From: an uncultured Clostridia bacterium
Lineage (GTDB): Bacteria; Bacillota; Clostridia; UMGS1883
Direction of reading: 5' to 3'
Assembly: GCA_947630975.1 (NCBI GenBank)
Contig: CANRJP010000005.1
Coordinates: 1 to 57,904, forward strand
DNA: 57,904 bases
Positions 1-57,904 of the stretch are shown here, in pieces. The notes below the pieces were generated by a model. The model searched no databases. It was not told where the DNA came from and was given only the letters and a program-made list of their open reading frames with translations. Within the stretch, counting starts at the first letter, position 1; every line of letters starts with the position of its first letter. A program made the position numbers and the translations under genes.

Positions 1-504
1 AAAGATACAGGGGCTGTCCCAAGTGTTTCATCGTTTAAAACGAATAACACAGGTAGGAACCAGCCCTCTGTATCTGACGTTAGTGTACCACAAACTCCGT
101 CCGCTGTCAATACCCAAAATGAAAATACCGATGACATTCGCTACTCCGTCAAGGCCGACATGGCAAAGGAGGGCTATGACCCGGAAAAAATATCGGCGGA
201 TGAGATGATCGACTGGCTCATAGACAAATACGGCAAGGTCAAACAGGGAGAAAACCCGGCGAGGGACGTTGCCGTACCGAAGAAAACAGCCGCGAACCGG
301 CCCGTCAGCCTCTTTGCCCGTACCATGATGGAGGCGGGAATAACCCCGGACTGGGCGATGAGCGAGTTTGAGCAGGCGATCATCGACGGGACGCTGACCC
401 ATGAGGTGATAACCGACGACAGCGCCCGGCAGTGGGCCAGAAAATTTAACGTGTTTGACAGCACAAAGGGCAGAAGCAGCATGGACATACAGGGAATGTT
501 CTAG
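1..504 (+). CDS. C-terminal part of a phage/ICE-type polyvalent protein (5' end outside window)
   Basis: The frame is open from base 1 to the stop at 502-504, so this is the 3' end of a longer gene; an internal ATG at 160 is probably not the real start. The visible 167 residues have a Ser/Thr/Asn/Pro-rich linker (about residues 1-45), then DIRYSVK, then a compact domain with ENPARDV and ARTMMEAGIT. From memory, DIRYS-type linkers and this tail occur in the very large multi-domain 'polyvalent' proteins of clostridial prophages and conjugative elements. The next gene, spoVAE, converges on it, so the window edge probably lies inside or next to an integrated element. No enzymatic function can be assigned to the visible part. 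Confidence 0.6.
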   Translation, partial: KDTGAVPSVSSFKTNNTGRNQPSVSDVSVPQTPSAVNTQNENTDDIRYSVKADMAKEGYDPEKISADEMIDWLIDKYGKVKQGENPARDVAVPKKTAANRPVSLFARTMMEAGITPDWAMSEFEQAIIDGTLTHEVITDDSARQWARKFNVFDSTKGRSSMDIQGMF

Positions 505-629
505 TCCATGGGAGCTTGATGCCCAAGGCTACGGCGAAAACGTGGGCGCATACTAAATCCCGCCCCGGAGGCGACGGCTTATTGATGAACCTCGGATTTT
601 TTAGACTGTTTTTTTACAGCCCCCACTTT

Positions 630-983
630 TTACTTCATTTTCGGTCTGGCGACGAGGGCCGCTATCAATGCGAAAAATATCACCGCCGCGATGCCCGCCG
701 CCGTGGCCGAAAGCCCGCCGGTCAGAACGCCGAGGAAGCCGTCCTTTTCCACAGCCTTTATAACTCCCTGATAGAGGGCGTGGCCGAAGCCAAGAAGGGG
801 CACCGTGGCTCCCGCGCCGGCAAATTTTTCAAGGGGCTTATATACCCCTATGAGGGACAGAAACACCCCTCCGACCACGTAGCCCGTCAGCAGCCGTGCC
901 GGGGTAAGCTTTGTTTTGTCTATTACGGCCTGTCCGACGGCGCATATAAGTCCGCCCACCAGAAACGCCTTGATGTAATCCAT
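630..983 (-). CDS. spoVAE: Stage V sporulation protein AE (SpoVAE)
   Basis: This 117-residue, almost entirely hydrophobic protein matches SpoVAE (SpoVAEb), a membrane component of the SpoVA channel that moves dipicolinic acid into the spore and releases it at germination. Visible hallmarks are MDYIKAFLVGG, IDKTKLTPAR and GAGATVPLLGFGHALYQG, with about four membrane segments. I chose the ATG at 983 over an upstream GTG at 989 because an AAGGAG site at 991-996 lies 7 bases before it. It follows ung on the same strand. The usual partners spoVAC and spoVAD are not beside it, and downstream comes the convergent mobile-element fragment. Confidence 0.9.
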   Translation of the reverse strand: MDYIKAFLVGGLICAVGQAVIDKTKLTPARLLTGYVVGGVFLSLIGVYKPLEKFAGAGATVPLLGFGHALYQGVIKAVEKDGFLGVLTGGLSATAAGIAAVIFFALIAALVARPKMK

Positions 984-1053
984 AAACACTCTCCTTCACT
1001 GATTTTAGATTAGTGTTTTTAGTATTTACGGAAATAAATTTTTTATTCGTCAG

Positions 1054-1728
1054 TTAAATATTGGGTATCTGCCAGTCTATTGGCGGCCGAAGGGCGCTTA
1101 TGAGGGCGTCGTTGGCTCTGGCAAAATGGTTGCAGCCGAAAAAGCCCCGATTTGCGGAAAGGGGACTTGGATGGGCCGCTTCAAATATGAAATGACGCTC
1201 CGGGTCGATAAGCTCCTTCTTCTTGCGGGCGTTGTTGCCCCAGAGCAGGAACACCACGGGCTCTTCCCGTCGGTTAAGGGCGCTGATGACGCTGTCGGTG
1301 AAGATTTCCCAGCCCTTGCCCTTGTGGGAGTCGGCCTCGCCCCGGCGGACGGTGAGCACCGCGTTGAGGAGCAGGACGCCCTGACGTGCCCATGGCATGA
1401 GAAAGCCGTTGTTGGGTATGTAACAGCCAAGACTGTCCCGAAGCTCCTTGTACATATTCATCAGTGACGGCGGTACGGGCGTCCCCGGCTTGACGGAAAA
1501 CGCCATACCGTGAGCCTGTCCCGGCTCGTGGTAGGGGTCCTGACCTATTATTACCACCTTTGTGTCGCTGTAAGCCGTGACCTTGAGGGCGGAAAACATA
1601 TCATACATATTGGGATATACCTCATAATTCGAGTACTCCGCCTTTAGAAATTCTCTGAGTTGAAGATAGTAATCCTTTTGAAACTCTCCGCCGATTATCT
1701 CGTCCCAGTCGTTGCCGAGCCTTACCAT
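1054..1728 (-). CDS. ung: Uracil-DNA glycosylase, family 1
   Basis: Ung removes uracil from DNA and so starts base-excision repair of deaminated cytosine or misincorporated dUMP. The 224-residue product has the usual length. It carries the water-activating motif GQDPYH at residues 62-67 and the DNA-intercalation motif HPSPLS at 186-191, with LLWGNNA between them, so it should be active. The ATG at 1728 is preceded by AGGAGG at 8 bases. It lies 12 bases downstream of the GNAT gene on the same strand, and spoVAE follows. The window also encodes dUTPase (46679-47161), the complementary way to keep uracil out of DNA. Confidence 0.97.
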
Positions 1729-1740
1729 TCCGCCATCCTC

Positions 1741-2202
1741 CTAAATAAATTTTTCCATTACTCTGTTCTCAAACGTGACTCCCCGCCGCTCTACCCGGTC
1801 AACGCCGCAGACCCTGAACCCGTACTTCATGTAAAAGCCGTAGCCCACCCGGCTCGAGGCCAGGAATATCCGATTTATCCCGTGCTTTTTCGCCCAGGCG
1901 GCGGCGGTGTCCATCAGCTCCGTGGCCACTCCCCGTCCGGTATAGTCCGGATGGGTAAAAAGCCGGTTGACATAGCCGTCCCGCTCGATACAGACAAAGC
2001 CCACGGGGCGGCCGCCGTCCTCCATGACCCAGGTAACGTTGCGCATAAGAGAATATGTAAGCTTGGCCGTGTCCATTTTTTTCGGCGCCCACGCCTCCAG
2101 CTCCTCGGGGGTGTAGACGTCGGCGCACAGCCGATGAACGGAGCTGTAGAGCAGCTCCGCCAGCCTCTTCCCCTCGCCGGGGCGCATTCTGCGTATCTTC
2201 AC
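1741..2202 (-). CDS. GNAT family N-acetyltransferase
   Basis: This 153-residue single-domain protein belongs to the GCN5-related acetyltransferases, which transfer acetyl from acetyl-CoA to an amine. The acetyl-CoA-binding stretch is visible as YTGRGVATELMDTAA at about residues 95-110, followed by the typical AKKHGINRIFL strand and a GFYMKYGFRVCG end. The substrate cannot be read from the sequence. The start is a GTG at 2202 with GGAGG 9 bases upstream; no ATG fits as well. It probably shares a transcript with ung. Confidence 0.85.
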   Translation of the reverse strand: MKIRRMRPGEGKRLAELLYSSVHRLCADVYTPEELEAWAPKKMDTAKLTYSLMRNVTWVMEDGGRPVGFVCIERDGYVNRLFTHPDYTGRGVATELMDTAAAWAKKHGINRIFLASSRVGYGFYMKYGFRVCGVDRVERRGVTFENRVMEKFI

Positions 2203-2250
2203 GACTGTGTGCCTCCCCCCGTTATACTAATTCCAATTAAAAAATCTAAT

Positions 2251-2275
2251 AAAGCCGGACAGACATAGTCTGACG
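2251..2275. repeat. Short dyad between the GNAT gene and the palindromic repeat
   Basis: An inverted sequence, CAGAC-ATA-GTCTG, lies in the 5' leader region of the GNAT gene. It may be a small operator or part of the repeat that follows. Only the symmetry supports it. Confidence 0.25.
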
Positions 2276-2310
2276 GTGAACCGCATTAAGTTAACAATGA
2301 CAAGGATAAA

Positions 2311-2503
2311 GCCTTCTCCTTGAGGAGAAGGTGGCACGAAGTGCCGGATGAGGTGTAGCCGCCGTAGGCGGCGTTAGTTTTACCGAGTGTGTTTTACAAC
2401 GGACGCTTCGCGTCCTACACCTCATCAGTCGGCTTCGCCGACAGCTTCCCCTCGAGGGGAAGCCTTAATCGTGTGCCAGTTACATACCTTAGTAACAACG
2501 ACA
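2311..2503. repeat. Palindromic intergenic repeat, family B copy 1
   Basis: This is a non-coding MITE-like element filling most of the 383-base gap between the GNAT gene and rpsU. The left arm (2311-2358) contains small hairpins such as GGCACGAAGTGCC and ends GATGAGGTGTAG. The right arm (2416-2464) begins with the inverse, TACACCTCATC, and includes TCGGCTTCGCCGA and CCCCTCGAGGGG. Between the arms lie two GC-rich hairpins, CCGCCGTAGGCGG and GGACGCTTCGCGTCC. A tail up to about 2503 (CAGTTACA...GTAACAAC) is shared with the second copy at 33936-34213. Such structured elements are recalled from other Oscillospiraceae genomes; no function is known to me. Confidence 0.8.
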
Positions 2504-2550
2504 AAGCCGAAACTCGCATATTTATGATTTAAAATTAGCATTAGACAAGA

Positions 2551-2579
2551 TAACCCACATACGTCGCGTATGTGGGTTA
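2551..2579 (-). terminator. Terminator-like hairpin after rpsU
   Basis: A perfect 13-base-pair stem (TAACCCACATACG and its inverse around TCG) starts 7 bases after the rpsU stop codon. On the minus strand it is followed only by the weak T-rich tract TCTTGTCT, so termination efficiency is uncertain. Confidence 0.65.
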
Positions 2580-2585
2580 GCCGTC

Positions 2586-2762
2586 TTATTTAAACTTTCT
2601 TTTTCTGGCCGCTTCGGACTTCTTTTTGCGTCTTACACTGGGCTTTTCGTAGTGTTCTCTTTTGCGAACTTCGGAAATAACCCCAGCCTTGGCGCAAGAG
2701 CGTTTAAATCTTCTAAGGGCGCTATCTAAAGACTCGTTTTCCTTAACTCTTACCTCGGACAT
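2586..2762 (-). CDS. rpsU: 30S ribosomal protein S21
   Basis: This small basic protein of the 30S subunit contributes to initiation. The product is 58 residues, the usual bacterial length, with the family start [19 protein letters not shown] and a lysine/arginine-rich tail ending RKRKFK. The longer open frame to 2819 is not the start: the ATG at 2762 follows a strong GAGGGGAGGG site and restores the conserved N-terminus. The gene stands alone with its own promoter at 2821-2848 and a hairpin after its stop. Confidence 0.97.
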
Positions 2763-2820
2763 CTCTAACCCTCCCCTCGCAGCTCCTAAAGAAATAGTTA
2801 CCGCATATAGTGACACCATA

Positions 2821-2848
2821 ATTATACCACAAATATAAAATATGTCAA
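2821..2848 (-). promoter_or_regulatory. Promoter of rpsU
   Basis: On the minus strand a perfect TTGACA (2843-2848) is followed after 16 bases by a perfect TATAAT (2821-2826). It is a strong vegetative-type promoter, as expected for a ribosomal protein gene, and lies just beyond the end of hinT. Confidence 0.85.
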
Positions 2849-2884
2849 GTGTTTTTTATTAATTTTTTTGTGCGGAATATTATG

Positions 2885-3226
2885 TCAGCCCGGAGGCCAG
2901 GCAAGGCTCCGTCCTCCCAGCATATGGAAGTGCAGATGTCCCACGGTCTGCCCCCCGTCGACGCCGCAGTTATTGACGATGCGGTAGCCGCCCTCGGCTA
3001 TACCCTCCCGAGCGGCGATCTCCTTCGCAGCGAGGAAGATGTCGGCAATAATACCGGCGTTTTCCGCCGTGAGCTCATTGGCCGAGGCGATATGCTCCTT
3101 GGGCACGATGAGCACATGGACGGGAGCCTCGGGGTTTATGTCACGGAAGGCGTAAACCTTGTCGTTTTCGTATACCTTCGCCGAGGGTATATCCCCGGCG
3201 ATTATCTTGCAGAACAGGCAGTCCAT
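2885..3226 (-). CDS. hinT: HIT family protein (HinT-type nucleotide hydrolase)
   Basis: HinT-like proteins hydrolyse nucleoside phosphoramidates and aminoacyl-AMP. The 113-residue product has the N-terminal zinc-type CLFCKIIAG and the histidine triad VGHLHFHML at about residues 94-102, which supplies the catalytic histidine. Its ATG shares one base with the flavodoxin stop codon (TAATG), so the two are translationally coupled. The alaS-flavodoxin-hinT order fits a role near tRNA charging, since aminoacyl-AMP is a by-product of synthetases; that link is inference. Confidence 0.93.
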   Translation of the reverse strand: MDCLFCKIIAGDIPSAKVYENDKVYAFRDINPEAPVHVLIVPKEHIASANELTAENAGIIADIFLAAKEIAAREGIAEGGYRIVNNCGVDGGQTVGHLHFHMLGGRSLAWPPG

Positions 3227-3687
3227 TACTTTCTCTCCTTTTTACCGTATTTTTCTATTACTTCAAGTATAAATTTTTTCCCGTTTTCCAGATCGCCGTC
3301 ATTCGGGCGACCTTTATTGATGCCGCCGGCCAGCTTGAAGATAAAGAACTTATCCAAGCCCTTGCAGGCGAACGAACCCAGCACCTCCGCGCCGTTGTTT
3401 TTCAGTAAGGATACAAGGGGCTCGTTATTCTTTTCGGCACCGGTGCCGCTGGTTGAAAACACAAATACCGGACGGTCATGGATCAGTCCGGCGGCCTCGG
3501 TCACCGAGGCCCCGTGCTTTCCGAAATATATGCCGCCGCCGAGGCCGATAATGTCGTAATCGTCAAAATTCAGCCCCGACGCCTTTTCGGCTTTTATTAC
3601 TGTAAGAGGAGCCGCTTCGGCCATGGCTTCGGCTATTTTCATTGTGTTGCCCTGATGGTGCGAATCGACTAAAACGAGAATTTTCAT
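3226..3687 (-). CDS. Flavodoxin-like protein
   Basis: This 153-residue protein should bind FMN and act as a small electron carrier or NADPH/quinone-type flavoprotein. It has the flavodoxin start MKILVLVDSHHQGNTMKIAE, whose SHHQGNT loop corresponds to the FMN phosphate loop. It also has a central GLGGGIYFGKHG and a second flavin-loop-like FSTSGTG at about residues 78-84. The partner cannot be read from the sequence. The start lies 4 bases after the alaS stop, with its ribosome site inside the alaS 3' end, so it is part of the alaS operon and overlaps hinT by one base. Confidence 0.8.
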   Translation of the reverse strand: MKILVLVDSHHQGNTMKIAEAMAEAAPLTVIKAEKASGLNFDDYDIIGLGGGIYFGKHGASVTEAAGLIHDRPVFVFSTSGTGAEKNNEPLVSLLKNNGAEVLGSFACKGLDKFFIFKLAGGINKGRPNDGDLENGKKFILEVIEKYGKKERK

Positions 3688-3691
3688 ATCC

Positions 3692-6328
3692 TTACGCTCC
3701 GATCTGTTTGGCGACGATCTCGTCTACTATGGCGAGGGCGTTGTCTATCTTGTCGGCATCCCTGCCGCCGCCCTGAGCCATGTCGGGCTTTCCGCCGCCG
3801 CTGCCTCCGGCGACAGCGGTTATTTCCTTGATTATCTTACCCGCGTGTACGCCCTTTGCCACAGCCTCCTTGGTGGCCATAGCCACAAAGGTTATCTTGC
3901 CGCCGTTGTTGGTGGCGAGAACTATGGCGCAGCAGGGATTGTGATCCTTCACGGCGTCGCCCATCTTCTTCAGCTCGTCCACGGTGGCACCGTCATTCTG
4001 GGCGACAAAGAGGGAAACTCCGCCTATCTCACGGGCGCTGGCCATGAGGTTGTTGGCCTTGGCGTTGGCCATTTGAGCGGCCACGGCCTCGGCGGCCTTT
4101 CTGGCCATGCGTATGTCCTCCATAAGGCCCTCTGCCTTGTGGGGCAGTTCGGCCTCGGAGGTTTTAAGAGTTGTGCAGAGAGTGCCCACAAGGGCGTCCC
4201 GATCCTCGATATACTTCAGCACTCCGCCGCCGGTAATGGCTTCGATACGGCGGACGCCGGCGGCCACGCCGCCCTCGGAAAGTATCTTGAACAGTCCCGC
4301 CTGGGCGGTGTTTTTGAGGTGAGTGCCGCCGCAGAACTCCACACTGTAGTCGCCGACGGAAACCACCCGAACGATGTCGCCGTACTTTTCGCCGAAGAGG
4401 GCGATGGCGCCAAGCTTCTTGGCCTCGTCTATGGGCAGCTCCCGAACGTTCACATCGATGGCGTCAAGTATCTTCTCATTGACTATCCGTTCAACGGTCT
4501 TTATCTGTTCGTCGGTCATGGCTTCAAAGTGAGAAAAGTCAAAGCGGAGCTTGTCGGCGGTCACAAGGGAGCCCGCCTGGGCCACATGGGTACCCAGAAC
4601 GTCCCTCAGGGCCTTGTCCAGCAGATGAGTGGCGGTGTGATTGCGGCAGATAGCGGCTCTGTTTTTGGCGTCCACCTGAAGGGTCACGCCGTCGCCAAGG
4701 CTGAAAGTGCCCCGCTTTACGGCGACCTCATGGAGATACAGACCGTCGCCTGTCTTGGTGGTGTTTACCACCTCGGCGGCCGCACCGTCGTTGAACAGCA
4801 CGCCTATATCGCCGACCTGTCCGCCCATTTCGGCATAGAAGGGGGTCTTTTCGGTGACAATGACGCCCTTTTCGCCCTCGCCTATCTCGGCACTGACCTC
4901 GCCCTCGGAAACTATGCCCACTATCTTTGACCGTGTCTCGAGGCCGGCATAGCCCACAAATTCGGTGGCGGAAGCGTCCTCAAACTCGTAATTCTCGTCG
5001 CCGTCCCAGCTCGAACCGTCCTTGCGGGCGGCCTTGGCGGTTGCCTTCTGCTCGGCCATGGCCTCATTGAAGCCATCGACATCCACGCCGAGGCCTTTTT
5101 CCTGTGCCATTTCTACTGTCAGATCCAGAGGGAAGCCGTAGGTGTCATGGAGCTTGAAGGCCATGGCGCCGGTGAGCTCGCCCGCTCCGGCGGATCGAGC
5201 TTCCTCAATATACTGATTGAGCACCACAAGTCCGCCCTCGATAGTAGCGTCGAAGCGTTCCTCCTCTTTCTCGATGATGCGCTTGATATACTCCCGCTTT
5301 TCGCCCAGCTCGGGATAAGCGGACTTTGAACAGTCGATAACGGTGTCGGCCACCTCGCTTAAGAAGCGGCGGTCGATGCCCAGCAGCTTTCCGTGGCGGG
5401 CCGCCCGGCGGAGCAAACGGCGGAGCACATAGCCCCGGCCCTCGTTGGAGGGGATAACGCCGTCGCTTACCATCATTACGGTGCTGCGGATATGGTCGGT
5501 GATGACCCGGAGGGAAACGTCGGTCTTTTCGTTTTCCTTATAATTTACGCCCGCTATGCGGGAGATGTGCTTCATAACATCTTGAACGGTGTCCACCTCG
5601 AAGAGGTTGTTGACGCCCTGCATCACTACAGCCAGACGCTCAAGGCCCATACCGGTGTCGATGTTGGGCTTGGGCAGGGGGTTATAGTTGCCCTGCTCGT
5701 CCCTGTCAAACTGGGTGAACACAAGGTTCCAGACCTCCATGTAACGGTCACAGTCGCAGCCCACGCCGCAGTCGGGCTTGCCGCAGCCGAACTCCTCGCC
5801 CCGGTCATAGTATATTTCGGAGCAGGGGCCGCAGGGGCCTGTGCCGTGCTCCCAGAAGTTGTCCTCCTTGCCCAGCTTTACTATGCGCTCGGGCCTTACG
5901 CCCACCTCGTTGACCCAGATGTCCCTTGCCTCGTCGTCGTTTTCATAGACGGAGACCCAGAGCTTTTCCTCGGGTATCTCCATCACCTTGGTGAAGAACT
6001 CCCAGGCCCATGCGGTGGCCTCCCGCTTAAAGTAGTCGCCGAAGGAAAAATTGCCCAGCATTTCAAAGAATGTGCCGTGGCGGGCGGTGTGGCCCACCCG
6101 TTCGATGTCGGGTGTGCGGATGCACTTCTGACAGGTGGTGACCCTGCGGCGGGGAGGGGTCTCCGCCCCGGTGAACCATGCCTTCATGGGCGCCATGCCG
6201 GAGTTTATCAGCAGCAGACTGGCGTCGTTTTTGGGCACAAGGGAAAAGCTGTCCAGCCGAAGGCAGCCCTTCGACTCGAAAAAGCTCAGGAATTTTTCGC
6301 GAATTTCGTTTACTCCTAATTTTTGCAT
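3692..6328 (-). CDS. alaS: Alanyl-tRNA synthetase
   Basis: AlaS charges tRNA(Ala) with alanine and edits mischarged Ser- and Gly-tRNA(Ala). The 878-residue length is typical. The N-terminal class II catalytic core runs to about residue 400 with FEMLGNFSFGDYF near 88-100. The editing domain carries the zinc motifs HTATH (564-568) and CGGTH (666-670). The C-terminal DHHA1 domain ends with the glycine-rich GGSGGGKPDMAQGGG. All key residues look intact. A promoter lies at 6380-6408. The leader is only about 45 bases, too short for a T-box, so no riboswitch control is apparent. Flavodoxin and hinT follow in the same operon. Confidence 0.98.
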   Translation of the reverse strand: MQKLGVNEIREKFLSFFESKGCLRLDSFSLVPKNDASLLLINSGMAPMKAWFTGAETPPRRRVTTCQKCIRTPDIERVGHTARHGTFFEMLGNFSFGDYFKREATAWAWEFFTKVMEIPEEKLWVSVYENDDEARDIWVNEVGVRPERIVKLGKEDNFWEHGTGPCGPCSEIYYDRGEEFGCGKPDCGVGCDCDRYMEVWNLVFTQFDRDEQGNYNPLPKPNIDTGMGLERLAVVMQGVNNLFEVDTVQDVMKHISRIAGVNYKENEKTDVSLRVITDHIRSTVMMVSDGVIPSNEGRGYVLRRLLRRAARHGKLLGIDRRFLSEVADTVIDCSKSAYPELGEKREYIKRIIEKEEERFDATIEGGLVVLNQYIEEARSAGAGELTGAMAFKLHDTYGFPLDLTVEMAQEKGLGVDVDGFNEAMAEQKATAKAARKDGSSWDGDENYEFEDASATEFVGYAGLETRSKIVGIVSEGEVSAEIGEGEKGVIVTEKTPFYAEMGGQVGDIGVLFNDGAAAEVVNTTKTGDGLYLHEVAVKRGTFSLGDGVTLQVDAKNRAAICRNHTATHLLDKALRDVLGTHVAQAGSLVTADKLRFDFSHFEAMTDEQIKTVERIVNEKILDAIDVNVRELPIDEAKKLGAIALFGEKYGDIVRVVSVGDYSVEFCGGTHLKNTAQAGLFKILSEGGVAAGVRRIEAITGGGVLKYIEDRDALVGTLCTTLKTSEAELPHKAEGLMEDIRMARKAAEAVAAQMANAKANNLMASAREIGGVSLFVAQNDGATVDELKKMGDAVKDHNPCCAIVLATNNGGKITFVAMATKEAVAKGVHAGKIIKEITAVAGGSGGGKPDMAQGGGRDADKIDNALAIVDEIVAKQIGA

Positions 6329-6379
6329 CTATTGTCAACTCCAATTATAGATTACCGGTTTATTTTGTCATTATATAAT

Positions 6380-6408
6380 ATTATATAATTTTAATTACGG
6401 TTTGTCAA
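6380..6408 (-). promoter_or_regulatory. Promoter of alaS
   Basis: On the minus strand TTGACA (6403-6408) and TATAAT (6380-6385) are both perfect matches, separated by 17 bases. It lies directly after the stop codon of the upstream ABC transporter gene. Confidence 0.85.
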
Positions 6409-6416
6409 CAGTTTTT

Positions 6417-8141
6417 TTACTCCGCCTCGTTTGCGAAATAAAGCCGCTTATACATTCCGCCCTTGGCGATAAGCTCCTTATGGGTGCCGGTTTCACAGAT
6501 GGCGCCTTTGTCGATCACGGCGATCTTGTCGGCGTTGCGTATGGTGGACAGACGGTGGGCGATAATTATGGTCGTCCGGTTCTGTATAACCTTATCTATG
6601 GCCTGATGTATGAGCCGCTCGGTGGAATTGTCAACGGCGGCGGTGGCCTCATCCAAAATCAAGATGGGCTTGTTGCGTAAAATTGCGCGGGCAATGGCTA
6701 TGCGCTGCTTCTGACCGCCGCTGAGCTTGACGCCCCGTTCGCCCACTATGGTGTCATAGCCGTTCTCCATCTCCATGATGAAATCGTGGGCGTTGGCCAC
6801 CTTTGCCGCGGCCTCTATCTCGTCGCTTGTGGGATTGTCCGCCCCGTAGGCTATATTTTCCCGAGCGGTGCCGTGGAACAGGAACACGTCCTGAAGCACC
6901 ATGGAAATATTGTCGTGGAGCGAACTGAGGCTTATGTCCCGCAGATCAACCCCGTCAAGGGTTATCCTGCCGGCGGACGGGTCGTAGAACCGTGCCACAA
7001 GGCTGGCAACGGTGGTCTTGCCCACTCCAGTGGGACCCACAAGGGCCACGGTCTCGCCGCTTTTTATGTCGAGGTTAAAGTCGCGCAACACCGGAGAGCC
7101 GTCTATGTACTCGAAATCCACGTTCTCAAAGCGGATGTCGCCCTTTGCCTTCTGTATCTCGACGGGTCGCTCCGCCTCGGGCACGTCGGCCTTTTCGTCC
7201 AAAAGCTCAAAAATCCTCTCACCGGCGGCGAGGGAGTCCTGCAAATCCTCATTCAGCCGGGCAAGGTTGTTTATGGGCGCGTAAAGGGAGCTGAGATACA
7301 GGATAAAGGCCACTATCTCTCCGGCGTCCACTCCCCTTGTGGCAAGGTAGCCGCCCACGGCTATAACAAGCACGGTGCCCACCTGATTTAAAAAGGCTAT
7401 GGATGGGTGTATTACGGCGCTGCGGGTCAGAGCCATGATGTTGTACTTAGTAAACTGACTGCTCACGTCGGCGAAATGGCTCAGCTCCCTGTCCTGACGG
7501 TTAAATATCTGAATTTCCTTTATGCCGGAAATGTTGTCCTGAAGCACGCCGGACAGCTCCGCCAGATACTGGTGCCGCTGCTTAAACAGGGGCCGTACCT
7601 TTACGGCGTAGACCCATACGCCCACGCCCACCAGCGGTATCACCGCCACGCTGATGGAGGCGAGGGTGACGTTCATGCGGAACAGCATTATCATCACGCC
7701 TACGAACATTACCACACCCGCCAGAGCGTCGGCGCTGGCGTGGGCGATGAAAAGCTCCATTTTTTCGGTGTCGGCGATGATGCGGCTCATTAGCTGGCCC
7801 GTCTGTTTGTCGTGGAAAAAGCGCATGGAAAGGTGCTGGAGGTGGTCGTACAGCTTAAGCCGCAGATCATGGACGAAGCTCCACGCCGCCTTGTGAGAGG
7901 CGAAGGTACGCAGGAACTGAGTCAGCCACTGGAGCAGCGACACAACGAGAAAGGCGGCGGCCATGTGTACAGCCTTGTCCACTATTTGAGGATCCCTGTC
8001 GGTGATAAGGCCGATCAGCCGGCGCACCACCTGCGGCAGGTACAGGCCCAAAACACTGTTGCCTATGATGGCGAACATGGTGATTATCAGCAGCCACCAA
8101 TATTTTCTGGCCTCACGGAGAATTTTAAACGCGGTTTTCAA
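6417..8141 (-). CDS. ABC exporter, fused membrane and ATPase domains
   Basis: This 574-residue half-transporter should form a homo- or heterodimer that exports lipids, peptides or drugs. Six membrane segments occupy about residues 1-310, followed by an ATPase domain with Walker A GPTGVGKTT (from residue 369), the signature LSGGQKQR (from 473), Walker B ILILDEATAAVD and the H-loop IIIAHRLST. It is MsbA/YheI-like in layout; the substrate is unknown. I place the start at the TTG at 8141 because AGGAG (8149-8153) lies 7 bases upstream; the longer frame to 8222 would run into dgt. It sits 10 bases after the dgt stop, so it is probably cotranscribed with dgt. Confidence 0.93.
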   Translation of the reverse strand: MKTAFKILREARKYWWLLIITMFAIIGNSVLGLYLPQVVRRLIGLITDRDPQIVDKAVHMAAAFLVVSLLQWLTQFLRTFASHKAAWSFVHDLRLKLYDHLQHLSMRFFHDKQTGQLMSRIIADTEKMELFIAHASADALAGVVMFVGVMIMLFRMNVTLASISVAVIPLVGVGVWVYAVKVRPLFKQRHQYLAELSGVLQDNISGIKEIQIFNRQDRELSHFADVSSQFTKYNIMALTRSAVIHPSIAFLNQVGTVLVIAVGGYLATRGVDAGEIVAFILYLSSLYAPINNLARLNEDLQDSLAAGERIFELLDEKADVPEAERPVEIQKAKGDIRFENVDFEYIDGSPVLRDFNLDIKSGETVALVGPTGVGKTTVASLVARFYDPSAGRITLDGVDLRDISLSSLHDNISMVLQDVFLFHGTARENIAYGADNPTSDEIEAAAKVANAHDFIMEMENGYDTIVGERGVKLSGGQKQRIAIARAILRNKPILILDEATAAVDNSTERLIHQAIDKVIQNRTTIIIAHRLSTIRNADKIAVIDKGAICETGTHKELIAKGGMYKRLYFANEAE

Positions 8142-8151
8142 AATATCACTC

Positions 8152-9360
8152 CTAATTGAAGTAGGATCTATATTCAATACGGTACCTGCTCTTGGGGAAA
8201 AGCTCCCTGTGCAGGGCCACAAAGTAGTCGTCCGTCATGCTGGCGATAAAGTCCGCAACTATCTGGTTGGGCTCCTCGCTTCGATAGTCAAAATTCTGAT
8301 AATACTTTGCATTTTCTTCTATCTGCCGGATATGGTGACGGTACACCACGGTATTTTCGTCCCCGCCGCGCACATCGGCCAGCAGCCGCGCGTAAAGCTC
8401 GCCGAACATGGGGCGTATGCTGCCCTCGTACATTTCGTTCACGTTTTTATTGTTGTAAATTACCTCGTAGTTTTCGCGTTTGGCGGTGCGCAGATCCTCA
8501 TAGGCTTCGGCTCCGAGGCGTATATAGTCTTTGCCGTAGCTGTTTTCAACTATATCCACAATGAGGTTGTTTATCATCTGGGCGTTCTGAGTTCCTATAA
8601 GGCGGGCGGAAAAAGGCTGATCCTCCCCTATTATTTTGGCGGTAACGGCGTCCTGACGGTCCCGTCCCACATAGGCTATCATGTCGCTGACCCTCACCAC
8701 GCAGCCCTCGAGGGTGGAGGGTACCAGCGTCTTGATTTTTTTACCGCCCTTAACATAGCAGCTTTCCACATTAGCGTCATATTCCTCAAAGCCGTTCAGG
8801 GGACGGGGACGGTACTCCTTCAGCTCAAACTCCCCGTTGTGGCAGAGAATACCGTCGAGGGTCTGAAGGCTCACGTTCCGGCGGTAGAGCACGTCCAGCA
8901 CACGGGTGCTGTGGACGTTGTGATTGAAATATCGGCCCGTGCCCTGCTCAAACAGTTCGTTGAGGTATCGCTCACCGGCGTGGCCGAAGGGGGTGTGCCC
9001 CAAGTCATGTCCAAGGGCCATAGCCTCGATCAAGTCAAGGTTAAGGCCCAGCAATCGGCCTATATTCCGGGCAATTCTGGAAACAAGCTGAACATGGAGG
9101 CCCCGGCGGGTGATGTCGTCGTTCAAATAAAAGGAAAAGACCTGAGTTTTATCGTTATATCGGTTATAAATCGGAAGGTGGAGTATTTTTTCAATATCGC
9201 GGATAAAGGCCGGTCTGAGCAGGCTGTTTTTGTCACGGCTCATATCCCGGCGCAGGGCGTCCCCGTCCCGGAAGCTCCAAGGATTGACCTTCCCCGCCGC
9301 CCGATCCTCAAGTATGCGCTGTTCGGTTTCATGGGAAAGCTGTTTATAACGGTATTCCAT
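8152..9360 (-). CDS. dgt: dGTPase-like HD-domain triphosphohydrolase
   Basis: Enzymes of this family cleave dGTP or other dNTPs to the nucleoside and triphosphate, limiting the dNTP pool. The 402-residue protein has the N-terminal RPAFIRDIEKILHLPIYNR and TQVFSF segments and the metal-binding HD signature GHDLGHTPFGHAGE near residues 117-130, followed by HNVHSTRVLD. A C-terminal DDYFVALHRELFP is typical of the clostridial forms. The ATG at 9360 has an AGGTGGG site. It precedes the ABC exporter on the same strand; a hairpin at 9405-9432 separates it from fba. Confidence 0.9.
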   Translation of the reverse strand: MEYRYKQLSHETEQRILEDRAAGKVNPWSFRDGDALRRDMSRDKNSLLRPAFIRDIEKILHLPIYNRYNDKTQVFSFYLNDDITRRGLHVQLVSRIARNIGRLLGLNLDLIEAMALGHDLGHTPFGHAGERYLNELFEQGTGRYFNHNVHSTRVLDVLYRRNVSLQTLDGILCHNGEFELKEYRPRPLNGFEEYDANVESCYVKGGKKIKTLVPSTLEGCVVRVSDMIAYVGRDRQDAVTAKIIGEDQPFSARLIGTQNAQMINNLIVDIVENSYGKDYIRLGAEAYEDLRTAKRENYEVIYNNKNVNEMYEGSIRPMFGELYARLLADVRGGDENTVVYRHHIRQIEENAKYYQNFDYRSEEPNQIVADFIASMTDDYFVALHRELFPKSRYRIEYRSYFN

Positions 9361-9404
9361 AGCACACCCACCTTACGGATAAAATCAAAAAATATATCAC
9401 TTGC

Positions 9405-9432
9405 AAGAGGGGACATTCCTGCCCCCTCTTGT
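9405..9432 (-). terminator. Terminator-like hairpin between fba and dgt
   Basis: An inverted repeat with arms CAAGAGGGG and CCCCTCTTG, paired over 10 or more bases, lies after fba. On the minus strand it is followed at a distance by an ATATTTTTTG tract. Partial read-through into dgt is likely, because I see no clear separate dgt promoter. Confidence 0.55.
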
Positions 9433-9453
9433 ATCAACGTTTGAATAATAGGT

Positions 9454-10317
9454 TTACGCCTTACCCACGCTGCCGAAGAGCTCCATCTTCTCCTTGACGG
9501 TGGTCTTGATGGCCTCAGCGCCGGGAGCCAGCAGCTTTCTGGGATCGAAGCCCTTACCCTGCTGATCCTTGCCGGCCTCAATATATTCGCGGGTGGCGGC
9601 GGCAAAGGCAAGCTGGCACTCGGTATTTACGTTTATCTTGGCTACGCCCAGGTCGATGGCCTTCTTTATCATATCCTCGGGAATACCGGTGCCGCCGTGG
9701 AGAACCAGGGGCATATTGCCGGTCTTGGCCTTGATGGCCTCAAGAGCGTCAAAGCGGAGTCCGGGCCAGTTGGCGGGATATTTGCCGTGGATATTGCCGA
9801 TGCCGGCCGCCAGCATGGTAACGCCCAAATCGGCTATCTTCTTGCACTCGTCGGGATCGGCCACCTCGCCGCCGCCGATAACGCCGTCCTCTTCGCCGCC
9901 GATGCTGCCGACCTCGGCCTCAAGGGAAAGACCCTTCTGGGCGCAGATCTTGACAAGCTCGGTGGTCTTGGCGACATTCTCGTCAATGGGATAGTGAGAG
10001 CCGTCGAACATAACGGAGGAGAAACCGGCCTCGATGCACTTAAGAGCGCCCTCGTAGCTGCCGTGGTCAAGGTGAAGCGCCACGGGAACGGTTATCTTCA
10101 GCTCTTCAAGCATACCGTTGACCATGCCCACAACGGTCTTATAGCCGGTCATGTACTTGCCGGCGCCCTCGCTCACGCCCAAAATAACGGGCGACTTAAG
10201 TTCCTCGGCGGTGAGCAGGATAGACTTTGTCCATTCAAGATTGTTGATATTGAACTGACCCACGGCGTAATGGCCGTCACGGGCCTTTTCAAGCATTTCT
10301 TTCGCGGAAACCAACAT
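9454..10317 (-). CDS. fba: Class II fructose-bisphosphate aldolase
   Basis: This enzyme splits fructose-1,6-bisphosphate into dihydroxyacetone phosphate and glyceraldehyde-3-phosphate with a catalytic zinc, the central step of glycolysis. The 287-residue length is usual for the Gram-positive class IIB form. Zinc and active-site residues are visible in HLDHGSYEGALKCIEAG (about 82-98), FDGSHYP, EAEVGSIGGEEDG and the phosphate loop VLHGGTGIP. The start follows AGGAGGT, and a promoter lies at 10351-10379. It stands as its own transcription unit, divergent from spoIIP. Confidence 0.97.
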   Translation of the reverse strand: MLVSAKEMLEKARDGHYAVGQFNINNLEWTKSILLTAEELKSPVILGVSEGAGKYMTGYKTVVGMVNGMLEELKITVPVALHLDHGSYEGALKCIEAGFSSVMFDGSHYPIDENVAKTTELVKICAQKGLSLEAEVGSIGGEEDGVIGGGEVADPDECKKIADLGVTMLAAGIGNIHGKYPANWPGLRFDALEAIKAKTGNMPLVLHGGTGIPEDMIKKAIDLGVAKINVNTECQLAFAAATREYIEAGKDQQGKGFDPRKLLAPGAEAIKTTVKEKMELFGSVGKA

Positions 10318-10350
10318 TTAGTGTAACCTCCTGTTTTTTAATTTTAAGGA

Positions 10351-10379
10351 ATTATATCATATTATTTAAAAAAAATCAA
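10351..10379 (-). promoter_or_regulatory. Promoter of fba
   Basis: On the minus strand TTGATT (10374-10379) and a perfect TATAAT (10351-10356) are separated by 17 bases in a very AT-rich stretch. Confidence 0.7.
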
Positions 10380-10438
10380 TATATATATTTCACAAAGAGG
10401 AATTATCTTCAAAAAATTTTTTTGAAAAGGTCAGAATT

Positions 10439-11410
10439 ATGAATAAAAAAACCGGCAAACATTTATTTTTCAAAACGGTGGCCGCCGTCTGCTGCCTCGC
10501 GGCGGCCCGTGCCTCGGTGACCGGAGCCGTGCCGGTGCCGGAGGGCGTCATGAAGGGCATGCTCTACATGACGGTGAACGTCGGCGAGGTCTCGGCGAAG
10601 GCCGACCCGACGCCGCCGGCGGTTGACATTCCGGACAATTCCCCTCCGGCCGCCGAGACCGCTCCCATGGCGCAGAAGGTGGCCGCCGCAGTCAGTACCG
10701 AACCGGAGCTGCTGATCTCCAACCTCGCCAAGGCCGAGGTAAATATCGACGAGCTGCTGTCCCTGCCGCCGGAGACCGCCGGGGCGGAGGTGCTTATCCT
10801 GCACACCCACGGCTGCGAGTCCTACACTCCGTCCGAGAATTATGACTACGAGCCGTCAAGCGACGTGCGCACCACGGACAAAAGCTTCAACGTGGTGCGG
10901 ATAGGCGACGAGATACAAAAGGAGCTTGAGGCGGCGGGAGTTACCGTCATACACGACACCACCCTGTGCGACGAGCCGGACTTCAACAAGAGCTACAGCA
11001 AATCTCTGGCGGTGGCGAAGAAGCACATGGCCGAAAATCCGAAAATAAAGGTCATTCTCGACGTCCACAGGGACAGCATCGAGGACAGCGACGGCGGACG
11101 GGTAAAAACCCAAGGGCCGGACGGAGCCTCGCAGCTCATGTTTGTGGTGGGCACGGACACCGGAGGAGCCGAGCACCCCCTCTGGCGGCAAAATCTGGCC
11201 TTTGCCCTCAACCTCCAGCGGCGTATCGAGGCCGCCCACCCCGGCCTTATGCGGCCGGTAAATCTCCGTTCCAGCCGCTTCAACCAGCAGCTTTCCACCG
11301 GCAGTCTGATTTTGGAGGTGGGCAGCGACGGCAACACCCTTGACGAGGCCCTCGCCGCGGCGAGAATTTTCGGCCGGGAGCTGGGAGGATATCTTTCCGG
11401 TCAAAAGTGA
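10439..11410 (+). CDS. spoIIP: Stage II sporulation protein P (peptidoglycan amidase/endopeptidase)
   Basis: SpoIIP cuts septal peptidoglycan during forespore engulfment together with SpoIID and SpoIIM. The 323-residue protein starts with a membrane anchor (about residues 9-26), followed by a Pro/Ala-rich linker and a catalytic domain from about residue 115. That domain has VLILHTHGCESYTP, IRIGDE-type and VILDVHRDSI motifs and ends LILEVGSDGNTLDEA; the histidines and glutamate fit the zinc-amidase fold of the family. It is shorter than the Bacillus protein (about 400 residues) mainly in the linker. No vegetative promoter is seen upstream, as expected for a mother-cell sigma-factor gene. Confidence 0.93.
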   Translation: MNKKTGKHLFFKTVAAVCCLAAARASVTGAVPVPEGVMKGMLYMTVNVGEVSAKADPTPPAVDIPDNSPPAAETAPMAQKVAAAVSTEPELLISNLAKAEVNIDELLSLPPETAGAEVLILHTHGCESYTPSENYDYEPSSDVRTTDKSFNVVRIGDEIQKELEAAGVTVIHDTTLCDEPDFNKSYSKSLAVAKKHMAENPKIKVILDVHRDSIEDSDGGRVKTQGPDGASQLMFVVGTDTGGAEHPLWRQNLAFALNLQRRIEAAHPGLMRPVNLRSSRFNQQLSTGSLILEVGSDGNTLDEALAAARIFGRELGGYLSGQK

Positions 11411-11439
11411 GGAATAATACTTTTTTGACTTCAAAACTA

Positions 11440-11468
11440 TTGAAAAAAGAATTTTTTTGTGGTATAAT
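11440..11468 (+). promoter_or_regulatory. Promoter of the DUF4364 gene
   Basis: TTGAAA (11440-11445) and a perfect TATAAT (11463-11468) are separated by 17 bases, about 30 bases before the start of the next gene's ribosome site. Confidence 0.7.
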
Positions 11469-11505
11469 TAATTTATATAATACACACCGATGAGGAGGCC
11501 GGGCC

Positions 11506-12042
11506 ATGGGGTACTTTTTCAGCAGGCTGACCGACGTAAAGCTGTTGGTTATAAAAACGATACAGTATTTCAGGGACGCGATACCCGAAAACATTCTCCT
11601 TGACGTAATACTCACCAACGAGTACGCCAACTATTTCGACGTGGAACAGGCCATCCACGAGCTCACCGAGAACCGCCTCATAGCCTACTACGAGGACAAG
11701 GGGGGCCGCCGCTTCAGCCTGACCCGCATGGGAGAGACCGCGCGGGAAAGCTTCGCCGACCGTCTGCCAAACTCAGTATGCGAAAAGCTGTACCAGACCG
11801 TACGCATAAAAATCAGGGAATACGAGAACGACTTGGCGGTCACCGCCGAATACGAGCGGGGCGGCGACATGGAGTACACGGTAAAATTAAAGCTCGACGA
11901 GGGAAAGTACGAGATTTTTTCCCTTTCAATCCCCCTTTTCGATGAAAAGCTGGCCCAGAATATCTGCCGGGAGTTCAGGCGTTCGCCCCAGAACTACTAT
12001 AACGAGTTCCTGTCCATCATACTGAACGAGCCGAAAAGCTGA
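11506..12042 (+). CDS. DUF4364 family protein
   Basis: This 178-residue protein matches the clostridial DUF4364 family. The first 90 residues look like a winged-helix domain: an N-terminal helix, then VEQAIHELTENRLIAYYED, then a KGGRRFSLTRMGE wing. The second half is an alpha/beta domain ending SIILNEPK. A DNA-binding regulatory role is inferred from the winged-helix shape; no target is known to me. The start follows GAGGAGG. It has its own promoter and a strong hairpin terminator (12063-12097), so it is probably monocistronic. Confidence 0.8.
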   Translation: MGYFFSRLTDVKLLVIKTIQYFRDAIPENILLDVILTNEYANYFDVEQAIHELTENRLIAYYEDKGGRRFSLTRMGETARESFADRLPNSVCEKLYQTVRIKIREYENDLAVTAEYERGGDMEYTVKLKLDEGKYEIFSLSIPLFDEKLAQNICREFRRSPQNYYNEFLSIILNEPKS

Positions 12043-12062
12043 CAAACAGACTGATACAACAT

Positions 12063-12097
12063 AAAAAAGCAACCGCCCCCCGGCAGGTTGCTTTTTT
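12063..12097 (+). terminator. Rho-independent terminator after the DUF4364 gene
   Basis: A perfect 12-base stem (AAAAAAGCAACC paired with GGTTGCTTTTTT) has a C-rich loop and ends in a run of T. The A-tract on the other side could make it work in both directions. Confidence 0.9.
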
Positions 12098-12200
12098 ATG
12101 TAACGGTAAGAGCTTGACTTACCGAACATCGCATATATATAATACTACATTTTTTTCATGTTGTCAAGGGTTTTTTATTAAAAAAATTTGTAAAAATCTA

Positions 12201-12229
12201 TTGACAGGAAAGAATTAATGTGCTATACT
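12201..12229 (+). promoter_or_regulatory. Promoter of the GntR-ABC operon
   Basis: A perfect TTGACA (12201-12206) is followed after 17 bases by TATACT (12224-12229). The inverted repeat at 12232-12258 begins 3 bases after the -10 box and would cover the start point. Confidence 0.85.
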
Positions 12230-12231
12230 AC

Positions 12232-12258
12232 AACTGTATTAAACGTTCTAATACAGTT
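12232..12258 (+). promoter_or_regulatory. Probable operator of the GntR (YtrA-type) repressor
   Basis: A perfect inverted repeat with 10-base arms, AACTGTATTA and TAATACAGTT around a 7-base spacer, lies directly downstream of the -10 box. Its position over the transcription start and just before a GntR gene makes autorepression the simplest reading; the binding itself is inferred. Confidence 0.75.
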
Positions 12259-12287
12259 CACACATTAAAACGGAAGGAGGCAGTTGA

Positions 12288-12662
12288 ATGTTCAGTCTGA
12301 ATTACGGCGACCGCCGCCCCCTGTATCAGCAGATAATCGAAAAATACAAGGAGCTTGTGCTGACCGGCGCGCTGAAGGAGGGCGAGAAAATTCCCTCGGT
12401 GCGGGAGCTGGCGGCCACGCTGGCAATCAACCCCAACACCATACAGCGGGCCTACCGGGAATTGGAAAATCAGGGCTATATCCTGTCGGTTCCGGCAAAG
12501 GGGAGCTTTGTGGCTCCGGTCAAGGCGGCCGACCTGCCGAGGCTGGAGGAGCTGAGACGCAAGCTGCGTGAGCTGGTGCGGGAGCTCAGATACACGGGCG
12601 AAACAAAGGAGAACATTCTCGGCGAAATTGAAGCGATTTACAGTGAGGAGGTAACAAAATGA
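12288..12662 (+). CDS. GntR-family transcriptional regulator, YtrA type
   Basis: This 124-residue repressor has the short YtrA layout: a winged helix at about residues 8-75 and a short C-terminal dimerisation helix instead of a large ligand domain. DNA-binding features are RRPLYQQIIEKYKELV, GEKIPSVRELAATLAINPNT and AYRELENQGYI. YtrA-type proteins usually control an adjacent ABC transporter and respond to cell-wall antibiotics or envelope stress. That fits here, because the ATPase gene overlaps its stop by 4 bases (ATGA). The inverted repeat at 12232-12258 is the likely binding site. The start follows GGAAGGAGG. Confidence 0.93.
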   Translation: MFSLNYGDRRPLYQQIIEKYKELVLTGALKEGEKIPSVRELAATLAINPNTIQRAYRELENQGYILSVPAKGSFVAPVKAADLPRLEELRRKLRELVRELRYTGETKENILGEIEAIYSEEVTK

Positions 12663-13558
12663 TTAAGGTCAGGAACGTGACGAAAAATTTTGACGGCTTT
12701 ACGGCGCTGGACGGGCTGACACTCAGCGTTGAGCCGGGCAGCGTCTACGGTCTTGTTGGCCCCAACGGCGCCGGTAAGACCACCATTATGAAAATTCTGG
12801 CCGGAATATACCGGGCGGACGGCGGTGAGATAACCATCGACGGCGAAAATCCCTGCGAAAATCCGAAGATAAAGAACGAGAGCCTTTACATCAGCGACGA
12901 CCCCTATTTCTTCAACAGCTATACCGTAAAGGACATGGCAAACCTCTACGCCGGAGTTTACACCGACTGGGACTGGACGCGGTTCGAGAAGATGAGAGAG
13001 GTGTTCGGCATCGACATCAGGCGCAGGCCGGTAAAGCTCTCCAAGGGCATGAAAAAGCAGGTGGCCTTTTGGCTTACACTCAGCGCACGGCCCAAGGTGC
13101 TGATACTCGACGAGCCTTTGGACGGCCTTGACCCGGTAATGCGCCGCAGCGTGTGGAGCCTGATAATGCAGGACGTGTCCGAGCGGGGCATGACGGTGCT
13201 GATAAGCTCTCACAACCTGCGGGAGCTGGAGGACGTGTGCGACCACGTGGGCATCATGTCCGCCGGAAAGATAATACTTGAAAAATCTCTGGACGACGTA
13301 AAGGGCAACATTCACAAGCTGCAAATAGCTTTTAAGGAGGGCTTCCCCGAGGAGCTGCGCTCCGCTCTGGACATCATGCACGACGAGACCTTCGGCAGCG
13401 TGAACATTCTCATCGTCCGTGGCGACCGGGAGGAGATCCTCCGCATGGCGGCGGCCTATTCCCCGCTGATATGCGAGATACTGCCCCTGACGCTGGAGGA
13501 GGTGTTCATCTACGAGATGGACACCGACGGCTACAACGTGAAAGACATTATGATATAA
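12659..13558 (+). CDS. ABC transporter ATP-binding protein (YtrB-like)
   Basis: This 299-residue ATPase powers the membrane protein encoded next. It has Walker A GPNGAGKTT from residue 34, the signature LSKGMKKQ near 128, Walker B VLILDEPLDGLD near 145-156 and an H-loop ISSHNL. The signature is LSKGM rather than LSGGQ, a common variant in this export family. About 80 residues of C-terminal extension follow the ATPase core. The start overlaps the GntR stop (ATGA), and the permease begins 12 bases downstream, so the three genes form one operon. Confidence 0.93.
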   Translation: MIKVRNVTKNFDGFTALDGLTLSVEPGSVYGLVGPNGAGKTTIMKILAGIYRADGGEITIDGENPCENPKIKNESLYISDDPYFFNSYTVKDMANLYAGVYTDWDWTRFEKMREVFGIDIRRRPVKLSKGMKKQVAFWLTLSARPKVLILDEPLDGLDPVMRRSVWSLIMQDVSERGMTVLISSHNLRELEDVCDHVGIMSAGKIILEKSLDDVKGNIHKLQIAFKEGFPEELRSALDIMHDETFGSVNILIVRGDREEILRMAAAYSPLICEILPLTLEEVFIYEMDTDGYNVKDIMI

Positions 13559-13570
13559 GGAGGGAGAGCA

Positions 13571-15256
13571 ATGTTCAAAACGGTTTTAAAATCAAATTTC
13601 AAGCGTTACTGGTGGGTTTTCGGGCTGAATATCGCCCTCATATTCGTCGGCCTCATGCTGCCGGTGATAACGGATAATTATTCCGGACACTACTATTTTT
13701 CCTACGGTCTGCCGGTGACCTTTGCCATAGCCTTCGGCGCGGTAAACGCTTGGAGCGTGTTCGGCTACATGAACTCCTCCCGGGCGGTCAACCTCTACCA
13801 CAGTCTGCCCTCCACCAAAACGGCCATTTTCGGGGCCAACGTGCTCTACGGGCTGACAAGTGAAATTTTGCCCATACTGTTCTCCCTGCTGCTTATCCCA
13901 TTGGTGAACGGTCACGGCTATGAGTACATCGACGACAGGCTGACCGTGGGTTATATCCTCTTCCCCGCCCTCAGCGTCGGACTGGCCATCTTTGCCGCGT
14001 CCTGCTTTACCGTGATGTTCAGCGGCAGCTCCGTGGCGGGCAAGGTGTTTACGCCCATTATCGTCTTTCTGCCCTTGCTGGGCGAGGAATTTATCGCCTA
14101 CATGAAGGATGAACGCCTCTTCGGCGGCTACTACGGCACACCTGTTATGTCCGAAAAGCTGTACGGTATGCCCTACGACGACAAGCTTACCGTTTCCTTC
14201 TGGATACAGCTGGCATCGGCGGCCATATTGCTTATTCTGGCCTACATCGCCTACCGCCGCCGTAAGATGGAGAACGCCGGCGAGGTTGTCACCGTCAAGT
14301 GGGCGAAGGTGCTGTTCGTTCAGGGAGCGGCTCTCTGCTTCGGCGAGTTCATAAGCTACGCTGTATGGAACCGCTTTACCTACCTCGGCACGATACTCAT
14401 CGGCCTTGTGGCTGCCGCGGCTGCCATGATGATACTGCAAAAGACCTACCGCATAAAAGGCTTTGTGAAGCAGGCCGTCGGCTTCCTCTGCATAGTCGGA
14501 GCCATAGCCCTCGTTTACGAGGGGGACATCACCGGCTTCGAGAAACGCATACCCGACCCCGCCGACGTGAAATCCGTGAGCTTTTCCACGGAATACGGCT
14601 ACGCCGACGGCCTGACCTCGTCGGATCCGGCGTTGATCGAAAAAATAATCACCGCTCACCGAGCTATCGTCAAGGACCGTCCCGAGGAGATTTTCAGCTG
14701 CAGAATATATCTTGAATACAAGCTGAAAAACGGCCGAACCCTTGTCCGCGTGTACCATTTGTCCGCGGACGACCGGGACAAATATGTCAAGGAGCTACTT
14801 GACAGCCGGGAATACCGGCAGAGCCTCTATGAGATGGATCACGAGTGGAAAACCGTCACTATAAGCGTCTTCCTTCCCGGCAATTACAAGGTAGACGGTG
14901 TGGATTACAACCTGACTCCCGCCGAGATAAAGGAGGTTCGCGAGGCTCTCGCCGCCGACCTTGAGACCGTCAGCTATGAGGATATCTACTATTACACATA
15001 CGACTCCGACAGGCAGGACATCAATCTGAGCATGGACGAACTCAGGGAAAAGAGCTTCGAGGGCGAAAGCTGGGTATACCGACCCATTCTGTCGGTAGGC
15101 CCCAATATGCCCCGTGCCTACGCCGTTCTGGAACGGATACAGGCGGAAGTCAGGGCGGAATACACCGAAACGGACGTCTCAACGGGTGTCTTCGAAACGA
15201 ATGTCTCCGAAGCGGAAGCCGCTTTGCCCCAAGCCGCGGTAGAACAAATACGGTAA
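13571..15256 (+). CDS. ABC transporter permease with large C-terminal soluble domain
   Basis: This 561-residue protein has about seven to eight hydrophobic segments in residues 15-320, including ALIFVGLMLPVI, YILFPALSVGLAIFAASCF and LVAAAAAMMIL. A soluble region of roughly 240 residues follows, with FEKRIPDPADVKSVSF and repeated tyrosine/aspartate-rich strands. The layout resembles permeases carrying the DUF6449-type tail that accompany YtrA regulators; I recall that domain rather than having searched it. Transport substrate is unknown; roles in peptide-antibiotic resistance or envelope stress are plausible. A terminator follows at 15271-15307. Confidence 0.85.
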   Translation: MFKTVLKSNFKRYWWVFGLNIALIFVGLMLPVITDNYSGHYYFSYGLPVTFAIAFGAVNAWSVFGYMNSSRAVNLYHSLPSTKTAIFGANVLYGLTSEILPILFSLLLIPLVNGHGYEYIDDRLTVGYILFPALSVGLAIFAASCFTVMFSGSSVAGKVFTPIIVFLPLLGEEFIAYMKDERLFGGYYGTPVMSEKLYGMPYDDKLTVSFWIQLASAAILLILAYIAYRRRKMENAGEVVTVKWAKVLFVQGAALCFGEFISYAVWNRFTYLGTILIGLVAAAAAMMILQKTYRIKGFVKQAVGFLCIVGAIALVYEGDITGFEKRIPDPADVKSVSFSTEYGYADGLTSSDPALIEKIITAHRAIVKDRPEEIFSCRIYLEYKLKNGRTLVRVYHLSADDRDKYVKELLDSREYRQSLYEMDHEWKTVTISVFLPGNYKVDGVDYNLTPAEIKEVREALAADLETVSYEDIYYYTYDSDRQDINLSMDELREKSFEGESWVYRPILSVGPNMPRAYAVLERIQAEVRAEYTETDVSTGVFETNVSEAEAALPQAAVEQIR

Positions 15257-15270
15257 ATACAGTATAAAAA

Positions 15271-15307
15271 ATATGGGGCCGCTCATCACGGGCGACCCCG
15301 TATTTTT
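15271..15307 (+). terminator. Terminator between the permease and the toxin gene
   Basis: A GC-rich hairpin, ATATGGGGCCGCTC paired with GGGCGACCCCGTAT (including G-T pairs), is followed by TATTTTT. It ends the GntR-ABC operon and borders the convergent yoeB stop codon. Confidence 0.75.
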
Positions 15308-15566
15308 AATCGTCGTAATGTCCGCGGCAGGAAAGGATAAATACTGTTCCCTTCTGTTCATAGTATACGACCCTGTTTTCATCATCGATTCGGCGGCTCC
15401 AAAATCCGCTGAGATTTTCCTTCAGCGGCTCAGGTTTTCCGATACCCTCATAAGTATTCCTTTGAATATCCTTTATAAGCGCATTGATTTTCTTTAAGGT
15501 TTTCTTGTCTTGGGACTGCCAATAAATATAATCCTCCCAAGCTCTGTCCTCCCACATCAGCCCCAT
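15306..15566 (-). CDS. yoeB: YoeB/Txe-type mRNA-interferase toxin
   Basis: The 86-residue product matches the YoeB branch of the RelE superfamily, ribosome-dependent endoribonucleases that cut mRNA at the A site. Family motifs are AWEDYIYWQSQDKK, KINALIKDIQRN, GIGKPEPLK and NLSGFWSRRIDDENRVVY, with the C-terminal SCRGHYDD carrying the catalytic histidine. The active-site residues appear intact. The ATG shares one base with the antitoxin stop (TGATG), so translation is coupled. An internal ATG three codons in would also fit the family length. Confidence 0.95.
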   Translation of the reverse strand: MGLMWEDRAWEDYIYWQSQDKKTLKKINALIKDIQRNTYEGIGKPEPLKENLSGFWSRRIDDENRVVYYEQKGTVFILSCRGHYDD

Positions 15567-15835
15567 CAGTCATCCACCTCTATCAGCTCGTGCTCCTCAA
15601 AATGTGCCCTGCCTTCCTTTATATCGCGCACAATATTCTGAAGGTGCCTCATATTGCTCTCCGAATAAAAGGGGTCGGCGTTAATCTCAAAGGGGATGCG
15701 CTTTTCACGGCTGACCTTGGTGGCGAAAACCGTAAAGGCCGTTGTCATTGTCATGCCCATTTCGGCGCAGACCTTTTCCATGCTTTTCTTAAGACTCTCG
15801 TCCATACGGAAATTTACGTTCACGGTGTTTGCCAT
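15566..15835 (-). CDS. RelB/DinJ-type antitoxin
   Basis: This 89-residue protein has a ribbon-helix-helix start, VNVNFRMDESLKKSMEKVC, then MGMTMTTAFTVFATKV, as in RelB/DinJ antitoxins that bind their own promoter. The acidic C-terminal tail should wrap the toxin. It is paired with a YoeB-type toxin rather than the YafQ or RelE partner more typical of DinJ/RelB; such mixed pairs are common. The gene has its own promoter at 15877-15905 and a GGAGG site before the ATG. Confidence 0.93.
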   Translation of the reverse strand: MANTVNVNFRMDESLKKSMEKVCAEMGMTMTTAFTVFATKVSREKRIPFEINADPFYSESNMRHLQNIVRDIKEGRAHFEEHELIEVDD

Positions 15836-15849
15836 GTTTATTCCTCCGA

Positions 15850-15905
15850 CATTTATTGTAATGTTTTTTCTTTTTTATTATACCACAGTGCAAGACGACT
15901 GTCAA
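15850..15905 (-). promoter_or_regulatory. Promoter and possible operator of the toxin-antitoxin operon
   Basis: On the minus strand a perfect TTGACA (15900-15905) and a perfect TATAAT (15877-15882) are separated by 17 bases. Downstream, an imperfect dyad ACATT-N6-AATGT (15850-15865) lies in the leader and could bind the antitoxin. The promoter is well supported; the operator is a guess from symmetry. Confidence 0.75.
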
Positions 15906-15940
15906 TATATTTCATTACAAAATATAAATTTTTCAAATAC

Positions 15941-15985
15941 AAAAACGGAGAGCGCAAACGACGGTAAAACCGTTTACGCTCTCCG
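15941..15985 (-). terminator. Terminator after the TSCPD gene
   Basis: A 15-base stem, CGGAGAGCGCAAACG paired with CGTTTACGCTCTCCG, is followed on the minus strand by TTTTTG. It ends the pentose cluster just before the promoter of the toxin-antitoxin operon. Confidence 0.9.
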
Positions 15986-15994
15986 CTGTTTTTG

Positions 15995-16249
15995 TTAAAG
16001 CGCCAGCGCCTCGGTCAAAGCGTTAGCCAACTGGTCGGGACAGGAGGTGCCCCGTCCGTTGCAGTCGATGCCCCGCAGGGTGTCGATTACATCCTCGGCC
16101 TTACGGCCCTGGGCCAGCTTCGCCACGCCCTGGGTGTTGCCGTTGCAGCCCCCCTGAAACGCGACGCTTTTGATGATATGGCTGTTCTCGTCGACGTCCA
16201 CAACTATATTACGGGAACAGGTCCCTTTCGTCTTATACGTATAAACCAT
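15995..16249 (-). CDS. TSCPD domain-containing protein
   Basis: This 84-residue protein consists of one TSCPD domain, named for the motif seen here as GRGTSCPDQLANAL near the C-terminus. Two further conserved cysteines are in GTCSRNI and GGCNGNTQGVAKL, suggesting metal or nucleotide-related binding. The domain also occurs at the end of B12-dependent ribonucleotide reductases and as small free-standing proteins of unknown function. It lies 9 bases after araD on the same strand, so it is cotranscribed with the pentose genes, although a functional link is not obvious. Confidence 0.9.
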   Translation of the reverse strand: MVYTYKTKGTCSRNIVVDVDENSHIIKSVAFQGGCNGNTQGVAKLAQGRKAEDVIDTLRGIDCNGRGTSCPDQLANALTEALAL

Positions 16250-16258
16250 GGCCGCGCC

Positions 16259-16957
16259 TCACTTACTCTGGCCGTAGTAGGCGCCGGGGCCGTGCTTGCG
16301 CATGAAGTGCTTGTCCAGCAGATAGGCGTCCACGTCGGGTATAGCGGGATTGAGCAGCTTGGTGTTCAGAGCCATCATGCCTACCTCCTCCATGACGACG
16401 GCGTTGTGTACCGCCTCGTCGGGATTTTTGCCCCAGGCGAAGGGGCCGTGGCTCTGTACCACCACGCCGGGCACATAGACGGGATTGATACCGGCGTTGT
16501 TGAAGGTCTCGATAATGACCTTGCCGGTGTTGAGCTCATACTCGCCCTCTATCTCCTCCTTGGTGAGGGGACGGGTGCAGGGAATGGGGCCGTAGAAATA
16601 GTCGGCGTGGGTGGTGCCGAGGGGCGGGATGCTGAGTCCGGCCTGAGCCCAGATGGTGGCGTAGCGGGAGTGGGTGTGCACAACGCCGCCGAGGGCGGGA
16701 TATTCCCTGTACAGGGCGATATGGGTGGGAGTGTCGCTGGAGGGGCGGAGATTGCCCTCAACAATATTGCCCTCCATGTCCAGCACCACCATATCCTCGG
16801 CCTTAAGCTCGTCGTAGGGAACGCCGCTGGGCTTTATGACAACAAGACCCTTTTCGCGGTCGATGCCGCTGACGTTGCCCCAGGTGTAGGTCACGAGATT
16901 TTTCTTCGGCAGCTCCAGATTTGCCCGGAGCACCGCTTCTTTCAGTTGTTCAAGCAT
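16259..16957 (-). CDS. araD: L-ribulose-5-phosphate 4-epimerase
   Basis: AraD interconverts L-ribulose-5-phosphate and D-xylulose-5-phosphate, feeding L-arabinose into the pentose phosphate pathway. The 232-residue length is standard. Zinc ligands are visible in [16 protein letters not shown] (about residues 92-107) and in [11 protein letters not shown] (about 167-177). NVSGID and KPSGVPYD match the substrate pocket, and the AraD-specific C-terminus [17 protein letters not shown] is present. This pattern favours AraD over fuculose-phosphate aldolase, a relative from the same superfamily. It follows the isomerase gene by 15 bases with an AAGGAG site. Confidence 0.93.
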
Positions 16958-16972
16958 GGTGATTTTATCTCC

Positions 16973-18457
16973 TTACTTAAAAGGGTTTTCCGTTTTGTAT
17001 AACATTCCGGCGGGCCGATTGAAGCCTATTTCCTCCACAGGCACGCCGATGTACTTGAATACCTCGTAAAGGGCCTTGCCGTGGTGTCCGAAGGCCACCG
17101 CGCCGTGGTGGGGGAAGTTCTTCTCGATGAGCACATGGCGGTAGAACCGGCCCATTTCGGGAATGGCGAACACGCCGATGCCGCCGAAGGAGCGGGTGGC
17201 CACGGGCAGTATCTCGCCGTTGGCGATGTAGCCCCTGAGCTTGGCGTCGGCCGTGGACTGGAGCCGGAAGAAGGTGATGTCGCCGGGAGCGATGTCGCCC
17301 TCAAGGGTGCCGTTGGTGACCTCGATGGGCAGGCTGCGGGCCATTATCTTCTGGTACTTCATGGAGCAGGCGGCCAGCTTGCTGGAGCAGGTGTTGCCGC
17401 AGTGGAAGCCCATGAAGGTGTCCTTGTGAGTATAGGGGAACTTGCCCTCGATGTCGGCCTTGAACATATCGGCGGGCACGGAGTTGTTGATGTCGAGGAG
17501 AGTTACGGCGTCCTCGCTGACGCAGGCGCCTATGTACTCGCTCAATGCGCCGTAGATGTCAACCTCGCAGGAAACGGGGATCCCCCGTCCGGTGAGACGG
17601 CTGTTCACATAGCAGGGCACAAAGCCGAACTGTGTCTGGAATGCGGGCCAGCACTTGCCCGCGATGGCAACGTACTCCTTGGAGCCCTTATGCTCCTCTA
17701 TCCAGTCCAGAAGGGTCAGCTCATACTGAGCCAGCTTTGGCAGCACCTCGGGCTTGAGGTTGCCGGAGCCCAGCTCCTTCTCCATATCGGCCATTACCTC
17801 GGGAATGCGCTTGTCGCCCTCGTGCTTGTTAAAGGCCTCGAAGAGGTCAAGCTCGGAGTTCTCCTCGATCTCGACGCCCAGCCTGTAAAGCTGATAGATG
17901 GGAGCGTTGCAGGCCAGGAAGTTGAGGGGCCTCGGGCCGAAGGAAATGAGCTTAAGGCTCTTAAGACCGGCCACGGCACGGGCTATGGGCAGGAAATCGT
18001 GTATCATGTCGGCGCAGTCGTCGGCGTCGCCCACGGGATATTCGGGAATGTAGGCGGTGACGCCCCGAAGCTTCAGATTATAGCTGGCATTGAGCATACC
18101 GCAGTAGGCGTCGCCCCGGTCGTCGGAAAGGCAGCCCACGTTTTCCTCGGCGGCGGCCACGAACATCTTGGGGCCGTCGAACTCCTGAGCCAGCATGGAC
18201 TCGGAAATCTCGGGGCCGAAGTTGCCCAGATACACGCAGAGGGCGTTGCAGCCTGCGGCCTTGATGTCGGCCAGAGCCTGCTTCATGTGTATCTCGCTCT
18301 CAACGATGCAGACGGGGCACTCGTAGATGTCGGCGGCGTCGTACTTGGCGGCATAAGCCTTGACAAGGGCCTTGCGGCGGTTGACCGACAGGGACTCGGG
18401 AAAGCAGTCGCGGCTGACGGCCACGATGCCAACCTTGATTTTGGGAATGTTGATCAT
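16973..18457 (-). CDS. L-fucose isomerase-like aldose-ketose isomerase
   Basis: This 494-residue protein belongs to the L-fucose/L-arabinose isomerase superfamily, manganese-dependent enzymes that convert an aldose to a ketose. Candidate metal ligands lie in SCEVDIYGALSEY, TLLDINNS and the histidine-rich FPHHGAVAFGHHG near the C-terminus. It resembles the fucose-isomerase branch more than canonical AraA. Its partner genes are araD here and an FGGY kinase at 25099-26700, so L-arabinose to L-ribulose is the most likely reaction, with L-fucose as the alternative. It starts the cluster, with AAAGGAG before the ATG. No clear promoter is visible, so transcription may come through from asp23. Confidence 0.85.
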   Translation of the reverse strand: MINIPKIKVGIVAVSRDCFPESLSVNRRKALVKAYAAKYDAADIYECPVCIVESEIHMKQALADIKAAGCNALCVYLGNFGPEISESMLAQEFDGPKMFVAAAEENVGCLSDDRGDAYCGMLNASYNLKLRGVTAYIPEYPVGDADDCADMIHDFLPIARAVAGLKSLKLISFGPRPLNFLACNAPIYQLYRLGVEIEENSELDLFEAFNKHEGDKRIPEVMADMEKELGSGNLKPEVLPKLAQYELTLLDWIEEHKGSKEYVAIAGKCWPAFQTQFGFVPCYVNSRLTGRGIPVSCEVDIYGALSEYIGACVSEDAVTLLDINNSVPADMFKADIEGKFPYTHKDTFMGFHCGNTCSSKLAACSMKYQKIMARSLPIEVTNGTLEGDIAPGDITFFRLQSTADAKLRGYIANGEILPVATRSFGGIGVFAIPEMGRFYRHVLIEKNFPHHGAVAFGHHGKALYEVFKYIGVPVEEIGFNRPAGMLYKTENPFK

Positions 18458-18522
18458 GATTTTTTCTCCTTTGCTGTTTTTATGGTTTTATTTTACATTT
18501 CTTCGGAGCCTCGGGCGGAGGC

Positions 18523-18939
18523 TTACTCGGTGGGCTTTTCCTCCGGCGCTTCTTCTGTTTCCTCCACCGCAAGCTTATCCGCGTCGGCCTTTTCGGCGCA
18601 GACAGAGTCCACAAACACATTGACCGTCACGCCGCACAGGCCCACATAGGACTCGAGGGCGAAGCGCACGGACTCCTGAACCTTCCGGGCCACATCGCAG
18701 ATCTTATGACCCAGACGGACGCTGATGTGAATGTCCACCTCGGCGGAGCCGTCGGTGAGCTCGGCCTTGACGCCCTTGGTCTGGCTCTTTTTGCCCCATA
18801 ACTCGGAAAACGAAGCCGAGGGGGTGCCCAAAGCGGCCACTCCCTCTACCTCACGGGCGGAAATGGCGCTGATGCGCACCACTACCTCCTCGGAAATCTT
18901 TATATTACCGTTTTCATTGGAAATAAATCCGTCTGCCAT
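18523..18939 (-). CDS. Asp23/Gls24 family envelope stress protein
   Basis: This 138-residue protein has the Asp23/Gls24 core: NGNIKISEEVVVRISAISA, then VEGVAAL, then a VDIHISVRLGHKICDVARKVQ stretch and VTVNVFVDSV at about residues 104-113. A variable acidic tail rich in Glu and Ala follows. Members are membrane-associated stress proteins in Gram-positive bacteria and often paralogous; the molecular role is not settled. It has its own promoter at 18985-19013 and lies between spoIIIAH and the pentose cluster. Confidence 0.9.
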   Translation of the reverse strand: MADGFISNENGNIKISEEVVVRISAISAREVEGVAALGTPSASFSELWGKKSQTKGVKAELTDGSAEVDIHISVRLGHKICDVARKVQESVRFALESYVGLCGVTVNVFVDSVCAEKADADKLAVEETEEAPEEKPTE

Positions 18940-18984
18940 GACTGAAAACCTCCATTCGCGTTTGTGTAGATTTTTACATTTACT

Positions 18985-19013
18985 ATTCTATCACAGTTTT
19001 TCCGCAAATGCAA
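18985..19013 (-). promoter_or_regulatory. Promoter of the Asp23 gene
   Basis: On the minus strand TTGCAT (19008-19013) and TAGAAT (18985-18990) are separated by 17 bases, just past the spoIIIAH stop codon. Confidence 0.65.
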
Positions 19014-19019
19014 GCATTA

Positions 19020-19538
19020 TTAATTCAATTCCACAATTTTTATCTTTTCGCTGGGTATTCCGCTTTGTTCGGTCACGATTTCCGAAATTACGGCAGCGTC
19101 GCTGCTGTCTATGGACTCGGCCTTGACGACCACGTTCGCGCTGCCGTTGTTGATGTAGCAGACGGCGTCCTCAAAGCCCTTTGCCCTAATCAGGTTTTCT
19201 ACGGCGGTTTCGGTCTCGGTGTTCTGGGCCAGAGCCAGCACTCCCTGCTGGGCGGTCTCGCGGGTCTCGGGGTCGGCGTCCTCATTGGAAATAAGGGCGT
19301 TGAAGGTCTCGATGGACTTGCCCCGTCCCGCCTCACGGTCGATACGTGCCTGGGCAAAATAGTCCGTGACGCTTTCGCTGTCCACAAGCTGGGCCTGGCC
19401 CAGATAATCCGCTCCGGTCTCCACGTCCTCCGCCTCGGTGGAGACTGTTTTTTCCCGGCTGATATTGATGTAGCCGGCCACGCCCACCAGCACCGCCAGC
19501 ACGGCGACCACGATCTGCTTGCGTTTTAATACCATCAT
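19020..19538 (-). CDS. spoIIIAH: Stage III sporulation protein AH
   Basis: SpoIIIAH is the mother-cell half of the SpoIIQ-SpoIIIAH channel that joins mother cell and forespore, and it forms a ring related to the YscJ/FliF family. The 172-residue protein has one N-terminal membrane segment (about residues 9-24, IVVAVLAVLVGVAGYI), then an ectodomain. Conserved helices are seen in YFAQARIDREAGRGKSIETF and a C-terminal VVVKAESIDSSDAAVISEIV. It is the last gene of the operon. I prefer the ATG at 19538 over a TTG one codon upstream. Confidence 0.95.
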   Translation of the reverse strand: MMVLKRKQIVVAVLAVLVGVAGYINISREKTVSTEAEDVETGADYLGQAQLVDSESVTDYFAQARIDREAGRGKSIETFNALISNEDADPETRETAQQGVLALAQNTETETAVENLIRAKGFEDAVCYINNGSANVVVKAESIDSSDAAVISEIVTEQSGIPSEKIKIVELN

Positions 19539-19631
19539 CAATGTGATCTTACCTTTCCGTCCGCTGAATTATTGTTTTGAGTGCTCCGCCGCGGACAAAC
19601 GGAAACAGCGGGAGTTATTCCCCTTTTTTCA

Positions 19632-20117
19632 TTACTGACTCCTCATTTTATACACCTTCACCCGATGCGCTCCTATGCCGAGGGCGGTGCTGACCGCCTC
19701 GGCCAGATCGGCCCTGACCCTGTCGCTGCCCGCCCCCCGGGCCACCACTATCGCCCCCTGTACCGCCGGATATTTTTCTGCCAGCACCAGAGCCTGACTG
19801 CCGCCCTGACCGCTCACTATAACGGTCTTGGAGCCGTCGCCGCTGCTGTCCTTGTCCACGTCCAGCGAGCCCCTATCGCGTGGGACGAGAGTGACGCTGA
19901 CCTCCCCCGCTCCTTCTATTGAGGAAAGAGTTTCCTCCAACCGCGCCTCAAGGTCGGAAACATAGTCCTTTTCCGCCGCGTTGGCGGCGGGTTGGGGCGG
20001 GTCGTCTTTTTTCCCCGGCAGCGAGCCCAGAAGCAACAGCCCTATCCCCACGGCCAGTAATATATATATTCCGGTTTTGGGCTTTTTATCACCCTTGAAC
20101 AGCTCACTTATTTTCAT
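19632..20117 (-). CDS. spoIIIAG: Stage III sporulation protein AG
   Basis: SpoIIIAG forms a large ring in the intermembrane space as part of the feeding-tube channel. The 161-residue protein has one membrane helix at about residues 17-34 (GIYILLAVGIGLLLLG), followed by the ectodomain LEARLEETLSSIEGAGEVSV and the family segment KTVIVSGQGGSQALVLAEKYPA. It is shorter than the Bacillus protein (about 230 residues) but holds the conserved C-terminal ring-building fold. Its start overlaps the end of spoIIIAF by 14 bases. Confidence 0.95.
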   Translation of the reverse strand: MKISELFKGDKKPKTGIYILLAVGIGLLLLGSLPGKKDDPPQPAANAAEKDYVSDLEARLEETLSSIEGAGEVSVTLVPRDRGSLDVDKDSSGDGSKTVIVSGQGGSQALVLAEKYPAVQGAIVVARGAGSDRVRADLAEAVSTALGIGAHRVKVYKMRSQ

Positions 20118-20523
20118 TAATCTTCACCCTGTCCCCATCCAAATTCAGTTCTCCGGCGTATTCCATTACCTCGTTTGCGTCCGCCGGGCCGCTGACGGTC
20201 ATGGCGGTGACGTTCCCGTCCCCGTCCACCTCAATGTAGGCGCGGCAGCCGGGGAATCTTTCCTCGGTTATGGCTTCAAGATTTTTTTTGTGCTCGGTCA
20301 GAACTCTGGCTCGAGCCTGCGCTTTGGCGGCGGCAATATCGGGTATGTCGATTTCTTCAAATGACAGTCTTGGAGTGAGCGGGCCGAGCATTGCCGCCAC
20401 GACCGCGAAGCCCCAGGCCAGCCGGCAGTATTTTCTAAATTCCCCCTCGGGAGCGAGAATGTCCATAAGGGCCGAGAGGATAACCGCCGCGCCCACGGAA
20501 CGAATATACAGTGTAAAGTCCAT
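20104..20523 (-). CDS. spoIIIAF: Stage III sporulation protein AF
   Basis: This 139-residue membrane protein is part of the SpoIIIA complex. Two hydrophobic segments lie in the first 55 residues (VGAAVILSALMDIL and AWGFAVVAAMLGPL), followed by a cytoplasmic or intermembrane alpha/beta domain with ERFPGCRAYIEVDGDGNV. It is shorter than the roughly 200-residue Bacillus SpoIIIAF. I place the start at the ATG at 20523, 9 bases after AAGGTG, rather than at the GTG four codons upstream. It overlaps spoIIIAG. Confidence 0.9.
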   Translation of the reverse strand: MDFTLYIRSVGAAVILSALMDILAPEGEFRKYCRLAWGFAVVAAMLGPLTPRLSFEEIDIPDIAAAKAQARARVLTEHKKNLEAITEERFPGCRAYIEVDGDGNVTAMTVSGPADANEVMEYAGELNLDGDRVKINENK

Positions 20524-20557
20524 ATTACGCAACACCTTTTTCCGTATTAGCTTATCA

Positions 20558-21592
20558 TTAGCTCATTAGAGCCACGACGCTTATCACCATCATCAGCCCG
20601 GTACAGGCCACGGCGGCGAGTATTGTTTCCAGACAGCCGGCCATGCTTGATACCGCCCCGGAAAGGCGTCCGCCGCCCAGCGGTTCCATCAGCGCTCCGC
20701 CCGCCCGGTACACCAACGACAAAGCTCCTATCTTCACCACGGGCAGCAGCGCTACGCCGATTATGACCGCCACTCCCACCGCGCCAACGGAATTTTTGAG
20801 CAATATGCTGCCCCCGGCCACGGTGTCCATGGCCTCGGCTATGGAGCCGCCCACCAGAGGCACCGCCGAGGATACGGCGAATTTCAGTCCGCGTGCCGCC
20901 ACCGAATCAAAAGAAGCCGCGGCGAATTTGGTCACCGAAAGCACACCGGTAAAAATCACCATGACGAAGCCGAGAAAGCCACGGTTTATTCTCTGACACA
21001 GGTCGGCCAGACCCGCGACACTTACGCCCGAGGACGCCCCGTCCAGTATATACAGAGCCAGAGAGATCAACGACATCGGTATTACCAGACCTCCCAGCGC
21101 CTTTGACATGAACCCGCACATAAAGTATATGACCGGATGCATAGCCGCGCCGCCGGCCGCCATTCCACCGCTGAACATCAGCGACAGCGTCACGGGAGCC
21201 ACCGCGTCCATTATCAGATTTAGATCCGCCACGGCTTCCCGGGCATATTCCGCCGCAGATGTGAAGGTTTCCAGCGCTATGGCCGTCAAATAAGCCGACG
21301 CGGCAAGCTCCGCCGTCTTTGCGATTCCCTCTCTGCCGAAGGAAGACTGGAGGTTTTTCAGCACCGCCAAAAATATCCCCATTGCCAGCAGCAGAGCCAG
21401 CACCCGCAGACTCAGCCGCAGCTCGCCAACAAACATATCCGCCAGCCGCCCCACAATGGAACCGGGATCAAGCCGAAAGCTGCCATCCAGCATGGCCTTC
21501 ACCGCGCCGCCGGCGGAAAATTCCGGTATCAGCCTAGCCAGCCATGAGCCGCTTTCTTCGGAAAGAGAGGGTAAGACAAAATCGGTTTCCAT
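20558..21592 (-). CDS. spoIIIAE: Stage III sporulation protein AE
   Basis: SpoIIIAE is the large polytopic membrane protein of the SpoIIIA channel complex. The 344-residue product has about seven to eight membrane segments from residue 65 onwards, including LRVLALLLAMGIFLAVL and VGVAVIIGVALLPVV, with the conserved MDAVAPVTLSLMFSGG. Bacillus SpoIIIAE is near 400 residues and begins with a cleaved signal peptide; none is present here. Only 26 bases separate this start from the spoIIIAD stop, so a hidden longer N-terminus is not possible. The ATG at 21592 is preferred to a GTG at 21601. Confidence 0.94.
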   Translation of the reverse strand: METDFVLPSLSEESGSWLARLIPEFSAGGAVKAMLDGSFRLDPGSIVGRLADMFVGELRLSLRVLALLLAMGIFLAVLKNLQSSFGREGIAKTAELAASAYLTAIALETFTSAAEYAREAVADLNLIMDAVAPVTLSLMFSGGMAAGGAAMHPVIYFMCGFMSKALGGLVIPMSLISLALYILDGASSGVSVAGLADLCQRINRGFLGFVMVIFTGVLSVTKFAAASFDSVAARGLKFAVSSAVPLVGGSIAEAMDTVAGGSILLKNSVGAVGVAVIIGVALLPVVKIGALSLVYRAGGALMEPLGGGRLSGAVSSMAGCLETILAAVACTGLMMVISVVALMS

Positions 21593-21617
21593 CCCACGCA
21601 CGACCTTTCATTTGGTA

Positions 21618-22004
21618 TTAATCGATGAGCTTCATCAGGCTGACAAAAACCTCCTTTATTATGGGGAAGCTCATAAGCGCGATCGCGGTTTTTCCGGCAA
21701 ATTCCACCCGTCCGGCAAGAGCCGTCTCCCCCGCGTCACGGCAGAGCTCGGCGGCGAACTGGGCTATATAGGCGATGCCGGTTATTTTCAGCAGCGGCCC
21801 CAAAAATTCCGCCGCATAAGAATTGAGCAGACCGAAGTTCCGTATGCCCTCCACAAACTCCCCCGCCATGGGCAGCACCGCCAGCATTATTACTATCCCG
21901 GCGCCAAGGGCGACCAACCGTGCCAGCTCGGGCCGGATTTCCCGCAGGAAAAGGGCCGTTACCGCCCCGCAGACCCCCAATGCGCAGATCGCCGCCACGC
22001 TCAC
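21618..22004 (-). CDS. spoIIIAD: Stage III sporulation protein AD
   Basis: This 128-residue polytopic membrane protein belongs to the SpoIIIAC/AD family, with about four helices and the conserved EFLGPLLKITGIAYIAQFAAELCRDAGE at about residues 65-92. It is a subunit of the SpoIIIA channel. The start is a GTG overlapping the spoIIIAC stop codon (GTGA), showing translational coupling. Confidence 0.95.
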   Translation of the reverse strand: MSVAAICALGVCGAVTALFLREIRPELARLVALGAGIVIMLAVLPMAGEFVEGIRNFGLLNSYAAEFLGPLLKITGIAYIAQFAAELCRDAGETALAGRVEFAGKTAIALMSFPIIKEVFVSLMKLID

Positions 22005-22195
22005 AGGCCGAACACCGTCCTCACCGTGGTGAACAGCTCCGCGATCTTGTCCACCAAAAGCAGCAGCACCACCACCAGCCCGGCGATAGTCACCATCATG
22101 GCCTGCTCTTCCCTTCCCGACCGGGAAAGGAGCTGATTTATGACCGCGACGATTATACCCACTCCCGCAATGCGAAAGATGAGATCTATGTCCAT
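22001..22195 (-). CDS. spoIIIAC: Stage III sporulation protein AC
   Basis: SpoIIIAC is a 64-residue, two-helix membrane protein with the family pattern IFRIAGVGIIVAVINQLL and GREEQAMMVTIAGLVVVLLLL. Its ribosome site (AAGGGGTG) lies immediately next to the end of the 176-bp inverted-repeat element at 22208-22383, which separates it from spoIIIAB. The open frame continues upstream through the element, but the ATG at 22195 gives the normal family length. Confidence 0.95.
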   Translation of the reverse strand: MDIDLIFRIAGVGIIVAVINQLLSRSGREEQAMMVTIAGLVVVLLLLVDKIAELFTTVRTVFGL

Positions 22196-22207
22196 CTTAA
22201 CACCCCT

Positions 22208-22383
22208 TAAGTAAACACTGAATAAATACAGTGCGGCGATTGGCGAGACATAATTTTCTCGAGACAAGGAAAAAAGCGCAGAAATAATTTGTTTATTTCG
22301 AGCATTTTTGACGCGGTATCGGGGAAATTTGGCCGTCAAGCGTCGTGCTGAGCCGTAGGCGCTATTTATTCAGTGTTTACTTA
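22208..22383. mobile_element. 176-bp MITE-like element inside the spoIIIA operon
   Basis: Perfect 21-base terminal inverted repeats, from TAAGTAAACACTGAATAAATA at 22208-22228 to its exact inverse at 22363-22383, bracket 134 bases without a credible gene. The element lies in the intergenic space between spoIIIAB (stop at 22391) and spoIIIAC (start at 22195). Here the other spoIIIA genes are spaced by overlaps or by gaps below 100 bases. The ends look like the termini of a transposase-dependent element; no transposase is present in the window, so mobility would need help in trans. Confidence 0.85.
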
Positions 22384-22390
22384 GCACCAC

Positions 22391-22855
22391 TTAACACAGC
22401 ATCACGCAGACCGCCGCGCCGCCGAGCACCCCCAGTCCGAGATACAGCCTGCCCTTCTTTGACAGCTCCTCCCTTGCCGTGCGGACGGCGTCGGTCACGT
22501 TCTCGGAGAAGATGTCGATGTTCCTGAGCTGCCCGTCCAAGGTCTCCGCTCCCAACCCGGCGGCAAAAAGGGTCAGACCCTCGGCGCTGATCTCGCAACG
22601 AGTCAGGGCCCGTTCCGGCGGCTCTCCCCGGCGCAGACCCTCCGCCGCCGGGGAGAAAAGCTCGCTCTGACCGAAGCAGTCCTCAAGGCTCAAACCGCAG
22701 GACGCCATCCTCGCCCGAAGCCGTCCCAGCTCCCAACGGAGCCGCTCCAATTCCCTCACCCGGGCGGCAAGTCTTTTTCTGCCCGCCAGACCAAGGGACG
22801 CCGCGGCGATCATCACCATTGCAGCGCCCACCGTCTTAAGAATAAACGGCGACAT
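22391..22855 (-). CDS. spoIIIAB: Stage III sporulation protein AB
   Basis: SpoIIIAB is a 154-residue protein with a membrane helix at each end and a helical soluble middle; it resembles GspF-like assembly proteins and works with the SpoIIIAA ATPase. The first helix is TVGAAMVMIAAASLGLA; the soluble part has RELERLRWELGRLRARM. The C-terminal helix is YLGLGVLGGAAVCVMLC. It overlaps the end of spoIIIAA by 20 bases. Downstream of its stop the MITE-like element separates it from spoIIIAC. Confidence 0.94.
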   Translation of the reverse strand: MSPFILKTVGAAMVMIAAASLGLAGRKRLAARVRELERLRWELGRLRARMASCGLSLEDCFGQSELFSPAAEGLRRGEPPERALTRCEISAEGLTLFAAGLGAETLDGQLRNIDIFSENVTDAVRTAREELSKKGRLYLGLGVLGGAAVCVMLC

Positions 22856-23663
22856 CCTTTATATCTCCCAATCCGCACAGAGTAATTACGGAATTAAAAA
22901 TCCCGTTTTCCATAAGCTCACCCAGTCTGCCTCGGCGGACAACATCCTCCGGCCCGTAACCGTGGACGGTGGTTATCAGCCGCACCCCGGCGTTGACAAG
23001 GGTGTACACCGCCTCAACATCCTCGTCGCCCCCCAGCTCGTCGGCGATTATGACTCTGGGAGACATGGAGCGCAGAGCCATAAGCATTCCCTTTGACTTT
23101 TGCACTCCGTCCAAAACACAGGTGTATTTTCCCACATCCAGTTGAGGCACGCCGTGGGTCACGGCGGCTATCTCGCTGCGCTCGTCGATAACGCACACCG
23201 GCGCCGCCGCCCCCAAAATTCTGGCGGCGTCCCGCAGCATCGTGGTCTTTCCGCAGCCCGGAGGAGAAATAATGAGCAGATTTCCGTTCAGATAAGGTTT
23301 TATTTTCCCGGCCGCGCCGATAACCTGTCTCGCAACGCGAAAACAGAGGGTCGAGGGTTCAAGCATCGCCCCCTCTCCCACCGTGGTAAGATGGCCGCAC
23401 ACGCCCACGCGGTGGCCTCCCTCGATGGTTACAAAGCCCTCTCTCAAAGTGTTTTGACTGGAATAGGCCGCCCCACGGCAGATAAAATTCAATATTCCCC
23501 GTAGCTGTGCCGCGGTTACCGGGGCCTCCAAATCTATTATCTCTCTCTCGGTGACCACAGCCGAAACTCCGGTGGACATGAGCCTTATTTCCCGGGCAAT
23601 ATCCATGTACCTCACGGCCTTGCGTCCCACCTCCGCCGGGAGGTAACGGAGAAGATGTTCCAT
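22836..23663 (-). CDS. spoIIIAA: Stage III sporulation protein AA (ATPase)
   Basis: SpoIIIAA is the secretion-type ATPase thought to power assembly or transport of the mother-cell-to-forespore channel. The 275-residue protein has Walker A SPPGCGKTTML (GKT at residues 138-140), Walker B-like RVIIADELGGDED and the conserved LNFICRGAAYSSQNTLREG and GHRVGVCG segments. All catalytic positions look intact. It is the first gene of the operon; the start follows GAGGGGGAT. A possible sporulation-type promoter lies just upstream. Confidence 0.96.
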   Translation of the reverse strand: MEHLLRYLPAEVGRKAVRYMDIAREIRLMSTGVSAVVTEREIIDLEAPVTAAQLRGILNFICRGAAYSSQNTLREGFVTIEGGHRVGVCGHLTTVGEGAMLEPSTLCFRVARQVIGAAGKIKPYLNGNLLIISPPGCGKTTMLRDAARILGAAAPVCVIDERSEIAAVTHGVPQLDVGKYTCVLDGVQKSKGMLMALRSMSPRVIIADELGGDEDVEAVYTLVNAGVRLITTVHGYGPEDVVRRGRLGELMENGIFNSVITLCGLGDIKDVAVYS

Positions 23664-23686
23664 TTTATCCCCCTCACTTTCGATAT

Positions 23687-23715
23687 AGTATATGGGACGG
23701 GCAGGCGATTTAGAA
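23687..23715 (-). promoter_or_regulatory. Possible sigma-E-type promoter of the spoIIIA operon
   Basis: On the minus strand CATATACT (23687-23694) lies about 23 bases before the spoIIIAA start and resembles the sigma-E -10 consensus CATACAnT. The -35 region (TTCTAAA, about 14 bases upstream) is a poor match. It is proposed mainly because the operon is known to be sigma-E dependent in relatives and no vegetative promoter is visible. Confidence 0.3.
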
Positions 23716-23749
23716 CAAGCCTCAATTTCAACTTTTTCGGCTTATTTTC

Positions 23750-23778
23750 TTGACTTTTTTTATACGGAGTGATATAAT
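23750..23778 (+). promoter_or_regulatory. Promoter of the YbjQ-family gene
   Basis: TTGACT (23750-23755) and a perfect TATAAT (23773-23778) are separated by 17 bases, followed by the strong ribosome site GAGGAGGG. Confidence 0.85.
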
Positions 23779-23798
23779 AAATATGAGGAGGGATAATT

Positions 23799-24113
23799 AT
23801 GCTGCTCGTAAACACAGACTATATAAGCGGAAAAACCTTGGAGACACTGGGCCTTGTAAAGGGAAGCACCATCCAATCGAAGAACATCGGCAGGGATATA
23901 ACCCAAAGCTTCAAAACCATTGTCGGCGGCGAACTCAAAGCCTACACCGACATGATGAACAAGGCTCGGGATCAGGCCACCGAGCGGATGGTCGCCGAGG
24001 CGGAAGGTCTTGGGGCCGACGCCGTGATAAACGTCCGTTTTTCGTCCTCGGCCATAATGCAGGGCGCGGCGGAGGTCATGGCCTACGGCACCGCTGTAAA
24101 ATTCGTTTTATAA
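23799..24113 (+). CDS. YbjQ/UPF0145 family protein
   Basis: This 104-residue protein matches the YbjQ/UPF0145 family (putative heavy-metal-binding domain). Hallmarks are GLVKGSTIQSKNIGRDITQ, an IVGGELKAYTDMMNKARDQA helix and the conserved AEAEGLGADAVINVRFSSS. Members form small ring-like oligomers, and their biochemical role is unclear. It has its own promoter and a terminator at 24125-24161, so it is monocistronic and divergent from the spoIIIA operon. Confidence 0.9.
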   Translation: MLLVNTDYISGKTLETLGLVKGSTIQSKNIGRDITQSFKTIVGGELKAYTDMMNKARDQATERMVAEAEGLGADAVINVRFSSSAIMQGAAEVMAYGTAVKFVL

Positions 24114-24124
24114 GCAATTCGGTT

Positions 24125-24161
24125 AAAAAACGGGGCTGTAAAATGACGGCGCCGTTTTTTT
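24125..24161 (+). terminator. Terminator after the YbjQ-family gene
   Basis: AAAAAACGGGGC pairs with GCGCCGTTTTTT (one mismatch) around a 12-base loop and ends in a seven-T run. Confidence 0.85.
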
Positions 24162-24173
24162 GTATAAATATAC

Positions 24174-24202
24174 TTGACACATATACTTTTTTAGTGTAAA
24201 AT
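24174..24202 (+). promoter_or_regulatory. Promoter of the WG-repeat lipoprotein gene
   Basis: A perfect TTGACA (24174-24179) and TAAAAT (24197-24202) are separated by 17 bases. Confidence 0.8.
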
Positions 24203-24235
24203 GTATTGTAACGCAGATTTGTGGAGGTAAGACCT

Positions 24236-25057
24236 ATGACGAAAGAAAGATTTAAATCGCTGTCCCTGGCCGCAGTGGCCGCTCTGGCGCTGTGTTCGTG
24301 CCAGAGCAAGGCGGAAAAGGACTTTTTGGCAAACAAGGCCGCGGCCGAAAGCAAGAGCGGGCTCATCTACCGCACCACATATTTCGTCACTCACGCGGAT
24401 GACGACAAGGCGGACGGACTGCCCTATCCCAAGGCCGTGGGCGAAAAGTACTGCTACGCATACATAAACGGCGATAAGACCGAGGTGGAGCTCACTCCCG
24501 CCACCCTTGCCGACGCCCGCGCCGGTTACGAGGTGGAGAACGGCAAGTTCATCGCTCCGGCGACCCTTGACGGAAAGCAGTGGGGATATGTGCTTGTGGA
24601 CATAAATAATCCGGACACAAAAAACATGATATGGGACAACGATATAAAGTACGACAACGCCGAGGCCTATTCGGAGGGGTTTGCCGTCGTTTCGGAGAAC
24701 GGAAAGTACGGCATTATCGACGTGAACGGCAGCTATATAATCGACCCGCAGTACGATTCCATGAAATATTGCTGTTTCGGGGTCATACCCGCGCTGAAGG
24801 ACGGCGAATGGTTCTTCATTAACCTGAGCAACGAAAAGCTCTTCGGCCCCTTTGAGGACGCGGAGAGCTTTGAGTACGGCTATGCCGCCGTAAAGAAAAA
24901 CGGAAAGTGGGGCTTCATCGACAAGAGCGGCATCGACGCCACCACCTTTATATACGACGAAGCTTACAGCGTCGAGGACGACGAGGATACCGGCGCCCTT
25001 ACCGCATGGGTGCGTACCGGCAAAAAATGGGAACAGCTTGACATAGAAAGAGAATAG
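24236..25057 (+). CDS. WG-repeat-containing lipoprotein
   Basis: This 273-residue secreted protein starts with a lipoprotein signal (LAAVAALALCSCQSK); Cys22, or alternatively Cys20, would be lipidated. The mature part holds WG-type beta repeats, seen as KYGIIDVNGSYIIDPQYDSM and KWGFIDKSGI, spaced by about 60-70 residues. WG repeats form beta-propeller-like or arrayed binding surfaces; partners are unknown. I set the start at the ATG at 24236, 8 bases after GGAGG, not the GTG at 24221. It has its own promoter and shares a bidirectional terminator with the convergent kinase gene. Confidence 0.85.
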   Translation: MTKERFKSLSLAAVAALALCSCQSKAEKDFLANKAAAESKSGLIYRTTYFVTHADDDKADGLPYPKAVGEKYCYAYINGDKTEVELTPATLADARAGYEVENGKFIAPATLDGKQWGYVLVDINNPDTKNMIWDNDIKYDNAEAYSEGFAVVSENGKYGIIDVNGSYIIDPQYDSMKYCCFGVIPALKDGEWFFINLSNEKLFGPFEDAESFEYGYAAVKKNGKWGFIDKSGIDATTFIYDEAYSVEDDEDTGALTAWVRTGKKWEQLDIERE

Positions 25058-25060
25058 TAC

Positions 25061-25100
25061 AAAAAATAACCCGTGGACGTTTGTCCACGGGTCATTTTTT
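25061..25100. terminator. Bidirectional terminator between the WG-repeat and FGGY genes
   Basis: A perfect 10-base stem, ACCCGTGGAC and GTCCACGGGT around a GTTT loop (25069-25092), is flanked by AAAAAATA on one side and CATTTTTT on the other, so it can stop transcripts from both directions. Confidence 0.9.
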
Positions 25101-26700
25101 ACTTTATGCACTCAACCGCTGCTCTCTCAACGGGAAGAGCGGCAGAATATCTTTCAATAAATTTGTTGAAGCCCTCGACGTCCGCCGGGTCTGGAGAAAT
25201 GCTGACGCCCTTGTTGCCGGCAAAGACCTTATTCTCAAGATAGCTTTTCAGACTTTGGCCGGGAGCTTTATTGACCATATAGGCCGCCAAAAGCGCCATG
25301 CCCCAGGCTCCGCCCTCGCCGGCGGTCTCCATGACGCTGACGGGAGCGTTCATGGCGGCGGCCACTATTTTCTGTCCCACGCCGACCGTCTTGAAGAAGC
25401 CGCCGTGACCCAAAATGCTGTCCACCTTGACGCCCTCCTTGCCGAGAAGTATGTCAAGGCCTATCTTAAGAGCGCCCATGGACGTATACAGATGGGAGCG
25501 CATGAAATTCGCAAGGTTAAATTTGCTTTCGGGAGTACGTACAAACAGGGGACGTCCCTCCTCAAAGCCGGTGATGTGTTCACCGGAAAAATAGCAGTAG
25601 CTCATAAGTCCGCCGCAGTCGGGGTCGCCCTCCATAGCCCTGAAATACAGCTCGTCATAAAGCTTGGGCATACTGATGTCCACACCCAAAAGCTCGGAAA
25701 ACTCCTTAAATATGTTTACCCAGGCGTTGATGTCCGAGGTGCAGTTGTTGCAGTGTACCATGGCCACAAGGTCGCCCACGGGGGTAGTCACCAGATCGAT
25801 GGCGTCATATACGGCGCTGAGCTCCTTCTCCAGCACTATCATGGCGAAAACCGAGGTGCCGGCGGACACATTGCCCGTGCGGGGCGCGACGCTGTTGGTG
25901 GCGGCCATGCCGGTGCCCGCGTCGCCCTCCGGGGGACACAGGGGAACACCGGGGCGCAGAGTGCCGCTGGGATCGAGAAGCTTGGCGCCCTCCTCCGTAA
26001 GAACGCCGGCCTTTTCACCGGCCAGGAGCACCTTGGGCAGAATATCTCCCAATTTCCAGGGATAACCCTTATCGGCCACGGCCCCGTCAAATTTCACTAT
26101 CATTTCGGCGTTAAAGTTCTTTGTATGTATATCAATGGGGAACATTCCCGAGGCTTCGCCCACACCAAGGACTTTTTCTCCGGTGAGCTTCCAGTGTATA
26201 TAGCCCGCGAGGGTGGTGAAAAAGCGCACCTCGGGCACGTGAGGCTCGCCGTTCAACACGGCCTGATAGAGGTGGGCTATGCTCCAGCGCTGGGGGATGT
26301 GATAGTTGAACAGCTCCGTCAGAGCCTCGGAAGCCGGGCCGGTAACGGTATTGCGCCAGGTGCGGAAGGGCACCAGCAGTTCGCCGTTTTCATCAAAGGC
26401 CATATAGCCGTGCATCATGGCGCTGAAGCCTATCGAGGCCAGCTTTTCCACGGCCACGCCGTATTTTGTCATCACGTCAGCCCGCAGCTTTGCGTAGCAG
26501 TCCTGAAGGCCGGTCCATATGTCGTCCAGCGAATAGGTCCAAATTCCGTTCTCGTACCGATTTTCCCAGTCGTGGCCGCCGGACGCTATGGGTGAATTGT
26601 CCTCGCCGATGAGCACCGCCTTAATTCTGGTGGAGCCCAGCTCGATGCCCAGCACGGCTCTGCCGCCGGCGATCGTGTTTTTTACAGATTCAATACTCAT
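25099..26700 (-). CDS. FGGY-family carbohydrate kinase (probable L-ribulokinase)
   Basis: This 533-residue sugar kinase has the FGGY N-terminal phosphate-binding start [18 protein letters not shown] (about residues 15-32). It also has [13 protein letters not shown], an ATP-domain [13 protein letters not shown] and [15 protein letters not shown] near the C-terminus. The substrate is inferred: the window also holds a fucose-isomerase-like enzyme and AraD (16259-18457), which lack a kinase beside them, so phosphorylation of L-ribulose is the natural missing step. L-fuculose or L-xylulose are alternatives. It is a single-gene unit with a promoter at 26731-26759 and an AGGAGGG site. Confidence 0.88.
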
Positions 26701-26730
26701 TTTTTACCCTCCTGTTTGGTTTCTGATTAA

Positions 26731-26759
26731 ATTATACAATAATTTTCTTATAAATTCAA
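26731..26759 (-). promoter_or_regulatory. Promoter of the FGGY kinase gene
   Basis: On the minus strand TTGAAT (26754-26759) and a perfect TATAAT (26731-26736) are separated by 17 bases in a very AT-rich gap. Confidence 0.75.
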
Positions 26760-26796
26760 TATTAAAATTAATTATTTTTTGTCGAGACGGTTGCGG

Positions 26797-28083
26797 TCAG
26801 TGCGCCGCGTTGGCCAAGCCTTCCAGAATGGCGCCGTTGGAAATGGCAAAGGAATAATTTTCGACAATAATATCGTTTATTTCGTGCTCGGCGCAGAACT
26901 CCGACACGGAGAGTTTGGCGCTGCGGGGATCAACCACAAATATTTCCTCATAGCTGTTGGTGAGGAAAGGCACAAGAGCGTTGCCAAAGGAGTCCTTGAA
27001 TATCAGCAGCCGCCTGCCGTTCTTATTTTTCGACACTATCTGCATAAGCGCGTGATCCCCGCCAAGAAACACGAGATATTTGTTGCTCGTCCCGGTCACG
27101 TCGCTGAGAACGTCGGCCTTGTACTCGCCCGTCATATCGGCGGAATAAAAGGCCGTGCTCCACTCTACCACCGGCTGATAGAAAATTTCCACATAGTCGG
27201 GATCGTCCTTCAGAGTCTTGCTTTTGGTGTAACGGTACAAGGTGCCGACAAAGTCATACGCGCATATATCGCTGTCGAAATCGTCAATAGGTATGGGCTC
27301 CTCCCCCGCCGCCTTGCAGAAGGCGTAATAGCCCTGATAAGCGCCCCGCGCCGTCCAGTGGTGGTCGGTACGGTAATAGATGTACTGATCCGCGGCCGCG
27401 GCCAGATAGGTGTAGGCGTCAACGGGCTTTATTTCCTTACGGAACAAGGTTTTAAGAGTCGCGAGGGCCTCCTTCTGGGATCTCATGCCCGTGTGGTACT
27501 TGACCGGCGAATAAAACTCCACCGCCGTCGGCACCACAAGGGAGTAGACGTTCACGTCGGGCACGGCCTCCTGAATGGCGTTCACCTTTTTGGCGTAATT
27601 TTCAAGCATATTATAGTAATAGCCGAAAAGCTCCATTGCCCTGTTGCCGGAAATTATTATACCGCCGCGGTTGTAGTCGGCTTCATCCGCGACTTCCACA
27701 TGGGCGGCCTCGGGCAGCTTTTCCTGGGGTTTCTCCGGAGCCTTGGCGCTGTTGAGGTTTTCCCCTTCGCCCATATCGTCGCTGACCGACCCGGATATTA
27801 CCTGAATACCGCCGTCCCCATCTCTGAAAAAATTGTGCTTGAGCGCCGACGCAAGGCCGTCGCCCGCCGAGATAAGCTTATCTCGGAAAGGGAAATGATC
27901 ATTGAGATATTCATTTAAGCCCGAGGTGAACTTTCCGGACATAAGACTGCCGCCGCTCATGCCGGGCAAACCGGCCAATCTTCGGTTCTCCGCCTCGGAA
28001 ACACTGTTCTTCGGCAATACAAAAAGCATGACAAGCCCAAGGAGCAAAGCCGCCAGAAAAGCTATCGGTACTATTTTTTTCAT
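26797..28083 (-). CDS. DHHW-type AlgX-like secreted protein
   Basis: This 428-residue protein has an N-terminal signal anchor (about residues 3-22, IVPIAFLAALLLGLVMLFVL), then ENRRLAGLP and the FTSGLNEYLNDHFPFRDKLI segment typical of DHHW/AlgX-like proteins. The name-giving YRTDHHWTARGAYQGYYAF lies near residue 245, and GDHALMQI and FKDSFGNALVPFL follow. Relatives are SGNH-like domains acting with membrane-bound O-acyltransferases on exported polysaccharides, but no such partner is adjacent. The start at 28083 follows AGGGGGA and is preferred to a start 14 codons upstream. Confidence 0.85.
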   Translation of the reverse strand: MKKIVPIAFLAALLLGLVMLFVLPKNSVSEAENRRLAGLPGMSGGSLMSGKFTSGLNEYLNDHFPFRDKLISAGDGLASALKHNFFRDGDGGIQVISGSVSDDMGEGENLNSAKAPEKPQEKLPEAAHVEVADEADYNRGGIIISGNRAMELFGYYYNMLENYAKKVNAIQEAVPDVNVYSLVVPTAVEFYSPVKYHTGMRSQKEALATLKTLFRKEIKPVDAYTYLAAAADQYIYYRTDHHWTARGAYQGYYAFCKAAGEEPIPIDDFDSDICAYDFVGTLYRYTKSKTLKDDPDYVEIFYQPVVEWSTAFYSADMTGEYKADVLSDVTGTSNKYLVFLGGDHALMQIVSKNKNGRRLLIFKDSFGNALVPFLTNSYEEIFVVDPRSAKLSVSEFCAEHEINDIIVENYSFAISNGAILEGLANAAH

Positions 28084-28135
28084 AACTCTGTTGTCCCCCT
28101 GATAACAGGAATACTGCGTCTGCATTTATTTTTTT

Positions 28136-28164
28136 ATTATACTACTGTTTCCGACAAAATTCAA
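28136..28164 (-). promoter_or_regulatory. Promoter of the DHHW gene
   Basis: On the minus strand TTGAAT (28159-28164) and a perfect TATAAT (28136-28141) are separated by 17 bases. It is divergent from the HD-gene promoter. Confidence 0.75.
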
Positions 28165-28213
28165 CCCCTGTGTGAATATTTTTTTAAATTCGGCGTTCGG
28201 AAGAAATTTCTTA

Positions 28214-28242
28214 TTGCTTTTCTAAAAAACCCGTGATATAAT
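28214..28242 (+). promoter_or_regulatory. Promoter of the HD-arsC-permease operon
   Basis: TTGCTT (28214-28219) and a perfect TATAAT (28237-28242) are separated by 17 bases. Confidence 0.7.
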
Positions 28243-28300
28243 ATTATAATATGAGGGTGCAAGAAGCTGCTACCGTTTGATTTACATGGAGGCGACGCCG

Positions 28301-28765
28301 TTGAAATTAAAAAAGCACTATTCCGACTATATGGATCATGTCAGGGACGTGCTCCGCTCCCCCAGCATCCAAAGACTGGAAGAATTTGACCAGCACATGG
28401 GCACCACAAGACTGAGGCACAGCTTCAACGTCAGCTACAGGAGCTATGTGCTGGCAAAAAAGCTGGGTTGGGATTCCCGAGCCGTGGCCCGTGCCGGACT
28501 GATGCACGATATGTTTTACTACAACTTCCGCGACACGGATTACACCGCCCGGGAGCACTGCCGTATCCATCCGCAGATCGCCCTTGAAAACGCGAAAAAG
28601 AATTTTGAACTTTCCGGCAAGGAAAGCGACATCATACGCAGCCATATGTGGCTGACGGCAAAGCCCAGGCCCGGCTGCAAGGAATCGTACCTTGTCACCA
28701 TGATAGACAAATACTGCGCCGCCCAGGAATTCTGCAAAGGCGTTATAACAAAAATACGAAAATAA
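28301..28765 (+). CDS. HD-domain phosphohydrolase-like protein
   Basis: This 154-residue protein has the HD metal site: RLRHSFNVSYRSY (His at about residue 40), AGLMHDMFYY with His69-Asp70, and a later SHMWLTAKPRP segment. Small free-standing HD proteins of this kind are common in Clostridia and act on phosphoesters; the substrate is unknown. The start is probably the TTG at 28301, 8 bases after GGAGG; an in-frame ATG at 28286 carries that ribosome site itself. Its last codons and stop lie within an 18-base tandem repeat that runs to the next gene. Confidence 0.8.
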   Translation: MKLKKHYSDYMDHVRDVLRSPSIQRLEEFDQHMGTTRLRHSFNVSYRSYVLAKKLGWDSRAVARAGLMHDMFYYNFRDTDYTAREHCRIHPQIALENAKKNFELSGKESDIIRSHMWLTAKPRPGCKESYLVTMIDKYCAAQEFCKGVITKIRK

Positions 28766-28801
28766 ACAAAAATACAAAAATAAACAAAAATACAAAAATA
28801 A
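28748..28801 (+). repeat. 18-bp tandem repeat, three units
   Basis: Three consecutive copies of ACAAAAATACAAAAATAA (first copy with one C-to-G-type change, ATACGAAA) span 28748-28801. The first copy encodes the last five residues and stop codon of the HD gene, and the third runs into the AAAGGAG site of the next gene. Every copy is an exact multiple of three bases and contains a stop codon in the HD frame. Confidence 0.9.
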
Positions 28802-28819
28802 ACAAAGGAGAAATACACA

Positions 28820-29167
28820 ATGCTCGTACTGGCCTACCCCGGATGTTCCACCTGCAAAAAAGCCATGAACTGGCTGGATGACAAAAACGCCGTATACCAT
28901 GTCCGTCACATCAAAATAAACAGACCCACCTATGAAGAGCTGAAAACATGGCATGAAAAAAGCGGTCTGCCGCTAAAGAGGTTCTTTAATACCAGCGGCC
29001 TTATCTACAAGGAGATGGGTCTGAAGGACAAGCTGGCTTCCATGACCGAAGAGGAGCAGCTACGGTTGTTAGCGACGGACGGAATGTTGGTAAAACGTCC
29101 AATTCTCATCAGCCACCGAGGCGTATATCCCGGCTTCAAAGAGGCGGAGTGGGAGAAGTTGCTGTGA
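28820..29167 (+). CDS. ArsC/Spx-superfamily thioredoxin-fold protein
   Basis: This 115-residue protein has the ArsC/Spx fold with a redox CxxC at residues 9-12 (GCSTCKKAMNWL), then the FFNTSGLIYKEMGL segment and LVKRPILIS. It is annotated in relatives as 'arsenate reductase family protein', but the FNTSG motif and the CxxC resemble the YusI/YffB branch, for which arsenate reduction is not established. It overlaps the following permease gene by 4 bases (GTGA), so the pair is translationally coupled. Confidence 0.85.
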   Translation: MLVLAYPGCSTCKKAMNWLDDKNAVYHVRHIKINRPTYEELKTWHEKSGLPLKRFFNTSGLIYKEMGLKDKLASMTEEEQLRLLATDGMLVKRPILISHRGVYPGFKEAEWEKLL

Positions 29168-30270
29168 CATCGTTCATAAAAAAAGAACCCGTGCTCATCG
29201 CGGCCTTGACGCTGGCAATTATTTCATGCTTCTTTACACCGCCGGGCCCCGAATTGCTTGGCTACATAGATTTTCGCACCCTGTCTCTGCTCTTCTGTCT
29301 TATGGCGGTGATGAAGGGCTATCAGGAGACCGGTCTGTTTTCCTTGGCGGCCCGGGCCCTTCTCACACGGACAAAAACCCTCCGCCAGACGGCGGGAGCT
29401 CTTGTGCTGCTCTGTTTTTTCTCGAGTATGCTCATAACCAACGACGTGGCTCTGATAACCTTCGTTCCCTTCACCTTTGAGGTACTGGGCGCCGCCGGAA
29501 AAAAGTCCGCCGTGCCTCTGACCGTGGTGCTCCAAACTTTAGCCGCGAACCTGGGCAGCATACTGACCCCTCTGGGCAATCCGCAGAATTTATATCTGTA
29601 TTCCAAATCCGGAATGCCGGCGGTCGAAATGCTGCGGCTGATGCTGCCGTACTGGGCGCTGTCGCTGATCCTTTGCACGCTCGCCCTGCTGCTGTTCAAA
29701 AAAGACGGGCTGTCCGCCCCGAACGGAGTGACGGAAGCCAAAACCGAGCCGCTGCCCCTTATGGTCTACACGGCCCTATTTGTTCTGTGTATGCTCTGTG
29801 TGCTCCGAATCATAGACTATGTGCCGGTATTGGCGGCCGTTCTTATATCCCTGCTCATCTACAACCGAGGGCTGCTGAAAAAAGTGGATTACGCCCTGCT
29901 TTTGACCTTTGTGGGCTTTTTCATATTCATTGGCAACATCAGCGCCGTCCCCGCCGTTGGGGAGTGGCTCCGTTCCGTCATAGACGGACGGGAGGTTCTG
30001 GTCGGCGTGCTGTCCAGTCAGGTGATAAGCAACGTCCCCGCCGCTCTGCTGCTGTCGGGCTTTACCAATCGCTTTGACCTGCTGATGGTGGGTACAAATC
30101 TGGGCGGGCTCGGAACGCTTATCGCCTCCATGGCCAGCCTGATATCCTATAAATACATGGCAAACTATGACGGCGGCGCCAAGGGCAAATACTTCCGGCT
30201 CTTCACCGGGCTTAATCTGGCATTTCTGGCAATATTGGCGGTATTCGCGGGGCTGATGTTAAAAATATAA
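29164..30270 (+). CDS. ArsB/SLC13-like ion permease
   Basis: This 368-residue membrane protein has about ten hydrophobic segments and the ion-transporter pattern FFSSMLITNDVALITFVPF and ILTPLGNPQNLYLYSKSG. In the ArsB/NhaD/CitM superfamily these are the two re-entrant substrate-binding elements (ITNDVA, GNPQN), and a second set appears later as SSQVISNVPAALLLSG. The substrate may be an anion such as arsenite or a dicarboxylate. I choose the GTG at 29164, overlapping the upstream TGA, with GGAG 8 bases before it; a GTG at 29149 is less likely. Confidence 0.85.
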   Translation: MTSFIKKEPVLIAALTLAIISCFFTPPGPELLGYIDFRTLSLLFCLMAVMKGYQETGLFSLAARALLTRTKTLRQTAGALVLLCFFSSMLITNDVALITFVPFTFEVLGAAGKKSAVPLTVVLQTLAANLGSILTPLGNPQNLYLYSKSGMPAVEMLRLMLPYWALSLILCTLALLLFKKDGLSAPNGVTEAKTEPLPLMVYTALFVLCMLCVLRIIDYVPVLAAVLISLLIYNRGLLKKVDYALLLTFVGFFIFIGNISAVPAVGEWLRSVIDGREVLVGVLSSQVISNVPAALLLSGFTNRFDLLMVGTNLGGLGTLIASMASLISYKYMANYDGGAKGKYFRLFTGLNLAFLAILAVFAGLMLKI

Positions 30271-30281
30271 ATATATCGTTG

Positions 30282-30320
30282 AAAAGCAAATTCCGGCTAT
30301 CCGCCGGAATTTTGCTTTTT
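30282..30320. terminator. Bidirectional terminator between the permease and ispF
   Basis: AAAAGCAAATTCCGGC pairs with GCCGGAATTTTGCTTTT with small bulges, with A- and T-runs on either side. It serves the convergent permease and ispD-ispF transcripts. Confidence 0.85.
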
Positions 30321-30326
30321 AAGGTA

Positions 30327-30800
30327 TTAAATTTCATTGAGCAGACATACCGCCCTGACTTCTATGCCTTCTTCTCTGCCGGTGAAGCCCATTTTCTCAT
30401 TGGTTTTGGCCTTGACGCTGATTTTCTGAGGGTCGATGCCGAGGGCGCCGGCCATTCTTTCAGCCATGGCCTTAATATGAGGAGCCATCTTTGGCTTCTG
30501 TGCTATTACCGTGCTGTCAATGTTGACTATTTCATACCCTTCGGCCCTGACGAGGCGTCCGGCCTCCCGCAACAGCTCGATGCTGTCAGCTCCCTTGTAC
30601 TTCGGGTCGGTGTCGGGAAAGTGCGAGCCTATATCGCCAAGGTTCGCCGCGCCGAAAAGGGCGTCAATGACGCTGTGGCAAAGGGCGTCGGCATCGCTGT
30701 GGCCCAAAAGACCCTTATCGTGCGCTATCTCCACTCCGCCGAGAACGAGCTTACGCCCCTCCACAAGGCGGTGAGTGTCACAACCGTAACCTATCCTCAT
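30327..30800 (-). CDS. ispF: 2-C-methyl-D-erythritol 2,4-cyclodiphosphate synthase
   Basis: IspF makes the cyclic diphosphate of the non-mevalonate (MEP) isoprenoid pathway. The 157-residue protein has the zinc and substrate motifs [15 protein letters not shown] (residues 1-15) and [20 protein letters not shown] (about 33-52), with [11 protein letters not shown] and a C-terminal [17 protein letters not shown]. All family hallmarks are present. It overlaps ispD by 4 bases, so the two steps of the pathway are coupled. Confidence 0.97.
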
Positions 30801-31498
30801 AGCTTACCTCTCGAAATAAGAATTGATTTTGCCAGCGCAAGGTCGTCGGGAACGGTGAGCTTGAGGTTGAAGTAGGTAATGAACACAAGCTTGCTTCTTC
30901 CGCCCATGCGCTCAATAAGAGAACAGTCGTCCGTGCCGGTGAAGCCGTCCTCCAAAGCCTTGTTGTGGGCGGCGACTATGAGATCACGGCGAAAGGTCTG
31001 GGGCGTCTGAACCTGAATCGAGGTTTCCCGGCTTATAGTCGCTACGGCAAAGCCCTCGCTGTCGATCTGCTTGATTGTGTCACGGGACTTAATGGCCACC
31101 GCGGCGGCCCCGTATCGCAGGGCATTCTCGATGGTTTCCACAACCGTTTCCGATTTAATAAGAGGACGCGCTCCGTCATGAATAACGATTATGTTCGCGT
31201 TTTCCGAACAGGCGTTTATGCCGAGGCGGACGCTCTCCTGCCGGGTGCCCCCGCCGCGTATTATGTTCGTCACCTTCAGGAACGGCCTTTCCCTGACTAT
31301 ACCGCAATATCTGCTTTTGTTTTCTTCCGACGAAACTATCACTATCTCGTCCACGGCGGCACAGTTGTCAAAAACCTCCACCGACCGCTCAAAAACCGTT
31401 TTGGAGCCCAGATCGAGCAGCATCTTGTTCATACCCATCCTTGTGGCCCCGCCGGCGGCGACAATTACCGCCGAAACAAATACCCTGCCGTTTTCCAT
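30797..31498 (-). CDS. ispD: 2-C-methyl-D-erythritol 4-phosphate cytidylyltransferase
   Basis: IspD attaches CMP to methylerythritol phosphate in the MEP pathway. The 233-residue protein has the nucleotidyltransferase start [20 protein letters not shown] (about residues 11-30) and the family motifs [10 protein letters not shown] and [13 protein letters not shown]. The IspE step is not in the window. It follows carD by 19 bases with a GGGAGG site, giving a carD-ispD-ispF order seen in other Firmicutes. Confidence 0.96.
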
Positions 31499-31517
31499 AC
31501 CGTTGCCTCCCTTATGT

Positions 31518-32012
31518 TCACGCTTCTCTCAGTTGACTGTCTACTATGGAGGACAACTCCTTTTCAATCTCGTCGTTCGTGGCTTTTTTTGCCATAACAA
31601 GCTCGCTGACAAAAATCTGTTTGGCGTTTGACAGCATTTTGCGTTCGCTGGTGGAAAGGCCTTTTTGACGGTCGCGAACCATCAGGCTTTTGACCACGGA
31701 GCCAACCTCATAAATGTTGCCGCTTTTAATTTTAATCATATTTTCCCGGACGCGTTTGTTCCAGTTGGAATTGACTTTCATATCCGAGCACACGAACTGG
31801 CTTATGACCTCGTCCGCCTCGGCGTCTGAAATTACGTCTCTCACCCCTATTCCCGAAACATTGTTCATGGGCAGCATCACTTTCATATTTCCGTATGAAA
31901 TATTCATCACATAATACTTCTGCACCTTACCCAGAACCTCGCGCTCCTCTATGCTCTCGATAATCCCCGCTCCGTGCATAGGATAGACTATCACATCGCC
32001 TACGCTGTACAT
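31518..32012 (-). CDS. CarD-family RNA polymerase-binding regulator
   Basis: The 164-residue protein has the CarD/CdnL/TRCF Tudor-like RNA-polymerase interaction domain at the N-terminus (YSVGDVIVYPMHGAGIIESI), as also found inside Mfd. It is followed by a helical C-terminal domain with SGNIYEVGSVVKSLMVRDR and STSERKMLSNAKQI. CarD proteins stabilise open promoter complexes, often at rRNA promoters. It has a promoter at 32059-32087 and an AAGGGAGGT site, and it leads the ispD-ispF operon. Confidence 0.93.
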   Translation of the reverse strand: MYSVGDVIVYPMHGAGIIESIEEREVLGKVQKYYVMNISYGNMKVMLPMNNVSGIGVRDVISDAEADEVISQFVCSDMKVNSNWNKRVRENMIKIKSGNIYEVGSVVKSLMVRDRQKGLSTSERKMLSNAKQIFVSELVMAKKATNDEIEKELSSIVDSQLREA

Positions 32013-32058
32013 GCCGCAAACACCTCCCTTGCATATTAATACATTACTTTACTTTATT

Positions 32059-32087
32059 ATTTTACCATAAAAAGTAAGTCCCGTCAA
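32059..32087 (-). promoter_or_regulatory. Promoter of carD-ispD-ispF
   Basis: On the minus strand TTGACG (32082-32087) and TAAAAT (32059-32064) are separated by 17 bases. Confidence 0.75.
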
Positions 32088-32173
32088 CACGGAATATTTC
32101 ACAATATCAGCCTGAATGTTTTTGACAAATGCTACAATAACAAAGCGGTTTTTACGTGATTTGAAGCATTATC

Positions 32174-32202
32174 TTGACAAACGAAAAATAATATGCTATA
32201 CT
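32174..32202 (+). promoter_or_regulatory. Promoter of the GH26-like gene
   Basis: A perfect TTGACA (32174-32179) and TATACT (32197-32202) are separated by 17 bases, about 30 bases before the gene start. Confidence 0.85.
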
Positions 32203-32238
32203 GCTAACGGTACAAATTCTGCAAACGGGGTGCTTCGC

Positions 32239-33855
32239 ATGACAAAAAAGCTCAATCATATTCTGCCGTTAATTTTGGCCCTGACCCTCTTAACCGTGCC
32301 GACAGTTCACGGAAGCTACTACGGAGATGATGAGAGCTACCTCTCTCACACCGATCGCGAAATGATAAGCTTCATAGGCGGCTCGGACGGTTTTTCATAT
32401 TATGAAACTTTGGGCGGCAGCGTAACCCTTGTGAACAATGCCGAGGGCTATTCCGCCACGTTTCCCATGGGAACGGTCGTGGACACCGGTCTTTCTCCTC
32501 TGCGGACTACCGTCTCTTACGGCGGCGTGAAACTCCATATTTACAGCCAGGAGTGCGTCGCTGTCACGACGGACGAGTACATAAATTACTCCAACACCTT
32601 TCTTTCCGCTGACAATGACGTTGGTATTTGGGATCAGGGAGTCACAACAATAGACGGGCACGACGCCGTTTACGCCGTATGGTCCCGCCGTCCGCTGTCG
32701 GAGGTACCCGATGACCTCCCGAACTACGCCTGTTATGACATAAAATATGACGGTCCCGATGAGATGTGCCGGGTGATAACCCTGATGTTCAAATTTGCGG
32801 ACGGAGTAGATTTTGACGAGGAGATCATGCCCGTGACGGAAAGCTTTTATGCGTTCGACGTGCCCGCGACGCCCGAAAACATAATGGTGGGCAAAAATGC
32901 CGGGCCGGTCATGGACAGCGGAACAAACGATACATACAACAAAATTTTTGCTCCCGGCGCCGGCCTTACATGGGGCGTTTATCTTAGTACGGTGAGCGAT
33001 ATACCCAAAGTGGAAAAACAGGTGGAGCATGAATTTGACATTTATTTGATATATTCCGCCTTTAACACAAACAGGTACGGCGACCCCATAATAATGGAAG
33101 AACGGCCTTACAATCTGCTCAACCGGGTATGTCCGCCGGGCAAGGTTCCCGAGCTCACTCTCCAAACCAATTTACAAGGCAAAAAAGGCTTGATGATATA
33201 CGACGTACTCAACGGTGAGTATGAGGATTTTTTGCGCAAATATGCCGACGACGTCGCCCGCTTCGGCAGGCCGGTGCTCATGCGTATCGGCAACGAGATG
33301 AACGGCGACTGGTGCCCGTACAGCGGGTTCATAACCTGTCGGGATCCGGATATTTATATTGAGTTCTACCGTTACATATTTAACATATTTGCCGAGCAGG
33401 GAGTCGGCAACGCCATATGGGTGTTCAATCCCAACGGACGTTCGTTCCCGGACTTCAAGTGGAACCACGAACTCATGTACTATCCCGGGGACGAATACGT
33501 AAACGTGGTCGGTATGACCGCCTACAATACCGGCACATACTACGATTTTGAAAAGTGGAGCACCTTTGACGAGCTGTACGGTGATCTGTACGCCACCTAT
33601 ATCAGCCGCTACGCCAAGCCTTTGATGATAACGGAATTTGCCTGCAGCGGCATTGGAGGCGACAAGGCGGAATGGATAAAGGATATGTTCGCCGGCCTTC
33701 CGAATTATCCGATGATAAAGGCGGCGGTATGGTGGAGCGACTATGATCTGGACAAGTCCGATCCGGATGATCCGGTTATTTCAAGGCCGTATATGATGAA
33801 TGAAAACAATGACACAACAGCCGCTTTCAGGGAAGGTTTTGCCGCATACAAGTAA
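32239..33855 (+). CDS. Secreted GH26-like glycoside hydrolase
   Basis: The 538-residue protein has a signal peptide (about residues 1-25, ending VPTVHG), an unassigned N-terminal domain to about residue 215, and a C-terminal (beta/alpha)8-type domain. The catalytic pattern of GH26 is visible: VLMRIGNEMNGDWCPYSG, where Glu353 would be the acid/base, and PLMITEFACSG, where Glu466 would be the nucleophile, with IWVFNPN between. GH26 enzymes cut beta-mannan and related glucans. The residue before the acid/base glutamate is Asn instead of the His usual in mannanases, so the specificity may differ. The ATG at 32239 has only a weak GGGGTG site. Monocistronic with its own promoter. Confidence 0.75.
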   Translation: MTKKLNHILPLILALTLLTVPTVHGSYYGDDESYLSHTDREMISFIGGSDGFSYYETLGGSVTLVNNAEGYSATFPMGTVVDTGLSPLRTTVSYGGVKLHIYSQECVAVTTDEYINYSNTFLSADNDVGIWDQGVTTIDGHDAVYAVWSRRPLSEVPDDLPNYACYDIKYDGPDEMCRVITLMFKFADGVDFDEEIMPVTESFYAFDVPATPENIMVGKNAGPVMDSGTNDTYNKIFAPGAGLTWGVYLSTVSDIPKVEKQVEHEFDIYLIYSAFNTNRYGDPIIMEERPYNLLNRVCPPGKVPELTLQTNLQGKKGLMIYDVLNGEYEDFLRKYADDVARFGRPVLMRIGNEMNGDWCPYSGFITCRDPDIYIEFYRYIFNIFAEQGVGNAIWVFNPNGRSFPDFKWNHELMYYPGDEYVNVVGMTAYNTGTYYDFEKWSTFDELYGDLYATYISRYAKPLMITEFACSGIGGDKAEWIKDMFAGLPNYPMIKAAVWWSDYDLDKSDPDDPVISRPYMMNENNDTTAAFREGFAAYK

Positions 33856-33935
33856 AAGGCCGTAAAAAAAGTCGCACAGATCGTTCAAGGGCCGGAGAAC
33901 GGTTAGAGAACTCACAAAGTACGTTGGAACTCTGA

Positions 33936-34213
33936 GCCTTCCCCTTGAGGGGAAGGTGGCACGAAGTGCCGGATGAGGTGTAGGACGCGAAGCGTCCGTT
34001 ATACACTAACGTTTAACGCCGCCTTGCGGCGGCTACACCTCATCAGTCGGCTCCGCCGACAGCTTACGGGGTCCCCACGAACAACTCCGTTGTTCGTGGG
34101 GATAGGAGGAGCAGCGAGGTAAGCCACGTTCCGATTTTTTAAATCGGAACAAGCGATACCGAGCTTGCGACGACGATGGGGAAGCCTTTATTTGTATATC
34201 AGTTACACAACTT
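33936..34213. repeat. Palindromic intergenic repeat, family B copy 2
   Basis: The left arm matches copy 1 at 2311-2358 closely (GGCACGAAGTGCCGGATGAG, then GTGTAG), and the right arm starts CTACACCTCATCAGTCGGC. The central segment, with GACGCGAAGCGTCC first and CGCCGCCTTGCGGCGG second, is the reverse complement of the centre of copy 1. The shared tail CAGTTACACAA...GGTAACAAC follows to 34213. Confidence 0.8.
34067..34178. repeat. Family C insert within family B copy 2
   Basis: About 112 bases between AGCTT and GGGGAAGCC in the right arm have no counterpart in copy 1. They contain strong hairpins: GTCCCCACGAACAAC paired with GTTGTTCGTGGGG, and TTCCGATTT paired with AAATCGGAA. The stretch looks like a separate small structured repeat inserted into the arm. 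Confidence 0.65.
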
Positions 34214-34250
34214 GGTAACAACCTTTTCTTTTTTACAGCCCCTTCAAATT

Positions 34251-36596
34251 TTACAACAGCAACCCTCCTACTAAGCTGACAGCAAACGAACATATCCACG
34301 CGATGGCACACTGGGCCACTACTATGGCCAGCGCCCACTTTCGGCCAAGCTCCCGGCGTATCGCGGCCACAGCCGCCACGCAGGGAGTGTAAAGCAGGCA
34401 GAACACCAGCAGCGCCGCCGCCGATATCGGCGTAAGCACACTGTTGATCGCGCTGCCGGCGAACAACACCGTCAGAGTGGAAACAACGCTCTCCTTAGCC
34501 ATGAAGCCGGTGATAAGAGCGGTGGATATACGCCAGTCGCCGAAGCCCATGGGCGCGAACAGCGGCGCGATAAATCCGGCTATTACCGCCAGTATGCTGT
34601 CGCGGGAGTCACTGACGATGTTTAGCCCGAAGTCAAAAGTCTGTAAGAACCATACCACTATCGTCGCTATGAAAATCACCGTAAAGGCCCGCTGCAAAAA
34701 ATCCTTCGCCTTGTCCCACAGGAGACGGGCCACGTTCACCGCCCCGGGCATACGGTAATTGGGCAGCTCCATTACAAAAGGCACCGCCTCGCCCTTAAAC
34801 ACGGTGTTTTTTGACAGCGTAGCTACAAGGATCGCCATAATTATACCGGTGAAATACAAAAGTACCATCACGAGGGCGCCGTGGCCGGGGAAAAACGCCG
34901 CCGTGAAAAAGCCGTAAATCGGCAGCTTTGCCGTACAGCTCATAAACGGGGTCAGTACGATAGTCATTTTTCTGTCCCGTCGGGAGGGCAGGGTACGGCT
35001 CGCCATAACGCCGGGCACGGTGCAGCCGAAGCCGATGAGCATGGGCACTATGCTACGGCCCGAAAGGCCGATCTTACGCAGAAGCTTGTCCATGACGAAG
35101 GCCACCCGCGCCATATAGCCGCTGTCCTCAAGCAGCGAAAGGAAAAAGAACAAAACGACGATTATCGGAACAAAGCTCAACACGCTGCCCACGCCGTTAA
35201 ATATGCCGTCGATGATCAGCGAGTGGAGCACGGGATTGACGTGGGCGGCGGTCAGGCCCCTGTCACATAGGGCAGACAGCCGGTCGATACCGCCTTCAAG
35301 CAGCGCTTGAAGCCAGGCCCCGATCACGTTGAAGGTCAGCCAGAACACCAGCGCCATAATTCCCACAAAGGCGGGGAAGGCCGTGTATTTGCCTGTGAGC
35401 ACCTTGTCAAGACGGCGGCTGCGCTGGCGCTCCTTGCTCTCCTTCGGCTTGACGACAGTCTGTTCGCAAAGGCGGCGGATAAAGGAAAAACGCATATCGG
35501 CAATGGCCGCCGCCCGGTCGAGACCCCGCTCCTCCTCCATTTGGCAGATTATGTGCTCTATCATTTCCTTTTCGTTTTGGGTCAGGCGGAGGGCCTCGGT
35601 GACCATCTCGTCCCCCTCCACCAGCTTTCCGGCGGCAAAACGCACCGGTATGCCGGCTTGAGCGGCGTGATCCTCAATGAGGTGCATTATGCCGTGGAGA
35701 CAGCGGTGTACCGCTCCGCCAAGGTCGTCCTTGCCGCAAAAATCCGTGCGGCCGGGCCGCTCCTGATAACGGGCTATATGTACGGCGTGGCTCACAAGCT
35801 CGTCAATGCCCTCGTTTTTCGCCGCGGAAATGGGAACCACGGGTATGCCAAGCAGCTCCTCCATTTCGTTTATCCTGACGCTCCCGCCGCTGCCCCTCAT
35901 CTCGTCCATCATGTTCAGGGCCAGCACCATGGGAACGTCCAGCTCCATGAGCTGCATGGTGAGATAGAGGTTGCGCTCGATATTGGTAGCGTCAACGATA
36001 TTTATTATGCCGGTGGGCTTCTCGTCCAGGATAAACCGGCGGGACACTATCTCCTCGCTGCTGTACGGGGACAGAGAATAAATCCCCGGCAGGTCCGTCA
36101 CCTCGGTGCCGGGCTGATTTTTTATGGCGCCGCTCTTGCGGTCGACGGTCACGCCGGGGAAGTTGCCCACGTGCTGATTGGAGCCGGTGAGCTGGTTAAA
36201 CAGAGTGGTCTTACCGCTGTTCTGATTGCCGGCCAGCGCGAAGGTCAGCACCGTCCCCTCGGGCAGAGGGTGCTCGTCGGTCTTTACATGGTACTTTCCG
36301 TCCTCGCCAAGGCCCGGATGGGCGTGCTCATAGCGCCTGACGGTATTCTTCGGAGCGATGATCTCCCGTCGGGGGGACTCCTTTACCTGAATTTTCTCCG
36401 CGTCGGCCAAACGCAGCGTCAGTTGGTAGCCGTGTATGCGCAATTCCATGGGATCGCCCATGGGGGCGTACTTTATTACCTCCACCTCGGCGGTGGGAAT
36501 AACGCCCATATCCAGAAAGTGCTGACGAAGAGCTCCCTCGCCGCCAACCGAGGTGATGACTCCCGTCTTGCCTATCTCCAAATCTCTCAGTGTCAC
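34251..36596 (-). CDS. feoB: FeoA-FeoB fusion ferrous iron transporter
   Basis: FeoB imports Fe(II) through a GTPase-coupled membrane channel. Here residues 1-72 form a complete FeoA-like SH3 domain (LEIGKTGVITSVGGEGALRQ ... YQLTLRLADAEKIQV) fused in front of FeoB. The GTPase has G1 GNQNSGKTT at 123-131, GNFPGVTVDRKSG, DLPGIYSLSPYSSEE and a NMMDE motif. Membrane segments with GCTVPGVMASRTLPSRRDRK follow; total 781 residues. No separate feoA is adjacent. The start is a GTG overlapping the mfd stop by 4 bases (GTGA), so it is coupled to mfd translation. The Fur/DtxR control typical of feo genes is not apparent. Confidence 0.95.
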   Translation of the reverse strand: MTLRDLEIGKTGVITSVGGEGALRQHFLDMGVIPTAEVEVIKYAPMGDPMELRIHGYQLTLRLADAEKIQVKESPRREIIAPKNTVRRYEHAHPGLGEDGKYHVKTDEHPLPEGTVLTFALAGNQNSGKTTLFNQLTGSNQHVGNFPGVTVDRKSGAIKNQPGTEVTDLPGIYSLSPYSSEEIVSRRFILDEKPTGIINIVDATNIERNLYLTMQLMELDVPMVLALNMMDEMRGSGGSVRINEMEELLGIPVVPISAAKNEGIDELVSHAVHIARYQERPGRTDFCGKDDLGGAVHRCLHGIMHLIEDHAAQAGIPVRFAAGKLVEGDEMVTEALRLTQNEKEMIEHIICQMEEERGLDRAAAIADMRFSFIRRLCEQTVVKPKESKERQRSRRLDKVLTGKYTAFPAFVGIMALVFWLTFNVIGAWLQALLEGGIDRLSALCDRGLTAAHVNPVLHSLIIDGIFNGVGSVLSFVPIIVVLFFFLSLLEDSGYMARVAFVMDKLLRKIGLSGRSIVPMLIGFGCTVPGVMASRTLPSRRDRKMTIVLTPFMSCTAKLPIYGFFTAAFFPGHGALVMVLLYFTGIIMAILVATLSKNTVFKGEAVPFVMELPNYRMPGAVNVARLLWDKAKDFLQRAFTVIFIATIVVWFLQTFDFGLNIVSDSRDSILAVIAGFIAPLFAPMGFGDWRISTALITGFMAKESVVSTLTVLFAGSAINSVLTPISAAALLVFCLLYTPCVAAVAAIRRELGRKWALAIVVAQCAIAWICSFAVSLVGGLLL

Positions 36597-39500
36597 TTGC
36601 TGTCATCTCCCGTATTATTTTCCTTCGCAAGTCCGTTCAATACAAGATTAACGGTGTCTATTATATCTTTTTCCGCCAAATTTTTATCACGGTAAAGTAT
36701 ATACGGTTTATCTCCCGCTCCGTAGAGTATTTTTCCCTTGTGCTCCGAGGCCAGAGCGGCGATTTTCTCCAAGGGCGGAGGATCTGCGGAGCCGAGCCTG
36801 AACACAAGTCCCGCCTCGCCGTGGCTTATCTCGATTATGCCAAGCCCGTTAGCCCTTGTACGCAGCATGGCGATATCCATGAGGAGCCTTACCGGGTCGG
36901 GTATTTCGCCGTAGCGATCCTCAAACTCCTCTTCCGCCCGGTCGCGGTCGTATTGACCGCCTATCTCGGCGATGCGTTTGTAAGCCTCGATGCGCAGCTC
37001 CGAGGTGGGGATATATGTTTCGGGAATATAGGCGCTGACGTTGATATCCACCAGCGTCTCTTCCTTTTTGGCTTGGGCGGGCTTGCCCATGGCCTCGTTG
37101 ACGGCCTCCTCAAGGAGGGAGCAATACATATCGTATCCCACGGCGGCCATGTGGCCGTGCTGTTCGGGGCCGAGGACATTGCCGGCGCCCCTTATTTCGA
37201 GGTCGCGCATGGCGATTTTAAAGCCGCTGCCGAACTCGGTGAACTCCTTAATGGCCCGCAGGCGCTTTTCCGCCACCTCGTCAAGGCTCTTGTCCCGCCG
37301 GTATGTCAGGTAAGCATAGGCAAGGCGGTTACTGCGGCCCACCCGTCCACGGAGCTGATAAAGCTGGCTCAGACCCATGCAGTCGGCGTTTTCTATGATT
37401 ATGGTGTTCACGTTGGGAATGTCCAGCCCCGTCTCAATGATGGTGGTACATATAAGTATGTCTATCTCGCCCTCCATGACCCGCATCATGGTTTCCTCCA
37501 GCTCGGCCTCGCCCATACGTCCGTGGGCCACGGCCACTCTCGCGTCGGGGGCCATATTCTGTACCCGCCGGGCTATCTTGTCAAGAGCGATTATACGGTT
37601 GCATAGGTAATACACCTGTCCTCCCCGAGCCAGCTCTCTGTGAATGGCGTTGGACACCACGGCCTCGCTGTACTCCATGACATAGGTTTGGACGGGGTAG
37701 CGGTCGTCCGGCGGCTGGGTCAGAACGGACATATCTCTTATGCCTATCATAGCCATGTGGAGGGTGCGGGGAATCGGCGTGGCGCTGAGAGTCAGCACGT
37801 CCACGTTCTTTTTCAGCTCTTTGATTTTCTCCTTGTGGGCCACGCCGAAGCGCTGCTCCTCGTCAACTATAAGAAGCCCCAAATCCTTAAAATGAACATT
37901 TTTTTGCAGCAACCTGTGAGTGCCTATAACGACGTCGCACTCCCCCGTCTCCAGCATACGCAGAGTTTCCTTCGCCTGCTTGGGTCGGCTGAAGCGGCTG
38001 AGCATACGGACGGTTATAGGGAAGCTGCTCATGCGCTGGGCGAAATTGTTGGCGTGTTGACTGGCTAAAATAGTGGTGGGGCAGAGATAGGCCACCTGTT
38101 TGCCGTCCATCACGGCCTTGAAAGCTCCTCGCATAGCCACCTCGGTCTTGCCGAAGCCCACATCGCCGCAGAGGAGCCTATCCATGGGACGGCGGCTCTC
38201 CATGTCCTTTTTTACCTCGTCGATGCTTCGGAGCTGATCCTCGGTCTCCTCATACGGAAACTCGCTCTCGAACTGGTGCTGCCATGTTGTGTCGGGCGAA
38301 AATGCGAAGCCCTGACTGTGCTCCCGTTCGGCGTAAAGCTTTATCAGGCTGTCGGCCAGATCCTTCACCGACTGCTTGACCTTCCGCTTGGTCATGGCCC
38401 ATTCCGTGCCGCCCAGACGGTTCAGGCGGACGGCTCTGTCCTCGCTGCCGCCCACGTACTTGCTGATGTTGTCGAGCTGGCCCACGGGGATAAAGAGGCA
38501 GTCCTCCCCCCTGTACTCAAGCTTGATATAATCCCGTACCACTCTGTTGACGGTCATGCGCACAATGCCCTGATAGCGGCCTATGCCATGAATTTTATGA
38601 ACGACATAATCTCCCACCTGAAGCTTGTCGATATTTTTGATTTTTTCCTCATTGGAGCCACGGCGGGAGGTGCGTTTTTTCTTTTCACCGGCAAAAATTT
38701 CACGGTCACTGACGATAACGGTGTTTATCAGCGGATACTCGAAGCCCTTTGTTATACTGCCGTGCATGACGGCGGCCACGCCCGGTATAAGCTCGTCGCC
38801 GAAGCCGGTGATTGAAGCTCTTATCCCCCGGTCGTCCAAGGTCTCGCGGAGCTTTTGCGCCCGTCCGGTGCTGCCGCCCAAAATTATGACGCGGCAGTTT
38901 TCCCGATGCCAGCGCTCTATATCCTCCATAAGGAAATTTACGTTGCCGCCGTAGTTGCCCATGCCCTTGACGGTGATGTTGCAGACCTGAACCGAGCGTA
39001 TGTCGCCTGTCTTACGGCTCAAGGCCGAAAGACACACCGTCCGTCTTTTGTTGAGGGACTTGACTATCATTGAATAATCGTTAATATATTTTTTTTCAGG
39101 GTCAAAATTTTCATCGTCCTTCAGGGCGGTCAGGTTTTCGCCAAGCTCAAATTCCACGACCTTGGCGGCTTCGGACACCCGTTGAGGCTCGTCAACAAAA
39201 ATCAGATCCTCTTTGCCGAAGTAACTGAGGAGGCTGTCGTCCTCCTCGGGAGCGGTGACCGGTATTATCTCTATCTGTGCCACGTGATCCACGCTGAGCT
39301 GGCTTACCAAATCGAAGGAACGCAGCAGATCGACCTCGTCGCCGAAGAACTCCATGCGAACCGGCATAGTCATGTCCGGCCCGAAAACGTCTATTATTCC
39401 GCCTCTTATCGCGAACTGGCCCTTGCCGTCCACAATGTCCATGCGCACATAGCCCATGGCCGTCAGCCGCCGGGCAAAATCCTCGGTTTCAATTACCGTG

Positions 39501-39916
39501 CCCACCCGCACCTTAAAGGACAGCTCTCTCAAAGCCTTTACCCCGGGTACAAACTGGAGCAGACTCTCAATGGAAAGCACGGCAAAAGCGCCCTCTTCCA
39601 CAGCCTTGAGGGCGCTCATACGCCGGTTTTCCGCGTCGTGGTCGGCGGCGTCGACTTTGTGGAGCAGTACCGGACGGGGCGGAACATAGACGAATTTTCC
39701 CTTCATGAAAAAGCTCAAGTCGTCCATAAGCCGCCGGGCCGAAGTTTCGTTGGGAGCGACGACCATCGCCCGTCCGCCGCCGCAAACGGCGCTTATCATA
39801 TGCGCCTTCTGGGCGTCCACCGCTCCGCAAATATTGAGGGGAAAAGCTTTCTCCTCCACGCATTTCATTATTTCCTTGTATTCCGCGCTGTCAAGCAGTA
39901 TTTCGCTTAATTTCAT
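36593..39916 (-). CDS. mfd: Transcription-repair coupling factor
   Basis: Mfd removes stalled RNA polymerase and recruits UvrA to the lesion. The 1107-residue protein has UvrB-like N-terminal domains, a CarD-like RNA-polymerase interaction domain (VGDYVVHKIHGIGRYQGI, about 434-451) and a RecG-like translocase. The translocase has Walker A GDVGFGKTEV from residue 584, a DEEQRFG box and TATPIPRTL. A C-terminal TRCF domain completes the usual layout. It lies 3 bases after the FakA-C-like gene and is followed by feoB with a 4-base overlap. The order pth-x-mfd matches the Bacillus neighbourhood. Confidence 0.97.
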   Translation of the reverse strand: MKLSEILLDSAEYKEIMKCVEEKAFPLNICGAVDAQKAHMISAVCGGGRAMVVAPNETSARRLMDDLSFFMKGKFVYVPPRPVLLHKVDAADHDAENRRMSALKAVEEGAFAVLSIESLLQFVPGVKALRELSFKVRVGTVIETEDFARRLTAMGYVRMDIVDGKGQFAIRGGIIDVFGPDMTMPVRMEFFGDEVDLLRSFDLVSQLSVDHVAQIEIIPVTAPEEDDSLLSYFGKEDLIFVDEPQRVSEAAKVVEFELGENLTALKDDENFDPEKKYINDYSMIVKSLNKRRTVCLSALSRKTGDIRSVQVCNITVKGMGNYGGNVNFLMEDIERWHRENCRVIILGGSTGRAQKLRETLDDRGIRASITGFGDELIPGVAAVMHGSITKGFEYPLINTVIVSDREIFAGEKKKRTSRRGSNEEKIKNIDKLQVGDYVVHKIHGIGRYQGIVRMTVNRVVRDYIKLEYRGEDCLFIPVGQLDNISKYVGGSEDRAVRLNRLGGTEWAMTKRKVKQSVKDLADSLIKLYAEREHSQGFAFSPDTTWQHQFESEFPYEETEDQLRSIDEVKKDMESRRPMDRLLCGDVGFGKTEVAMRGAFKAVMDGKQVAYLCPTTILASQHANNFAQRMSSFPITVRMLSRFSRPKQAKETLRMLETGECDVVIGTHRLLQKNVHFKDLGLLIVDEEQRFGVAHKEKIKELKKNVDVLTLSATPIPRTLHMAMIGIRDMSVLTQPPDDRYPVQTYVMEYSEAVVSNAIHRELARGGQVYYLCNRIIALDKIARRVQNMAPDARVAVAHGRMGEAELEETMMRVMEGEIDILICTTIIETGLDIPNVNTIIIENADCMGLSQLYQLRGRVGRSNRLAYAYLTYRRDKSLDEVAEKRLRAIKEFTEFGSGFKIAMRDLEIRGAGNVLGPEQHGHMAAVGYDMYCSLLEEAVNEAMGKPAQAKKEETLVDINVSAYIPETYIPTSELRIEAYKRIAEIGGQYDRDRAEEEFEDRYGEIPDPVRLLMDIAMLRTRANGLGIIEISHGEAGLVFRLGSADPPPLEKIAALASEHKGKILYGAGDKPYILYRDKNLAEKDIIDTVNLVLNGLAKENNTGDDSK

Positions 39917-39919
39917 ACC

Positions 39920-40177
39920 TTAACCTTGAAGTCCGTTGGCCTGACGCTCCATATTTTCCACTACCACGTCGTATATCTCGCCCAAAGAGGCGCAGTACTC
40001 CAGCACCTTCCAGGGGGTGTTTGTATGGTAGTGGATTTTAATTAGCTCGTCGTCGCCTACCGCCAGAAGGCTGTCGCCCTCGATATTGTTCCTTATATGT
40101 TCATTGATAATATCCTCGTCGAGGTCATGTCCCTCGATGAGGAGCTGGGTATCAAACTTGTATTCAACTTTTTCCAC
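39920..40177 (-). CDS. Small FakA C-domain-like (DAK phosphatase-family) protein
   Basis: This 85-residue protein resembles the C-terminal part of FakA/YloV (DAK2-domain fatty-acid kinase): YKFDTQLLIEGHDLDED, GDSLLAVGDDELIKIHYHTN and a tail VLEYCASLGEIYDVVVENM. The kinase part is absent. It lies between pth and mfd, where Bacillus has the anti-sigma factor Fin (yabK). I start it at the GTG at 40177, 9 bases after AAGGAG; the longer frame to 40213 would overlap pth. A binding or regulatory role is plausible; no function is established from the sequence. Confidence 0.8.
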   Translation of the reverse strand: MEKVEYKFDTQLLIEGHDLDEDIINEHIRNNIEGDSLLAVGDDELIKIHYHTNTPWKVLEYCASLGEIYDVVVENMERQANGLQG

Positions 40178-40190
40178 GGTGTTTCTCTCC

Positions 40191-40775
40191 TTAAGGTTCG
40201 TCAACGGCGTCATGTCTTACGGTTTTATTGTATTTATTCATGGCAGACTGAACCCCGTTATTTATTATTTCCGGAATTATGTTCTCTACGTTTTTTATGG
40301 CCGCTGTCACGGCGACTCCGTCCTCGTGGGAAAATTTGCCCAGCACATGGTTCACCATGTCGTGCTCGGGCGCGCCGACGCCGAACCGCACCCGCGGGAA
40401 CCGGTCGCTGTTCAGCTGATAAATTATGCTCTTCATGCCGTTGTGTCCGCCGTCGCTGCCGCCGGGACGTATGCGAACCGAGCCCACCGGCAGGGCCACG
40501 TCGTCGTACATTACTATTATATTCTCCGGCGGTATCTTATAGAATTCCCCACAGTCGCGGACGCTTTCGCCGCTGAGATTCATATAGGTGTGAGGCTTGA
40601 GTAGAATACATTTCTCCCCGGCTATGCGGCCCTCGCCGTAAGCGCCTTTGAACTTAAGACGCTCAACGGGAATATTATAGCATTGGGCCAGATAATCCAG
40701 AGCCACGAAGCCCACATTGTGGCGGGTCTGAGCATAGTCCCTGCCGGGATTGCCGAGACCGACGATCAAATACAT
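40191..40775 (-). CDS. pth: Peptidyl-tRNA hydrolase
   Basis: Pth recycles peptidyl-tRNAs that drop off the ribosome. The 194-residue protein has the active-site start YLIVGLGNPGRDYAQTRHNV (catalytic His at about residue 19), KPHTYMNLSGESV and DDVALPVGSVRIRPGGSDGG, ending in a longer basic tail. In Bacillus this gene is spoVC, between prs-ctc and mfd. The ATG at 40775 restores the normal family start and is preferred to one seven codons upstream. Confidence 0.97.
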   Translation of the reverse strand: MYLIVGLGNPGRDYAQTRHNVGFVALDYLAQCYNIPVERLKFKGAYGEGRIAGEKCILLKPHTYMNLSGESVRDCGEFYKIPPENIIVMYDDVALPVGSVRIRPGGSDGGHNGMKSIIYQLNSDRFPRVRFGVGAPEHDMVNHVLGKFSHEDGVAVTAAIKNVENIIPEIINNGVQSAMNKYNKTVRHDAVDEP

Positions 40776-40887
40776 AGGTGCGATTATTCCTTTCATTCAA
40801 ATTAGAGATTACGGACGGGGGCATATAACAGACGCACGAAAAAGTGAAAATTTCATGTTCCGCGTCCATAATTTCTTACTGCAACAA

Positions 40888-40930
40888 GGCGGATATTTCC
40901 GCTTTACCGCAGTGAAATCCGCCTTATTAC
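40888..40930 (-). terminator. Stem-loop between prs and pth
   Basis: AAGGCGGATATTTC pairs with GAAATCCGCCTT, forming a stem with a GC-rich base shortly after prs. No T-run follows on the minus strand, so it may be a processing or attenuation hairpin instead of a full terminator. Confidence 0.5.
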
Positions 40931-40941
40931 AAAATCTATTG

Positions 40942-41898
40942 TCACATAAACAAGGTGCTTATGGAAACCTCTTCATAAATTCTGGTGATGGCCTCGGCGA
41001 ACACCGGCGCCACACTGAGCGTCTTAATCTTGTCAATCTGCTTTTCGGGAGCGAGCGGAATCGTGTCAAGCACAACAAGCTCCTTGATGGGACATTCCCT
41101 AAGGCGTTCAATAGCCGGGCCGCTGAGCACCGGATGGGTACAGCAGGCGTAGACTTCCTTGGCGCCCCTGTCGATAAGGGCTTCGGCGCCGTGGGTTATT
41201 GTGCCGGCGGTGTCTATCATGTCGTCCACAAGAATGACCCGCTTGTCCTTTATATCGCCGATAATATTCATTACCTCGGCCACGTTGGGTTTGGGACGGC
41301 GCTTGTCAATTATGGCGATCGGCACATCCAGCCGCCGTGCGACGTTACGGGCGCGGGTCACGCTGCCAAAGTCGGGAGAAACCACCACGACGTCCTCCAG
41401 TCCGTCCTTGAATTTTTCGGCATAGTAAGGAGTGAGTATGGGGACTCCCAGCAGATGGTCGACCGGAATGTCAAAGAAGCCCTGAATTTGAGCGCAATGC
41501 AGATCCATAGTGAGAACCCGATCCGCACCGGCCTTTGTGATTATATCAGCCACCAGCTTGGCGCTGATCGGATCACGGGCCTTGGCCTTACGGTCCTGAC
41601 GGGCATAGCCGAAATACGGAATGACCGCCGTGATGCGTCCGGCGCTGGCACGCTTAAAGGCGTCAATCATTATGAGCAGCTCCATAAGATTGTCGTTGAC
41701 GGGGTTATTGGTGGACTGGACGATGAAAACATCGCTGCCCCGGACGGTTTCCTGAATATTGACGAAAACCTCCCCGTCCGAGAACTTGCCCACCACGGCG
41801 TCGCAGAGCGATACCTTCAGGCTGTCGGCTATGGCCGACGCGAGGGTGGGATTTGAGTTGCCGGCGAACAGTTTAATATTTTTACCGTGTGAAATCAT
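40942..41898 (-). CDS. prs: Ribose-phosphate pyrophosphokinase
   Basis: Prs makes PRPP from ribose-5-phosphate and ATP, supplying nucleotide, histidine and NAD synthesis. The 318-residue protein is of standard length with the ATP/metal site [12 protein letters not shown] (about 131-142), the flexible loop [19 protein letters not shown] and the PRPP loop [10 protein letters not shown] at 224-233. The ATG at 41898 follows GAGAGGAG and is preferred to an upstream in-frame ATG at 41940. It follows glmU on the same strand; the ctc/rplY gene that often follows prs is missing. Confidence 0.97.
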
Positions 41899-41981
41899 AA
41901 GATTGTCTCCTCTCGTTGTTGTCCTCACTTCTTTTTTCAATGATTTTTCCGCGCGACGGCAAGGACGGCCGAGCTGCCCGC

Positions 41982-43349
41982 TCAGTCATCCTTGCGCCTG
42001 TCGCCCCAATGTTCTTTAATGACCTGTCTTGCGCGGGCGATAGCCAGCACGTTTTCGGGTACGTCGTCGGTTATCGTGCTGCCTGCCGCAATATAGGCCC
42101 CGTCATTGACCGTCACGGGAGATACAAGATTTGAGTTGCATCCGATAAAGGCGTTGTCACCTATAATTGTCTGATATTTTTTCTTTCCGTCGTAGTTGAC
42201 CACCACCGTGCCGCAGCCGAAATTGCAGTTTTTCCCTACATTAGCGTCGCCCACATAGGTGAGGTGGCTGAGCTTGGTTCCGTCTCCGATAGATGCTTTT
42301 TTAAGCTCTACAAAATCTCCCACCTTACAATTCTTGCCCACGCTCGTGCCGGGGCGGATGTAAGCGTACGGGCCCACATGAGTTCCCTCGTCCACGGAGC
42401 TGTCAATAATTGTTGATGTCCATATATCCACGCCGTCGGCAATTTCGGCGTTGACGAGACGGCAGTTCTGGCCGACAAGGACATTATCGCCTATAACTGT
42501 CTTCCCCTCAATAATCGTCCCGGGGTAGATCACAGTGTCCATACCGATCTGAACATCCGTTCCGATATATGTACTGTCGGGATCGATTAGAGTAACTCCG
42601 CCGAGCATATGCCTGCGGTTAATCCTGGCGCGCATGATCTTTTCAGCCTCGGAAAGCTGTACACGGTCGTTTACGCCGAGGATCTCTTCACTGTTCTCTA
42701 TCTCGAAAGCGCCTATCCTGACGCCCTCGTTCCTGAGAATTTCAAAAACATCGGTAAGGTAGTATTCGCCCTGAGCGTTGTCAGCGGTTATTTTCTTCAG
42801 CGCGCCAAGCAGGAACTCGCTTCTGAAGCAATACATACCGCTGTTGATCTCATTAATTGCCTTCTCCGCATCGGAGGCGTCTTTATGCTCGACTATTTTT
42901 TCCACCGTTCCGTCGGCGCGGCGTACTATCCGTCCGTAGCCGGAGGGGTCGTCCACTCTTGCCGTAATAACGGTGGCGCCGTTGTCGTCCCTGATGTGTC
43001 TGCTGATTACCGATGCGAGGGTCTCGGCGGTTATCAGAGGTGTGTCGCCCGGAAGAATGAGAACGTTTTCACTTTTCTCAATACTCCCCGCGGCCTGCAT
43101 CACAGCGTGGCCGGTGCCGAGCTGCTGCTCCTGCACCACGGTAGCCGCCCTGTCGCTTACTGCCCTGATCACCTGATCCTTCCTGTGTCCTACCACGACT
43201 GTGGCGTCGTTACAGCCCGCCCCCAGTGCCGTGTCAAGAACATGGTTGATCATTTCCTTACCGCAAACCCTGTTAATCACCTTGCTGTTATCGGATTTCA
43301 TTCGTTTTCCATGGCCCGCGGCCAGGATAATAAGTGATAAATCACCCAT
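41982..43349 (-). CDS. glmU: Bifunctional GlmU (UDP-GlcNAc synthesis)
   Basis: GlmU acetylates glucosamine-1-phosphate and couples it to UTP, making UDP-N-acetylglucosamine for peptidoglycan. The 455-residue protein has an N-terminal uridylyltransferase with [12 protein letters not shown] from residue 9 and GDTPLI. A C-terminal left-handed beta-helix of hexapeptide repeats follows, with [20 protein letters not shown] and the acetyltransferase segment [13 protein letters not shown]. The ATG at 43349 is chosen over a GTG seven codons upstream. It stands between spoVG and prs, as in Bacillus. Confidence 0.97.
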
Positions 43350-43444
43350 AACAAACAACCATCCTTTCACTGCTTATGTCTTAAATTTCCGTCTGATGTA
43401 CGCCCGAAGCGGCGGTCACGGCGTTCCGCCGCCTCTGGGAAAAG

Positions 43445-43729
43445 TCAGTCCCTGAAACCTGATGTCGCGTCTTGCATTAAGAACTCTTCGTACTTCGCGA
43501 GAATAGCGTTTTGCAGTGTTTCACGCATAGTACCTGTAATGGGGTGGGCTATATCCTTGAACTCACCCTCTGCTGTCCTTCTACTTGGCATAGCTATAAA
43601 TAGCTTGTCACGACCCTCAATTATCTTGATGTCGTGGACCACCAGTTCGTCGTCAAACGTGACAGAAACAACTGCTTTCATTTTGCCATCCACGCTTACC
43701 TTCCGAATCCGGATGTCGGTAATACGCAT
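43445..43729 (-). CDS. spoVG: SpoVG, RNA-binding septation/sporulation regulator
   Basis: SpoVG is a small nucleic-acid-binding regulator involved in septation, sporulation and virulence in various Firmicutes. The 94-residue protein shows the family pattern [37 protein letters not shown] and [20 protein letters not shown]. It leads the spoVG-glmU-prs run. Its promoter at 43800-43828 overlaps the probable start region of the divergent murC, and its ribosome site is CAGGAGG. Confidence 0.97.
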
Positions 43730-43799
43730 CGTTGTTTCCTCCTGGTTAAAATTTTTTCAGATTTTTTTGATTTCCTACTTGACTTTTCTACCCATTTTT

Positions 43800-43828
43800 T
43801 ATAATATCAAATTATGCAGAATTTTTCA
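43800..43828 (-). promoter_or_regulatory. Promoter of spoVG
   Basis: On the minus strand TTGAAA (43823-43828) and TATTAT (43800-43805) are separated by 17 bases. In Bacillus spoVG depends on sigma-H, but this site looks like a vegetative promoter. On the plus strand TTGACT (43778-43783) and TATAAT (43799-43804), only 15 bases apart, may serve murC from the same segment. Confidence 0.6.
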
Positions 43829-43893
43829 ACACATATTTTCAAAAATTTTTAAAAATTTTAAAAATTTTTTTACGTTTATGGGAGTTGTTAGAA

Positions 43894-45270
43894 TTGAACA
43901 TCAATAGTATTGACAAACATTCGAAAATTCATTTAATAGGCATAGGCGGAGTCAGCATGAGCGGCATCGCGGAGCTGCTCATGGATCTGGGCTGCCGCGT
44001 AACGGGTTCGGACTGGAACGCTTCAGTCATGACAGACAGGCTTGAGCGGGACGGAGCGGAAATCTTCATCGGGCCCCAGCGGGCGGAAAACGTGACCGAT
44101 CAGGATCTGGTAGTTTACACCGCCGCCGTAAAGGCGGACAATCCCGAGCGGGTAAGGGCAAGGGAGCTGGGCATACCGGAAGTGGAGCGGCCGGAAATGC
44201 TGGGGCTGCTGATGAAACGTTACAGCACGCCCATCTGCGTCAGCGGCACCCACGGCAAAACCACCACCACCGGCCTCATCGCCCAGACCCTTGTGGAGCT
44301 GGGCGGCGACCCCACCGTCACTATCGGCGGCGAGCTGGACTCCATCGGCGGCAACATCCGCATCGGCGGACGGGAATACTTTGTGGCCGAATCCTGCGAG
44401 TACTGCCGGAGCTTCCTCGGCTTTTATCCGAAAGCGGCCGTCATTCTCAATATCGAAGAAGATCACCTGGACTACTATAAGGACATAGCCGACATACGGA
44501 GCGCCTTCCGCGATTTCGCGGCTCTTGTGCCCGACGGCGGCTGTGTGATAGCCAACGCCGACAGTGAAAATGTCCGTCTCGCCCTTCGGGGACTTGACCG
44601 TAATATTATTACCTTCGGAACCGAAAGTAATGCGGATTACCGGGCGGAAAACGTGGTTCACGACGGCTCTGATCTGTATTCCTATGACCTTTACAGGAGG
44701 GGTGAGCTGATCTGCCGAGTGGAGCTGGGCATACCCGGCATACACAATATTCACAATTCCCTTGCCGCGGCCGCCGTGCTTGACAGATTTGGCTTCGACC
44801 TGACAAAAGCGGCCAGGTGCTTCGGCCATTACACCGGCACCCACCGCCGGTTCGAGCGCAAGGGTGAGCTTAACGGCGCGGTTATCGTGGACGACTACGC
44901 CCACCACCCCACCGAGATAAACGCGACCCTCACTACGGCGCTGGAAATGGATTACAAAAATATATATGTGGTGTTCCAGCCCCACACCTACACCCGTACA
45001 AAAACCCTTTACGGCGATTTTGTGAAGGTGTTTACCGGACGGGGGATCAAGCTCATTCTGGCGGATATCTATGCCGCCCGTGAAAAGGACACCGGCCTCG
45101 TAAGCTCCGCCGAGCTGGCGGCTGACATTCCCGGCGCACTGTATCTCCCCTCTTTCGAGGCCATAGAAGATCATATCGCGAAAAACGCCGGACCCGGCGA
45201 CCTTGTTATAACCATGGGCGCGGGAGATGTGTATAAAATTGGCGAAAACCTCCTGAAAAAACAGAATTGA
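43894..45270 (+). CDS. murC: UDP-N-acetylmuramate-L-alanine ligase
   Basis: MurC adds the first residue, L-alanine, to UDP-MurNAc in peptidoglycan synthesis. The 458-residue protein has the N-terminal Rossmann GIGGVSMSGIAELL, the ATP loop SGTHGKTTTTG (about 117-127), NIEEDHLDYY and the C-terminal FQPHTYTRTKTLY. The likely start is the TTG at 43894, 9 bases after GGGAG; another TTG at 43885 lies too close to that site. A weak promoter may overlap that of spoVG. The AT-rich leader has many A/T runs. Confidence 0.96.
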   Translation: MNINSIDKHSKIHLIGIGGVSMSGIAELLMDLGCRVTGSDWNASVMTDRLERDGAEIFIGPQRAENVTDQDLVVYTAAVKADNPERVRARELGIPEVERPEMLGLLMKRYSTPICVSGTHGKTTTTGLIAQTLVELGGDPTVTIGGELDSIGGNIRIGGREYFVAESCEYCRSFLGFYPKAAVILNIEEDHLDYYKDIADIRSAFRDFAALVPDGGCVIANADSENVRLALRGLDRNIITFGTESNADYRAENVVHDGSDLYSYDLYRRGELICRVELGIPGIHNIHNSLAAAAVLDRFGFDLTKAARCFGHYTGTHRRFERKGELNGAVIVDDYAHHPTEINATLTTALEMDYKNIYVVFQPHTYTRTKTLYGDFVKVFTGRGIKLILADIYAAREKDTGLVSSAELAADIPGALYLPSFEAIEDHIAKNAGPGDLVITMGAGDVYKIGENLLKKQN

Positions 45271-45297
45271 CGCGGGCTATTTTGGCAAAAACCGTTA

Positions 45298-45326
45298 TTG
45301 ACTTACGGCAGCCGAAGTTGTATTAT
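45298..45326 (+). promoter_or_regulatory. Promoter of the aminotransferase-dut operon
   Basis: TTGACT (45298-45303) and TATTAT (45321-45326) are separated by 17 bases, between murC and the next gene. Confidence 0.7.
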
Positions 45327-45392
45327 TAATAAGTATGGTAACTTTTTCAGCCGTCAACGACGGCGGCATCCGACGTTTAGGAGGTTTTTACT

Positions 45393-46676
45393 TTGAAGGC
45401 ATACAACGAAATGACAAGGGAAGAGCTGACCTCTCTTCGGGAGGAGCTCCTTAAGGAATACGAGGGCCACAAGGCCAAAAATCTCAAGCTGGATATGTCC
45501 CGGGGCAAGCCCGGCCTTGACCAGCTCAATCTGTCCATGGGCCTTATGGACGTACTGAACAGCGACTCCGTGCTTAAGAGCGAGGAGGGCATCGACTGCC
45601 GCAACTACGGCGAGCTCACCGGCATCGGCGAGGCCAAGAGGCTGCTGGGCGAAATGATGGAGGTGGAGCCGGACGAGATAATAATCTACGGCAACTCCAG
45701 CCTGAACGTCATGTTCGACACCGTGGCCCGCAGCTACATCCACGGCGTGATGGGCAACACTCCCTGGTGCAAGCTGGATAAGGTGAAGTTTCTCTGCCCC
45801 GTGCCCGGCTACGACCGCCACTTCGCCATAACCGAGGCCTTCGGCATCGAAATGATAAACATTCCCATGAGCGAGACCGGCCCCGACATGGACATGGTGG
45901 AGCAATACGTGAACGGCGACCCCGCCGTAAAAGGCATTTGGTGCGTGCCCAAGTACTCTAACCCCCAGGGAATAACATACAGCGACGAGACGGTACGCCG
46001 ATTCGCCAACCTCAAGCCCGCCGCCCCCGATTTCCGCATTTACTGGGACAACGCCTACTGCGTACATCACCTTTACGAGGACGATCAGGACTATCTGCTG
46101 GAGATACTGGCCGAATGTAAAAAAGCCGGCAATCCCGACATGGTGTACAAGTTCAGCTCCACCTCGAAGATAAGCTTCCCCGGCAGCGGCATCGCCGCGA
46201 TCGCCGCGTCCAAGGCCAATATTCAGGAAATCGCCCATCTTCTTTCCGTCCAGACCATAGGCCACGACAAGCTGAACCAGCTCCGTCACGTGCGTTATTT
46301 CAAAAATCTTGACGGAATAAAGAAGCATATGATGCTCCACGCCCAGCTCATACGCCCCAAGTTCAAGGCCGTCACCGACACTCTTGAAAACGGCTTGGGC
46401 GGCCTCGGCATCGGAAGCTGGTACAACCCCAAGGGCGGCTACTTTGTGAGCTTTGACTCCCTTGACGGCTGCGCGAAGAAAATCGTTAAGCTTGCGGCGG
46501 ACGCCGGCGTAAAAATGACCGGCGCGGGGGCCACCTATCCCTACGGCAAGGATCCTCGGGACAGCAATATCCGTATCGCTCCCACATATCCGAGTCCGGA
46601 TGAGCTTCAAGCCGCAATGAACGTTTTTGTCACCTGCGTAAAGTTAGCTTCCGTCGAAAAACTGTTGGAGAAATGA
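45393..46676 (+). CDS. Aspartate-type aminotransferase, class I subgroup Ic
   Basis: This 427-residue PLP enzyme matches the 'Asp_aminotransf' subgroup (Ic), which transfers amino groups between aspartate or alanine and 2-oxoglutarate. Features are LDMSRGKPGLDQLNLSMG at the N-terminus, YGNSSLNVMFDTVARSY, VPKYSNPQGITYSDETVRRF, DNAYCVHHL and the PLP lysine in FSSTSKISFPGSGIAAI (about 248-264). The start is a TTG at 45393 with AGGAGG 8 bases upstream. The dut gene follows with a 4-base overlap of the possible upstream ATG. Confidence 0.9.
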   Translation: MKAYNEMTREELTSLREELLKEYEGHKAKNLKLDMSRGKPGLDQLNLSMGLMDVLNSDSVLKSEEGIDCRNYGELTGIGEAKRLLGEMMEVEPDEIIIYGNSSLNVMFDTVARSYIHGVMGNTPWCKLDKVKFLCPVPGYDRHFAITEAFGIEMINIPMSETGPDMDMVEQYVNGDPAVKGIWCVPKYSNPQGITYSDETVRRFANLKPAAPDFRIYWDNAYCVHHLYEDDQDYLLEILAECKKAGNPDMVYKFSSTSKISFPGSGIAAIAASKANIQEIAHLLSVQTIGHDKLNQLRHVRYFKNLDGIKKHMMLHAQLIRPKFKAVTDTLENGLGGLGIGSWYNPKGGYFVSFDSLDGCAKKIVKLAADAGVKMTGAGATYPYGKDPRDSNIRIAPTYPSPDELQAAMNVFVTCVKLASVEKLLEK

Positions 46677-46678
46677 AT

Positions 46679-47161
46679 ATGAAACAAATCGCCAAATTTG
46701 AAAAGGTGTCCTTAAATCGCTTCAGAGAGGATTTCGGCTTCGGAGCCGACGCGGTTTATGAGGAGATCAGTCTCCCCAGCCGAGCCACTGTGGGCAGCGC
46801 GGGCTACGACTTTTTTTCCACCCTCGACTTCACCCTCGAGCCGGGACAGGAGATAAAAATCCCCACCGGCGTAAGGGCGAAAATCGACGAGGGCTGGGTG
46901 CTGTCTCTCTATCCCCGCAGCGGACTGGGCTTCAAGTACCGGCTACGGCTGAACAACACCGTGGGCATAATCGACAGCGATTACTACGGCAGCTCCAACG
47001 AGGGACACATTTTCATAAAAATATCAAACTGCGGCGATAAGACCTTCTCAATAAAAAAGGGCGAGGCTTTCGCCCAGGGTATTTTCACCGAGTACGGCAT
47101 AACCGTTGACGACGAGGCCGACGCCCTCCGCAACGGCGGTTTCGGGAGCACCACAAAATAA
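46679..47161 (+). CDS. dut: dUTPase-like trimeric nucleotidohydrolase
   Basis: Dut hydrolyses dUTP to dUMP, keeping uracil out of DNA. The 160-residue protein shows the five trimeric dUTPase motifs: GSAGYDFFS, YPRSGLGFKYRL, NTVGIIDSDYYG, GEAFAQGIF and the C-terminal RNGGFGST. A N-terminal extension of about 25 residues (KFEKVSLNRFREDFGFGAD) is longer than in the minimal enzyme and recurs in clostridial forms. The ATG at 46679 lies 8 bases after GGAG; a second ATG at 46673 lies too close to that site. Confidence 0.92.
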   Translation: MKQIAKFEKVSLNRFREDFGFGADAVYEEISLPSRATVGSAGYDFFSTLDFTLEPGQEIKIPTGVRAKIDEGWVLSLYPRSGLGFKYRLRLNNTVGIIDSDYYGSSNEGHIFIKISNCGDKTFSIKKGEAFAQGIFTEYGITVDDEADALRNGGFGSTTK

Positions 47162-47196
47162 CAAAGCATCAGAATAATAATCAGGCCTTTACAAAT

Positions 47197-47225
47197 AAGC
47201 AGCGGGAACAATATTCCCGCTGCTT
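47197..47225 (+). terminator. Stem-loop between dut and ybaK
   Basis: A perfect 12-base stem (AAGCAGCGGGAA paired with TTCCCGCTGCTT around CAATA) lies in the 85-base gap. No T-run follows, so it could be a weak terminator or an mRNA-processing hairpin. Confidence 0.5.
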
Positions 47226-47245
47226 GGGCAATATGGAGGAAAAAA

Positions 47246-47719
47246 ATGAAAACAAAGACTAACGCCATGCGTATGCTCGACAAGGCAAAGCTCGTCTATG
47301 GTATTCAGGAATATGAGGTGGACGAAAACGACCTCAGCGGCGCCCACGTTGCGGCGCAGATCGGGCAGGATCCGGAGACGGTGTTCAAAACCCTTGTGGC
47401 CCGTGGAGAAAAGCGGGGCATTGTGGTGTTCTGCATACCGGTTGACAGGGAGATAGACCTGAAAAAAGCCGCCCGAGCCATAGGCGACAAAAAAATCGAA
47501 ATGGTACACGTGAAGGAGCTTCTGGGCCTCACCGGCTACATTCGCGGCGGATGCAGCCCCGTGGGCATGAAAAAGAAATACCCCACATGGTTCCATATCA
47601 CCGCGGCGGAGCATGAAAAAATCGCCGTCAGCGCCGGCGTCCGGGGAGCTCAGATAATAATCGATCCCGCCGCGCTTATAAAATTCACCGAGGCGGAAAC
47701 CGCCGACCTTTGTTCATAA
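47246..47719 (+). CDS. ybaK: Cys-tRNA(Pro) deacylase, YbaK/EbsC family
   Basis: YbaK removes cysteine mis-attached to tRNA(Pro) by prolyl-tRNA synthetase. The 157-residue protein has the family motifs HVAAQIGQDPETVFKTLVARG (about residues 32-52), the catalytic lysine in that FKTL segment, and GYIRGGCSPVGMKKKYPT near the C-terminus. The ribosome site is GGAGG. It lies between dut and mscS in one rightward run. Confidence 0.95.
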   Translation: MKTKTNAMRMLDKAKLVYGIQEYEVDENDLSGAHVAAQIGQDPETVFKTLVARGEKRGIVVFCIPVDREIDLKKAARAIGDKKIEMVHVKELLGLTGYIRGGCSPVGMKKKYPTWFHITAAEHEKIAVSAGVRGAQIIIDPAALIKFTEAETADLCS

Positions 47720-47736
47720 AAAAGGGGGCAACGTCA

Positions 47737-48573
47737 ATGACAGCCTTGCTCAAACCGTACATACACAATGAATTTTTGCTGAATCTTATCACAAGAGCGG
47801 CCGGTTTTGCCGTTACACTGTTGGCGGCCTTTATTCTCTGGCGGCTGTGCTTTACCGCTCTAAAGCGCTATCGGGACAGCCAGCCCGACAACCGCCGCCG
47901 CAGCACCATCTGCGCCATATTGGACAGTATAATCCGCTACGTCATCTATTTTTTCATATTTGTACAGGCTTTAAACCAGCTCTTCGGCATAAACGTGATA
48001 TCGCTACTGGCGGCGGCGGGAGTTGTGGGCATAGCCGTGGCCTTCGGCGCCCAAAGCGTAGTCAAGGACGTTATCACCGGCTTTTTCATCATTTTTGAGG
48101 GCAAATTCGAGGTGGGCGACATAGTCACCATCGACGACTTCACCGGCACGGTGGACAGCATCACCCTCCGCTGCACCACCATAAAAAACTACGTAGGCGA
48201 CCTGTACATAATCCCCAACGGCTCCATAGAGAAGGTGCTCAACCGGCAAAAATACCCTCACGATGTGTCCATAGATGTGGAGATCGCCTATGAGAGCGAC
48301 ATCGACACCGCCTTTGAGGTTCTCCGGAGGTGCGGCAAAAAGGCCCGCGAGGAATTTCCGCTGATAACCGGCGACCTTAAGGTGCTGGGCGTCGTGTCCC
48401 TTGGCAATCACGGGGTCACGATCCGCTGCCTTGTGCCCTGCGAGGGCGGCAACCAGTACGACGTGGAAAGGGAAATGCTCCGCCGGATAAAATACGCCTT
48501 TGATGAAAACGACATTGAAATTCCGTACAACCGCATCGTTGTGTTTGACAAGAGGAGTAAAAATGACAAGTAA
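47737..48573 (+). CDS. mscS: Small-conductance mechanosensitive channel, MscS family
   Basis: MscS opens on membrane tension to release solutes after osmotic downshock. The 278-residue protein has three membrane segments in the first 110 residues, with the pore helix LAAAGVVGIAVAFGAQSVVKDVITGFFIIFEG region. The conserved beta-domain GDIVTIDDFTGTVDSITLRC comes next, then a vestibule domain ending EIPYNRIVVFDKR. The ATG at 47737 follows GGGGGC; a TTG at 47710 is less likely. Its end overlaps the start of the EamA gene by 11 bases. Confidence 0.95.
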   Translation: MTALLKPYIHNEFLLNLITRAAGFAVTLLAAFILWRLCFTALKRYRDSQPDNRRRSTICAILDSIIRYVIYFFIFVQALNQLFGINVISLLAAAGVVGIAVAFGAQSVVKDVITGFFIIFEGKFEVGDIVTIDDFTGTVDSITLRCTTIKNYVGDLYIIPNGSIEKVLNRQKYPHDVSIDVEIAYESDIDTAFEVLRRCGKKAREEFPLITGDLKVLGVVSLGNHGVTIRCLVPCEGGNQYDVEREMLRRIKYAFDENDIEIPYNRIVVFDKRSKNDK

Positions 48574-49453
48574 GCGCATATCAACTTTGGCAAAGCTGGC
48601 CCTTGTGGCGGCCACCGTGATCTGGGGCGCCGGCTTTGTGGTAATGAAGAACGCTCTGGATTCGGTGCCCTGCTTTTACCTTTTGGCGATACGCTTTACC
48701 ATGGGCGCACTGGTGCTGACGCTGATTTTCACGCGCAGGTTCAGGGCCGTTGACCGTTCGTATCTGCTTGGCGGCGTAATCATGGGGCTTTTTCTGTTCA
48801 CGGCCTATACCCTGCAAACCATAGGTCTGATGTACACCACACCGGGCAAAAACGCCTTTCTGACCACGGTATACTGCATAATCGTACCCTTCCTCGGCTG
48901 GGCGGTTACAAAGAAGCGGCCCGGCTCTCAAAGCGTAGCGGCGGCTTTAATTTGCATGGCCGGAGTGTGGCTCATATCGGTAAATCCGGCCTCGGAGGGC
49001 GGCATCAACATCGGCGACCTGCTTACCATTCTCTGCGGCTTCGCCTTTGCCTGTCACATTCTGGCGGTGAACCGCTTCAGTCAGGGGCGGGACATAGTGG
49101 TGCTGACGGTGATCCAGTTCGCCGTGACCGCCGCCCTGTCATGGAGCTGCGGAGGACTTTTTGAAACCTTCCCCTCCGGCTTTGACGCCGGGGCGGTGAG
49201 CTGTCTGCTCTATCTTGGACTGCTGGGCACGGCGGCGGCCATGCTGCTCCAGAATATAGGACAAAAATACACTACGCCTTCCACGGCCTCGCTGCTCATG
49301 AGCCTTGAGGCGGTGTTCGGAGTTATTTTTTCCGTAATATTTGCCGGAGACCAAATGACATTACGGCTTACGCTGGGCTTTGGGCTGATTTTCGGAGCGC
49401 TGGTGCTGTCGGAGGTCAAAATCAAAAAAAGTCACACAAAAACGAAGCCGTAA
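48563..49453 (+). CDS. EamA-family (DMT) transporter
   Basis: This 296-residue protein has ten hydrophobic segments in two EamA repeats: AATVIWGAGFVVMKNALDS with MYTTPGKNAFLTTVYCIIVP in the first half, and KYTTPSTASLLMSLEAVFGVIFSVIF in the second. EamA transporters move amino acids, nucleotides or other metabolites, usually outward; the substrate is not readable. The ATG at 48563 lies within the mscS end with GAGGAG upstream. The stop codon is part of a family-A repeat motif, GCCGTAAAAAAA. Confidence 0.9.
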   Translation: MTSKRISTLAKLALVAATVIWGAGFVVMKNALDSVPCFYLLAIRFTMGALVLTLIFTRRFRAVDRSYLLGGVIMGLFLFTAYTLQTIGLMYTTPGKNAFLTTVYCIIVPFLGWAVTKKRPGSQSVAAALICMAGVWLISVNPASEGGINIGDLLTILCGFAFACHILAVNRFSQGRDIVVLTVIQFAVTAALSWSCGGLFETFPSGFDAGAVSCLLYLGLLGTAAAMLLQNIGQKYTTPSTASLLMSLEAVFGVIFSVIFAGDQMTLRLTLGFGLIFGALVLSEVKIKKSHTKTKP

Positions 49454-49471
49454 AAAAATGGCGCAGAACGG

Positions 49472-49505
49472 TGCCGCCGCAAGCCTCGCTTGCGGCGGCA
49501 TTTTC
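49472..49505 (+). terminator. Terminator after the EamA gene
   Basis: A perfect 12-base stem (TGCCGCCGCAAG paired with CTTGCGGCGGCA) is followed by TTTTC. It ends the dut-ybaK-mscS-eamA run. Confidence 0.8.
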
Positions 49506-49508
49506 TAA

Positions 49509-49531
49509 GGAGCAAAGACGGACTTTGCTCC
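49509..49531 (-). terminator. Terminator-like hairpin after the discoidin-type gene
   Basis: A 9-base perfect stem, GGAGCAAAG and CTTTGCTCC, lies 22 bases beyond the stop of the leftward secreted-protein gene. No long T-run follows. Confidence 0.5.
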
Positions 49532-49552
49532 CGGGGTTTTCCCACGAAAATG

Positions 49553-50413
49553 TTACCATCCGTGGATAACGATTTCAAGCAGGCTCGTCCACACATTGTC
49601 GCTGTTGCCAAAGCCCTCGACTCTGATATAACGGGCATTTTGATGAACATTGACATTCTCCCATGTGTTGCCGAGGGTGCTCTCCCCGTTAAAGATCTCA
49701 ACATAGTTCACGCCGTCCTCGCTGACGCTGAGGCTGTATTTCTGTACCCTTACCTCGTTGAACCAAAAGGCCAGATCAACGGTGTCCACCTGACGCACCG
49801 AGCCAAGATCGAACACCGCGTCAAAATCCGTGGAAGCGTACCTCGTGCTTAAATCCCCGTCAAACGCCAAAACCGGATAGTTCGCGGGTTCGGGGATATA
49901 CTTCGCCGTCACGCCAAGGATGGGGAGACTGTTGTTTGCCGTCAGGCCGTCCTGATCCTGTCTGACGCTTAACCCCCGGGACTTTATGTCGATTGCGTAT
50001 GTATCGTTGTGATAGGTGATACCGTCATTAAGCCCGAGCGCAAAAACTTCGCACGGCACCATTATTTCGGTTCCCTTCAGATACGGAGCCGTACCCAGTA
50101 TCTTCATGCTGACCGTTCCCCCGCTGAACACATAAGCATACCGGGAACCCATTCTAAGCAAAACATTCATATCCCCGTAGGCTACCGCGAAGGAATTGTC
50201 CTCCGTGTACATATAGAGACTGAAATTCAACGCGTCCCACATACTGAACAGCGGCAGCGCCCATTCATAGTAGTAAGATGTGTCGGGTTCGGCGTCCAGC
50301 CTGACTAAAGAACCGTTCACATAAACAGACGGACTGTTGTTTGTGTAGGCCATGGCCGGACACGACATGGCCAGCAGTGCGGCGCAGAGAGTGATGATCA
50401 ATACCTTTTTCAT
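49553..50413 (-). CDS. Secreted protein: copper-amine-oxidase-N-like and discoidin-like domains
   Basis: This 286-residue protein has a signal peptide (MKKVLIITLCAALLAMSCPA, with MAYTNN beyond). A middle region of about 130 residues, with VYVNGSLVRL and repeated beta-strand pairs, resembles the copper amine oxidase N-terminal domain common in secreted clostridial proteins. The C-terminal 130 residues look like an F5/8 type C (discoidin) domain: VLAFDGDLSTRYAS, DLGSVRQVDTVDLAFW and ARYIRVEGFGNSD. Discoidin domains bind carbohydrates or cell surfaces. The ATG at 50413 lies 9 bases after AAAGGA. The promoter is at 50527-50555. Confidence 0.75.
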   Translation of the reverse strand: MKKVLIITLCAALLAMSCPAMAYTNNSPSVYVNGSLVRLDAEPDTSYYYEWALPLFSMWDALNFSLYMYTEDNSFAVAYGDMNVLLRMGSRYAYVFSGGTVSMKILGTAPYLKGTEIMVPCEVFALGLNDGITYHNDTYAIDIKSRGLSVRQDQDGLTANNSLPILGVTAKYIPEPANYPVLAFDGDLSTRYASTDFDAVFDLGSVRQVDTVDLAFWFNEVRVQKYSLSVSEDGVNYVEIFNGESTLGNTWENVNVHQNARYIRVEGFGNSDNVWTSLLEIVIHGW

Positions 50414-50526
50414 GTTTTTCATTCCTTTCTTTTTTGACACTTAAGTGCCTTCATAGTAATAGACGCGGTTAGAACCAAAAAAGTTTCACATTTTGAGAAA
50501 TTTTTTTAAAAAATTTTTCTATAAGC

Positions 50527-50555
50527 ATTATATCACTATATCCCGGCCATGTCAA
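50527..50555 (-). promoter_or_regulatory. Promoter of the discoidin-type gene
   Basis: On the minus strand TTGACA (50550-50555) and TATAAT (50527-50532) are both perfect and 17 bases apart. The leader is about 100 bases long. Confidence 0.85.
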
Positions 50556-50750
50556 CATAAAAATGTTCGGAGCTTTTATGCTCGACGGCAAATTATTACA
50601 AAATCACCCATTCTGTAATCAAACTGTAAAAATCCCACGTATATACTCGGGAACCGTATCTACCGGTGAAACCGTAGGATTTGCGGGCTTGCACAGGTTG
50701 TCCCAAATTATGAACAATTTGTTAATATTAAAAATTTGTTACAAAACCCC

Positions 50751-50779
50751 TTGCATTAATGAAATATTTGTGTTATAAT
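50751..50779 (+). promoter_or_regulatory. Promoter of the C39-like gene
   Basis: TTGCAT (50751-50756) and a perfect TATAAT (50774-50779) are separated by 17 bases. Confidence 0.75.
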
Positions 50780-50820
50780 CATTTCATAATCTTGGAAAAA
50801 GAATGAGAGGATGATGCAGG

Positions 50821-51885
50821 ATGCGCAGTAAAGCCTTATCGGCAGTGTTCGCAATGTTAACGACGGTGCTTCTTCTCAGTGTTTCATCCGCGGTGTACGC
50901 CGCCGGTGACGATATAGATGTTTTTCTGAATGGCAGAAGGATAAATTTTGACAACGCGCCCGTAATGGTAAATGACGTTATGATGGTTGAGGCCCGCCCC
51001 TTTGCAAACGCAATGGGCTTCGACGTAAAGTGGTCCACCAACACTCAGAGTGTTAAGCTGACCGGCGACGGTATAGGCGCCGTACTCAAAATGGACTATG
51101 ATATAATGACGGTGAGCGAGCTTACGGACAGCGACGACGTGGCACAGGTACAGCTTGCCGCCTCTCCCATGGTGGTGGACGGATGCGCATACGTTCCGCT
51201 CAGGAGCGTCGCTGAGGCTTTCGGCGTCGATATATACTGGGACAGCGACGATGAGTCCGTCAAGCTTTCCACCGGCGGATATGACTACAACGACGCCCCC
51301 GCCGAGAGTCCGTCATACTACGGCGGTGACCACACCTTCTTCTTCCAAAACCAGGCCGCGTGGCAATTTCCCAATTACGGCAGCGGCTATTGCTGGACTG
51401 TCAGCTACGCCATGCTCCTCTCCGACGTCTTAGGCTATACGGTTACTCCCGTTGAGGTTGCCGATGTCAACGAGGCCGCGGGCGGCAGCGGTTCATATTG
51501 CAGCCACTGGAAGATCGCGAACGCTTTTGGCGTAGATTTCATTTCCGCTCTGGATACCGACAGTCCGTACTACGGAGGCCGCGATTCCAATTCCGGCGGA
51601 ACATTCGTCAACTGTTCAAATGATTACGAAGCCATTCAGGCCATCAAAGAGGCCCTCGACAGAAATCCCGCGGGCGTTATGGTGCGTTACAACGACTATC
51701 CTCACACTATGGTCGCGGTGGGATATGAAGGCGATACCGTATTCTTCAATGAACCCATGCAGATTTCCCGCAGCTATGCCGATTATAGCTCCAAGGAATG
51801 TGTCACCTTTGACGAGACTTGCATAGGAGCAAGCGGTATAAGCATCGGAGATATAACCTTCATGCAGGCACTTGCCGTAAAATAA
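50821..51885 (+). CDS. Secreted papain-fold (C39-like) protein with copper-amine-oxidase-N domain
   Basis: The 354-residue protein has a signal peptide (about residues 1-27) and a copper amine oxidase N-terminal-like domain at about 30-152: IDVFLNGRRINFDNAPVMVN, MMVEARPFANAMGFDVKW, YVPLRSVAEAFGVDIYWD. A papain-like C39-type domain follows, with Cys191 in GSGYCWTVSYAMLL and His295 in DYPHTMVAVGY, and FFNEP supplying the third position. The domain could be a peptidase or a non-cleaving binder. In this lineage the N-terminal domain usually serves as a cell-surface or substrate-binding module. It has its own promoter and no visible terminator apart from the family-A repeat downstream. Confidence 0.8.
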   Translation: MRSKALSAVFAMLTTVLLLSVSSAVYAAGDDIDVFLNGRRINFDNAPVMVNDVMMVEARPFANAMGFDVKWSTNTQSVKLTGDGIGAVLKMDYDIMTVSELTDSDDVAQVQLAASPMVVDGCAYVPLRSVAEAFGVDIYWDSDDESVKLSTGGYDYNDAPAESPSYYGGDHTFFFQNQAAWQFPNYGSGYCWTVSYAMLLSDVLGYTVTPVEVADVNEAAGGSGSYCSHWKIANAFGVDFISALDTDSPYYGGRDSNSGGTFVNCSNDYEAIQAIKEALDRNPAGVMVRYNDYPHTMVAVGYEGDTVFFNEPMQISRSYADYSSKECVTFDETCIGASGISIGDITFMQALAVK

Positions 51886-51898
51886 GGCAAATAAGGAC

Positions 51899-52209
51899 GG
51901 AGCCGTAAAAAAAGTCGCGCAGATCGTTCAAGGGCTGAATGACTTAATTTAAGGCAAATTTGAGTGCTATATAATCAATAAAATAATTGCATAATGTAGA
52001 AAATTCGCCCTAACAAGCGAATTTTCTCATTTTTATGCCCTTGAACTACGAACGAAAATCACCCTCGGCGTACCTATGTACGCCGTCGGGAGGGCTTTCT
52101 CGGCGGCAGGCTTCGCCTGTCGCCTGCGAGAGCTGATTTTCGTCCGTTCTGCACGATTTTTTCGACCGGCCCCCGTGCCTCCATGTTACAGAGCGACTTT
52201 TTTCAGCCC
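51899..52209. repeat. Family A inverted-repeat element, long copy
   Basis: A 311-base non-coding element has ends GGAGCCGTAAAAAAAGTCGC and GCGACTTTTTTCAGCCC, imperfect inverses of each other. It contains nested inner dyads: GTTCAAGGGC with GCCCTTGAAC, GAAAATTCGC with GCGAATTTTC, CGGCGTAC with GTACGCCG, and CGAAAATCA with TGATTTTCG. The whole element could fold into one long hairpin with side arms. It fills most of the 441-base gap before the DUF2264 operon; the promoter follows it. Confidence 0.8.
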
Positions 52210-52254
52210 ATTTGTGTCGGATAAAAAACCTTTTGTTAAAATAACAAAATATAC

Positions 52255-52283
52255 TTGACGACGAACCCGTTTCTACATATAAT
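52255..52283 (+). promoter_or_regulatory. Promoter of the DUF2264 operon
   Basis: TTGACG (52255-52260) and a perfect TATAAT (52278-52283) are separated by 17 bases, followed by an AAAGGA ribosome site 9 bases before the ATG. Confidence 0.8.
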
Positions 52284-52326
52284 ATAATTAATTGTAAAAA
52301 AATTCAAAGCGAAAGGATGTATACAT

Positions 52327-54144
52327 ATGAATTCTTTTCGGAACGATCCCCATATACTCTCCGGCAACCCGCTCCGCACCTACAAGGATGTGTCGGACGC
52401 CGTGCTTGAAATGTGCGAACCCCTCGTCGGTCTGTACTCCGAGGGAAAGAGTCGGCTCCATATAGGCAATACAAGCGCCGGATACAGCGACAGCACCGCC
52501 GAGGTGGAGGCCTTTGCCCGCCCGCTTTGGGGGCTTGCGCCTGTTTTCGCCAACGGCATGGGTCAATCCTTCTGTGATTTATACCGCAAAGGTCTGGCCT
52601 GCGGTACGGATCCCGAAAGCCCCGAATACTGGGGCGACGTGCATGACCACGATCAGCTTTTGGTTGAAATGGCGGCCATGGGGCTGGGGCTTATACTGGC
52701 TCCGGACAAGCTGTGGGAGCCACTCTCCCAGAAGGAAAAGGATAACCTCTACCGCTGGCTAAACTTCGTCAATACAAAAAAGGCATGGGACTGCAACTGG
52801 CGGCTCTTTGCCGTCATGGTAAACTTAGGCTTCCGGAAGGTGGGTCTCCCCTACAACAGCGAGGTAGTCGAGGCCGCCCTCCGGGCGGTCGAGAGCTATT
52901 ACCTCGGCGACGGCTGGTACGCCGACGGTATCAACGCCCACAGCGACTACTATGTGGCCTTCGCCATCTATTTTTACCAGCTTATTTACGCCAAGGAGAT
53001 GGAAACGGCCGACCCGGAACGCAGCCGACTCTTTAAGGAGCGGGCCGATAAATTTGCCCACGACTTCATATACTACTTTTCGGAGGACGGCAGCGCCGTC
53101 CCCTACGGACGCAGCATGACCTACCGCTTCGCTCAGGCGGCCTTCTGGAGCGCCTATGCCTACGCGGGTGTGGGCGGCTTCGAGGACGGCGTCGTAAAGG
53201 GCATTATCCTCCGCCACCTGCGCGGCTGGTTCAAGCGGCCTATATGGAACAACGACGGCACGCTCACCATAGGCTTCGGCTATCCCAATTTGATAATGAC
53301 CGAGGGATATAACGCTCCCGGCTCCCCGTATTGGGCGATGAAGACCTTCCTCATTCTTGCCCTGCCGGAGGACAGCCACTTCTGGCAGTGTGAGGAGCTG
53401 CCTCTTCCCCAGCCGGAAAAGAGCCGCGCCCTCCCCCACCCTCACATGATAGCTCAAACCGACGGGGAGCACCGTGTGCTCTTCGCCGCCGGGCACCCAT
53501 ACGTGAACTGCCACACTCACTGCGGCGCAAAGTATGAGAAATTCGCTTATTCCAACCTTTTCGGCTTCAGCGTCAGCAAATCCAACTGGGGCGTCGGCGC
53601 CGGAGGCTTTGACAGCACTCTCGCCCTGTCCGAAAGGGACAATGTGTATCGGGTAAAACGGGAAAACAAGGGCTGGAAGGTTACCGATGAGTACATATAC
53701 ACCAAATGGACGCCGTGGAACGACGTTGAGATAGACACCTATATCATCCCCTCCCTGCCTTGGCACGTGAGGGTGCACATCATCAATTCGGCCCGTGAGC
53801 TGGACGGCTTCGAGGGCGGCTTCGCCTATCCCTGCGAGCACACCTCTGCCGTCCGGAATATTGAGGGCGGAGTGTTTGCGAGCTTTGACGGTTACACAGG
53901 CGGAATAGTGAACCTGACAGGCGACAGAAGCGCCTGGATTCAGGGTATGGAGGCCAACACAAACCTGATTTATTCCCGCACCTCTCTCCCCGCCCTCGGC
54001 GGAAAAATCGAAAAAGGCCGCACCGTGCTGGCCTGCGCCGTATTCTGCGGCAAACACGGCGAGGACAATATCCCCTCCGTCGCCGTGTCGGACGGCAAAA
54101 TCGCGGTAAAAATCATGGATAGGGACGTTATAATAGATTTATGA
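52327..54144 (+). CDS. DUF2264 family protein
   Basis: The 605-residue protein has the DUF2264 layout. The N-terminal two thirds are helical, with the family features EVEAFARPLWGLAPVFANG (about residues 59-77), YWGDVHDHDQLLVEMAAMGLG, DCNWRLFAVMVN and GWYADG. A beta-rich C-terminal third begins near residue 380. The helical part resembles the (alpha/alpha)6 barrels of glycoside hydrolases and lyases. No signal peptide is seen, so it should act in the cytoplasm, perhaps on an imported oligosaccharide; that role is inference. The following gene overlaps by 4 bases (ATGA), starting a four-gene coupled operon. Confidence 0.85.
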   Translation: MNSFRNDPHILSGNPLRTYKDVSDAVLEMCEPLVGLYSEGKSRLHIGNTSAGYSDSTAEVEAFARPLWGLAPVFANGMGQSFCDLYRKGLACGTDPESPEYWGDVHDHDQLLVEMAAMGLGLILAPDKLWEPLSQKEKDNLYRWLNFVNTKKAWDCNWRLFAVMVNLGFRKVGLPYNSEVVEAALRAVESYYLGDGWYADGINAHSDYYVAFAIYFYQLIYAKEMETADPERSRLFKERADKFAHDFIYYFSEDGSAVPYGRSMTYRFAQAAFWSAYAYAGVGGFEDGVVKGIILRHLRGWFKRPIWNNDGTLTIGFGYPNLIMTEGYNAPGSPYWAMKTFLILALPEDSHFWQCEELPLPQPEKSRALPHPHMIAQTDGEHRVLFAAGHPYVNCHTHCGAKYEKFAYSNLFGFSVSKSNWGVGAGGFDSTLALSERDNVYRVKRENKGWKVTDEYIYTKWTPWNDVEIDTYIIPSLPWHVRVHIINSARELDGFEGGFAYPCEHTSAVRNIEGGVFASFDGYTGGIVNLTGDRSAWIQGMEANTNLIYSRTSLPALGGKIEKGRTVLACAVFCGKHGEDNIPSVAVSDGKIAVKIMDRDVIIDL

Positions 54145-54818
54145 GGAAATTTTTAGTTATACTTTTAATAATTCTCGCGCTGGCATCGGCTTTCTTCATT
54201 TTTCTTGACCTCTGGGAGGCAAGGGAACCGGAAGCTTTGACCGCTCCGGAGCCCGACGCTCCGGCGGCCTTCGATCAGGCGCTCTACGAGCGATTTCTTG
54301 AGGCGGAGGAGGCCGGCGATTATGTGGAAATGAACGCCGTCTTTGATGAAAACATGAGCGCCACGGGTGTAAGCTTTTTTGATGACGGGTACGATCCCAC
54401 CCACGGCGGCCTTATATACACCTATACTTACTCTGTAAGCGGCGACAATGGCAAGTCCCTGACGGGGAATATGTATATTGTCGACAAGAACCTCGATATG
54501 GACGCTCAGTCCGTCGGTGAAAACGACTATTTCGCGGTTGACCGCCGGGACGCCTCAGACCCCGAGATCGTCGTCATGGACTCATACAGAGCAAATTCGG
54601 ACGTTCTCATACGCCAGCTCTGTCAGATATTGCTGGATCATGAAGCGGCCCACCCCACCAAATGGGAGCGCACTCTTGACAGCATGGCCGCCGAATGGGC
54701 GGTTCATAATATGGCCTACAGCATGGACTACAAAATCGACCATTCACAGCACGTCAACCTTAACAACGGCGACGAAAAAACGGACTGGTTCGAAAGAGCG
54801 GCGGAGGAGTTCCGATGA
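54141..54818 (+). CDS. Unknown single-pass membrane-anchored protein
   Basis: I do not recognise this 225-residue protein. It has an N-terminal signal anchor (FLVILLIILALASAFFIFLDL), then an acidic Ala/Pro/Glu linker and a globular domain. Near the C-terminus comes a helical segment, RTLDSMAAEWAVHNMAYSM, then DYKIDHSQHVNLNNGD. The domain should lie outside the membrane. It overlaps both neighbours by 4 bases (ATGA at each end), so its dose is tied to the DUF2264 protein and the MFS transporter. No catalytic motif is evident. Confidence 0.7.
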   Translation: MRKFLVILLIILALASAFFIFLDLWEAREPEALTAPEPDAPAAFDQALYERFLEAEEAGDYVEMNAVFDENMSATGVSFFDDGYDPTHGGLIYTYTYSVSGDNGKSLTGNMYIVDKNLDMDAQSVGENDYFAVDRRDASDPEIVVMDSYRANSDVLIRQLCQILLDHEAAHPTKWERTLDSMAAEWAVHNMAYSMDYKIDHSQHVNLNNGDEKTDWFERAAEEFR

Positions 54819-55975
54819 CATACCGGCACACAATGCTGGGCTGTTACACCGGCTATATAGTCCAAGCCATAGTCAACAATCTGGCCCCTCTTTTGTATGT
54901 GACCTTCAGCCGGGAATACGGTTTAAGTCTGGGGCTTATAAGCACCCTCGCGGTTATCAATTTCGTAATTCAAATGACCGTAGACACAGCGGCGGCGGCG
55001 CTTTCGGACAGACTGAGCCATCGGGCGCTGATGCTGGCGGCACATATCAGCGTTATTGCCGGACTGTGGGGGCTGGCGTTGCTGCCCGGCATAATTCCGC
55101 CCTTTGCCGGGCTCCTTATCTCCACCTTTTTATATGCCGTGGGCGGCGGATTGCTGGAGGTGCTGGTAAGTCCGCTGCTTGAGGCGCTGCCGCTGAAAAA
55201 CAAGGCCTCGGCCATGAGCCTGCTCCACTCCTTTTACTGCTGGGGTCACGTGGCGGTGGTCGTGCTGTCCACAATATTTTTCACCCTTGTCGGCGTGGAC
55301 AGCTGGAAGCTCCTGCCCCTGCTCTGGTCGGCGGTGCCGCTGGCAAATCTGATTTTGTTCATTAAAGTGCCGATAGTCACCCTCGAGGACAACGCGCCCT
55401 CCATGCCGCGGCGAAAGCTACTGAAAAACAGCGGCTTCTGGATATTTATGGTTTTGATGCTCTGCGCCGGAGCGGCGGAGCAAAGCATGAGCCAGTGGGC
55501 CTCGGCCTTTGCCGAAACGGGTCTTATGGTGAGCAAAACCGTCGGCGACCTGCTTGGCCCCTGTCTGTTCGCCGTGCTTATGGGCACAAGCCGGGCATTT
55601 TACGGCAAGAAGGGCGAAAAAATCAACCTTACGGCCTTTATGACCGGCTGCGGCATACTCTGCGCCCTCTCGTACCTCGGGGCGTCGCTCATTCCAATAC
55701 CACAGATCGCCCTGCTGTGCTGCGGACTTTGCGGCTTAAGCGTGGGAATTATGTGGCCCGGCACCTTCAGCAGCGCCGCCAAAAGCTTACCCTCCGGAGG
55801 AACCGCAATGTTCGCCCTCCTCGCCTTGGGCGGGGACATCGGCTGCGCCGCGGGGCCGGCCCTCGTAGGTCTGACCGGTGAAATTCGGTCGGGGCTGCTT
55901 CTGGCGGTAATTTTCCCGATAATATTAATAATCTTACTTCAGTTGATGAAAAACAGAAAAGAGATGAGAGCATGA
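54815..55975 (+). CDS. MFS transporter
   Basis: The 386-residue membrane protein has twelve hydrophobic segments and an MFS pattern, with ALSDRLSHRALMLAAH between helices 2 and 3. A second-half loop holds FYGKKGEKINLTAF, and later LCGLCGLSVGIMWPGTFSSA. It resembles sugar-family MFS proteins such as fucose permease-like ones, a weak impression. It overlaps both neighbouring genes by 4 bases. Its place next to a DUF2264 protein suggests carbohydrate uptake; that is an inference from context. Confidence 0.85.
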   Translation: MTYRHTMLGCYTGYIVQAIVNNLAPLLYVTFSREYGLSLGLISTLAVINFVIQMTVDTAAAALSDRLSHRALMLAAHISVIAGLWGLALLPGIIPPFAGLLISTFLYAVGGGLLEVLVSPLLEALPLKNKASAMSLLHSFYCWGHVAVVVLSTIFFTLVGVDSWKLLPLLWSAVPLANLILFIKVPIVTLEDNAPSMPRRKLLKNSGFWIFMVLMLCAGAAEQSMSQWASAFAETGLMVSKTVGDLLGPCLFAVLMGTSRAFYGKKGEKINLTAFMTGCGILCALSYLGASLIPIPQIALLCCGLCGLSVGIMWPGTFSSAAKSLPSGGTAMFALLALGGDIGCAAGPALVGLTGEIRSGLLLAVIFPIILIILLQLMKNRKEMRA

Positions 55976-57459
55976 AAATCAGGGACAATTCAGATGAAGC
56001 CAAAACCGTCCACACGGTTCTGGACGACCTCCCCTGCGGTACGCCGAGCGCCGCCGACCTAAACGGACGGGTGGGAAGGGCCGTTATTCCCGAGGGTGTC
56101 GCCAAAAATATGCTCTACCGCGACATAATTCTTATCGCACTGCCGAGTTTGGTGGAGTTTGTGCTGACACAGCTTACGAGCATGGCGGATCAGATAATGG
56201 TCGGCCACCTGCCGGGGCAAGAGGGTATCAACGCCCTTGCCGCCGTCGGTCTCGCCGCGCAGCCGAAGTTCCTGCTCATGACAATGATACAGGCCCTGAA
56301 CGTGGGAGCGACGGCGTTGATAGCCCGATTCCGAGGGCAGCAGGACAGGGACAGGGCAAATCTCGTGTTCAAGCACGCCATGATACTCAATCTGGCTATC
56401 TCCATACTGTTCATGGCCGTCGGACTCATATTCAGCGAGGAACTGATACGTTTTATGGGCGGAACGGGCATAAGCGAGACCACTCTAAATCTCGGCGTAC
56501 AGTACCTGAACATTCAGCTCTACGGCTTTATCCCCCTGTGTCTGGGCATCACCGTAACGGCGGCCCTGAGAGGTATCGGCGACACGACGACGCCAATGAT
56601 ATACAACACTGTCGCCAACGTCATAAACCTGGGCTTCAACTACGTCATGATATACGGGCACTTCGGCGTGCCGAAGATGGGCGTGGCCGGCGCTTCGTGG
56701 GCGACGATAATCGGCCAGACCGTGGCCTTTATAATAGCAATGGTAATCGCCTTTGGCAAGAGGCACTATGTATACATAAGCCTGCGGGAAAAATTTGTCT
56801 TTGACAAATCCATAATGTCAAGGGTAATAAGCATCGGCGCCCCCTCCATGCTGGAGCAGCTTTTCATGCGAGCGGGCATAATAATATATACCCGTCAGGT
56901 AACCGGTCTGGGCGATCTGGTTTACGCCACCCATCAGGTGGTAATGAGCATACAGGCCATGACCTTCATGGTCGGTCAGGCCTTCGCCAACGCAGCCACA
57001 ACGCTGCTGGGGCAGTCCATCGGCAAGGGGCGGCTGGATATGACGGCGGTATATATGCGCAGGACCCGCAATCTCGGCATAGGGGTCTCCTTCGTGCTGA
57101 TGGTGCTCATGATACTGTTCAACCGCCAGATAATCTGGCTTTTCAAGGACTCCGAGGACGTCATAGCCATGGGCGCGCCCATTCTGATACTTCTGGCCGC
57201 CAGCCAGCCCTTCCAGACCGACCAGTTCATTGTGGCCGGCGGTCTGCGGGGTGCGGGAGATACGCGCTTCGCGGCCATAGTTACAGCGGTGACCGTGCTG
57301 GGCGTCAGGACAATAATCTGCGCCGTGCTTATCAATGTCTTTGATTTGGGCCTTTGGGGCGCGTGGATAGCCCTCGTGGCCGACCAGTGTATGCGGACGG
57401 TGCTCATGTCCTTCCGTTACCGCTCCGGCAAATGGAGAAGAATATCCGCCGTGGCATAG
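55972..57459 (+). CDS. MATE-family efflux transporter
   Basis: The 495-residue protein has twelve membrane segments in the two-half MATE layout: LPSLVEFVLTQLTSMADQIMVGHLP in the first half, ALNVGATALIARFRG, and RGIGDTTTPMIYN. The second half has APSMLEQLFMRAGIIIYTRQ and GGLRGAGDTRFAA. MATE proteins export cations or drugs, or related lipid-like compounds, driven by Na+ or H+. An N-terminal soluble extension of about 40 residues precedes the first helix. It is the last gene of the DUF2264 operon, overlapping the MFS gene by 4 bases. Confidence 0.93.
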   Translation: MKIRDNSDEAKTVHTVLDDLPCGTPSAADLNGRVGRAVIPEGVAKNMLYRDIILIALPSLVEFVLTQLTSMADQIMVGHLPGQEGINALAAVGLAAQPKFLLMTMIQALNVGATALIARFRGQQDRDRANLVFKHAMILNLAISILFMAVGLIFSEELIRFMGGTGISETTLNLGVQYLNIQLYGFIPLCLGITVTAALRGIGDTTTPMIYNTVANVINLGFNYVMIYGHFGVPKMGVAGASWATIIGQTVAFIIAMVIAFGKRHYVYISLREKFVFDKSIMSRVISIGAPSMLEQLFMRAGIIIYTRQVTGLGDLVYATHQVVMSIQAMTFMVGQAFANAATTLLGQSIGKGRLDMTAVYMRRTRNLGIGVSFVLMVLMILFNRQIIWLFKDSEDVIAMGAPILILLAASQPFQTDQFIVAGGLRGAGDTRFAAIVTAVTVLGVRTIICAVLINVFDLGLWGAWIALVADQCMRTVLMSFRYRSGKWRRISAVA

Positions 57460-57513
57460 GTTCAGCTCTATAATTTACCGAGCCGTCACAATTAACTCAT
57501 CTGAATAGTCAAT

Positions 57514-57601
57514 GGGGCCGTAAAAAAACGACGCCGTTCTGCACGATTTTTTTGACCGGCCCCCGTGCTTCCATGTTACATAGTCAGTTTTTTACAGCCC
57601 C
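57514..57601. repeat. Family A inverted-repeat element, short copy
   Basis: An 88-base element with ends GGGGCCGTAAAAAAAC and GTTTTTTACAGCCCC lies 55 bases after the MATE gene. Its right half, including CCGTTCTGCACGATTTTTT and CCGGCCCCCGTGC, matches 52144-52190 nearly base for base, but the long middle of the 51899-52209 copy is absent. Confidence 0.8.
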
Positions 57602-57904
57602 TTCTTTTCTATCATCTTAGCTTAATGACATTGGGTCTCGCTGGGCACAGTTTTGTTTTCGCCTTTGCCGAGTTTGATGAATTTTAATGGGGAACTGACA
57701 TTGAGTATTTTTCCATCATCATAAGATAGAATAGGCTGAGCTCTGAACAATATCACCGTTTTCCAAGGCTTTACTATCATCATCTTAACAATTTAGCATC
57801 GGTCCATGCTCGAATTTGAAATATATGCTGCCCTTATGGTGAATTTCCTTTTATATTGCACTTGTTGCACAAGATTATACGAACTCCCTACCTGTTCCCG
57901 TACA
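57602..57904. other. AT-rich right edge without a convincing gene
   Basis: The last 303 bases are clearly lower in GC than the coding regions around them. The longest frame I can read is a 53-codon minus-strand ORF from 57783 to 57622 with no good ribosome site (VKPWKTVILFRAQPILSYDD within it). It could be a fragment of a decayed gene or the edge of a neighbouring element; I cannot assign it. Confidence 0.4.

Follow-up and report, generated by a model that had tools for sequence, protein, structure and literature searches.

The window that we analyzed, the whole stretch of 57,904 nucleotides from an uncultured Clostridia bacterium, contains, between the sporulation genes spoIIIAB and spoIIIAC, a genuine and lineage-specific MITE insertion that belongs to a multicopy family and whose interior is an orientation-specific structured module kept by compensatory changes. 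RNA-forming MITEs and repeats are already known; what appears, from the open-licence literature searched, to be new is that one covarying, strand-specific interior occurs with different ends. An earlier note on this DNA, which described the insertion, missed this main point, namely that the fold is common to other MITE families.

The spoIIIA operon lies on the minus strand, with spoIIIAB (22391-22855, minus strand; PF09548, E 2.4e-18; stop at 22391) upstream of the insertion and spoIIIAC (22001-22195, minus strand; PF06686, E 6.9e-19; ATG at 22195) downstream of it. Pfam matches support the spoIIIA genes AA, AB, AC, AD, AE, AF, and AH; spoIIIAG had no Pfam match, and its identity was assigned from operon order. 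The AB-AC spacer (22196-22390, minus strand) measures 195 nt in the window versus 11 nt in the closest relative compared (G007), whose SpoIIIAC is 98% identical. The spacer holds a 170-bp element (22211-22380, family 1) with the ends GTAAAC...GTTTAC, the best-folding (RNA) strand of which is the plus strand, i.e. antisense to spoIIIA. Its terminal inverted repeats (TIRs; left, 22211-22228, plus strand; right, the inverted repeat of the left, 22363-22380, minus strand) are perfect and reach 21 bp when three adjoining bases of the target duplication are counted; two TIR matches were observed in the window versus 0.02 expected by chance. The duplication consists of TTAA on the left (22207-22210) and, with one mismatch, TTAG on the right (22381-22384), its 4-bp frame being taken from other copies with exact duplications and from their empty sites, and the corresponding empty site in the closest relative reads CCCCCCTTAAAACAGC. 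The earlier note had proposed a MITE-like insertion of 176 bp at this place in the operon, with perfect 21-base inverted repeats (22208-22228 and 22363-22383), intact coding frames, and one end against the spoIIIAC ribosome site. We confirmed the repeats and the location between Pfam-supported neighbors, the frames on either side are left intact, and the AGGGGTG ribosome site adjoins the element directly (in mRNA sense, the element and then the site); only the extent has to be revised, since the outer 3 bases belong to the 4-bp target duplication and the element proper is 170 bp. We note that the spoIIIAC frame (minus strand, 22001-22339) is open upstream into the MITE as far as a TTG (22339); automated gene calls of SpoIIIAC may therefore include a false 48-residue N-terminal extension.

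Several observations establish that the element was inserted. Ten near-full copies of family 1 with 83-100% identity occur in the same genome, and further copies occur in same-genus genomes (G002, G004, G006, and G007). The spoIIIA site and three more family-1 loci are empty in the closest relative, the element was absent from all other AB-AC junctions read in relatives, and ancestral presence at the spoIIIA site across the genus was looked for and not found. Thus, the finding that would have refuted an insertion according to the earlier note, i.e. the same sequence at this site in all relatives and nowhere else, was not obtained. The genomes are drafts, one per species, and thus give no view of strain-level polymorphism or of IS copies that may have collapsed. 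Exact 4-bp duplications were seen at five of the 10 family-1 copies and, as TTAA or TTGA, at copies such as L002, L003, L004, L006, L019, and L043, and we therefore read the TTAA/TTAG pair at spoIIIA as a 4-bp duplication with one change. Overall, the target duplications are YTAR-like, with TTAA, TTAG, and CTAA being common and TTGA and TTTA also occurring. A TA duplication was considered first for family 1 and was replaced by 4 bp after the empty-site comparison; a 10-bp duplication, suggested by the similarity of the spoIIIA flanks TTAAGTGGTG and TTAAGGGGTG, was rejected because other loci show 4 bp, and this similarity was read instead as an older spacer duplication.

Several family-1 copies (L006 and L019 flanks) are located within the loop, TTGA, of a palindrome such as CTTCTCC-TTGA-GGAGAAG, which suggests a target preference; the palindromes around these sites are possibly terminator hairpins. 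The sequence flanking L006 is also repetitive: this repeat of ~150 bp recurs many times in G007 (about 35 places). Further, L137, L139, L144, L145, and L146 are palindromic relics of 27-63 bp that retain little beyond the two TIRs and apparently represent internal deletions of family 1.

No transposase ORF lies between the TIRs of the 170-bp element. The models NF033580 (IS5) and PF01609 (DDE_Tnp_1) had no match in the genus, TIR pattern scans of the genome and of viral contigs yielded no transposase-bearing element with matching TIRs, none of the orphan TIRs in the element's own genome led to a transposase element, and phage and plasmid sequences gave no DNA match to the element. The search for an autonomous partner was confined to these two transposase models and TIR patterns in a draft assembly. 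YTAR targets are linked to IS5; the element, despite its YTAR-like duplication, was not classed as IS5-derived, given that NF033580 was without a match in the genus. Among the matches listed, the TIR GTAAACRCTGATTAAAT flanks elements of 159-172 bp with diverged interiors in many Clostridia/Oscillospiraceae metagenome-assembled genomes (MAGs), often with YTAR-type duplications. We conclude that the element fulfils the MITE criteria tested, with the exception of a demonstrated partner transposase.

When elements were oriented by core sequence and not by energy, they folded as a single long imperfect hairpin between the TIRs. In the window, the fold of the whole 176 nt has a z of -6.5. The inner structured domain (helices 2-7; approximately 22229-22350, plus strand) is supported by RNAalifold, pair counts, and the excess of G.U pairs described below, and the apical hairpin GCGCA-GAAATAATTTGTTTATTTC-GAGC (22276-22303, plus strand) is the most conserved part in alignments across families. 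The consensus fold was poor when all members were aligned together by sequence alone, a problem solved by splitting the members into two subgroups; the sequence-only alignments of both revealed the same architecture (59 and 50 pairs), with 29 pairs double-changed in the 59-pair subgroup. RNAalifold returned -57.3 for the core strand versus -26.8 for the opposite strand. A covariance model built from the 59-pair subgroup then found the remaining members. In the 41 distinct members, pairing holds for 92.1% of cells, and 53 of the 59 pairs are changed on both sides, with 384 compensatory cells versus 109 in shuffled and about 80-96 in slid controls. As an alignment made with a covariance model is biased toward its own structure, the diverged subgroup, aligned without the model, served as a safeguard; here, about 20-21 of 50 pairs are double-changed, and 46 compensatory cells compare with 12.6 in the control. 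Internal loops and particular G.U pairs persist (e.g. column 49-129 is UG in 31 of 41 members). The E-values of the model are rough (short calibration), and scores can also arise from other long hairpins; Rfam gave no match at gathering score for the element or its relatives. Because compensatory changes exceed the controls, we conclude that the interior is conserved as a structured module.

The same module is found between other ends. The covariance model detected about 90 elements in the element's own genome, of which 87 were analyzed: 10 belong to family 1, 56 to family 2 (TIR GGCAATACCGCACARAGA; exact 4-bp duplications at 47 copies, mostly TTAA, which accounts for 41), and 21 to family 3 (TIR CTAATCCC; TA duplications at 17 copies). 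The TIRs of the three families are unrelated and their target duplications differ; the interiors are homologous between families and with a 330-bp repeat (z 3.7 to 14.7 relative to shuffles preserving structure and base pairs), and antisense comparisons were near the null. Class-wide, model matches at E <= 1e-6 were obtained in 21 of 148 sampled genomes from about 12 families; some of these matches are to the inner domain only. The orientation of copies relative to neighboring genes showed no preference (20 sense-sense versus 26 antisense-antisense), which does not favor a cis role in host mRNAs and argues against a strong replication-strand bias.

The 330-bp repeat (L013, L011, L014, L015, L025, and L035; e.g. 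L013 at about 1300-1700) contains two oppositely oriented copies of the inner domain together with ends of its own, varying but complementary, that resemble the T-arm of tRNA (GGGGTTCGACTCCCC). Its copies occur in the element's own genus, and related ones occur in G022 and G053. In another rabbit-gut Clostridia MAG, three model matches lie within 3 kb (L269 4954-5124, 6624-6794, and 7576-7746), and a short element neighboring them is bounded by the TIR GGGAATCACCGATTAAAT, which may represent a fourth type of end for this fold.

We note that the fold is specific to one strand. All 18 elements tested fold better on the motif-defined strand, nearly all of them beyond dinucleotide shuffles, as do 86 of the 87 copies in the element's own genome, and the window element scores 192.8 bits against the covariance model on the plus strand versus 41.8 bits on the minus strand. 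The RNA strand in the window is the plus strand; the spoIIIA mRNA bears the complement, which is also stably folded. Random point changes are expected to yield G.U and A.C pairs in equal number. In the inner helices, however, G.U outnumbers A.C by 176 to 27 cells and, among 20 representatives of <80% identity, by 77 to 23 (p = 5.5e-8), whereas in the TIR helix the difference is not significant (25 versus 14; 9 versus 7 in representatives). A reverse-strand match, L010, was included in the alignment (A4) and could only weaken this result. The G.U excess inside, with none that is significant in the TIR helix, indicates that the TIRs behave like DNA sites and the interior like RNA.

Could the fold instead act as DNA, i.e. 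as a single-stranded hairpin formed during replication or transfer and kept for aiding transposition or excision? Mobile ends do accompany the fold in every family; further, DNA likewise accommodates G.T more readily than A.C, and a DNA hairpin formed on one strand could also tolerate G.T. We nevertheless consider this unlikely: duplications of 4 bp or TA next to TIRs indicate a double-strand DDE mechanism, the copies have no preferred orientation with respect to genes (used as a stand-in for replication direction), which is at odds with it, and the G.U excess falls short of significance in precisely the helix where a role as DNA is expected. We give still less credence to the view that this is only an ordinary MITE, with a hairpin that is a by-product of inverted repeats and has little effect on spoIIIA; a similar predicted accessibility of the spoIIIAC ribosome site whether or not the insert is present and the weakness of the terminator-like hairpin are compatible with that view, but what is conserved is a structure located between the TIRs and common to families whose TIRs are unrelated. 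Palindrome correction, i.e. template switching between arms, produces compensatory changes in inverted repeats, and the short palindromic relics show that arms interact; that the covariation arose in this way in selfish repeats without function is nonetheless very improbable, since correction is strand-symmetric and drives arms to perfect complementarity, whereas the elements here retain internal loops and particular G.U pairs, with G.U far above A.C in the interior and no significant excess in the TIRs. The idea that the element is not an insertion but a conserved part of spoIIIA regulation, which the position directly against the spoIIIAC ribosome site might suggest, is refuted by the empty site and the ten dispersed copies, together with the absence of the element from the relatives' junctions read, and can be discarded with near certainty.

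The explanation that we favor, and regard as likely, is a transposase-mobilized MITE that carries a structured RNA module as cargo, with the reservation that the RNA function is inferred and that expression data are lacking. A transposase supplied in trans, the existence of which we infer from the TIRs and the 4-bp duplication, would have moved the element by cut-and-paste transposition into the AB-AC spacer, immediately before the ribosome site of spoIIIAC; the TIRs would serve solely as DNA for the transposase, and the module would act as RNA. Possibly, and we propose this only tentatively, several MITE families of Clostridia, unrelated in their TIRs, have acquired a functional RNA module of ~107 nt or passed it among themselves, and this module acts as RNA to promote the spread of its carriers or their tolerance; it would then be an RNA cargo that otherwise different DNA transposons have in common.

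For the operon itself, the favored explanation predicts that, barring an internal promoter, transcription of the six downstream spoIIIA genes has to pass through the insert and that the spoIIIA mRNA bears a complementary hairpin that is weaker yet stable. The insert may also separate the translation of AB and AC, which would be too far apart for simple translational coupling, and the hairpin could be a target of RNase III-type cleavage, judging by what is known of Correia elements (PMC10969869; PMC2649163). As a putative outcome, so far unmeasured, expression of AC-AH would be lowered or decoupled relative to AA-AB. An effect on mRNA folding or on the AB:AC ratio, which the earlier note had suggested, is plausible but inferred without expression data. 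A scan of the insert in mRNA sense predicted no strong terminator. A terminator role was rejected because the A/U tracts flanking the apical hairpin read A-U in some relatives and U-A in others, and it is also disfavored by the weakness of the internal terminator-like hairpin in the window (-5.7 kcal/mol). A promoter role was likewise rejected: promoter-like matches occur on the plus strand only, and the -10-like bases are peculiar to this copy.

To our knowledge, which is not exhaustive, no covarying module shared by several TIR types is known. In the open-licence literature, the only literature searched and one in which absence is weak evidence, we found no description of these TIRs and no report of a covarying strand-specific module in MITEs with unrelated TIRs. 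The Correia elements (nemis) of Neisseria are likewise MITEs with TIRs, the transcripts of which fold and are cleaved by RNase III (PMC10969869; PMC2649163), but their TIRs and host differ. The pneumococcal BOX and RUP repeats are mosaic interspersed repeats with predicted RNA stem-loops that are sometimes cotranscribed with operons (PMC3049150); BOX is built of sequence modules, whereas the elements described here maintain one fold despite divergent sequences and TIRs. QMITE1 and QMITE2 of Coxiella (about 50 copies each) are a small-RNA source with a stable hairpin (PMC5896051); unlike the elements here, they have direct repeats of 2-3 and 7-11 nt, and the portion of that source available to us describes no cross-family covarying domain. 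In Borrelia plasmid repeats, compensatory base-pair changes were taken as conserved RNA structure (PMC2674063); these repeats are tied to particular plasmid genes and, in the part of the report accessible to us, are not described as MITEs with multiple TIR types. IStrons join an RNA module to a DNA transposon (PMC4227781), namely a group I intron to an insertion sequence, in contrast to the hairpin without a gene that we describe.

MITEs are usually viewed as dead remnants whose ends are the sole working parts. Here, the interior and not the ends shows strand-specific selection on structure, and it recurs between ends of different types, which provides a testable case of small bacterial transposons carrying a shared structured RNA. 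The covariance model can be used for finding more such elements, and the spoIIIA insertion represents a natural experiment on spacing in a channel operon. The presence of the fold in differently ended elements of gut Clostridia suggests that such tiny elements are more than inert debris.
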